37,617 bases of DNA, taken from assembly GCA_018063505.1 (NCBI GenBank), contig JAGPBF010000013.1:1-37617 (forward strand), in the 5' to 3' direction. A model generated the notes under the pieces. That model was given only the letters and a program-made list of their open reading frames with translations. It had not been told where the DNA came from and did not search any database. The position numbers and the translations under genes are program-made. Source of the DNA: Rhodoferax sp. Its GTDB lineage: Bacteria; Pseudomonadota; Gammaproteobacteria; Burkholderiales; Burkholderiaceae_C. Below, one piece after another: positions 1 to 37,617 of the stretch (the first letter of the stretch is position 1; the number at the start of each line of letters is the position of its first letter).

Positions 1-751
1 GATGGTGGCCGTCCGCAATGAAGCTGGCGCACAGGCCATCGTTGGACAGTTGCGGCCACAAGGCGTTGTTCCGGCGATGGATGTGGCTGTGAGAGCCATT
101 GCCAAGGTGTGTCGACAACACCGCCCCCGCATCGACTGCGGCGGTGATCTGCTCGGCACTCGCGGTCGTATGACCCAGGGCAACATGCACCCCTGCTGCC
201 GTGAGGGCACGGATGTATGCCACGCTTTCGGGCCAGTGTGGTGACAGAGTGACAAGGCCTACAAGATCACCACTGGCGTCCTGCCAACGCAGGAACTCGT
301 CGACGCTGGGTGACCGTACATGGGCCGGCGGATGGGCACCCCGGGGGCCGGGCTCGGGCGAGATCGACGGGCCTTCAACGTGAACGCAGGGCACCATCCT
401 GTGCACCAGCGGGTAATCCAGGCGCGCCTGCTGCACCGCCTTGAGCCCGGCAATCAGTTGAGGCTCGCTTGCCGTGATGAAGGTTGGCAGGAAGGTGGTC
501 ACACCGTCGCTGAGCAGCGTCCGGGCCAGTTCGTGTACCGTCGCGGGCATCAGATCGGGGCCGTTGAGGTCATGGCCGCGAAATCCGTTGACCTGCAGGT
601 CCACCAGGCCGCTCGACAACCAGCATGACGCCGCGTCGGCAGCTTTCGGTTCGTGCCGGACCGCCGTGATGACACCGTCTGCGAACTCGACCCGCAGCGT
701 GTTGCCATCGCGCGGGTCGGCGCCCACCATGCTTGTTGCGGCAATCGCCAT
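1..751 (-). CDS. nagA: N-acetylglucosamine-6-phosphate deacetylase, N-terminal 250 residues (cut by window edge)
   Basis: Removes the acetyl group from GlcNAc-6-phosphate in the cytoplasm, giving glucosamine-6-phosphate for the adjacent NagB. The reading frame is open from ATG 751 to the window edge, so the C-terminal third is not visible. Visible features of the amidohydrolase family are a DLQVNGFRGHDLNG stretch (residues 51-64), a VEGPSISPEPGPRGAHP stretch with metal-ligand Glu126, and His194 (ALGHTTAS) and His215 (STHLGNGSHS), which match the other metal ligands. HIHRRNNALWPQL (223-235) and the final DGHH are also typical. The start follows the nagB stop by 9 nt and has no strong Shine-Dalgarno, so translation is probably coupled. 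It is the last visible gene of the minus-strand operon that begins with the ABC binding protein at 5621. Family assignment is secure. The exact N-acetyl sugar is inferred. Confidence 0.9.
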   Translation of the reverse strand, partial: MAIAATSMVGADPRDGNTLRVEFADGVITAVRHEPKAADAASCWLSSGLVDLQVNGFRGHDLNGPDLMPATVHELARTLLSDGVTTFLPTFITASEPQLIAGLKAVQQARLDYPLVHRMVPCVHVEGPSISPEPGPRGAHPPAHVRSPSVDEFLRWQDASGDLVGLVTLSPHWPESVAYIRALTAAGVHVALGHTTASAEQITAAVDAGAVLSTHLGNGSHSHIHRRNNALWPQLSNDGLCASFIADGHH

Positions 752-760
752 CGTACTGGC

Positions 761-1519
761 TCAGACAGCGCGAGCCGGGGGCCGGGTCAGCAGGCTGGCG
801 GCCGCCGGGTCCAGGAACACCATGCAGTTGTCGTGGCGCTGCACGATCGAGGCCGGGCACGATGGCTGCACCGGCCCTTCCATTGCCGCCTTGGTGGCGG
901 CGGCCTTGCGCAGGTCAGGCACCGTGAGCACCAGGGCCTGGCTGCGCATGATCTGGCGCACCGACATGGAGATCGCGCGCCGGGGTACCTCGTCCATGCT
1001 TTTGAACCAGCCTTCGCCGAACTGCTGGCGTCGGCAGGCGTCGTCCAGGTCAACCGCGATATAGGGTTTGTCGACCTCGAAATCGGCCGGTGGATCGTTG
1101 AATGCCAGGTGCCCGTTCTCGCCGATTCCGGCGAAACACAGGTCGACCGTGCGCTCGGCCAGCAGCAGGTTCAACCGCGCCAATTCCATGTTGAGATCCG
1201 GCGCATCGCCGTCGACCGGGATGAACTCGGGTGCCTGGGGCAATTCCTGCAAGAAACGTTCCCGCAGATATCGGCGGAAGCTGGCTGAATGGGACTCCGG
1301 CAGGCCTATGTATTCGTCCAGGTGGAATACAGTGATCAATGACCAGTCGATGTCGGGTGCCTTTACCAGCACCTCGAGCATCGCCAGCTGGCTGGCGCCA
1401 GTGGCCACGATCACATTGGCGTGGCCATGCGTCTTCAATGCGCGGCGGATGATATCGGCACCGAAATCGGCAGCGACGCGGCCCAATGCCGCGGGATCTT
1501 GTACCAGTTGCAGTTTCAT
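761..1519 (-). CDS. nagB: Glucosamine-6-phosphate deaminase-like isomerase (NagB family)
   Basis: Predicted to convert glucosamine-6-phosphate to fructose-6-phosphate plus ammonia. The 252-residue protein has the NagB/RpiA/SugP fold signatures: FHLDEYIGLP (residues 65-74, Asp68 as the active-site acid) and GIGENGHLAFNDPP (131-144, His137). Compared with E. coli NagB (GVDGHIAFNEP), the residue at the Asp141 position is Asn135 and that at Glu148 is Asp142. Asn at the first position occurs in many NagB homologues, but the pair suggests a diverged subfamily with uncertain substrate. I chose ATG 1519 because the family starts near MKLQLV. The longer frame to 1594 runs back into the upstream permease gene. 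It lies 19 bp after the permease and 9 bp before nagA, which supports an amino-sugar role. Confidence 0.85.
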   Translation of the reverse strand: MKLQLVQDPAALGRVAADFGADIIRRALKTHGHANVIVATGASQLAMLEVLVKAPDIDWSLITVFHLDEYIGLPESHSASFRRYLRERFLQELPQAPEFIPVDGDAPDLNMELARLNLLLAERTVDLCFAGIGENGHLAFNDPPADFEVDKPYIAVDLDDACRRQQFGEGWFKSMDEVPRRAISMSVRQIMRSQALVLTVPDLRKAAATKAAMEGPVQPSCPASIVQRHDNCMVFLDPAAASLLTRPPARAV

Positions 1520-1538
1520 GTATTTTTTTCCGGGTGGT

Positions 1539-2414
1539 TCAGGCGTTGTTGTCGGATCTCTTGACCCGGCTGACGAGTTGCGTGGGGTTGACAAATCGCA
1601 GCGCGATCAGCAACCAGACCAGCGTGATGACCATGTAGATGACGGCCATCGCGTCGATCGACTGAACGGCGCGCACCCCGGAGGCGAACACCGAGTAATA
1701 CAAGGCAACGACCAATGTCTGGCTGGTGGGACCGGCGGTGAGGAAGGTCAGCTCGAACATGGCGATCGTGCGCACCAGCACCAGCAGCAACGCGGCAAGA
1801 ATGCCAGGGGCCAGCATCGGCAGCAGCACATGCACGAAAAGTTGCGGTGTACTGGCGCCGAAGATGCGGGCCGCGGCCTCGATGCGCGGATCGACCTGTT
1901 CTATGAACGGGATCATGACGAGAATGACGAACGGGACGGTCGGCACCAGGTTGGCAAGAATCACGCCCCATATCGTGCCGCCCGGGCCAGCCTGGTACAG
2001 CACGGTAGCCAGCGGAATGCCATAGGTGACCGGCGGCACCATCAGCGGCAGCAGGAACAGCAGCACGACCCAACGCTTGCCGGGAAAATTGCGGCGTGCC
2101 AAGGCATACGCCGCGGGTACACCAAGCAAACCGGCGAGCACCACGACAGCACCCACCACCGTGAAGGTGGTGGTCAGTACCTCGCCGAGCTGGAACTCCG
2201 ACCAGGCGGAGCTGTACCAGCGCAGGGTAAATCCCTCGGGAAACCAGCTGCGCAACCAGCGCGTGGAGAAGGAACTGACGACCACGCTGCCGATCAGCGC
2301 CAGCAGATTCACGACAAACCAGATCGTGACGGCCCAGATCGCGTAAATCCACAGGCTGCCGGCGACGTCGATGGCCGCCTGCGCGCCGGTGTGCCTGCGG
2401 TGTCCGGGCATCAT
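1539..2414 (-). CDS. ABC transporter permease, PotC/CysW-like inner-membrane subunit
   Basis: Second membrane subunit of the importer encoded at 1539-5621. The 291-residue protein has a hydrophobic segment around residues 22-50 and further helices typical of the binding-protein-dependent permease fold. The EAA loop reads EAAARIFGASTPQLFVHVLL and contacts the ATPase. It resembles the spermidine/putrescine, thiamine and iron class of permeases rather than the sugar CUT1 class seen later in this window. The start overlaps the stop of the preceding permease by 4 bp (ATGA). A second ATG three bases downstream would serve equally well. Substrate is inferred from the adjacent nagB and nagA to be an amino sugar or a derivative. 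The sequence itself does not show this. Confidence 0.85.
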   Translation of the reverse strand: MMPGHRRHTGAQAAIDVAGSLWIYAIWAVTIWFVVNLLALIGSVVVSSFSTRWLRSWFPEGFTLRWYSSAWSEFQLGEVLTTTFTVVGAVVVLAGLLGVPAAYALARRNFPGKRWVVLLFLLPLMVPPVTYGIPLATVLYQAGPGGTIWGVILANLVPTVPFVILVMIPFIEQVDPRIEAAARIFGASTPQLFVHVLLPMLAPGILAALLLVLVRTIAMFELTFLTAGPTSQTLVVALYYSVFASGVRAVQSIDAMAVIYMVITLVWLLIALRFVNPTQLVSRVKRSDNNA

Positions 2415-3322
2415 CCCTTGCCTCCTGCCGACGGGCCGCGGTACACGAAGGCTCGCATTGACAAGACCAGAACAACCACCGCGAGCTGGGCCACACCCAT
2501 CAGCATGGCAATGGCCGAGGCCATCGAGTAGTCGTACTCCTCGAACGCAGCGTGGTAGGCGGCTATCGAGATCACCCGCGTCGCATCGGCTGGTTCACCG
2601 ACCAGCACAGCTGACGGAAATACGGAGAAGGCCTGCACGAAGGAAAGGCAAAACGTCATCGCCAGGCCGGGCAGCAGCAGCGGAAGGAAGATGTGCCGGA
2701 ACCGCGCCGCCGGACGAGCGCCCAGTGTCGCTGCGGCGTGTTCGAGTGCAGGGTCGATTCCGGTGACGTGCGACAGCGTGAGCAGGAACGTGAACGGGAA
2801 GCCGGTGATCAGCAGTGACAGCAACACACCGGTGTAGTTGTGCGTCAGCTTGACCGGTGACGACAGCAGACCGAGTTCCATCATCGTGCGGTTGAACCAT
2901 CCCTGGGGGCCGAAATAGCCCAGCATGCCTTGCGCCACCAACACCGTCCCCAGCGTGATTGGCAGCACCAGCAAGGTGGTCAGCAGGCGCTGGTGTTGCA
3001 TCAGGCGTACCCGCATGGCAACGGGTATGGCCAGCAGCAGGCTCAGGCAGGTCACTGGAATCGCCAGCGCGAAGGTCTTTCCCAGCGTGTCGTATAGGAA
3101 CGGATCGCTGAAGAAAAGCTGGTAGTTGGCCAGCCAGTTGCCGACCTTGGGTCGGAACGACAGCAGCAAACCGTAGATGAACGGGTAGACGAACAGGGCG
3201 ACCATCAGCAGAAAAGCCGGCACCACCAGCAGCGTCGTGCCGTCGATGCCATGCAGCGCCAGTGTCTTTCTCCAGCTGGCCGGTGGCGCCGGCCGTGCGG
3301 ACGCAGCGATGGCCTGGTTCAT
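2411..3322 (-). CDS. ABC transporter permease, PotB-like inner-membrane subunit
   Basis: First membrane subunit of the importer. The 303-residue protein has a cytoplasmic N-terminus of about 30 residues, then a first helix (TLLVVPAFLLMVALFVYPFI) and several more hydrophobic segments. The EAA-type loop EHAAATLGARPAARFRHIFL lies in the C-terminal half. ATG 3322 overlaps the stop of the ATPase gene by 4 bp, and its own stop overlaps the next permease by 4 bp, so the three genes are translationally coupled. The PotB-like family is clear from length and topology. The transported compound is not shown by the sequence. Confidence 0.85.
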   Translation of the reverse strand: MNQAIAASARPAPPASWRKTLALHGIDGTTLLVVPAFLLMVALFVYPFIYGLLLSFRPKVGNWLANYQLFFSDPFLYDTLGKTFALAIPVTCLSLLLAIPVAMRVRLMQHQRLLTTLLVLPITLGTVLVAQGMLGYFGPQGWFNRTMMELGLLSSPVKLTHNYTGVLLSLLITGFPFTFLLTLSHVTGIDPALEHAAATLGARPAARFRHIFLPLLLPGLAMTFCLSFVQAFSVFPSAVLVGEPADATRVISIAAYHAAFEEYDYSMASAIAMLMGVAQLAVVVLVLSMRAFVYRGPSAGGKG

Positions 3323-4413
3323 GCCGGGTACACCAGCGCACGCGCGGGGTCGGCGGCGAGCACAAGCTGCTCGCCAGGCGACAGCAACCGGTCGCAGGCG
3401 AAATGCACACTCTGGCCGTCGGAGGTGCGGCCCAGCGCCTGGTAACCACGTCCCAGGTATTCGGTCAGTTCGACCGTGACGCCCAGGCCTGGCTGGCCGC
3501 TGGCTTGCACCGTGAGATCGTAGGGACGTACGGCGATCACGACCTTGTCGCCCAGGCTGTCCTGGCGCGGCCGACCTGTGAGTTCGCCGCAGTGCGGGTC
3601 GGATGGGGATGCCGTGTCCGCGCGAACGCCTATGGTGACCGCAGCGCCGTTGCGTGCGAGTATGCGTCCCGGCAGGCGATTGCGAAATCCCATGAAGTCG
3701 GCCACGCCGAGATCAATTGGCGCATCGAATAATTCGCCGGGAGTGCCGACCTGCTGCACACGACCGTCCCGCATGACGACGATGCGGTCGGCCAGCGACA
3801 AGGCTTCTTCCTGGTCGTGCGTGACGTACACCGTGGTGGCTCCCGACTGCAGGTGGATGCGCCGGATCTCCTGGCGCATTTCCTGGCGCAGCTTGGCATC
3901 CAGGTTCGACAAGGGCTCGTCCATCAGAACCAGCGTGGGTTCGGTGACGATGGCGCGCGCGATCGCGACGCGTTGCTGTTGTCCGCCCGAGAGCTGACCG
4001 GGCAGCTTGTCCTGCTGGTCGCTCAAGCGCACCATGGCCATTGCCTTGTCGATACGCGGGCCTGCCTGCGCGGCGGGAACGCCCTGCATGCGCAGGCCGA
4101 AGCCGACGTTGTTGCGCACCGTCATGTGCGGAAACAACGCGTAGTTCTGGAACACCATCGAGAAGCCGCGCTCTTCGGGCTTGAGATCGTCGATGCATCG
4201 GTCGTCCAGGTGCATGCTGCCGCCGGTAATGGCCAGCAGGCCGGCGATGCAGTTGAGTGCCGTTGACTTGCCGCAGCCCGACGGCCCCAGCAAGGCCACG
4301 AACTCGCCGCGTTGAATGTCCAGCGACACGCCATCGAGTGCCTTGAAGCCCCCGAAGGCGCGCTGCATGCCGTCGATGCGCAGCTTGCGGAAGCCGTTGT
4401 CCCTCGAACTCAT
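3319..4413 (-). CDS. ABC transporter ATP-binding protein, PotA/FbpC-like
   Basis: Energises the importer made with the two upstream-coupled permeases. The 364-residue protein contains Walker A GPSGCGKST, Q-loop VFQNYALFPHMTV, signature LSGGQQQRVAIARAI, Walker B LVLMDEPLSNLDAK and the H-loop YVTHDQEEALSLADR. A C-terminal region of about 120 residues corresponds to the TOBE regulatory domain. ATG 4413 overlaps the binding-protein stop by 4 bp (ATGA). The same frame stays open upstream to 5154, but only as an antiphase reading of the binding-protein gene. The family is certain, the substrate is not. Confidence 0.9.
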   Translation of the reverse strand: MSSRDNGFRKLRIDGMQRAFGGFKALDGVSLDIQRGEFVALLGPSGCGKSTALNCIAGLLAITGGSMHLDDRCIDDLKPEERGFSMVFQNYALFPHMTVRNNVGFGLRMQGVPAAQAGPRIDKAMAMVRLSDQQDKLPGQLSGGQQQRVAIARAIVTEPTLVLMDEPLSNLDAKLRQEMRQEIRRIHLQSGATTVYVTHDQEEALSLADRIVVMRDGRVQQVGTPGELFDAPIDLGVADFMGFRNRLPGRILARNGAAVTIGVRADTASPSDPHCGELTGRPRQDSLGDKVVIAVRPYDLTVQASGQPGLGVTVELTEYLGRGYQALGRTSDGQSVHFACDRLLSPGEQLVLAADPARALVYPA

Positions 4414-5621
4414 TTGGCGGCGGGTTTCGTGCCCACCAACTGGTCCCACATCTTGAAGGCGCCAACCATCTTGGCGGGCTCCAGCGGCAGCTCGATCGGA
4501 TTGTTGGCAATCAGGCTGGCGTATTCGGGGCGCCCGAATTCGCGGATGATGTCCTGGCTGGCCTTGGGTGCAAGGCTCAGCGGCACGTTCTTGACCGCCG
4601 GCCCCGGATACAGGTAACCGGCGTCGTACGAGATGGCCTGCATCTCGGGCTTGAGGATGTGCGCCATGACATTGAGCGTGACGGCCAGACGATCGTTGGG
4701 AACGCCTTTCGGGATACACATGAAGAATGCGTCCGATACCCAGTGGAATCCCTTGAGCGTACCGATCGCAGCGGACTTGGGCACGATGCCCAGCGCGCGT
4801 GGATTGATGTCCCAGCCGGTGGTGGTGATGATGATGTCGCGCGAGCCTTCTCCGAATTCCTTCATCGTGGCGCCGGTGCCGGTGGGGTAGTACTCGATGT
4901 ACTTGCCCAGCTCCTGCAGGTAGGCCCAGGTCTTTTCCCATCCCTTGTCGGGATCTTTCGGATCCTTGTCCTTGAGCAGGTAAGGCAGGCCCATCATGAA
5001 GGTGCGGCCCGGCCCGGAGTTGGCCGGGCGCGCATACATGAAACGCTTGGGGTTGGCCTTGGCCCAGGCCAGCAGTTCGTCGGCCGTGGTGGGCACGTTC
5101 TTGACGCGCTCGGGCGCGTATTCGAGCAGTGGGCCCGACGGGTAGTAGTTGCACACGACACCGAAGCCGCGACCCTGCACCTTGTGCAGATTGAGCGCAG
5201 CCGGCTCGTAGTTGCTCTCCAGGTTGGGGAATCGCTCATCGTGTTCGGGCAGGATCTTCATCCACAGGTCTTGCTCGAGGCCGGAGGCAAGTCCGTCGCT
5301 GCCGGTCAGGACCAGATCAATGTCCATCCGACCTGCCGCCTGCTGGGCCTTGAGCTTGCTTGCAAGTTCGGGTGCCGGTGCCTTGATGAAGCCGATGCGG
5401 GACGCCAGATTCGGGTACTTGTTCTTGTAGTCCTCGAACGCGGGCTGGATCAGCGCCAGGGCGCCGCCGACGTCCATCACGTTGATGGCGACGGGGCTCG
5501 ACGGCAGTGCTGGGCTGGCGGCGTGCGCCGACAGCGACAGGCCTGAGATGCCGGCCAATGCGGTGCCGGACAGGCTGCGCAGGAACGCGCGACGATCAGC
5601 TTCGTGGGAGGGAATCTGCAT
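4410..5621 (-). CDS. Tat-exported periplasmic solute-binding protein of the amino-sugar-linked ABC importer
   Basis: Captures the substrate in the periplasm. The 403-residue precursor has a twin-arginine signal: DRRAFLR at residues 9-15, then a hydrophobic stretch and an Ala-X-Ala-like end near SAHAAS (residues 31-36). Export after folding is therefore likely. The mature part resembles the extracellular solute-binding proteins of the PotD/AfuA class, in keeping with the PotB/PotC-like permeases. It is the first gene of the minus-strand operon, with 234 bp of regulatory DNA separating it from the divergent ROK regulator. A Tat-exported PotD-like protein at the head of a nag operon is unusual, so the ligand could be GlcNAc, a glucosamine derivative or a small oligosaccharide. 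Confidence 0.8.
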   Translation of the reverse strand: MQIPSHEADRRAFLRSLSGTALAGISGLSLSAHAASPALPSSPVAINVMDVGGALALIQPAFEDYKNKYPNLASRIGFIKAPAPELASKLKAQQAAGRMDIDLVLTGSDGLASGLEQDLWMKILPEHDERFPNLESNYEPAALNLHKVQGRGFGVVCNYYPSGPLLEYAPERVKNVPTTADELLAWAKANPKRFMYARPANSGPGRTFMMGLPYLLKDKDPKDPDKGWEKTWAYLQELGKYIEYYPTGTGATMKEFGEGSRDIIITTTGWDINPRALGIVPKSAAIGTLKGFHWVSDAFFMCIPKGVPNDRLAVTLNVMAHILKPEMQAISYDAGYLYPGPAVKNVPLSLAPKASQDIIREFGRPEYASLIANNPIELPLEPAKMVGAFKMWDQLVGTKPAAK

Positions 5622-5855
5622 GAACGATCTCCTGAGTATGCGTTGATGGTGGGTTGGAAACAGGGAACTCGCGTACGATGGAAGTTATTTTCAAACGGCA
5701 CTGTTTAAAAGTCAATGAAAGATTGCATTGCGAAGCCAGACATCTTCCTCGCGGGAGGACACCGCGACTGCGCGTGCACACACTGGCCGCATGCTCACGC
5801 CGCTGTCTTTTCGGCGTGAACCGGCGATTCCGTGAAGGCTGCCTAGAATCGACCC
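5622..5855. promoter_or_regulatory. Divergent regulatory region between the nag/ABC operon and the ROK regulator
   Basis: This 234-bp gap must hold the promoters of both divergent units. The clearest structure is an imperfect palindrome with arms TTTTCAAAC (5688-5696) and GTTTAAAAG (5703-5711), seven of nine bases complementary around a 6-bp spacer. Outside the arms an A/T pair (5687/5712) and a T/A pair (5685/5714) extend it. The region is AT-rich against a GC-rich background. E. coli NagC and Mlc, also ROK proteins, bind AT-rich palindromes of this general kind, so this is the best candidate operator. I could not define a -10/-35 pair with confidence. Confidence 0.45.
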
Positions 5856-7136
5856 ATGCAGCGACCTGTCCGAAATCCCAGCGCGGCGGGGCCAAGTGCC
5901 GACCCGTCCGCTCCTTCGCTGGCAACTCCGACTCCCGCGTGGGAGAGCTGGTTGCAGGACGCCGGTCCGGACGGGGCCGAGAGGGCCTTCGTCGCCGTTT
6001 TGACAGGTGTTGCACGTGCGCGCACTGGTTTGTCCGAGAAGCTCAAGGTCCGCTCGACGACGGTGTCGGCTTGGGTGGCGGCAATGGTTCAGGCCGGTTT
6101 GCTGACCGAGCAGATGCGCAAGCCGGCCGGACGTGGCAGGCCACGGGGTTATCTGCAGGCAAACCCCGATCGCCTGGCCGTTTCCGTCGTGATGGTTCAC
6201 AGCCAGTCGCTACACGTATCGGTGGTCAACCTGAGCGGTCGCGAACTCTGGCACGAAAGCACACCCGTTGCAGCCGACGCGAGCAATGCTGTGATGCGCA
6301 ATGCCTTGCGTGCCTTGCAGAACCGTGCCATTGAGCAATTGAATCCGCAAACGTCCCTGGTTGGCGTCAGTTTTTCCTTGTCCGGGCTGGTCAATATCGC
6401 GACGTCGCAATGGGTGTTCTCGTCACGCTGGCCAAACGTCAGCAAGCTGGGCCTGCGCGACTGCGCCGTGCCCCGGGGCGTGCAGATCCATGTCGTGCGC
6501 AACGTTGATGCACAGTTGCTGGCGCGCCACATGCGCAAGGATCATGTGGGTGCGGACCGAAGGACATTGTTGCTGCACTGGGGTTACGGCATCGGTATGA
6601 CATTCGGGCCTGCGTCGTTGGCCTCGACGGCGACAGGCCAGCGTGCATACGGGTACGGCGAGGTCGGTCACTGGCAACTCGCAGGTCAGCGGATGTTGTG
6701 CCGTTGCGGACATGTCGGTTGCCTGGAGACAGTGGCCTCGCTGTGGGCCATCGGTCCCGCGCTGTTGGGCGACCGATTCGACGAGACCATGGACGAAACC
6801 CAGGTTGCGCGCTTGTTGCAAGACAAGTTGCTCACGCGTAGCCGTGTGTTCAAGCGGGCACTGCACGAGATGACCGAGGTGCTGATCAATCTGTGTCGGC
6901 TGTATTTTCCGTCAGAGGTGGTTGTGTCGGGGCCATTCATCGAAAACTCCGACGTGTGGACGGCGCTGACCGGAGCTGCGGGACAGCGCGATCTGCTGGT
7001 GGGTTTGCCTATGCCTCCATTGGTACGTCAGCATATCGGGCATCAACTCGAAAAGGAAGGTGCTGCCATGCCCCTGCTGCTGCGCGGCCTCAAGGAGCTG
7101 GTGGCGCGGTCACTGCAACAAGGATCGGCAACATGA
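5856..7136 (+). CDS. ROK-family transcriptional regulator (NagC/Mlc-like)
   Basis: Probable repressor of the divergent amino-sugar operon, with a phosphorylated sugar as inducer. The 426-residue protein has a winged-helix region at about residues 45-100 (LSEKLKVRSTTVSAWVAAMVQ followed by the wing RGRPRG) and a ROK domain after residue 105. The ROK zinc site is complete: His272 in GEVGHWQL and the CRCGHVGC cluster (Cys282, Cys284, Cys289). The N-terminal DxGGT-like ATP loop of ROK kinases is not visible, so this is a regulator and not a GlcNAc kinase. The stop overlaps the next gene by 4 bp (ATGA). The first 40 residues are Pro/Ala-rich and could be partly untranslated. Confidence 0.85.
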   Translation: MQRPVRNPSAAGPSADPSAPSLATPTPAWESWLQDAGPDGAERAFVAVLTGVARARTGLSEKLKVRSTTVSAWVAAMVQAGLLTEQMRKPAGRGRPRGYLQANPDRLAVSVVMVHSQSLHVSVVNLSGRELWHESTPVAADASNAVMRNALRALQNRAIEQLNPQTSLVGVSFSLSGLVNIATSQWVFSSRWPNVSKLGLRDCAVPRGVQIHVVRNVDAQLLARHMRKDHVGADRRTLLLHWGYGIGMTFGPASLASTATGQRAYGYGEVGHWQLAGQRMLCRCGHVGCLETVASLWAIGPALLGDRFDETMDETQVARLLQDKLLTRSRVFKRALHEMTEVLINLCRLYFPSEVVVSGPFIENSDVWTALTGAAGQRDLLVGLPMPPLVRQHIGHQLEKEGAAMPLLLRGLKELVARSLQQGSAT

Positions 7137-8002
7137 CCAAAGCAGCTGTCTCACCGATGTCCTTTCACGGGCTTGACGCCGTAGTCCTGCGATCGGTCGA
7201 TGGCGCAGAGGCAATTGTTACGCTGCAAGGCGGTCATGTCGTGTCATGGACGCCTGCGCAGTCCGGTCGGGAGCGGCTCTACCTGTCACCTGATTCGGCG
7301 TTTTCCGACGGACAGGCGATTCGCGGCGGCGTGCCGGTGGCGTTTCCGCAATTCGCCAATCGGGGGCCATTGGTCAACCACGGCTTTGCACGGAACGCAA
7401 TGTGGCGGCTGCAGCATGGCGGCCGAGGGCCGAGCGGCGAGGCCCAGGCTGTGTTGCGTTTGAGGGCGCACGCGCAAAGCCGGGCTCTTTGGCCGCATGA
7501 TTTCGTGCTGGACTTGGCGGTGCATGTGCTTGGCGATAGCCTGTCGCTGGTATTGACGTGCACCAACGACGGGTTGCTGCCGATGTCGTTCACGTGCGCC
7601 CTGCACACCTATCTTCGGGTTGCCGACGTGGCGCAGGTGGCGTTGGATGGACTGGGCGGCCAGTCATATTGGGACAAGACCGACGGTCTGAACAAGGTAG
7701 GGGACGCAGCGCTGCTTGTGTTTGACGGTGAAGTGGACCGCATTTATGGCGGCGTGCAGCGTGACCTGTTGCTGTTCGAGACAGCCGGAGCAGCGACCCC
7801 TGATCTGCATATCGCCCAGCACGGCTTCACCGACGTGGTGGTCTGGAATCCGGGCGCGGCACGTTGCGCCGCGCTGCCCGACATGCCTGCCGACGGCTAT
7901 CGCCACATGCTGTGCGTGGAAGCGGCCTGCATCAACTGCCCGGTCACGCTGGCGGGGGGACAGGCGTGGACGGGTACGCAGACCTTGGTTGCGGCCCGCT
8001 GA
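7133..8002 (+). CDS. D-hexose-6-phosphate mutarotase (YeaD-like aldose 1-epimerase family)
   Basis: Interconverts the alpha and beta anomers of a hexose-6-phosphate in the cytoplasm. The 289-residue protein shows the characteristic blocks IRGGVPVAFPQF (63-74), NHGFAR (82-87, His83 and Arg86), ALHTYLRV (156-163, catalytic-type His158), VVWNPG (236-241) and YRHMLCVEAA (256-265, Glu263). ATG 7133 overlaps the ROK gene stop by 4 bp, so the two are co-translated. Its position beside a nag regulator suggests it serves phosphorylated amino sugars or the fructose-6-phosphate/glucose-6-phosphate pool. The longer open frame from 6893 lies inside the ROK gene and is not used. Confidence 0.85.
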   Translation: MTKAAVSPMSFHGLDAVVLRSVDGAEAIVTLQGGHVVSWTPAQSGRERLYLSPDSAFSDGQAIRGGVPVAFPQFANRGPLVNHGFARNAMWRLQHGGRGPSGEAQAVLRLRAHAQSRALWPHDFVLDLAVHVLGDSLSLVLTCTNDGLLPMSFTCALHTYLRVADVAQVALDGLGGQSYWDKTDGLNKVGDAALLVFDGEVDRIYGGVQRDLLLFETAGAATPDLHIAQHGFTDVVVWNPGAARCAALPDMPADGYRHMLCVEAACINCPVTLAGGQAWTGTQTLVAAR

Positions 8003-8065
8003 GCAGACGCCCCGTGGCCTGCGGCATGATCCCTTGCTGACGTCGAACTTGCGAATCCGCGCCTG

Positions 8066-8671
8066 ATGGACTACCTGATATTTTTCGCTGCCATGGTCGT
8101 GGGCCTGAGTGTCGTGCGCCTTACCTACGAACGCAGGCGTATTGCCTTGCTGGCCGGGTACCTGGGCCGGTTCCAGATCGAGAAACTGATGGCCACACTG
8201 TCGGACGGATATATGCGGGCGCTGGGTGAGAGCGACCCGCAGCGCCAGCAGCAGGTCTGGGATTTTCTGCACCCGTCCGAACAGGCGCTCTGCAAGCAGT
8301 TCGATCAGTTCGCTGGCGCCATTGCCAAGGCGAACGAGGCCGACACACGCGTCAGCACCTTGCCAGTGACGCTGCCGTGGGCCGACCGCCTGCTTCCCAA
8401 GGCCAGTTTCGACCTGCGCAAGGCGCTGGCCATCCACGCCCGGGGAATCCGCGCGGCGGTGGCGGAGCATGCACATGAGTCGTCCAGGGACAGGGCTTAT
8501 CGGCTCAGTGGCGAGATGTTTCTGATGCAGCACACCTGCCACTGGTATTGCAAGTCCAAGTCCGTCGCCTCGGCGCGCATGTGGGTACGCCACAAGACGC
8601 GGTACGCGCAACTGCTCCAGGCGGTGGGCACGCAGACGGCCAGGGACTATCGCGCCTTGGTGGAGGTGTGA
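8066..8671 (+). CDS. Hypothetical protein with one N-terminal membrane helix
   Basis: Not recognised. The 201-residue product starts with a hydrophobic helix (residues 3-18, YLIFFAAMVVGLSVVR), followed by a basic patch (YERRRIALLAGYLGR) that suggests N-out topology with the bulk of the protein in the cytoplasm. The remainder is charged and probably mostly helical, with several Trp, His and Cys residues in the C-terminal third (MQHTCHWYCKSKS). It lies 63 bp after the mutarotase gene on the same strand and may be transcribed with it. No clear Shine-Dalgarno precedes ATG 8066. Codon use matches the neighbours and the frame has no rival of similar quality, so I consider it a real gene. Confidence 0.65.
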   Translation: MDYLIFFAAMVVGLSVVRLTYERRRIALLAGYLGRFQIEKLMATLSDGYMRALGESDPQRQQQVWDFLHPSEQALCKQFDQFAGAIAKANEADTRVSTLPVTLPWADRLLPKASFDLRKALAIHARGIRAAVAEHAHESSRDRAYRLSGEMFLMQHTCHWYCKSKSVASARMWVRHKTRYAQLLQAVGTQTARDYRALVEV

Positions 8672-8705
8672 TGCCCGGCTGCTGTTGCGGCACGCGCCAG
8701 CAAGG

Positions 8706-9143
8706 TCAGAACAGGCCTGGCACCAGGCGCTTGGTGCGGGTGCGGTAGGCGGTGTAGTCCGGATGGTGTTCGGCCATCGAGCGTTCTTCCAGTCGCGCCT
8801 TGACCAACAGCACCAGCAGCAATGCCGTCCATGCCAGCCAGGCAGGTGCCGGCGGCGCCGTCAGCGCCAACGCGGCGGCACCAAGCAACACCGCGCTGTA
8901 CATCGGATGGCGGATGTGGCGGTACGGGCCACTGGTGATCAGCCTGCCGCCGGCGCGCGGTATCGGGCGGATGTTGAAATTGCCAGGCCGGTTGTGCCAG
9001 AACGTCCATGCCACCAGTGCGAGGGCGGCCAGGGCCAGCACGATCGCCGCTGCGGATACCGATCCCTGTGCCATGCGTGCTGCCGCCAGCCCTGCCAGCA
9101 ACAACAGCAGCCCGAACTGCAAAGCCACGAGTACGGCACCCAT
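8706..9143 (-). CDS. Isoprenylcysteine carboxyl methyltransferase-like membrane protein
   Basis: Member of the small integral-membrane methyltransferase family (ICMT/PEMT fold). Bacterial substrates are mostly unknown. The 145-residue protein has about four hydrophobic segments. The signature GPYRHIRHPMYSAVLLG in the centre and the C-terminal EERSMAEHHPDYTAYRTRTK form the S-adenosylmethionine and lipid binding region. I place the start at ATG 9143, which has an AGGTGG ribosome site 8 nt upstream (9152-9157). The GTG at 9155 gives four more residues but overlaps that site. The gene is convergent with the hypothetical gene at 8066-8671 and divergent from the LexA-boxed operon. Confidence 0.75.
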   Translation of the reverse strand: MGAVLVALQFGLLLLLAGLAAARMAQGSVSAAAIVLALAALALVAWTFWHNRPGNFNIRPIPRAGGRLITSGPYRHIRHPMYSAVLLGAAALALTAPPAPAWLAWTALLLVLLVKARLEERSMAEHHPDYTAYRTRTKRLVPGLF

Positions 9144-9254
9144 TGCTGATTCCACCTACTTGTTGACCAGAGGCCATGTTCGCAGCTTTTTCCACCTGCC
9201 GGCAAAGGCCTGTGTGCACGCCAGCACCACCGCCCGACGGATGCGGGTAATATG

Positions 9255-9270
9255 CTGTATGAATCTACAG
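9255..9270 (+). promoter_or_regulatory. LexA (SOS) box
   Basis: The sequence CTGTATGAATCTACAG fits CTGT-N8-ACAG exactly, the binding site of E. coli-type LexA used in beta- and gammaproteobacteria. A possible -10 element TAATAT lies just upstream at 9248-9253, so the box would cover the transcription start, a common SOS layout. I see no good -35. The box sits 72 bp before the preferred start of the nuclease-like gene at 9327. The ATG at 9252 would put the box inside the coding region and is unlikely to be used. The divergent methyltransferase-like gene starts 112 bp away and could also be affected. Confidence 0.8.
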
Positions 9271-9326
9271 TTTCCAGCACCCGCGACGCTGCAACCGAGT
9301 TTCCATCCCTAGGTGCCCCTGCTGCC

Positions 9327-10271
9327 ATGCGCGAGAACGCCACGTCAACCATCAGCGCCACCATGCCGTCGGATGCCCAGGCACCGGTGCTGACACGCGC
9401 GCACGCCCGGCGCCTGCGCGAGATCTACCGCTCGGCCGGCTGGCCGAGCCAGGATGGACTGGAAATCGAGCTGCTGGCCGCCGGCCTGCTGGAGCGGCTG
9501 CGCCCGTCCGGTGGTATCGAAAGCTTGCGTGTCACGGACGCCGGCATCACCTACCTGGCCCAGACACTGCAACGCAACCGGCAGGCTTTGTCGGTGCATG
9601 ACGCATTGGTGGCGCAGGTCGCGCGCAGCCTGTTGGTGGCCGGTCGCGTGGTGTGGACCGGCCTGGCGGTACGGGCGCGCCTGCCCGAACCCGGTGATGC
9701 TGCGCCTGCGCCGCTGCTGGATGCCGCTGGCGTCGGGTCCGGGCCGGTGGTTGCGCACGGCGCGCCGGACCCGACGGCGCAGACGCCAGAGGCCTTTGAC
9801 CTGACACCGGGTCACAGCGGACGCAACAAGGCGCGCTGGAAAGTCTGCAAGCCCGATGTGTTTTCGATTCGCAACACCACGGTGGCGGCCTATCTGCAGC
9901 CGGTGGTGCATGAGATCAAGGTCAGCCGGGCCGATCTGCTGGGCGATCTCCGACTGCGCGACAAACGCGACAGCTACCTCGACATCGGCGGCCAGTGCTG
10001 GTATGTGCTCGGCTGCGATGCCCGTGGACGCCCGATTGCGCAGGCCGACGAAGTTCCGCCGGCCTGCGGCGTCATCTTCGCCATGCCCGACGGACAACTG
10101 GACGTGGCGCGCCATGCGCCAAGCCGTGCCATCGCCGACCTGCCGTTTGCGTTGTGGATGGCGCTGTCCAGGGCCACACCTTTGAGCATGGCCGGTGTGA
10201 CCGACGAGGACGGCGGCCCCGGTCAGGCCATGCTGCAGCCGCAAACTGCGCCCGCTGCCGATCTGCCGTGA
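9327..10271 (+). CDS. Winged-helix plus PD-(D/E)XK-like nuclease protein (MmcB-like), SOS-associated
   Basis: Probable DNA-repair factor. The 314-residue product has two parts. An N-terminal region resembles a winged helix (TRAHARRLREIY, then GLEIELLAAGLLERL and a wing ending in LRVTDAGITYL). A C-terminal region fits a restriction-type nuclease core: KPDVFSI supplies the acidic residue and VHEIKVSRADLLGDLR supplies the E-x-K, followed by KRDSYLDIGGQCWYVLG. The order resembles MmcB/DUF1052 proteins, but that is judged by eye. I prefer ATG 9327. ATG 9363 is an alternative, and the frame back to 9252 contains the LexA box. The stop overlaps the helicase start by 4 bp (GTGA), so the two are coupled. 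Confidence 0.65.
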   Translation: MRENATSTISATMPSDAQAPVLTRAHARRLREIYRSAGWPSQDGLEIELLAAGLLERLRPSGGIESLRVTDAGITYLAQTLQRNRQALSVHDALVAQVARSLLVAGRVVWTGLAVRARLPEPGDAAPAPLLDAAGVGSGPVVAHGAPDPTAQTPEAFDLTPGHSGRNKARWKVCKPDVFSIRNTTVAAYLQPVVHEIKVSRADLLGDLRLRDKRDSYLDIGGQCWYVLGCDARGRPIAQADEVPPACGVIFAMPDGQLDVARHAPSRAIADLPFALWMALSRATPLSMAGVTDEDGGPGQAMLQPQTAPAADLP

Positions 10272-12766
10272 GCGCTCCGGGCTCTGTGGGCGCAGACGTG
10301 TTGCCCGATCACGGCGGCGATGCGCAGTTGCAGCATGCGGCGCCAGCAACGCAAGCGCCTGTCGACGGCGATACGTCCGCTGCGGCAAACCCTGGATCTG
10401 AGGCGGCTTTTTACACGGTATCGGTGCGCAACCTATGTGCATTTTCCGCGAAATGCGGCGATCTCGATCTGCGTTTCACACCATCACCCACAGCGCAGCA
10501 AGGGCGCCTGGGGCACCAGCGCGTGGCGCAGCGGCGTGGACCCGGGTACGAGACCGAAGTCAGCCTGGAGGGTGTGGTACACGGTCTGCGCATACGCGGC
10601 CGGGCTGACGGCTTCGACCCCGACAGCCACACGCTGGACGAGGTCAAGACCTTTCGCGGTGCGGTCGAGGCCATCGCCCCGCAGCACCAGCTGCTGCACT
10701 GGGCGCAGGCCAAGGTCTATGGCGCGCTGATCTGTGCCAGCCGCGGCCTCCCCGCACTGACCCTGCGCCTGGTGTATTTCGACGTCGTGGCCCAGTCCGA
10801 ACATCCCTTGACGCAGCGCTGCCGTGCCGACGAATTGCAGCAGTTCCTCGATGACCTGTGCCAGCGTTTCGTGCATTGGGCGCGCCAGGAGCAGGCCCAT
10901 CGCAGCGCCCGTGATGCTGCGCTGGCGCAATTGGTTTTTCCGCAGTTGCCCTTCCGGCCGGGTCAGCGCGACCTGGCGGGCGCCGTCTACCGGGCCTGTC
11001 TGCAGTCGCGTCCGTTGCTGGCGCAGGCGCCCACCGGCATTGGCAAGACCATCGGTACCTTGTATCCGGCACTGCGCGCGATGCCGGTGCGCGGTACCGA
11101 CAAGCTGTTTTTCCTGACCGCCAAGACGCCGGGACGGCAGGTGGCACTCGACGCCTTGCGGCCCTTGCGCGCGGCTTGCGGCCCGGCGTCGCAGGGGTCG
11201 GCATTGCGGGTGCTGGAACTGGTGGCCAAGGACAAGTCGTGCGAGCACCCGGACAAATCCTGCCACCCGGATTCCTGTCCGCTGGCGCGGGGCTTTTACG
11301 ACCGCCTCGCGGTCGCGCGCCAGAATGCGGCGCGCCGCGGCTGGCTCGACCAGCATGCCTTGCGCACACTGGCGCTGGCGCAGGGGATCTGCCCGTATTA
11401 CCTCGGCCATGAAATGCTGCGCTGGAGCGATGTGGTGGTGGCCGACTACAACTACTATTTCGACCGCAGTGCAATGTTGCATGCGATGACGGTCGAAAAC
11501 CAGTGGCGCGTCACCGTGCTGGTCGACGAGGCCCACAACCTGGTGCCGCGCGCGCGCAGCATGTACAGCGCCGAACTGAGCCACGCCGAGACGCTGGCCG
11601 CACGTGCCCATGTGAGCGGCGCGCTGCGGGCGCGGGTGGACGGTCTGCTCGACCAATGGCAGCTGCTGCACGATGGCCAGCTGCGCGAGGCGCCACAGCA
11701 GACCTGGGCCGCGCTCGATGCCGTGCCGCCAGCCTGGTTTCGCGCCTTGCAGACGCTGTGCAGCGCACTGGGCGAACATCTCAATGACCGTGCGGGCGAG
11801 GCCGACACGCCGGTGCTGGCGTTCTACTTTCGCGCGCTGGCCTTTGCCTCGCTGGCCGACATGTTCGCGGCGCATTCGCTGTGCGAGTTCGACCGCAGTG
11901 AAGATCCGGTGGCGTTGGCTTCGGATGCGGCCGCCGCGACCGCGTCGCAGAGCCGCCTCGATGCCGGCGGGTTCGATTTCCCGCCCGGGGCTGCCGGTCG
12001 TCTGAACCTGCGCAACATCGTGCCAGGTCCCTTTCTGTCGCCGCGTCTGCAATCGGCCGACACGGTGGTGCTTTTCTCGGCCACGCTGAACCCGCAGCAC
12101 TACTACCGCGCCTTGCTGGGATTGCCCGACGACACCGCCTGGATCGACGTGCCCAGCCCATTTGCCGCCAGCCAGCTACGGGTGCGTGTCGTGCCGGTAT
12201 CGACGCGCCAGGCGGATCGGGTGGCCTCGCTCGACACGCTGGTGGCGGCGATGGCGCGGCAGTTCACCCGGCAACCCGGCAATTACCTGGCCTATTTCAG
12301 CAGCTTCGACTACATGGAGCAGGCCTGCGAACGCATCGGCCAGTCCCATGCGCAGATTCCGGTCTGGACCCAGGCGCGCCAGATGGACGAGTCGGCGCGG
12401 CGGGCGTTTCTGCAGCGCTTCGACGCGGCGGGCCAGGGCATCGCATTTGCCGTGCTCGGAGGTGTTTTTGGCGAAGGTGTCGACCTTCCCGGGAATCGGC
12501 TGATTGGTGCATTCGTGGCCACGCTGGGCCTGCCGCAGTTTGACGCAGTCAACGAGGTGATCCGCGAACGCATGCAGACCATGTTCGGCCAGGGCTACGA
12601 CTACACCTATGTCTACCCGGGTTTGCAGAAAGTGGTGCAGGCGGCCGGTCGGGTGATTCGCACCGAAAGCGATACCGGCTGCGTGTTGCTGCTCGACGAG
12701 CGTTACCTGCAGCCGCGTTACCGTGCCTTGTTGCCTGCGTGGTGGGATCTGGCGCGGCGCGCATGA
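10268..12766 (+). CDS. RecB/Cas4-like nuclease fused to an Fe-S DinG/XPD-family DNA helicase
   Basis: Predicted ATP-dependent helicase with its own nuclease domain. From GTG 10268 it is 832 residues. The N-terminal third carries RecB/Cas4-type motifs: GH at 82-83, GRAD (Asp114), DEVKT (Glu125, Lys127) and QAKVY (Gln147, Tyr151). The helicase has Walker A APTGIGKT (254-261), four cysteines placed as in XPD and DinG iron-sulfur domains (325, 332, 337, 375), DEAH in VLVDEAHNL (residues 420-423), and C-terminal motifs VLFSATLNP and QAAGRVIRTESD. GTG is favoured because it gives the GTGA overlap with the upstream gene. The frame back to 9995 is a shadow of that gene. It ends 17 bp from the convergent dgoA. 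Related single-protein fusions are known, but the pairing with the upstream protein is less familiar. Confidence 0.88.
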   Translation: MSAPGSVGADVLPDHGGDAQLQHAAPATQAPVDGDTSAAANPGSEAAFYTVSVRNLCAFSAKCGDLDLRFTPSPTAQQGRLGHQRVAQRRGPGYETEVSLEGVVHGLRIRGRADGFDPDSHTLDEVKTFRGAVEAIAPQHQLLHWAQAKVYGALICASRGLPALTLRLVYFDVVAQSEHPLTQRCRADELQQFLDDLCQRFVHWARQEQAHRSARDAALAQLVFPQLPFRPGQRDLAGAVYRACLQSRPLLAQAPTGIGKTIGTLYPALRAMPVRGTDKLFFLTAKTPGRQVALDALRPLRAACGPASQGSALRVLELVAKDKSCEHPDKSCHPDSCPLARGFYDRLAVARQNAARRGWLDQHALRTLALAQGICPYYLGHEMLRWSDVVVADYNYYFDRSAMLHAMTVENQWRVTVLVDEAHNLVPRARSMYSAELSHAETLAARAHVSGALRARVDGLLDQWQLLHDGQLREAPQQTWAALDAVPPAWFRALQTLCSALGEHLNDRAGEADTPVLAFYFRALAFASLADMFAAHSLCEFDRSEDPVALASDAAAATASQSRLDAGGFDFPPGAAGRLNLRNIVPGPFLSPRLQSADTVVLFSATLNPQHYYRALLGLPDDTAWIDVPSPFAASQLRVRVVPVSTRQADRVASLDTLVAAMARQFTRQPGNYLAYFSSFDYMEQACERIGQSHAQIPVWTQARQMDESARRAFLQRFDAAGQGIAFAVLGGVFGEGVDLPGNRLIGAFVATLGLPQFDAVNEVIRERMQTMFGQGYDYTYVYPGLQKVVQAAGRVIRTESDTGCVLLLDERYLQPRYRALLPAWWDLARRA

Positions 12767-12783
12767 GCCGGTCCGCGCAAAGC

Positions 12784-13422
12784 TCAGGCGAGCAGCGCGC
12801 CGCGCATGGCCGCCACGAACGCCGCCGCGTCCTGGCGCACCCGCTCTGCGCTCTTGCCCGGCTTGTACAGCGCCGAACCCAGGCCAAAGCCTTGGGCGCC
12901 AGCGGCCAGCCAGGGGCCCATGTTCTGCGCTGTGATGCCACCTACCGGCACCATCAGCGTGCCGGCCGGCAACACCGCCAGCATCGCCTTGAGCACGACC
13001 GGGGTTGCCGCTTCGGCCGGGAACAGCTTGAGTCCGTGTGCGCCCGCATGCAGGGCGGCAAAGGCCTCGGTCGGTGTGGCAATTCCGGGCAGGCAGACCA
13101 TGCCCAGGTTGACGGCTTCGGTCACCACACTGGCATCGAAGTTGGGCGAGACGATCAACTGCCCGCCAGCGGCATGCACCTCGCGAACTTGCGCCGCCGT
13201 CAGCACGGTGCCGGCGCCGACCAGTGCCTGTGGATGGGCATTTGCCAGCAGCGCAATACTGTCCAGTGGCTGGGGCGAGTTGAGGGGGACTTCGATCAGG
13301 CCGAAACCCGATCCGGTCAGTGCCTGGCCAATCGACGGCGCCTCGCCGGGTGTCAGGCCGCGCAGAATCGCGACCAGTGGCATGGTCTGGAAATGGGTGG
13401 CAAATTTCTGCAGGGGTTTCAT
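12784..13422 (-). CDS. dgoA: 2-dehydro-3-deoxy-6-phosphogalactonate aldolase
   Basis: Cleaves 2-keto-3-deoxy-6-phosphogalactonate into pyruvate and glyceraldehyde-3-phosphate. The 212-residue class I aldolase of the KDPG/KHG family has VAILRGLTP (Arg21), IEVPLNSP (Glu44, the general acid/base) and GLKLFPAE (Lys132, the Schiff-base lysine). The VPLNSP variant is typical of the KDPGal branch, and the adjacent KDGal kinase supports that reading. It may also accept KDPG, which would matter because a KDG kinase lies in the same operon. ATG 13422 overlaps the dgoK stop by 4 bp. It is the last gene of the minus-strand operon 17144-12784. Confidence 0.88.
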   Translation of the reverse strand: MKPLQKFATHFQTMPLVAILRGLTPGEAPSIGQALTGSGFGLIEVPLNSPQPLDSIALLANAHPQALVGAGTVLTAAQVREVHAAGGQLIVSPNFDASVVTEAVNLGMVCLPGIATPTEAFAALHAGAHGLKLFPAEAATPVVLKAMLAVLPAGTLMVPVGGITAQNMGPWLAAGAQGFGLGSALYKPGKSAERVRQDAAAFVAAMRGALLA

Positions 13423-14381
13423 CGGGATGTCCGTTCGTCTGGCAGGTGAGAGCCCAGCGCATGCAGGCCGGCCCAGGTGGCTTCGGCGCCCATGCGATGG
13501 GCTGCGATGTCGAGGGACGCCAATGCCAGTGCATACCGCCGGGTCAGGTTCTCCGAGCCGATCAGCACCACGTGACGGGTATCGCTCAAGGGGTTGTGGT
13601 GCAGTTCGTCGCCGATCACCAGGCCCGACAGGTAACTGGCCAGCGCGCCCGCGTCCATGCGGACCATCAGCGCCAGCGTACGCGTGCCGAAGGCGTTGTG
13701 CAACAGACCCCCGCCCTGGCGGGCGCGCGCCACGCCGAGCGTGAACGCCGGCGCGTCAAAGGCGGCCTTGGTGTCGATCGTGCGGGCCAGCAGCGAGTGC
13801 TGGCTGAGCAGTGCATAGAATTCCCCGGTCATGAACGAGCGAAATTCGGTGACGCGCCCGTTGCGCACCCAGGCCCATTTGCTGTGGGTGCCCGGCAGGA
13901 TGAACAGACCCTCGTCGATGCCGCCCAGGTGCATGGCGCCGAAGATCTGCACTTCTTCGCCGCGCATGACGTCGGGAATGGTGGGCAGCTGCGGCAGGCC
14001 ACAGGCCAGCTCGCAGTTCAGGCCTGGCACGATGGCGGTGGGCAGGCGCAAGGCCGGGTCGGTGATCCAGCGCAATTGCGCGGCCACGTCGGCAAAACCG
14101 GCCGGGCAGGCGCAGTAGGGCGCCTCGACCCAGCCCTGCTTGCTGCCAGCCATACCCGAGATCAGGCATGCGCGGGCACTGCCCAGGGCCCAGTCGCCGA
14201 AACAGTCGTCGAATGCGGCGGCGAATCCGCCGGCAGGCACGTTCAGGATGCCTTTGCCAAAGGAACGCTCTTCCAGCACGCGGCCACTGGCGTCCAGGCG
14301 TGCGCCGCGCAGGGCGGTCGTGCCCCAGTCCAGCGCCAGCAAGGCGGTGGTGGCGTCGCTGTCTGCCGTGCGGGTAGTCAC
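13419..14381 (-). CDS. dgoK: 2-dehydro-3-deoxygalactonokinase
   Basis: Phosphorylates 2-keto-3-deoxygalactonate at O6 with ATP, feeding the overlapping aldolase gene. The 320-residue ASKHA-fold kinase shows LLALDWGTTALRGARLD near the N-terminus (phosphate-1 loop), ISGMAGSKQGW, VMRGEEVQIFGA and ILPGTHSKWAWV, which are the conserved blocks of the DgoK family. The start is GTG 14381, overlapping the kdgK stop by 4 bp (GTGA). Length and motif order are normal. Having this and a KDG kinase side by side suggests that both C4 epimers of the 2-keto-3-deoxy sugar acid are handled. Confidence 0.9.
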   Translation of the reverse strand: MTTRTADSDATTALLALDWGTTALRGARLDASGRVLEERSFGKGILNVPAGGFAAAFDDCFGDWALGSARACLISGMAGSKQGWVEAPYCACPAGFADVAAQLRWITDPALRLPTAIVPGLNCELACGLPQLPTIPDVMRGEEVQIFGAMHLGGIDEGLFILPGTHSKWAWVRNGRVTEFRSFMTGEFYALLSQHSLLARTIDTKAAFDAPAFTLGVARARQGGGLLHNAFGTRTLALMVRMDAGALASYLSGLVIGDELHHNPLSDTRHVVLIGSENLTRRYALALASLDIAAHRMGAEATWAGLHALGSHLPDERTSR

Positions 14382-15307
14382 AGGACGGCGAAGACGGAAC
14401 TGCTGCGCGGCATCGGATTGACCGCGCCGAAACCTTGCACCGACAAGGCCGCTGCAGCATTGGCGTATGCGGCGGCGTGAAACACGTCGTCACCCTTGGC
14501 CATGCGCGCCAGCAGATTGCCGCAGAAGCAGTCGCCGGCGCCGGTGGCGTCACGGACCGTGACATGGCGCGCCGCGATGGTTTCGCGTTTGCGACCATCA
14601 CTGATACGGGCACCTTCGGCGCCGAGCTTGAGCACGACCGTGGCAGCACCGTTGTCGTGGCCCCAGTCGATGACCTGGTCGGGTTCGGTCAGGCCGGTCA
14701 GCGTCGTCATGTCTTCCAGGCTGGGCAGGAACAGGTCGCACATGCTCACGGCCTGGATGGTGCAGGCCCTGGCGCGGGCCAGTGGCCACAGTTTGAGGCG
14801 CAGATTGGAATCGAATGACACCAGCGTACCGGCTTCCCGGGCGGTCTCCATGGCTTCGAACGCGGTGTCGCAGGCGCCGGCTGAAATCGCCAGCGAGATG
14901 GCCGACAGGTGCAGAAACCGCGATTCGCGGATCAGGCCGGTCGGCGTGCCGGCCAGCCATTGGGGCGTCATGCGGCTGGCGGCCGAATCGGCCCTCAGAT
15001 AGCTGAATTCATGGCCCTGGCTGCCGTGGGTCACGAAGTAGATGCCGGTGTGGCTGGCGCTGGCCGTGCTCACGCCGCTGGTGTTGACACCTTCCTGAGC
15101 CCACAACTGCAGCAACAGGCGACCGAAATTGTCGGCGCCGATGCGCGTCAGGTAGGCGGTGCGTGCGCCGGCCCGCGCGGCAGCGATGCTCGCGTTGCTG
15201 GTGTCGCCACCAAAACCCTGCAGATACTGCGCCTGGCCCGGTGTGGTCTGGTTGAACTCGACCATGGCCTCCCCCAGCGCCACCACGTCATATATTCGCG
15301 TTTGCAT
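14378..15307 (-). CDS. kdgK: 2-dehydro-3-deoxygluconokinase (PfkB family)
   Basis: Phosphorylates 2-keto-3-deoxygluconate to KDPG. The 309-residue PfkB-family kinase has LGEAMVEFNQ (11-20), GFGGDTSNASIAAARAG (31-47, the substrate glycine motif), Arg106 in FSYLRADSAA, FDSNLRLKLW (165-174) and the signature DATGAGD (253-259, with Asp259 as catalytic base). ATG 15307 has a GAGGGG ribosome site seven bases upstream, which decides against the longer frame to 15499. It is separated from the dehydratase by 100 bp containing two hairpins. The PfkB family is certain. KDG is inferred from the family-typical N-terminus and the context. Confidence 0.87.
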   Translation of the reverse strand: MQTRIYDVVALGEAMVEFNQTTPGQAQYLQGFGGDTSNASIAAARAGARTAYLTRIGADNFGRLLLQLWAQEGVNTSGVSTASASHTGIYFVTHGSQGHEFSYLRADSAASRMTPQWLAGTPTGLIRESRFLHLSAISLAISAGACDTAFEAMETAREAGTLVSFDSNLRLKLWPLARARACTIQAVSMCDLFLPSLEDMTTLTGLTEPDQVIDWGHDNGAATVVLKLGAEGARISDGRKRETIAARHVTVRDATGAGDCFCGNLLARMAKGDDVFHAAAYANAAAALSVQGFGAVNPMPRSSSVFAVL

Positions 15308-15407
15308 GCGCTTGCCCCTCACTGGTTGGCACACGGCAGGGCCGGAGGTCTTGGCGACCTCTGGCGCCACGCACCGGGTTGCGCCCCGCGCAAGCGGGAC
15401 TTGATTT
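15308..15407 (-). other. Two stem-loops between the dehydratase gene and kdgK
   Basis: The 100-bp gap holds two potential hairpins in the minus-strand transcript. The first, 15385-15398, has CCCGC/GCGGG arms around a 4-nt loop and sits 9 nt after the dehydratase stop. A G-U and a G-C pair extend it to 7 bp (15383-15400). The second, 15341-15365, has 10-nt arms GCCGGAGGTC and GACCTCTGGC with one mismatch and a 5-nt loop. Neither is followed by a T-run, so they are not classical terminators. They may stabilise the upstream message or lower downstream expression. Confidence 0.45.
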
Positions 15408-17144
15408 TCAGTGATTGTCGCGCGGAACGAAGGCGCCGCGTTTGCCCACCAGGAAATCGAGGTCCACGCCTTCATCGGCCTGCAGCACATGGTCGACATA
15501 CAGCTTCCAGTAGCCGCTGGACAGCGGCGGCGGCGGAGCCGTCCAGCCGGACAGGCGACGCGCCAGTTCTTCGTCGCTGATGTCCAGGTGCAGCTTGCGA
15601 TTGGCCACGTCGAGTTCGATCATGTCGCCGTTCTGCACCACCGCCAGCGGGCCGCCGGCGGCGGCTTCGGGCGCGGTGTGCAGCACCACGGTGCCATAGG
15701 CGGTGCCGCTCATGCGGGCGTCGCTGATGCGCACCATGTCGGTGATGCCCTTGCGCAACACCTTGGGCGGCAGAGGCATGTTGCCGACTTCGGCCATGCC
15801 GGGGTATCCTTTGGGCCCGCAGTTCTTCAGCACCAGGATGCAGGTCTCGTCCACGTCCAGCGACTCGTCGTCGATCAGGCGGTGGAATTCCTCGATGTTC
15901 TCGAACACCACGGCGCGGCCGCGGTGCTGCAGCAAGCTGGCGGTGGCGGCGCTGGGTTTGATGACGGCGCCGCGGGGTGCGAGGTTGCCGCGCAGTACCG
16001 CGATGCCCGCCTTTTCCATGAAGGGTTTGGCCAACGGCATGATGACGTCGGTGTTGAAGTTCTCGGCGTCCGCGATGTTCTCGCCCATGGTCTTGCCGGT
16101 CACGGTGATCGCGTCCTTGTGCAGGTGATCGGCGATTTCCTTCATCACGACAGGCAGACCGCCGGCATAGCAGAAGTCTTCCATCAGATACTTGCCCGAG
16201 GGTTGCAGGTTCACCAGGCAGTTCATCTCGCTGCCCAGCCGGTCGAAGTCGTCGATCGTGAGTTTCACGCCCATGCGACCGGCAATCGCAATCAGGTGGA
16301 TCACCGCGTTGGTCGAGCCACCGATGGCAGCCAGCGTCTTGATGGCATTCTCGAAGGCCTGGCGCGTCAGCACCTTGGACAACACCATGTCTTCATTGAC
16401 CATCTCGACGATGCGCCGGCCTGACATGCGTGCCAGCACATTGCGCCGGCCATCGACCGCGGGATAGGCAGCGTTGCCGGTCAGGCCGACACCCAGTGCC
16501 TCGATCATGCTGGCCATGGTGCTGGCGGTACCCATCGTCATGCAGTGGCCGTGGCTGCGGTGCATGCAGCTCTCGGCGTCCAGGAACTGCTCGAGCTTGA
16601 GGGTGCCGGCGCGCACCTGCTCGCTCATGCTCCACACGCCGGTTCCCGAACCCAGTTCCTGGCCGCGCCATTTGCCGTTGAGCATCGGCCCGCCGCTCAC
16701 GCCGATGGTGGGCATGTCGACGCTGGCCGCACCCATCATCAGCGCGGGTGTCGTCTTGTCGCAGCCCATCAGCAACACCACGCCGTCGATCGGGTTGCCG
16801 CGCATGCTCTCCTCGACGTCCATACTGGCCAGGTTGCGGTACAACATGGCCGTCGGGCGCAGCAGCACTTCGCCCAGTGACATCACCGGGAACTCGAGCG
16901 GAAAACCACCGGCCTCGTAAACGCCGATCTTCACCTGTTCGGCGATCGCGCGGAAATGCGAATTGCAAGGCGTCAACTCGCTGAAGGTGTTGCAGATGCC
17001 GATGACCGGGCGGCCCTCGAACTGGTCGTGCGGAATGCCCTTGCCCTTGAGCCAGCTGCGATAGGCGAATCCGTCTCTGTCCTGGCGACCAAACCATTGC
17101 TGACTGCGCAGTTGGCCGGCTTGCTTCTTGGGTGTCTGGGTCAT
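15408..17144 (-). CDS. IlvD/Edd-family sugar-acid dehydratase (L-arabonate dehydratase subfamily)
   Basis: Dehydrates an aldonic acid to its 2-keto-3-deoxy acid using a [2Fe-2S] cluster. The 578-residue protein has Cys60 (CNTFSELTPCNSH), Cys128 (LLMGCDKTTPAL) and Cys201 (HGHCMTMGTAS), matching the three cluster ligands of the pentonate/hexonate dehydratases. Ser479 in the ARMSG motif is the likely catalytic base. WLKGKGIPHDQFEGRPVIGI is characteristic of the sugar-acid branch, as opposed to IlvD or Edd proper. With KDG and KDGal kinases and a KDPGal aldolase downstream, gluconate and/or galactonate is more likely than arabonate as substrate. ATG 17144 starts at MTQTPKKQAG. The frame extends further upstream, but only across the divergent dehydrogenase gene. 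Confidence 0.88.
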   Translation of the reverse strand: MTQTPKKQAGQLRSQQWFGRQDRDGFAYRSWLKGKGIPHDQFEGRPVIGICNTFSELTPCNSHFRAIAEQVKIGVYEAGGFPLEFPVMSLGEVLLRPTAMLYRNLASMDVEESMRGNPIDGVVLLMGCDKTTPALMMGAASVDMPTIGVSGGPMLNGKWRGQELGSGTGVWSMSEQVRAGTLKLEQFLDAESCMHRSHGHCMTMGTASTMASMIEALGVGLTGNAAYPAVDGRRNVLARMSGRRIVEMVNEDMVLSKVLTRQAFENAIKTLAAIGGSTNAVIHLIAIAGRMGVKLTIDDFDRLGSEMNCLVNLQPSGKYLMEDFCYAGGLPVVMKEIADHLHKDAITVTGKTMGENIADAENFNTDVIMPLAKPFMEKAGIAVLRGNLAPRGAVIKPSAATASLLQHRGRAVVFENIEEFHRLIDDESLDVDETCILVLKNCGPKGYPGMAEVGNMPLPPKVLRKGITDMVRISDARMSGTAYGTVVLHTAPEAAAGGPLAVVQNGDMIELDVANRKLHLDISDEELARRLSGWTAPPPPLSSGYWKLYVDHVLQADEGVDLDFLVGKRGAFVPRDNH

Positions 17145-17294
17145 GGTGTCTCGGTAATTCTGGAGGTGGTTGCGAACAGGGTTTTCCCCATACGATTGCA
17201 TATGGCAATCATCATATGATAAGCAGGTCAGGCACTCGGTGTAAAGCAATACGCTCAGTGTTTCCTGCCGGGAGCCTGCAAAAGGAGAGTGCGT
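17145..17294. promoter_or_regulatory. Divergent promoter region with two adjacent palindromes (candidate GntR-type operator)
   Basis: This 150-bp gap separates the minus-strand dehydratase operon from the plus-strand transporter operon. An AT-rich patch carries the inverted repeat GATTGC-ATATG-GCAATC (17194-17210), immediately followed by the perfect 10-bp palindrome ATCATATGAT (17211-17220). Each contains CATATG, at 17199-17204 and 17213-17218. The position suits a regulator that controls both units, and the GntR/FCD gene at 18236 is the obvious candidate. GntR/FCD proteins are known to bind short AT-rich palindromes. I could not fix -10/-35 elements. Confidence 0.5.
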
Positions 17295-18233
17295 TTGTCC
17301 AAGCCTGAAATACTCGTTGTAGCAGCATTGTGGCCCCGTTATATGCAGGCGCTGCAACAGGCCTATGTCGTACACGATCGCACGCATCTGCAGGATCCCG
17401 CGCAGTTTGCCAGCATCGCAGCACGCATCCGCGGCATCGCGGCCAGTGGCGAGTCCAAGGTCGACGCGGACCTGCTTGCCCGCTTGCCGGCTCTGGAGAT
17501 GATTTCGGTGTTCGGCGTCGGATATGACGGCGTCGACGTTGCCGCCGCCCGGGCGCGCGGAGTTCCCGTCACCAATACGCCGGATGTATTGACCGAGGAG
17601 GTCGCAGATATGGGCATTGCCTTGATGCTGTCGATCGCGCGCCGTATTCCGCAGGCCGACAAGTTCGTGCGTGACGGCGCATGGCCGTCCGCTAAGTTTC
17701 CGCTGACGCGCAAGGTCAGCGGCGCGCGGCTGGGCATCGTGGGTCTGGGTCGCATCGGCCAGGCGATTGCCGACCGCGCCAGTGGCTTCGGCATGTCGAT
17801 CGCCTACACCACGCGCCACCGGCGCGACGACAGCCCGTATACCTACCACCCCAGTGCCGAGGCACTGGCCCGTGAGGTCGATTTCATGATCGTGATCACG
17901 CCGGGCGGCGCGGGAACGAAGGGGCTGATCGACGCCAAGGTACTTGCTGCGCTGGGCGCCAAGGGGTATCTGATCAACCTGGCGCGTGGTTCGGTGGTGG
18001 ACCAGCCGGCGCTGATCCATGCCCTGACCACCGGCGTGATTGCCGGCGCGGCACTCGATGTGTTTGCCGACGAGCCCAACGTACCAGCCGAACTGCGTGC
18101 CTGCGACAACGTGGTGCTGACGCCGCACATGGCCAGCGGCACCTGGGAGACCCGTGGTGCGATGGCCGACCTGGCGTTCGCCAACCTGCAGGCCCACTTT
18201 GCCGGCAAGCCGCTGCTGACACCGGTGCCCTGA
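17295..18233 (+). CDS. D-2-hydroxyacid dehydrogenase (glyoxylate/2-ketogluconate reductase type)
   Basis: Reduces a 2-keto acid to the D-2-hydroxy acid with NAD(P)H. The 312-residue protein has FGVGYDGVDVAAA (73-85), the Rossmann motif GLGRIG (150-155) and the catalytic triad Arg231 (NLARGSVVD), Glu260 (FADEPN) and His278 (TPHMASGTWE). I start it at TTG 17295 because AAGGAG at 17282-17287 lies seven bases upstream. The GTG at 17289 is only one base from that site. With gluconokinase in the same gene run, 2-ketogluconate reductase is the most coherent role. Glyoxylate or hydroxypyruvate reduction is also possible. It is the first gene of the run that ends at 25227. Confidence 0.82.
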   Translation: MSKPEILVVAALWPRYMQALQQAYVVHDRTHLQDPAQFASIAARIRGIAASGESKVDADLLARLPALEMISVFGVGYDGVDVAAARARGVPVTNTPDVLTEEVADMGIALMLSIARRIPQADKFVRDGAWPSAKFPLTRKVSGARLGIVGLGRIGQAIADRASGFGMSIAYTTRHRRDDSPYTYHPSAEALAREVDFMIVITPGGAGTKGLIDAKVLAALGAKGYLINLARGSVVDQPALIHALTTGVIAGAALDVFADEPNVPAELRACDNVVLTPHMASGTWETRGAMADLAFANLQAHFAGKPLLTPVP

Positions 18234-18235
18234 AC

Positions 18236-18991
18236 ATGATCAAGAATGTGCACGGCAACACGGTGGACTACCTCGGTAGCGCCATCGTGGCCGGGCGTTT
18301 CGGTGTTTGCGGCGCGATGCCACCCGAACCCCTGCTGTGCGAGGAGCTTGGCGTCAGTCGTACCGTGATCCGCGAGTCGGTCAAGTCGCTGGTGGCCAAG
18401 GGCCTGATCCAGACCGGCCCCAAGGTGGGTACCCGGGTGCGACCGAGCAACCAGTGGAACTGGTTCGATCCGGAGGTCATCGGCTGGCAGGCCAAGGCAG
18501 GACTGACGCCGGAATTCATCCGCGACCTGCAGGATCTGCGCCTGATCATGGAGCCGGCGGCGATCCGGCTTGCAGCGCAACGTGCCACCGCGACGGATAT
18601 TGCCGGGGTCGAGGCTGCGTATGCCGGCATGGTCGAGGCGGTCGAAACCGGCGGCGACTATGTCCGGTACGACCTGCTGTTTCACCAGGGCATGATCCGG
18701 GCCTCGCACAACCGCATGCTCGAGAAGATGGACCAGGCGTTGGGTGCGCTGCTGCGCACCAGCTTCGAGATCTCGACCGTCAAGAAAAACGGACCGCGCG
18801 ATTCGCTGCCAATGCACAGGGCCGTGCTGGACGCCGTCATTGCGCACGATGCCGACAGGGCAGAAGACGCGATCATCGTGTTGATCGAAGATGCGCACAA
18901 GGATATGGCGCAGGTGCTCAAGGCGCGTCGGCGTACGCCCCATGCGCGAACCGTCGCCACTGGCGCACGGCAGCAGGTGCTGCCTGCCTGA
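18236..18991 (+). CDS. GntR-family transcriptional regulator, FadR/FCD subfamily (DgoR-like)
   Basis: Likely controls the divergent sugar-acid operons with a sugar-acid intermediate as effector. The 251-residue protein has an N-terminal winged helix with recognition-helix region CEELGVSRTVIRESVKSLVAKGLI and wing PKVGTRVRP. An all-helical FCD domain carries metal-ligand-like residues in YDLLFHQGMIRASHN and PMHRAVLDAVIAHD. ATG 18236 lies 2 bp after the dehydrogenase stop with no good ribosome site, so translation is probably coupled. The palindromes at 17194-17220 are its best candidate operator. The family is clear. The DgoR-like label rests on neighbouring dgoK and dgoA. Confidence 0.87.
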   Translation: MIKNVHGNTVDYLGSAIVAGRFGVCGAMPPEPLLCEELGVSRTVIRESVKSLVAKGLIQTGPKVGTRVRPSNQWNWFDPEVIGWQAKAGLTPEFIRDLQDLRLIMEPAAIRLAAQRATATDIAGVEAAYAGMVEAVETGGDYVRYDLLFHQGMIRASHNRMLEKMDQALGALLRTSFEISTVKKNGPRDSLPMHRAVLDAVIAHDADRAEDAIIVLIEDAHKDMAQVLKARRRTPHARTVATGARQQVLPA

Positions 18992-19066
18992 AATATGACT
19001 GTCAGGGCGCCAATCACGCGCACAATGAATCCCGCTACCGCAACCACAACCAAAGGAGACCCGAAG

Positions 19067-20443
19067 ATGAAACTCAAGCTAGTTGCAACTGCCGCCGTCA
19101 TGGCGACTGCATTGCTGGCCTCTGGCCATGCACGTGCCCAGGAAAAACTCACCATCTGGTGGGAGAAGGGCTTTTACAAGGCGGAGGACGACGCCCTTTT
19201 CGCCGTGATCAAGCGCTTCGAGGACAAGTTCAAGGTCAAGGTCGACCTGTCCTTGTACGCGACGCAGGAAGTGATTCCCAAAATGGTCGCTGCGCTCGAT
19301 TCGGGCAATCCGCCCGATGTCGGTTTCGGCAATGTGCTCGATTTCCAGGTCACCGCCAAGTGGGCTTATGACGACAAGCTCGAAGACATCTCCAGCGTCA
19401 TCGATCCGATGCGTGCCCAATTCGAGCCTGCGGCACTGTCCACGACTTTTCTGTACGACAACGTCAAGCAGTCGCGCGCCTACTATGCATTCCCGGTCAA
19501 GCAGCAGACCATGCACATCCAGTACTGGAAAGACATGCTGGCCGATGCCGGCTACAAGGAAAGCGACATTCCGAAGGAATGGGATGCGTATTGGGACTTC
19601 TGGTGTACCAAGGTCCAGGACGGTTACCGCAAGAAGACCGGCCAGCGCGCCTTCGGCATCGGCGTCCCGATGGGCGTGGATTCGAGCGACTCGTTCTATT
19701 CGTTCCTGACCTTCATGGATGCCTACAACGTCAAGCTGGTCAACGACTCCGGCAAGTTGCTGGTCGACGACCCGGCGGTGCGTGCAGGTCTGATCAAGGC
19801 GATGACGAGCTATGCCATGCCCTACACCAAGGGTTGCACGCCGCCGTCGTCCACCAGCTGGAAGGATCCGGACAACAACGTCGCGTTCCACAACAAGACC
19901 ACGGTGCTGACCCACAACGCCACGATCTCGATCGTGGCCAAGTGGCTGGACGACATGAACAACCAGGCTCTGACGGCAGAGCAGCGTGCCACCGCCAAGA
20001 AGAACTACAGCGAGCTGATCGCCACCTCCGGTTTCCCCAACAAACCCGACGGCAGCAAGATGATCTACCGCGCTGCGGTCAAGACCGGTGTGGTCTTCAA
20101 GGACGCCAAGAACAAGGCTGGCGCCAAGAAGTTCGTGAGTTTCCTGCTGGAAGATGCCAACCTCACGCCGTATGTCGAGGGCTCGCTCGGTCGCTGGTTC
20201 CCGATCACGAAGAAGGCGCAGCAAAGCCCGTTCTGGAAGGCCGACCCGGCCCGTACCGCCGTGTACAACCAGTTCATGAATGGTACGACGCCGTTCGAGT
20301 TCACCAAGAACTACAAGTTCACGGTGCTCAACAACGAGAACGTCTGGGCCAAGGCCATGAACCGCATCATCAGCGACAAGGTGCCGGTGGACAAGGCGGT
20401 CGACGAGTTGATCGCGCGCATCAAGACCGTCGCTGGTTCTTGA
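19067..20443 (+). CDS. Periplasmic sugar-binding protein of a CUT1 ABC importer
   Basis: Binds the carbohydrate or sugar-acid substrate in the periplasm. The 458-residue precursor has a Sec signal peptide with probable cleavage after ARA (residue 24). The mature part begins EKLTIWWEKGFYKAEDDAL, typical of extracellular solute-binding family 1. ATG 19067 follows AAAGGAG at 19052-19058 with an 8-nt spacer, which decides against the frame opening at 18995. The 75-bp gap before it and the strong ribosome site fit high expression. The partner permeases and ATPase follow. The ligand is inferred from context as a keto-sugar acid, gluconate or galactonate. Confidence 0.87.
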   Translation: MKLKLVATAAVMATALLASGHARAQEKLTIWWEKGFYKAEDDALFAVIKRFEDKFKVKVDLSLYATQEVIPKMVAALDSGNPPDVGFGNVLDFQVTAKWAYDDKLEDISSVIDPMRAQFEPAALSTTFLYDNVKQSRAYYAFPVKQQTMHIQYWKDMLADAGYKESDIPKEWDAYWDFWCTKVQDGYRKKTGQRAFGIGVPMGVDSSDSFYSFLTFMDAYNVKLVNDSGKLLVDDPAVRAGLIKAMTSYAMPYTKGCTPPSSTSWKDPDNNVAFHNKTTVLTHNATISIVAKWLDDMNNQALTAEQRATAKKNYSELIATSGFPNKPDGSKMIYRAAVKTGVVFKDAKNKAGAKKFVSFLLEDANLTPYVEGSLGRWFPITKKAQQSPFWKADPARTAVYNQFMNGTTPFEFTKNYKFTVLNNENVWAKAMNRIISDKVPVDKAVDELIARIKTVAGS

Positions 20444-20541
20444 TGGCCTAATGCAGGGCCGACGTCGGCAGCCGCTGTCGACGCCGGTTTCTGCTTGAGT
20501 TTCGATATAGTTGTCTGCGATTCCCCTGGAGCATCCGTGCC
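20444..20541 (+). other. Intergenic gap after the binding-protein gene with a short perfect palindrome
   Basis: Between the binding protein and the first permease lies GCCGACGTCGGC (20458-20469), a perfect 12-bp palindrome. Stem-loops after a binding-protein gene commonly reduce read-through to permease genes, but this one has no loop and no T-run. Attenuation is therefore only a suggestion. Confidence 0.25.
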
Positions 20542-21408
20542 ATGACACAAGCAGCCGCCGTCTTGCCTGGTGCGCGCGCCATGCGCCGCCCCTCCGACAC
20601 CTGGCAGAACTGGGGCCGCATTCTGGTGGTGCCATATCTGCTGATCTTCGTGATCTTCGTGATGTACCCCGTGGGTTATGGCCTCTATCTGGCCCGCGAT
20701 CCGCACAACTACACCCGGCTTTTTGCCGATCCGATATTTTTTCGCACCGCGATCAACACCATCATCTTCGTGGTGGTTTCGGTGAACCTGAAAATGATCC
20801 TCGCGCTGGGACTTTCCGGCTTCTTTCTCAACACTCGCTGGTGGGTCAAGATCGTCGCGATGCTGTTCATCCTGCCCTGGGCCGTGCCGTCGATTCCGAC
20901 CATCCTGTCGGTGCGTTTCATGTTCAATTCGGAGTGGGGCGTCATCAATACGCTGATCTTCAAGTACACGCTCAAGGACGGCCCGAACTGGCTCAACGAT
21001 CCGACGATTGCGTTGTCGCTGTCGATGTTGATGCACATCTGGAAATCGCTGCCGTTCTGGACCCTGATCCTGCTGGCCGGCCGCATGGCGATTCCGGGTG
21101 AGCAGTATGAAGCCGCCAGCGTGGATGGCGCGACCCGCTGGCAGAAATTCCGCTTCATCACCTGGCCCTCGATGAAGGGCATCTACCTGACCTCGACCAT
21201 CCTGTCGATGATCTGGACACTGGGAGACTTCAACAGCGTCTACCTGCTCACCGGCGGCGGACCTGCCGATCTGACCCACGTGCTGGCGACGCTGGGTATC
21301 CGATATCTGCGGCTGGACCAGATCGAACTGGCCATGGCCAGCATCGTCGTGGCGCTTCCGTTCGTGTTGCCGCTCGTGTACGTGATGATGAAGAGGTTGT
21401 CCAAATGA
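20542..21408 (+). CDS. CUT1 sugar ABC transporter permease (MalF/UgpA-like)
   Basis: First inner-membrane subunit of the importer. The 288-residue protein has a short cytoplasmic N-terminus, a first helix (LVVPYLLIFVIFVMYPVGYG) and the EAA loop EAASVDGATRWQKFRFITWP. The stretch between helix 1 and helix 2 is compact: MYPVGYGLYLARDPHNYTRL goes almost straight to the conserved DPIFF...NT segment, and the usual GxxNY-type loop is shortened. ATG 20542 is preceded by CTGGAGC about 14 nt upstream. The gene ends with a 4-bp overlap (ATGA) with the second permease. Confidence 0.87.
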   Translation: MTQAAAVLPGARAMRRPSDTWQNWGRILVVPYLLIFVIFVMYPVGYGLYLARDPHNYTRLFADPIFFRTAINTIIFVVVSVNLKMILALGLSGFFLNTRWWVKIVAMLFILPWAVPSIPTILSVRFMFNSEWGVINTLIFKYTLKDGPNWLNDPTIALSLSMLMHIWKSLPFWTLILLAGRMAIPGEQYEAASVDGATRWQKFRFITWPSMKGIYLTSTILSMIWTLGDFNSVYLLTGGGPADLTHVLATLGIRYLRLDQIELAMASIVVALPFVLPLVYVMMKRLSK

Positions 21409-22259
21409 AAAAAGGCTGGTCCTGGCGCAAGGTCTCGGCAGAAGCGCAACTGCTCCTGATCGGCATACCGGTGGTGTTGTGGACGATGCTGCCGGTCTAC
21501 CACCTGTTCCTGTTCGCGATCTCGCCGCGCGATACCGCGACCTCGGGCCGGTTGTGGCCGAACCATCCGACAATGCAGAACTTCGAGATCGTGTTCGGCC
21601 AGAAACATTTCTACCTGAGCCATTTCTGGCAGCAACTGGGCAACTCGCTGATGATTGCGGTGGCCACCGGGGTGATCACGCTGATCGTGGCGACGACGGC
21701 TGCATTCGCGATCAGCCGGTTGAAAGTGCGCGGCGGCCGTACCGTCATGAACCTGGCCCTGTTCACCTATTTCATTCCGGCTGCGTTCCTGGCCGTGCCG
21801 ATGTACAAGACCATGGCCAACTATGGTCTGCTCAACAACCGCTGGTCGCTGGTGCTGGCCATGGTGACTATCGCGTCGCCGTACTGCATCTGGGTGCTCA
21901 AGCAGGCGTCCGACAAGTTGCCCTGGGAACTCGATGAAGCGGCCCGTATCGACGGCGCCAGCCCCTTGCAACTGTTCCGCCTGGTCTACATACCGTTGAT
22001 GGTGCCCTCGCTGGTGGCGGTGGGCACTTATGCCTTGCTGCTGGCCTGGAACGAGTACCTGTACGGCTTCCTGCTGCTGTCCAAGGAGACCGATCTGCCG
22101 CTGGCCGTGGCCCTGGGCAATTTCCTGTCGGCCGATGATTCCCCGTGGGAGCTGCTGATGGCGACCGGCTTCATCTATGCCTTGCCGCCGGCGGCAATCT
22201 ATTACGCGTTCAAGCGTTACATGGTGTCCGGCCTCACCGCCGGTGCCGTCAAGAGCTGA
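21405..22259 (+). CDS. CUT1 sugar ABC transporter permease (MalG/UgpE-like)
   Basis: Second inner-membrane subunit. The 284-residue protein has an N-terminal helix (LLLIGIPVVLWTMLPVYHLFLF), central helices after NSLMIAVATGVITLIVATT, and the EAA loop EAARIDGASPLQLFRLVYIP in the canonical position. ATG 21405 overlaps the stop of the first permease by 4 bp. Length and motifs are standard for MalG-type subunits. It works with the subunit at 20542-21408 and the ATPase at 22319-23389. Confidence 0.88.
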   Translation: MKKGWSWRKVSAEAQLLLIGIPVVLWTMLPVYHLFLFAISPRDTATSGRLWPNHPTMQNFEIVFGQKHFYLSHFWQQLGNSLMIAVATGVITLIVATTAAFAISRLKVRGGRTVMNLALFTYFIPAAFLAVPMYKTMANYGLLNNRWSLVLAMVTIASPYCIWVLKQASDKLPWELDEAARIDGASPLQLFRLVYIPLMVPSLVAVGTYALLLAWNEYLYGFLLLSKETDLPLAVALGNFLSADDSPWELLMATGFIYALPPAAIYYAFKRYMVSGLTAGAVKS

Positions 22260-22318
22260 CGCGGCCCGCGCGCGGCAATTTAGTCTGTTTGAACCGAATT
22301 TCCTGAACTGGAACCATC

Positions 22319-23389
<1,071 letters not shown>

Positions 23390-23424
23390 CCCTTCGGTCG
23401 ATCGATTTGCGGGGTTGATGTGCG

Positions 23425-23952
23425 ATGAAGCCACCCATCATGGTCGTCATGGGCGTGTCGGGGTGTGGCAAGAGCACGGTCGGCCTGCTGCTGGCCGGCG
23501 CGCTGGATGCGCCCTACGTCGAAGGTGACGACCTGCATTCGCCCGAGAACGTGGAACGCATGCGCGCCGGAATTGCACTCGATGACGCACAGCGCCGCGA
23601 TTGGTTGCAGGCACTCGCAGCTCGCCTTGCGCAGGCACATGCCCAGGCCCAACCACTGGTCGTGTCGTGCTCGGCGCTCAAGCGTGTTTACCGCGACGTG
23701 CTGCGCAGTGGTGCGCCGGATCTCGGCCTGGTTCATCTGAAGGGCACCCGCGAGGTGCTGGCAGCGCGCGCCGGGATGCGCCAGGGCCACTACATGCCGG
23801 TGTCCTTGCTCGAGAGTCAGTTCGCCATCCTGGAGCCTCCCGGCGAGGACGAGAACGCGCTGACATTCGATGTGTGCTGTGCACCGCTCGACATCGTGCA
23901 GGCCACCGTGGCGGCATTGCAGGCGTCGGGCCGGCTGACCGGAAAAAGCTGA
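23425..23952 (+). CDS. gntK: Gluconokinase
   Basis: Phosphorylates D-gluconate to 6-phosphogluconate in the cytoplasm. The 175-residue P-loop kinase has Walker A GVSGCGKST (10-18), the substrate segment VEGDDLHSPENVERMRAG, VVSCSALKRVYRDVLR and the lid-region GHYMPVSLLESQF, all hallmarks of the GntK/IdnK family at normal length. It lies between the ABC ATPase and the cupin gene on the same strand. With the 2-hydroxyacid dehydrogenase at the head of the run it would complete a 2-ketogluconate to gluconate to 6-phosphogluconate path, parallel to the dehydratase route on the other strand. Confidence 0.9.
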   Translation: MKPPIMVVMGVSGCGKSTVGLLLAGALDAPYVEGDDLHSPENVERMRAGIALDDAQRRDWLQALAARLAQAHAQAQPLVVSCSALKRVYRDVLRSGAPDLGLVHLKGTREVLAARAGMRQGHYMPVSLLESQFAILEPPGEDENALTFDVCCAPLDIVQATVAALQASGRLTGKS

Positions 23953-23977
23953 AACCCCACCGTACGGAGAGTCCCCC

Positions 23978-24361
23978 ATGGTCGCATTCACCAAAATCAT
24001 TCTGTTCACCGATACCGACGGCTTTGCCCGTTTTCGCGAGGAGCAGATCCCGCTCGGGGAGGGCACGCCGCAGGCCATGTTGTCGCAGCTGTTTGCCAGT
24101 GGTGGCTACCAGCTGCGCCAGAGTCCGGTCGGCTTTCGCAGCCAGTTTCACTGCACGGTGACGCCGCAGTGGCTGTTCGTGATGCGTGGCCAGATGGAGA
24201 TCAGCTTGCAGGATGGCTCGTCCCGGATATTCGGCCCGGGCGATCACTTTTATTCGGTCGATGTGTTGCCCGAAGGCGCAACCTTCGATCCCAAGGTACA
24301 CGGGCACTGGAGCCGCCAGATCGGCCCGGAACCCCTGGTGACCCTGTTCGTGCGGGCCTGA
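23978..24361 (+). CDS. Small cupin-fold protein of unknown function
   Basis: Not assigned to a specific reaction. The 127-residue protein reads as a single-domain cupin: a first strand group ending QFHCTVTPQWLFVMRGQMEI, then DGSSRIFGPGDHFYSVDVLPEG, the two short glycine-containing cupin motifs. The usual HxH pair of motif 1 is absent (only His in QFHC), so metal binding is uncertain. It could be a sugar isomerase-like, binding or regulatory cupin. ATG 23978 lies 25 bp after gluconokinase and 56 bp before the dioxygenase gene, which argues for a role in the same sugar-acid pathway. Confidence 0.7.
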   Translation: MVAFTKIILFTDTDGFARFREEQIPLGEGTPQAMLSQLFASGGYQLRQSPVGFRSQFHCTVTPQWLFVMRGQMEISLQDGSSRIFGPGDHFYSVDVLPEGATFDPKVHGHWSRQIGPEPLVTLFVRA

Positions 24362-24417
24362 TACCCACACGTGCAGCGGCCCGTCGGCATGCGTCAATCA
24401 AACATGAGGAACACGCC

Positions 24418-25227
24418 ATGGCGTCACTGAGCGAAGCCCAATCGACCCAGTACCGGGAGCAGGGTTACCTGATTGCGCCGCTGCGGCTATCCACCGAACG
24501 GGTGGCGCAACTGCGCGCGTCGCTGGAGCGGCTGATCGCCGCCAACCCGAACGTGCGTCCCGAGAAGCTGGTCAGTGCCCATGTGGTCGGAAAAAACGGT
24601 GCGCCCAACGCAGAAGGCGTGCGCGGCAGCCAGGATTTTCTGGATCTGGCGCGGGATCCGGAGATACTGGATCTGGTCGAGCAGGTCATCGGCCCGGACA
24701 TCATCCTGTGGGGTTGCCATGTGTTCTGCAAACCTGCCGGCGACGGCCACGAGACGCCCTGGCACCAGGACGGCCACTACTGGCCGATCCGTCCGCTGGA
24801 CAACTGCACGGTCTGGGTGGCGCTTGACCCCTCGACCCGCGACAACGGTTGCCTGCGCGTGATACCGGGTTCCCACGCCGCGCGGCAATGCCAGCCGCAT
24901 CTGCTGGAAGACCGTTCCGATCTGGTGCTCAATCTGCGTACCGACGACACGACTTTCGACGTTTCGACAGCAGTCGACCTGGAGTTGCAGCCCGGGCAGA
25001 TGTCGATGCACGATGTCTACATGATCCATGGCGCACGCGTCAACCATTCGACCCAGCGGCGCACCGGTGTGGCCCTGCGGTACATGCCCGGCACGTCGGT
25101 GTTCGAGCGAAACCTCAACCCGGTCGATGGAAAATCGGGCGTGCCGGTGGCATTTGCGTCGCGGCCCTTGTGGCTGCTGCGTGGCCAGGATCGAACCGGC
25201 CGCAACGATTTCCAGGTCGGGCACTGA
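24418..25227 (+). CDS. Phytanoyl-CoA dioxygenase (PhyH)-family 2-oxoglutarate/Fe(II) oxygenase
   Basis: Predicted non-haem iron, 2-oxoglutarate-dependent hydroxylase. The 269-residue protein has the facial triad His116-x-Asp118 (TPWHQDGHYWP) and His204 (MIHGARVNHS), with Arg214/Arg215 in QRRTGVALRYMPG positioned to bind 2-oxoglutarate. ATG 24418 is preceded by GAGGA (24406-24410) at 7 nt, which decides against the frame that starts at 24169 inside the cupin gene. It is the last gene of the plus-strand run. PhyH enzymes can hydroxylate or dealkylate small molecules, so here one could unlock a modified sugar acid. That role is inference only. Confidence 0.82.
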   Translation: MASLSEAQSTQYREQGYLIAPLRLSTERVAQLRASLERLIAANPNVRPEKLVSAHVVGKNGAPNAEGVRGSQDFLDLARDPEILDLVEQVIGPDIILWGCHVFCKPAGDGHETPWHQDGHYWPIRPLDNCTVWVALDPSTRDNGCLRVIPGSHAARQCQPHLLEDRSDLVLNLRTDDTTFDVSTAVDLELQPGQMSMHDVYMIHGARVNHSTQRRTGVALRYMPGTSVFERNLNPVDGKSGVPVAFASRPLWLLRGQDRTGRNDFQVGH

Positions 25228-25229
25228 GC

Positions 25230-25255
25230 CTGCGGCAGGCGGTGGCGCGCCGCAG
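25230..25255 (+). terminator. Weak GC-rich stem-loop at a convergent gene junction
   Basis: Arms CTGCGGC (25230-25236) and GCCGCAG (25249-25255) around a 12-nt loop lie directly after the dioxygenase stop, facing the convergent Rossmann gene that ends at 25286. There is no T-run on either side, so it is at best a Rho-independent-like stop of low efficiency. Confidence 0.25.
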
Positions 25256-25285
25256 CACCCTGACAGGATCGGCGGTGTGTCGGCC

Positions 25286-25924
25286 TCAGGCCTGCATCTG
25301 GCCCGACAGCAATACCTGCGTTCCAGGCTTGGCGCTTTGCATGGCCTGTACCATGGCCTGCGCAATATCGCGCGCGGCGATGGCGCGGTAATTGGCTGGA
25401 ATCAGCGGCTTGATGCGGCGCATCAGTGCCAGGCCGAGCCCTTCGCCGGGCCGTCCGGATTGGTTCAGAGAAGCCCGGTCCCCATCGATCATGGACGGGC
25501 GGGCAATTACCAGCGTATCAAAACCGAGCGCACGCAATGCGTCTTCGGTTTCGCCCTTGACCCGGTTGTAAAAGATGCGTGAGCTTGCATCGGCGCCCAT
25601 GGCGCTGACGACTGCCAGCCGCTTTGCGCCTTGCTGGCGCGCCTGCCTGGCCAGCGCCACCACGGCATCGTGGTCGACTGCGCGAAACGCCGCCTGGCTG
25701 CCGGCCACTTTGATGGTAGTGCCCAGCGCAATGTAGACCTCGTCGACGGATGGCAACTGCTGCAGTTGCATCGGTTGCCCGAAGTCGACCGGATGAAAGC
25801 GCATGCGCGCATCGCTGCTGTCCGGGGCACGCCGCCCGACAACATGGATGGCGCGGATGTTCTCAGCGGCCGAAAGAGCCGCCAGAACCTCCCGACCCAC
25901 GAGACCGGTTGCCCCCGCCACCAT
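25286..25924 (-). CDS. NAD(P)-binding Rossmann-fold protein (HTATIP2/NmrA-like atypical SDR)
   Basis: Likely an NAD(P)H-dependent oxidoreductase or redox sensor of unknown substrate. The 212-residue protein begins MVAGATGLVGREVL (dinucleotide-binding glycine motif), with VSAMGADASSRIFYNRVKGETEDALR carrying the Tyr/Lys-type residues expected of this short atypical SDR group, then VIARPSMIDGDR. I start it at ATG 25924 because that gives the canonical glycine motif with no extra tail. This start lies 62 bp inside the 3' end of the rhlE-like gene, in another frame. Longer starts to 26023 only read the helicase's Gly-codon tract in another frame. The overlap suggests coupled translation. Confidence 0.75.
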   Translation of the reverse strand: MVAGATGLVGREVLAALSAAENIRAIHVVGRRAPDSSDARMRFHPVDFGQPMQLQQLPSVDEVYIALGTTIKVAGSQAAFRAVDHDAVVALARQARQQGAKRLAVVSAMGADASSRIFYNRVKGETEDALRALGFDTLVIARPSMIDGDRASLNQSGRPGEGLGLALMRRIKPLIPANYRAIAARDIAQAMVQAMQSAKPGTQVLLSGQMQA

Positions 25925-27644
25925 AACCACCCGAGCCGCCACCGGAACGACCGCCGCCACCGCCACCACCATAACCGCCTCCTCCTGCACTGCGATTGCC
26001 ACCGCCGTAACCACCGCCGCCACGGCGTTGACCGCCGCGTTCGACCATCAGATCCACATTGGTACGCATCGGATCGGGTTCACGCGGCGCGCCGCTGCGA
26101 GGAGGGGGGTTGCCACCACCACGCAAGGGATCGGGCTGCCGATCGTTCTGTGCCTGGCGCGGCTGCGACGACGGGCCGCCGTGCGGACCCCCGTTGCGAC
26201 GAGCGCCGCCATTGTTGTTCCCCGAAGGATAGCCGCCACCGCCGCCCTGGGCCGGACCACGCCCGGCACCATTGCCGCCACGGCCGCCTGCGCGGGCGCC
26301 GCCGTTGCCGGCGCCGCGTCCTGCGCCACCGCCACCGCCACCAGCACCGCCGCTACCAGCCTTGTTTTCGCGCACGCGCTGCATCATTTCGGTACGGGCG
26401 GCCTTGGCCGCCGCCATCATCACGTCGCGGCTCGGCGGTTTGCCGGCGCCACCCCAGATCGTCTGGCGACCCATGGCGATGGGCTCGGCCTTCTCGCCGG
26501 GCTCAGGGCCGAAGCCATCGACCACCTTGACCTCGATGTTCTGCTTGGTGAAGCGTTCGATGTCCTGCATGAAACCTTCTTCGTCCAGGCTCACCAGGCT
26601 GACGGCAGCACCGTCGGCGCCGGCGCGGCCGGTGCGGCCGATGCGGTGGACATAGTCTTCGCTGACATTCGGAATGTCGTAGTTCACCACGTGCGGCAGG
26701 TCGTCGATGTCGATGCCGCGTGCGGCAATGTCGGTTGCCACCAGGGCGCGGATGTCGCCACTCTTGAAGCCGCCCAACGCCTGGGTGCGGGCCGCCTGGC
26801 TCTTGTTGCCGTGCAGCGCCATCGCATGGATGCCGTTCTTGGTCAGGAACTCGGCCACGTTGTTGGCGCCGAACTTGGTCCGGGTGAACACCAGTACCTG
26901 GCTCCAGTTGTGCTCGTTGATGATGTGCGCGAGCAGGGCCTTCTTCTTGCCGCGGCCCACCGGATGGAGTGTCTGCGTGATGCGCTGCACCGTGGTGTTG
27001 CGCGGCGTGACCTGGACACTTTGCGGATTTTTCAGCAGCGTCGCGGCGAGGTCACGGATCTCGTCGCTGAATGTGGCCGAGAAAAGCAGGCTCTGCTTGT
27101 CCTTGGGCAATACGGCCAGCACCTTCTTGACATCGTGGATGAAGCCCATGTCGAGCATGCGGTCGGCTTCGTCGAGCACCAGGATCTGGACCTGACCGAG
27201 GTCAAGCACGCCTTGCTGCAGCAGGTCGAGCAGGCGGCCCGGCGTGGCCACCAGGATGTCGATGCCGGACTTGACGCGGCTGATCTGCGGGTTCATGCCG
27301 ACGCCACCGAAGATCACGGTCGACGACAGTTGCAGGAACTTGCCGTAGGTCTTGACCGATTCCTCGACCTGCGCCGCCAGTTCGCGGGTGGGGGTCAGTA
27401 CCAGCGCCCGGATGCCGGTGCCGCCGAATTTGTTCTGTGCGCTGCGCGCCATGCTGAGCTTGTGCAGCATCGGCAACACGAAGGCAGCGGTCTTGCCGGT
27501 GCCGGTCTGGGCGCCGCCCAGCAGGTCATGGCCGTCGAGCACCACGGGGATTGCCTGGGCCTGGATGGCGGTCGGGGATTCATAACCCTGCTCGCGCACA
27601 GCCTTGACGATGGCCGGAGCCAGTTTCAGATCTTCAAAGTTCAT
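25863..27644 (-). CDS. rhlE: RhlE-like DEAD-box RNA helicase with a long Gly/Arg-rich tail
   Basis: ATP-dependent RNA helicase, probably acting in ribosome assembly or RNA decay. The 593-residue protein opens MNFEDLKLAPAIVKAV and has the Q motif SPTAIQAQAIP, Walker A AQTGTGKT, motif Ia PTRELAAQ, DEAD in VLDEADRMLD, SAT, ARGIDIDDLPHVVNYD and HRIGRTGRAG, covering about residues 1-375. From about residue 440 to the end it is a low-complexity tail rich in Gly, Arg and Asn with many RGG/GGY-like repeats. This is longer than in E. coli RhlE and likely binds RNA or drives condensation. ATG 27644 has only a distant AGGA. The 3' end overlaps the next gene by 62 bp. Confidence 0.9.
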   Translation of the reverse strand: MNFEDLKLAPAIVKAVREQGYESPTAIQAQAIPVVLDGHDLLGGAQTGTGKTAAFVLPMLHKLSMARSAQNKFGGTGIRALVLTPTRELAAQVEESVKTYGKFLQLSSTVIFGGVGMNPQISRVKSGIDILVATPGRLLDLLQQGVLDLGQVQILVLDEADRMLDMGFIHDVKKVLAVLPKDKQSLLFSATFSDEIRDLAATLLKNPQSVQVTPRNTTVQRITQTLHPVGRGKKKALLAHIINEHNWSQVLVFTRTKFGANNVAEFLTKNGIHAMALHGNKSQAARTQALGGFKSGDIRALVATDIAARGIDIDDLPHVVNYDIPNVSEDYVHRIGRTGRAGADGAAVSLVSLDEEGFMQDIERFTKQNIEVKVVDGFGPEPGEKAEPIAMGRQTIWGGAGKPPSRDVMMAAAKAARTEMMQRVRENKAGSGGAGGGGGGAGRGAGNGGARAGGRGGNGAGRGPAQGGGGGYPSGNNNGGARRNGGPHGGPSSQPRQAQNDRQPDPLRGGGNPPPRSGAPREPDPMRTNVDLMVERGGQRRGGGGYGGGNRSAGGGGYGGGGGGGRSGGGSGGYGGGGNRSRGSGGSGGSFGR

Positions 27645-28005
27645 TTAGTAATGTGGCACCCGTCCTGGGCGCTTGGCATGTCGACCCGTGCCGGTATCGT
27701 GATACCGGTCCAGTCAAGGGAAGACAGAGTAAAAATGCGGGACGCGTGCGTGTTGCAGGACCCCCAGCAGTCGCTGGTGCCGCGGGCAGCTGGAGGCCCA
27801 CGACCGAGCCGATTGTCGCACGACTGGGCCACATCGCAGATCTCAGGCCCCTGAAATGCAAAAAATGCACATCGGAAGTGGCGCAGAACCTTGTCATGTG
27901 CGACCATGGAAGCTCAGAATGGGAGGCCTGATGGACGCGCCCGATCGTGTCTGGAGGTCTGTTTGCCCCACCGTTTGGGGGGAAGAACAATAGCGAAAGT
28001 CCTCG
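27645..28005. promoter_or_regulatory. 361-bp divergent region between rhlE and the first DUF1631 gene
   Basis: No convincing gene is present. The most regular element is CCGGTATC-GT-GATACCGG (27691-27708), an inverted repeat with 8-bp arms and a 2-bp centre, 47 bp upstream of the rhlE start. It could be an operator or, in the rhlE leader, a small hairpin. A second short stem, CCCCA-CCGTT-TGGGG (27966-27980), precedes the DUF1631 gene. Long leaders are common for cold-inducible DEAD-box genes, but I cannot show a transcription start here. Confidence 0.4.
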
Positions 28006-30195
28006 ATGAGCAAATTCCGGTTGCGGCGAATCGGCGTGGCAAGCAATGCCTCGACCATGCGTCCGACCTTGTCCGACTGCATCGAGCTGGTGCTCGATCA
28101 GGCCGGCGGACTTGCCGACGACGTGCTCGATGCACTGACCCGGCTGACCGCCGAGATCGAGGGCGAGCCGGTCGACGAGTTGCCCAGCGAGCAGGTCAAG
28201 TCCTCGGTACGGGTGTTGCTGGGTGACGCGCCCTCGGTGCGCGCGACCTTTGCGTCCGAACTGCGGCGGCTGGTGTTTCACAGCAGCTCCAAGGATCTGG
28301 CACAGAACGAGTCGGTCCAGTTCGACGACCTGCGCTTTTACGACATTCACGATATCGAGATTCATATCGAGCTGGCGCTGGCGCGCCAGGAAATCATCCG
28401 TGCGGCGGAAGAAGTGTTGCCGCAGTTCGACTCACTGGTCAGTTCCCTGCTGGGCTGGGGCTCGGTGCAGCCCACACTCAACCCGCTCAAGCCCGAGGCT
28501 TTCGTGCGGGCCTTGCTCGAAACCCTCACGGCCTGGATTCCCAACGAAGACGTGCGCATGGACCTGCTGCGCCCATCGGCCATCGCGATGGGCATTGGAT
28601 TGCGCACGCTGTACCGTGAGGCCTGCGAGTGGATGCGCTCGCAGGGCGTGCGTCCGGTCGAGCCGATGCTCGGCGGCCCCGGCGATGGCGCTGCCGCGCG
28701 TGCACGCAAGACCCAGTCCGAGGTCGAGCGCACGATGCAGACGCTCGAGAAGCTCCGTCGCCTGCTCGCTGGCGAGCCCCATACCCGGATCCAGCCCGGT
28801 GTCATGCAGGATTTCACCCACACGGTACCGGCCTCGCTGGTCGCCCTGCAGGATCTCAAGCTGGTCGAACCGATGATGCAGCGCCTGGCCGAGCGTTCGG
28901 TGCGCCAGTTGGCAGTGGGCAGGGCGTCGGACGGAAAAAGCGGTGTGACCATCGGCCAGGAGCGCTCCCGCGACCAGAACCAGCAGATCGGGCGCATGCT
29001 GGGCGAAGAGGTGGTCAGCCTGATGATCGAGCAGCTGGTCAACGACGAGCGCTTGCTCCATGCGGTGCGGGCGCAGTTGCGCTCGCTCGAACCGGCCTTG
29101 CTGCAACTGGCGCGATCCGATCCGCGCTTCTTTATCGACCGGCGCCATGCCGCACGCCAGCTGCTCGACCGGGTCGTGCAACGCAGCCTGGCTTATCCGC
29201 CCGACGATGGCGAGGCGATCACCGAGTTCGCCGGGTGTGTATCCGACGCGATCAATGCCTTGTCGCGCAGTGCCGGCGATGCTGCCGCGTATGCCGGCAC
29301 CCTGGCCGATCTCGAGAAAGCCTGGAAAGACTGCGACGAAGCGCGGCTGCAGCGGCGCGAAGACGAGCGCCGTGCGCGCGAACACGCGCAGCAGCGCATC
29401 GTGCTGGCCCAGCGTTATTCCCACGCGATGATGGAGCGTTTCCGCGACAGCGGCCTGCCCGAGCTGGTGGCCAGCTTCCTGCGCGGCCCATGGTCCCAGG
29501 TATTGGCAGAAAGCCATCTGCAGAACGATGGCGAGCAGGGCGATCAGCAGGCATATCTGGCATTGGTCGACGATCTGGTCTGGAGCGTGCAGCTCGAGCA
29601 GGTGCACCAGGACTACGCACGGCTGGTGCGCATGATCCCAAGCCTGCTGGCCCGGCTGAACCAGGGCTTGATGCTGATTCGTTATCCGCCCGAGCCGATC
29701 GCGATCTTCCTCGATGATCTCAGTGCCTTGCACGACAAGGTGCTCGACGAGCACCGCCGCGCGGTGGCGATTGCGCGGACTGCGGCACGTGACCAGGCCG
29801 CGGCGGGCGAGGGGCCCGATTCGATCAGTGACCTGATCGACGGGTCCGATTCCGCAGGCCAGGGCGACACCGGCAATGCGCCGCTGCTGCCCTTGAGCGG
29901 CAATTCCGTCGCGCAGGAAACCTATATCCCTGCGGACCAGTCGGTGGGCGCCGAGGTCGAGTTGAGGCTCGATGGCGTCTGGGTCAGGGCAAAACTCACC
30001 TGGATCGGCCGCAACCGCAGCCTTTTCATGTTCGTCTCGGGCGCCGGACTGGCGCACGCGATGTCGCGCCGCACCATGGACCGGCTGCAATCGCAGGGCC
30101 GGATCCGGGTTGTGGTGCCGGTGTTCGACCTGTTGCTGGAGTCGGGTGTGGCGCCGCTGTTGGCCGAGCCACCGGGCGACGAACGGCAGGCCTGA
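28006..30195 (+). CDS. DUF1631-family protein, copy A
   Basis: Function unknown. The 729-residue, probably cytoplasmic and largely helical protein matches the DUF1631 family found in betaproteobacteria. Databases sometimes call these thymidine phosphorylases, without support visible here. Recognisable blocks shared with the paralogue at 32089 are LGEEVVSLMIEQLVNDERLL, SLEPALLQLARSDPRFF, a charged coiled-coil-like stretch (EARLQRREDERRAREHAQQR), FLRGPWSQVLAESHLQ and DLVWSVQLEQ. The final 100 residues form a beta-rich module (VELRLDGVWVRAKLTWIGRN, then RSLFMFVSGAGLAHAMSRR). ATG 28006 lacks a close ribosome site, and ATG 28057 is an alternative start. It precedes ettA by 162 bp. Confidence 0.75.
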   Translation: MSKFRLRRIGVASNASTMRPTLSDCIELVLDQAGGLADDVLDALTRLTAEIEGEPVDELPSEQVKSSVRVLLGDAPSVRATFASELRRLVFHSSSKDLAQNESVQFDDLRFYDIHDIEIHIELALARQEIIRAAEEVLPQFDSLVSSLLGWGSVQPTLNPLKPEAFVRALLETLTAWIPNEDVRMDLLRPSAIAMGIGLRTLYREACEWMRSQGVRPVEPMLGGPGDGAAARARKTQSEVERTMQTLEKLRRLLAGEPHTRIQPGVMQDFTHTVPASLVALQDLKLVEPMMQRLAERSVRQLAVGRASDGKSGVTIGQERSRDQNQQIGRMLGEEVVSLMIEQLVNDERLLHAVRAQLRSLEPALLQLARSDPRFFIDRRHAARQLLDRVVQRSLAYPPDDGEAITEFAGCVSDAINALSRSAGDAAAYAGTLADLEKAWKDCDEARLQRREDERRAREHAQQRIVLAQRYSHAMMERFRDSGLPELVASFLRGPWSQVLAESHLQNDGEQGDQQAYLALVDDLVWSVQLEQVHQDYARLVRMIPSLLARLNQGLMLIRYPPEPIAIFLDDLSALHDKVLDEHRRAVAIARTAARDQAAAGEGPDSISDLIDGSDSAGQGDTGNAPLLPLSGNSVAQETYIPADQSVGAEVELRLDGVWVRAKLTWIGRNRSLFMFVSGAGLAHAMSRRTMDRLQSQGRIRVVVPVFDLLLESGVAPLLAEPPGDERQA

Positions 30196-30357
30196 CGGCG
30201 GCGTCCGGCCACATCCGGCAGTGCCTGCAAGCCGCGCTGGCCCGAGCGCCAATGCGGGCTGCGCAGGGCCGGCGCGGACAGCGTCGATAATGGGCGGTTA
30301 TGCGGGCCGTTGGTCCGCAACCGTATCACCCAGACCAGCAAGAAAGCAGACTCCGCC

Positions 30358-32019
<1,662 letters not shown>

Positions 32020-32088
32020 GCCCCCGGTGGGCAGAGCCGGGCTTTCAGGTGCGCCAGGAGGACTCACCGGCCCGATGGAGGACCCGAG

Positions 32089-34305
32089 ATGAAAGTCACC
32101 GAACCGGAGCAGGCGCAACGTTTTGCGGTCCTGTACAAGGCCACGATCGACCATGCGGTCAAGGGCGCGCCCGACCTGATGGCGCGGCTGGTGGCCCATA
32201 CCCGCGCGAGCTTGCGCGACATGGAGGCCCGGGCATCGGATAGGCGTGAACGCGAGCGCCTGACCGGTTCCCGCCGCCAGCTCAACCAGCACGAGTCTGA
32301 CGCGATCGCGCGTTTTGCCGATGAACTCAAGACGGCATTCGTGCGCATGGCCTCACGTGAACCCGTCGTGCAGGTGCATGCCACGCAGCCCCATTTCAAC
32401 CAGATCGCCGGCATGGATGCCACGCAGGTGGCGCAGAGTGTGGCCAGTGAGCGGGTGCGCCATGCGGTGCAGATTGCGGCTGACAAGGCCCTGGCCGAAC
32501 TGACGGAACTGATGTGTACGCTGCTCGGATTCGAGCATGTCCAGCTCGAACACAATCCCTTGCGCCCTGCTGTCTACGTCGATGCACTGGCAACCGCGCT
32601 GGGCCAGTTGCCGGTGCCCATGGTCGTGCGCCAGAGCTGGCTTTCGCTGATGTCGGGCGCGCTGGGTCAGGAACTGGACATCTATTACGGGCAGCTGTGT
32701 TCCGACCTGCGTGAACGTGGCGTTGCCGCGGGTCAGCACGGTGGCAGTTCGCCGGCAATGCCAGGCGCCGCAGCGGTGCCGGATCACCATGCGCTGACGC
32801 TCGAGCGGCTGCGCCAGTTGCTGGTGCAGGGGCCGGCGGACGTCCATGCCGAGATCGCGCAACAGTTTCATCCGGAGTTCGAGGATACGGTGCACGAGGC
32901 ACCACCCGAGGCCGCCGACAACGGCCCGGACACGGTGCTGCAGGCGCCACCATCGGCGTTCCGGCCGACGGTTCCGGCGGCGCTCGAAGCGGTGCGGGAC
33001 ATGCCGCAGATCGACAAGGTGGTGCACCGCATGCAGACGCTGCGACCGGACGCCGATGTCGGCTTGCAGCCATCGGGCCGCGAACAGTTGCGCCGCGCCG
33101 CGCACGGCCTTGACCAGAGCCTGGCGCTCGAAGTGGTGGCGCTGATGGTGGACAACATCTGCCACGACCGGCGCCTGCTCGGTCCGGTCCAGGACCTGGT
33201 GGCAGGGCTCGAGCCGGCCCTGTTGCAGCTGGCACTGGTCGATCCGCGTTTCTTCAGCCACAAGCAACATCCGGCGCGGCGTTTGCTGCATGAGATCACG
33301 CACCGCAGCATTGCCTTCGAGTCGGTCGATTCGCGCGGCTTCAGCGGTTTCATGGAACCCTTGCGCGAAGCGGTGACGCCGCTGGCCAGTGGCGCGATCG
33401 ACAGTGCCGAGCCGTTTGACCAGGCGCTGGCCCGGTTGGTGGCGGTCTGGGACGAACCGGCCGGGCGCGAGCGGCGCCAGATTGCCCGCGCCGTGCAGGC
33501 GCTGCAACAGGCTGAACAACGCGCGGCGTTGGCTGCGATCATGGTGCGCGAGGTGCTGGCCCGGCCCGATGTGGCACTGGTTCCCTCGGGTGTGCTCGAC
33601 TTCCTGTGTGGCCCCTGGGCCCAGGTGGTGGCGCATGCGCGCATCACCGACCGCAGTGGGCTGGACGATCCCGGCGGTTACGCGGGTCTGATCGACGAAC
33701 TGATGTGGAGCGCCCAGCCGGCGCAGACGCGCAAGGACGCGGCGGCATTGCGGCGCATGTTGCAGCCCTTGCAGCAGGGTTTGCAGCAAGGGCTGGCCTC
33801 GATCGAATGGCCAGCGCCGGACGCGAAGGCCTTTTTTGCGGAGCTCGAACAGCTGCACCAGCGCGGACTCGACCAGCAGGCGTTCGCCGACACCGAGATC
33901 GCTGAAGATGCGCCGCGCGCGTTGTCCGAGCATTCACGCTGGAACGAATCCGACAGCGCCTGGCTGGTGCCGTCAGAGGCCAGGGTTTCGGGCTTCATCG
34001 ACATGCCCCATGGCGCCGATGCGGCTGCAGATGCGGCCTTGTCGGGCGCTCTGGTGGTGGGTGTATGGGTGGCCTTGCTGACCGAAGGCAGCTGGACCCG
34101 GACGCGGCTGGCCTGGACCAGTGCCAATGGCAGCTTGCTGCTGTTCTCCGATGCGCTGGGTTTCATCCAGTCCTTGTCACGGCGTGCCTGCGAACAACTC
34201 CATGGGCAGGGCCATTTGCGCATCATCTCGACCGATCCGGTCGAAGACGCGCTCGACGCGGTCGCCAGTACCGCGTTGCGCAACAGCGTCGATATCCGGT
34301 TCTGA
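32089..34305 (+). CDS. DUF1631-family protein, copy B (diverged paralogue)
   Basis: Function unknown. The 738-residue protein is clearly related to the product of 28006-30195 over the central and C-terminal parts: LALEVVALMVDNICHDRRLL, GLEPALLQLALVDPRFF, FLCGPWAQVVAHARIT, GLIDELMWSAQPAQTRKDA and a terminal beta-rich module (VGVWVALLTEGSWTRTRLAW, then LLLFSDALGFIQSLSRRACEQ). The N-terminal 260 residues are much less similar by eye and include an Arg/Glu-rich stretch (residues 45-65). ATG 32089 has a strong GGAGGA site at 32077-32082 with 6 nt spacing, unlike copy A, so it is probably well translated. It starts 69 bp after ettA. No membrane segment or catalytic motif is evident. Confidence 0.75.
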   Translation: MKVTEPEQAQRFAVLYKATIDHAVKGAPDLMARLVAHTRASLRDMEARASDRRERERLTGSRRQLNQHESDAIARFADELKTAFVRMASREPVVQVHATQPHFNQIAGMDATQVAQSVASERVRHAVQIAADKALAELTELMCTLLGFEHVQLEHNPLRPAVYVDALATALGQLPVPMVVRQSWLSLMSGALGQELDIYYGQLCSDLRERGVAAGQHGGSSPAMPGAAAVPDHHALTLERLRQLLVQGPADVHAEIAQQFHPEFEDTVHEAPPEAADNGPDTVLQAPPSAFRPTVPAALEAVRDMPQIDKVVHRMQTLRPDADVGLQPSGREQLRRAAHGLDQSLALEVVALMVDNICHDRRLLGPVQDLVAGLEPALLQLALVDPRFFSHKQHPARRLLHEITHRSIAFESVDSRGFSGFMEPLREAVTPLASGAIDSAEPFDQALARLVAVWDEPAGRERRQIARAVQALQQAEQRAALAAIMVREVLARPDVALVPSGVLDFLCGPWAQVVAHARITDRSGLDDPGGYAGLIDELMWSAQPAQTRKDAAALRRMLQPLQQGLQQGLASIEWPAPDAKAFFAELEQLHQRGLDQQAFADTEIAEDAPRALSEHSRWNESDSAWLVPSEARVSGFIDMPHGADAAADAALSGALVVGVWVALLTEGSWTRTRLAWTSANGSLLLFSDALGFIQSLSRRACEQLHGQGHLRIISTDPVEDALDAVASTALRNSVDIRF

Positions 34306-34359
34306 CGCGGGCACAGCACGCTGGCGGGCTGCGTGCCGACGGCATCGGGCGCCACCGTG

Positions 34360-35679
34360 TCAGCGCGACAACTTCTGGCGGATCAGTTCGATATGGTTGC
34401 GCAGCGCATACAGTTCGTCGACATGCGACAGCGGAACCACGACCTTGCCGACACGCAATTCGAGCTGGTCGAGCTCCTGCAACAGTTCGCGGTTGGAGTC
34501 GGTGCCCTCGCCGACCCGATCCTCGATGTCACGCAGCTGCGCATACCAGCGAAACACCCGCGACCGGATGCGGAATTCGTACAGCGGCGGAACGATGCGC
34601 GACAGTGGCAGCAACAGCGCCAGGATGATGCCCAGCGACAACCACATGCGCTCGAGCAGGTTGGCCAGCTGGAATGGCAGGTAGCGCTGCAGCAGTGGAA
34701 CCCCGTTGCGGATCGTGCGTTCTGCCTCCTTGGCCAGCGGAAATTCGGCATTCGCCGCCAGCGGATATTCGCGCGATCGGCTGAACCAGCCGGCGCTGCC
34801 GTGGATCGGCAGCGACGCCTGGGCAAACAATTGCAATATGGCCGGATGCAGGTCCGGGCGGGCCAGCAGCGTGGTGGTGGTGGCCACCAGATGGACATCG
34901 GCCGGTGGCACATCGGCGGCCAGGTCGACCACACCCCGCGGCAAGGTCACCGGTGCCAGGAACGGCAGGCGGCGCGAATAAGCTTCGTTTTGCGCGAAAT
35001 CCATCAACTTCACGCCCGGCGTCTGCAGCAGCATCTGCACCATCAGCGACTCGGGGGCCGACGCGAATACCAGCGCATCGATGCTGCCGTCCAGAAAGGC
35101 CACGGTGGCGTCGGTCTGCCCCATCCGCGACAGCTGCAGGCTGTCGGTCTCCAGGCGGTTCAAGTCGAACAGCGAGGCCATCAGCGTGGGCACGCCGCTG
35201 TCCGGTGTGCCCACGTTGATGCGCAGCTTTGCCAGTTCGGACAGGCTGTCGAGGGTCCCGCCCGGGTTGATCTTTTGCGCCGCCTGCTGCTGGTAGAACA
35301 GCCAAACCGGCTCCACGAAAAGATTGCCCAGCGACAGCGGCGAGTTGCCATCGTCTTGCGATGGCTTGCGGCTTCCGCCCTGCACGAATCCCAGGTCGGC
35401 CTGGCCTTCCTGCACCATGCGCAGATTGGCCGACGACCCGTCGCTGGTCACCAGCACCACCTCGATGCCACTGGCGGCCAGCGCTTTCTTGTAGCGCGTG
35501 CCGAATTCCGCATAAGCACTCTGGGCCGGGCCGGTGGCCAGGCGAACCTGTTTGGGGGGAATCGGGTCCAGCCACCAGTAGGCCAAGGCCAGCAAGGCAA
35601 TGGCCAGCAACATGAACGGCCCGGCCGAGACGATCAGTTCACGCAGCGACAGCAGTGTGTAGCGAATCGTCCGCGGCAT
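34360..35679 (-). CDS. TAXI-family solute-binding protein with N- and C-terminal membrane anchors
   Basis: Homologous to the binding subunits of TRAP-TAXI transporters. The 439-residue protein has an N-terminal helix (FMLLAIALLALAYWWL, residues 22-37) that looks like an uncleaved anchor. It is followed by the TAXI core (VRLATGPAQSAYAEFGTRYK, LRMVQEGQADLGFVQGG), then a second helix (LSLGIILALLLPLSRIVPP) and a coiled-coil-like end rich in Glu, Leu and Arg. The core would face the periplasm and the last 80 residues the cytoplasm. No TRAP permease gene is visible nearby. Translation starts 4 nt after the stop of the P1 peptidase gene, so the two are coupled. Confidence 0.82.
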   Translation of the reverse strand: MPRTIRYTLLSLRELIVSAGPFMLLAIALLALAYWWLDPIPPKQVRLATGPAQSAYAEFGTRYKKALAASGIEVVLVTSDGSSANLRMVQEGQADLGFVQGGSRKPSQDDGNSPLSLGNLFVEPVWLFYQQQAAQKINPGGTLDSLSELAKLRINVGTPDSGVPTLMASLFDLNRLETDSLQLSRMGQTDATVAFLDGSIDALVFASAPESLMVQMLLQTPGVKLMDFAQNEAYSRRLPFLAPVTLPRGVVDLAADVPPADVHLVATTTTLLARPDLHPAILQLFAQASLPIHGSAGWFSRSREYPLAANAEFPLAKEAERTIRNGVPLLQRYLPFQLANLLERMWLSLGIILALLLPLSRIVPPLYEFRIRSRVFRWYAQLRDIEDRVGEGTDSNRELLQELDQLELRVGKVVVPLSHVDELYALRNHIELIRQKLSR

Positions 35680-35683
35680 GTTG

Positions 35684-36733
35684 TCAATTCCGACCGGCGC
35701 AGGTCAGGTCGCCGGCCGCGGGCCAGTGCTGGGTCCCGATGCTGATGCCGCGTGCGGCGAGGATGGCCCGCACCACGGCGCGTGATGTCACCTCGGCGGC
35801 CAGCGTGGCCAGTTGCATCATCGCTGCCGGCTGGCCCGACTTGCCGGTGCCCATGGCGAACATCGTGTCGCCGTCGGACATGGTGTGCACCGGGTTGATC
35901 GCGCGCGCCAGTCCGTCGTGGGCGACCTGGGCCAGCCGGTGGGCCTGGGCCTTGGTGAGAACCGCGTCGGTAGCGACGATGCCCAGCGTGGTGTTGGTGC
36001 CGGCCAGCAAGGGGCGGGGCTTTTCACCGGCGATGATCGCGCGGCGGATGTCGCGCAGCGAACGGCCGTCGTCGCTGCGGGCGCCGGCCAGCACCTGGCC
36101 GGTGGCCGGGTCGACCACATCGCCCAGCGCGTTGCAGGCGACCCAAGCACCAACCGTGACGCCGTCCAGCGTCAGCGCGGCGCTGCCAATGCCGCCTTTC
36201 ATGGCGCCGGCGATGCCGAACAGCTTGCCGACCAAAGCGCCGGCGCCGGCGCCGACATTGCCGGCGGCGGGGGGCTGGCGACTGGCCGCCACACAGGCCT
36301 GGTATCCTGCCTGCGCATCGGGCCGGATACGTGCGTCGCCGACCGGCAGGTCGAACAAGACGGCCGCCGGCACGATCGGCACCAGTCCGTAATGCACCGG
36401 CAGGCCGATGCCGTTCTCTTCAAGCCAGCGCATCACGCCGCCTGCCGCGTCCAGACCCCAGGCGCTGCCGCCTGCGAGCAGGATCGCATGCACCTTGTCG
36501 ACCAGGTTCGACGGATGCAGCAGGTCGGTCTCGCGGGTGCCGGGGGCCGCGCCCCTCACGTCGACACCTGCGACGGCACCGTCGCGCGCGATCAGCACGC
36601 TGCAGCCGGTGGGCCGGCGCTTGTCGGTGAACTGGCCGGCCTCGATGCCTGCGACATCGGTGATGGCATCGGTGCCGGCCCACCAGGTGTTTGCCAGGTT
36701 GTCGGATAGTGGTGGGGCGTGCTCGGTGGTCAT
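35684..36733 (-). CDS. P1-family (DmpA/ThnT-type) self-processing aminopeptidase or amidohydrolase
   Basis: N-terminal-nucleophile hydrolase that cuts itself into two chains. From ATG 36733 it is 349 residues. Conserved blocks are GCSVLIARDGAVAGVDVRG (43-61), LLHPSNLVDKVHAILLAGGS (71-90), GLDAAGGVMRWLEENG and GNVGAGAGALVGK (158-170). The expected autocleavage site is Asn247-Thr248 in GTNTTLGIVATDA, giving a Thr nucleophile as in ThnT, not the Ser of DmpA. No signal peptide is seen. The frame runs back to 36847, but those extra 38 residues are low-quality and the family-like start is at MTTEHAPPLS. The TAXI gene follows after 4 nt. Substrate is unknown: N-terminal amino acids, beta-peptides or amides are possible. 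Confidence 0.82.
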   Translation of the reverse strand: MTTEHAPPLSDNLANTWWAGTDAITDVAGIEAGQFTDKRRPTGCSVLIARDGAVAGVDVRGAAPGTRETDLLHPSNLVDKVHAILLAGGSAWGLDAAGGVMRWLEENGIGLPVHYGLVPIVPAAVLFDLPVGDARIRPDAQAGYQACVAASRQPPAAGNVGAGAGALVGKLFGIAGAMKGGIGSAALTLDGVTVGAWVACNALGDVVDPATGQVLAGARSDDGRSLRDIRRAIIAGEKPRPLLAGTNTTLGIVATDAVLTKAQAHRLAQVAHDGLARAINPVHTMSDGDTMFAMGTGKSGQPAAMMQLATLAAEVTSRAVVRAILAARGISIGTQHWPAAGDLTCAGRN

Positions 36734-36909
36734 CGTCCGATCGATTATCCACGTGCACGCCGTGCCATTCGGCAGGCTGACGCACTGGAAGACCCCACCG
36801 GCCGGAACCGGCCGACCGGAGATGCCGCCGCCGGCTCCGGCGCTCATCGCCGATGCCGCAATTTGTCCACATCACGTGAACTTTTCCTGCCACTGGTTAT
36901 CATTACTGC

Positions 36910-37332
36910 ATGCGCCGGTGCTTATATGTCTTGCTGATCCTGCTGCTGCCATTGCGCGCATGGGTTGGCGACGCCATGGCGACACAGATGTCGCTCCCTG
37001 CGCCGGCGCACCATGCGATGGTGCATGCAGCCGTGGCAGACCATGGACATGGTGGCGCCGCGACTGACGCGCACGCCCATCCGGCGCCCGAGGCGATCCA
37101 TACCGCTGCCGACGACTGTGCTGGCCACATGGCCCCGAACGACGCCGACAGCTCGAATGACGCCGCGCATTGCGGCGTCTGTGCGATGTGCCAGACCTGC
37201 CACACGGTTGCCGTGCTGGAGGTGGTTCAGTTTCCATATGCCGGGCAATCGCGCCCGGCCTTGCCGCTGTTTGCGGCCACCGGCTTCACCAGCGCCGACC
37301 GCGCGCCGGCCCTGAAGCCGCCAGAAGCCTGA
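36910..37332 (+). CDS. Small exported His- and Cys-rich protein
   Basis: Not a recognised enzyme. The 140-residue precursor has a signal peptide (MRRCLYVLLILLLPLRAW, probable cleavage after the DAMA at residues 21-24). The mature chain is rich in His (for example HHAMVHAAVADHGHGG and DAHAHP) and carries a cysteine cluster CGVCAMCQTCH near residue 90. This composition suggests periplasmic metal binding, and short proteins of this kind often precede copper or heavy-metal efflux genes in betaproteobacteria. The next gene on the same strand also encodes an exported protein. A TATCAT sequence just upstream (36898-36903) could be a -10 element, but it would leave almost no leader. Confidence 0.6.
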   Translation: MRRCLYVLLILLLPLRAWVGDAMATQMSLPAPAHHAMVHAAVADHGHGGAATDAHAHPAPEAIHTAADDCAGHMAPNDADSSNDAAHCGVCAMCQTCHTVAVLEVVQFPYAGQSRPALPLFAATGFTSADRAPALKPPEA

Positions 37333-37430
37333 CTCCCTAGCCTTAGTTCGTCCGCGATAACCCGCCAAGGGTGAAAACATCGCGCACGCCGGTGGTCTGT
37401 CGACCATCTACCCGCTGTTTGGAGTCAGCA

Positions 37431-37617
37431 TTGAAGACATCATTTATCTGTTTTGGTTTGGCGGCATTTCTGCCGTTCGCCGTCATCGCACAGCCGCAAG
37501 CCCCCGATCCGGCGAGTCCGGTGCCCGCAGTGCTGTACCGCTCGGTCTTCGTCGATACACCCCGGGGCGTTGAAACCGGCAGTGTGCCTTGGAAAGCCGC
37601 CAATGCCGAGGTGGGCC
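37431..37617 (+). CDS. Exported protein, N-terminal fragment (runs off the right edge)
   Basis: Only 62 codons are visible. TTG 37431 is preceded by GGAG (37421-37424) at 6 nt, a well-placed ribosome site. The peptide has a signal sequence (LKTSFICFGLAAFLPFAVIA, cleavage before QPQAP) and continues with PVPAVLYRSVFVDTPRGVE and VPWKAANAEVG. This resembles small periplasmic proteins I associate with metal-efflux (CusABC/CzcCBA-type) operons, but this is from memory of the sequence style and not a search. It is probably co-transcribed with the His/Cys-rich gene 98 bp upstream. Confidence 0.6.
   Translation, partial: MKTSFICFGLAAFLPFAVIAQPQAPDPASPVPAVLYRSVFVDTPRGVETGSVPWKAANAEVG

Follow-up and report, generated by a model that had tools for sequence, protein, structure and literature searches.

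FAN1 is a nuclease that undoes cross-links between DNA strands, and in FAN1-EndoDinG pairs of the PaFAN1/PA1865 type it has the same helicase partner, in the same gene order, as the protein that we describe here. In the available part of the source, PA1865 and PA1866 are grouped with genes that belong to none of the known regulons of LexA, Prt, and Alp, and LexA-type boxes before FAN1 were patchy in two samples that had no control of their own (1/9 and 5/9). Members of the EndoDinG subgroup carry an N-terminal PD-(D/E)XK nuclease and a four-cysteine Fe-S XPD/DinG helicase (Cheng 2025, PMC11981726); the available part of this review gives the endonuclease activity of Bdellovibrio EndoDinG as unpublished data and does not speak of an operon or of a partner, be it FAN1 or MmcB-like. 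A third closely related known system, MmcB (PF06319; SPO1766, 3dnx), is SOS-linked in Caulobacter.

We analyzed a stretch of 37,617 nucleotides from Rhodoferax sp. (the window), which contains two open frames in tandem, P1 (9327-10271) and then P2 (10268-12766), with the following features.

9255-9270, no strand assigned: LexA-type SOS box CTGTATGAATCTACAG, an exact CTGT-N8-ACAG, with similar boxes in relatives
9327-10271, plus strand: P1, 314 amino acids, winged helix plus MmcB-type PD-(D/E)XK protein
9384-9587, plus strand: P1 residues 20-87, MarR-like winged helix
9588-10196, plus strand: P1 residues 88-290, nuclease core of the MmcB type that includes a variable insert (about 123-168)
9855-9857, 9912-9914, and 9918-9920, plus strand: predicted P1 catalytic residues D177, E196, and K198, respectively
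10268-10271, plus strand: GTGA start/stop overlap of P1 and P2
10268-12766, plus strand: P2 (EndoDinG), 832 amino acids, GTG start
10409-10912, plus strand: P2 residues about 48-215, RecB/Cas4-like nuclease domain (D114, E125, K127, Q147, Y151)
10928-12763, plus strand: P2 residues 221-832, XPD/DinG-like helicase (Walker A at 257-261, DEAH at 420-423)
Within the helicase part: P2 Fe-S cysteines 325, 332, 337, and 375

The start of P1 is uncertain, since a second in-frame ATG at 9252 would place the LexA-type box within P1.

A reading made from the sequence only had described two genes joined by a GTGA overlap, the second with a RecB/Cas4 motif set and a four-cysteine XPD-like helicase, and both descriptions held. 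P2 joins a PD-(D/E)XK nuclease to an XPD/DinG-like Fe-S helicase, so that both features of EndoDinG, the N-terminal ExK nuclease and the helicase with four Fe-S cysteines, are present, and a solved relative, 9kqh_A, aligns across the nuclease and helicase parts. Of 61 aligned EndoDinG sequences, 60 retain D114, E125, K127, and Q147, all 61 retain Y151 and the four cysteines, and 54 retain H83, from the GH motif of the sequence-only reading. P2 is predicted to have endonuclease and 5'-3' helicase activity.

P1 matched no Pfam, NCBIfam, or PADLOC model, and a literature search turned up no publication about genes like P1 or about the pairing with EndoDinG. Profile comparison and a confident structure model agree with the earlier view of a winged helix fused to a restriction-type nuclease core: the N-terminal part is MarR-like, and the restriction-endonuclease-like core has an MmcB-type nuclease fold, which predicts that P1 is a nuclease. 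The structure ranking of the model (VIA) listed mostly winged-helix matches. P1 shares with MmcB, by homology, the fold and the catalytic core with its PD...ExK site, but it has an extra winged helix and the variable insert. Filing P1 as MmcB by Pfam was rejected, because the PF06319 model did not match P1 at E ≤ 1; it also matched nothing in the host genome at E ≤ 10 and was absent from the eight families that the 29 sequences of alignment A1 matched. P1 differs from FAN1 as well, with FAN1_HTH, SAP, and VRR-NUC domains found in the three FAN1 proteins scanned and neither SAP nor other FAN1 accessory domains found in P1 by a Pfam scan.

The perfect box that the sequence-only reading had placed before the gene pair is the sole exact CTGT-N8-ACAG in the window, where 0.35 is expected. 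Shuffled windows contained at least one exact box in 30 of 100 cases, 13 boxes against 11.15 expected gave no excess in the window when one mismatch was allowed, and across the whole genome the bare motif showed no enrichment over its reversed control (27 versus 33 places). From the window alone a chance box is possible, so its weight comes from conservation in relatives. Leaving the locus of the window itself aside, we found similar boxes upstream of P1 in 20 of the 32 distinct loci with P1 and EndoDinG in tandem, compared to 5 of 564 control windows. In contrast, a box stood directly upstream of lone P1 genes in just 3 of 102 distinct loci, and upstream of EndoDinG genes lying away from P1 in 4 of 35, 5 of these 35 being FAN1-linked. 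The consensus used for scoring was uncalibrated for the host genome's own LexA site; near two boxes on contig C360 of this genome, no lexA-like open reading frame was seen by eye. One locus with too short an upstream sequence (L059) and duplicate places (L136, L137, L140, L147, L164, L170) were left out of these counts. L061 (= L136), which comes from the cultured environmental strain Tibeticola sediminis DSM 101684, was scored as lone and without a box although gene calling makes it tandem, its EndoDinG having matched in part. Four further distinct loci have the genes on opposite strands, two of them with a box, and lie outside both the tandem and the lone counts. Among the MmcB loci that we fetched, 4 of 15 had GTTC-N7-GTTC or GAAC-N7-GAAC, which we take to be the alphaproteobacterial LexA box, just upstream. 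Thus, the earlier proposal of SOS control is supported for the tandem subset and does not extend to lone P1 genes, and the P1-EndoDinG pair is probably damage-inducible.

Across 75 EndoDinG-bearing Burkholderiales genomes, P1 was found in 57, FAN1 in 15, neither in 3, and both in none, a pattern whose p-values ignore shared ancestry. FAN1 adjoins EndoDinG in 14 of the 15 FAN1-bearing genomes and in all 4 of the EndoDinG genomes found outside Burkholderiales, while a FAN1 query gave no match in the host genome at E ≤ 1e-15. The earlier suggestion of a parallel to the FAN1-like nuclease/helicase pairing is borne out by both the association of P1 with EndoDinG and its mutual exclusion with FAN1, which lies directly before the same helicase in other lineages. 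These counts suggest that P1 has replaced FAN1 as the EndoDinG partner in its bacterial family. Thresholds in the P1 searches varied (1e-5 for the single sequence; 1e-6, 1e-4, and 1e-3 for the profile), and 20 of the 74 P1-bearing genomes in the family sample lacked EndoDinG at the threshold used.

We also found that the association is often at a distance. In the family sample, 54 genomes had both genes, side by side in 23 (21 in tandem, 2 in opposite orientation) and apart in 31. Some genomes carry P1 in translesion operons, where it comes after umuC or dnaE2. Neighbors were called in 65 of the 74 family genomes (G000, G030, G074, G082, G083, G090, G109, G115, and G139 missing), with P1 itself missed by the gene caller in three loci (L143, L159, L161). 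At most of the 65 loci, no repair gene other than EndoDinG, dnaE2, umuC, or SRAP was recognized beside P1, as judged by eye from the first residues. FemAB-like and wax-ester-synthase neighbors of lone P1 genes look incidental; the FemAB label is a guess by eye, and the family scan gave no match for that neighbor.

We consider it fairly probable that the locus is a LexA-controlled operon that processes replication-blocking lesions, most likely interstrand cross-links, with P1 in the place of FAN1. Damage would lift repression by bound LexA, and P1 and EndoDinG would be made together. EndoDinG would load on single-stranded DNA, travel 5'-3', and open or trim the DNA at the stalled structure, perhaps in physical contact with P1, which would bind through its winged helix and cut through its MmcB-type nuclease. 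This cut would be the incision or unhooking step, the one that FAN1 performs where other lineages pair it with EndoDinG, and a translesion polymerase, UmuDC or ImuA-ImuB-DnaE2, would then close the gap left opposite the unhooked adduct. This last handover is proposed because P1 lies in operons with UmuDC or ImuA-ImuB-DnaE2 genes in some relatives.

The same genes could instead form a general SOS module for processing ends and flaps (double-strand ends, R-loops, G4s) that is not cross-link specific, in which case the exchange with FAN1 would reflect shared 5'-flap processing only. DinG-like helicases are diverse in substrate and role according to the available part of the review (PMC11981726), but tolerance of cross-links or bulky adducts is what FAN1, MmcB, and the translesion operons alike point to, and we regard the general module as possible though rather doubtful.

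The N-terminal MarR-like winged helix, and the arrangement in some genomes, where P1 either shares an operon with EndoDinG or diverges from it, would also fit a protein that is mainly a DNA-binding regulator or a recruiter of EndoDinG, with a vestigial core and all cutting done by the EndoDinG nuclease. However, P176, D177, E196, and K198 are invariant in 29/29 and 48/48 rows of two alignments, and D177, E196, and K198 hold also in P1 proteins encoded far from EndoDinG, and we consider this reading unlikely. Alignment A1 used 28 of 29 relatives (L028, matched in two frames, was dropped), A2 used 14 of 15 (L125 dropped), and A3 used 47 of 80 genome loci, with L078, L088, L097, and L114 dropped for a stop inside the range and the other omitted loci, all near-copies, left out by choice.

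Shared ancestry might produce both the co-occurrence and the exclusion, with P1 marking one clade and FAN1 others. P1 does occur almost exclusively in one family (150 genomes of the order gave 3 with P1, the host's own included; 299 of the phylum gave 8 at E ≤ 1e-4, of which three were weak matches), and 9 of the 15 counted FAN1 genomes lie outside that family. Yet six genomes within it have FAN1 and EndoDinG without P1, two genomes of other families have P1 beside EndoDinG without FAN1, and the side-by-side label, which takes in one divergent and one convergent locus, needs five changes on a quick EndoDinG tree, at least four of them forced by well-supported branches; a by-product of phylogeny is thus quite improbable. 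The tree omits L216 and L158, whose frames are short, and L140, which duplicates the place of L228. L258 forms a very long branch on it.

We rejected the anti-invader role offered by the sequence-only reading, and an anti-phage role with it, as highly improbable: P2 residues 221-825 match the PADLOC type IV CRISPR DinG model (7.1e-114), but that model spans the helicase part only, searches for P1 through 72,556 plasmid records, 50,697 phage records, and the viral contigs gave no match, none of the 9 window neighbors scanned matched a defense or mobile-element family, and a scan of the window for direct repeats at least 22 bases long and no more than 120 bases apart found none.

Returning to the proposed unhooking operon, the pairing of EndoDinG with one or the other of two dissimilar nucleases, with no tested genome carrying both, points to a shared biochemical step. 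We tentatively put forward, as something short of probable, that P1 represents a previously unrecognized nuclease family that has displaced FAN1 in part of Burkholderiales, an MmcB-related enzyme for unhooking cross-links that brings a DNA-reading domain of its own and acts together with EndoDinG before Pol V or ImuABC takes over. This would offer a function for a family undescribed in the three family libraries searched (Pfam, NCBIfam, and PADLOC), and the link to umuDC and imuA-imuB-dnaE2 operons would give incision a concrete route into translesion synthesis. The pattern makes it testable how bacteria without FAN1 unhook cross-links and which helicase partners FAN1. If the proposal is true, bacteria would have a two-part unhooking machine in which EndoDinG is the constant motor and the nuclease can be exchanged.

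The sequence-only reading had placed a LexA box ahead of a gene pair whose ends overlap by GTGA, and this arrangement is present in the window. The first product, P1, joins a MarR-like winged helix to an MmcB-type PD-(D/E)XK core; the second, P2, is an EndoDinG, a RecB/Cas4-like nuclease fused to an XPD/DinG-like Fe-S helicase.

9255-9270, LexA-type box CTGTATGAATCTACAG, found as a pattern match in the window
9327-10271, P1 gene, 314 aa
10268-12766, P2 gene, 832 aa

At least one such box occurred in 30 of 100 shuffled windows, a single occurrence in 37.6 kb being unsurprising, and the bare pattern showed no genome-wide excess (27 matches versus 33 for a reversed control). The significance of the box is decided by the relatives. 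Elsewhere in this genome (contig C360:2685-2729), two CTGT-N8-ACAG boxes start 29 bases apart, with no SOS gene evident nearby on inspection by eye. Downstream, the P1-P2 pair adjoins a convergent sugar-acid catabolic cluster on the minus strand (12784-15307), with consecutive genes for a KDPG/KHG aldolase, a 2-keto-3-deoxygalactonokinase and a PfkB kinase.

In the relatives, the region between 200 bases upstream and 40 bases downstream of each match start was searched for its highest-scoring box, with a cut-off of 18 of 24 points. Tandem P1-EndoDinG loci, a mixture of the family sample and nearest relatives from the genome_contigs collection, reached the cut-off at 20 of 32 distinct places (20 of 34 before removal of two duplicates), compared to 5 of 564 control windows from the same loci. 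Lone P1 genes, without EndoDinG alongside, reached it at 3 of 102 distinct loci. The figure for EndoDinG away from P1 was 4 of 35, five of the 35 being linked to FAN1, a nuclease that undoes inter-strand cross-links; before FAN1 itself, a box was found in 1 of 9 cases in one set (L220) and 5 of 9 in a second, counts that have no control of their own. When operon heads were allowed for, 22 of 65 sampled P1 loci carried a box versus 5 of 414 other genes, with up to two windows for P1 and one for controls. Thus, SOS control of a subset of P1 loci is well supported by these predicted boxes, and at most lone P1 genes it is either absent or undetected. Lone P1 loci such as L179 and L182 to L185 have neither EndoDinG nor box, and their neighbours are varied and apparently unrelated.

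P2 matches the Pfam families DEAD_2 and Helicase_C_2, and its residues 51-441 and 594-826 align in two stretches with the solved helicase 9kqh_A, a match that takes in the N-terminal nuclease. The RecB/Cas4 motif set and four-cysteine Fe-S helicase read from the sequence hold up among 61 aligned relatives: D114, E125, K127 and Q147 are conserved in 60, Y151 in 61 and H83 in 54, and all four cysteines are present in 61. By its sequence, P2 matches the EndoDinG subgroup as outlined in passages of a 2025 review (PMC11981726), where unpublished data are cited for endonuclease activity in one member.

Within the window's family (Burkholderiaceae_C), 74 of 150 genomes carry P1. Wider samples gave 3 of 150 for the order, own genome included, and 8 of 299 for the phylum at E <= 1e-4, where three of the matches are weak. 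No P1 turned up among 72,556 plasmid records, among 50,697 phage records or, by peptide-pattern scan, in viral contigs. EndoDinG was found in 60 of the same 150 family genomes (E <= 1e-60); 54 hold both, 20 P1 alone and 6 EndoDinG alone, a co-occurrence (Fisher p 3.9e-17, odds ratio 31.5) measured in a phylogenetically clumped sample. Among the 54, 21 have the genes in tandem and 2 have them as neighbours facing opposite ways; in 7 they share a contig with more than 1.5 kb between them, and in 24 they are on separate contigs, where draft assembly could mask some linkage.

The sequence-only reading had also suggested a counterpart of the FAN1-helicase pairing, and the genomes bear this out. In the four genomes outside the order that hold EndoDinG (class sample, n=274), the gene immediately before it is FAN1 in all four (tblastn), with FAN1_HTH, FANC_SAP and VRR_NUC by Pfam in the three scanned. 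A FAN1 query of the 150 family genomes gave exactly five matches, each adjacent to EndoDinG and all in the six EndoDinG genomes without P1; none of the 74 P1 genomes gave a match at E <= 1e-15. A further 15 EndoDinG genomes, all new to the count, came from 200 genomes sampled across the order. Of the resulting 75, assessed from contexts of the added genomes and targeted checks for FAN1 (11 genomes) and P1 (19), 57 hold P1 only, one of these (G537) as a distant match (4.1e-32) on a different contig from EndoDinG; 15 hold FAN1 only, adjacent to EndoDinG in 14 and elsewhere in G344; 3 hold neither and none both. If the two genes were independent, 11.4 genomes would be expected to hold both. A count of zero has a hypergeometric probability of 3.6e-13, a figure overstated because related genomes are non-independent; restricted to the family sample, the value is 1.1e-6. 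FAN1 occurs six times within the P1-rich family, and P1 lies beside EndoDinG in two genomes from other families. In a quick-method EndoDinG tree (61 rows), the family's FAN1-linked members occupy two separate positions. Adjacency to P1, a label carried by 22 rows, takes five changes to explain on this tree, at least four of them forced. The three genomes with neither gene (G114, G341 and G323) possibly have a third partner.

EndoDinG and the MmcB-type core are already known and neither is new; for the fused P1 family, its EndoDinG pairing and the FAN1 exclusion, no published description was found in the open-licence literature searched. In Pseudomonas aeruginosa the corresponding pair would be PA1865 (PaFAN1) and PA1866, a candidate EndoDinG. 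Passages of PMC12796719 list PA1866 beside PA1865 among genes differentially expressed after UV-C, and describe PA1865 as induced by UV-C and ciprofloxacin and as guiding cross-link unhooking. Passages of PMC9578287 describe Caulobacter MmcB as SOS-regulated, protective against mitomycin C and hypothesised to work with translesion polymerases. The exclusion pattern, domains and operons are observed, and we infer activities, a substrate and an order of steps. Read together most simply, EndoDinG would open and trim a blocked structure, P1 or FAN1 would then cut it, and the gap would be filled by Pol V or ImuABC. Counting against this reading are the 31 of 54 genomes in which P1 does not adjoin EndoDinG, the 20 P1 genomes without EndoDinG at E <= 1e-60 (one of which, G033, holds a shortened copy), the clumped sample, the lack of a box at most lone P1 genes, and the absence from P1 of FAN1's accessory domains.

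Several P1 loci lie with translesion genes. L147 has the order box, umuD, umuC, P1, EndoDinG, with overlapping ends from umuC onward and a divergent SRAP gene. At L158 (G033, 4396-8102), a LexA-type box separates SRAP-P1-EndoDinG from divergently oriented umuD and umuC; this EndoDinG may be truncated or interrupted, since the called frame is short (394 aa). L162 and L168 have imuA-imuB-dnaE2-P1 with a box ahead of imuA. Family models confirm UmuC (L147, L064), UmuD (L147), SRAP (L147, L158), ImuA (L140) and DnaE2 (L111, L168); no family model matched ImuB, which was assigned by position, and the remaining translesion genes were assigned by similarity or inspection by eye. Direct links to P1 in the 65-locus sample number three for dnaE2, one for umuC and one for SRAP. 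The 80 nearest relatives from genome_contigs include 10 in which umuC precedes P1 by at most 100 bases and 6 in which dnaE2 does so by at most 350; L050 and L111 of that collection coincide with L147 and L140, respectively. At L140 (G022, 5936-15128), imuA-imuB-dnaE2-P1 recurs with a divergent EndoDinG and two LexA-type boxes in the shared intergenic region, which would place the entire proposed pathway at a single locus.
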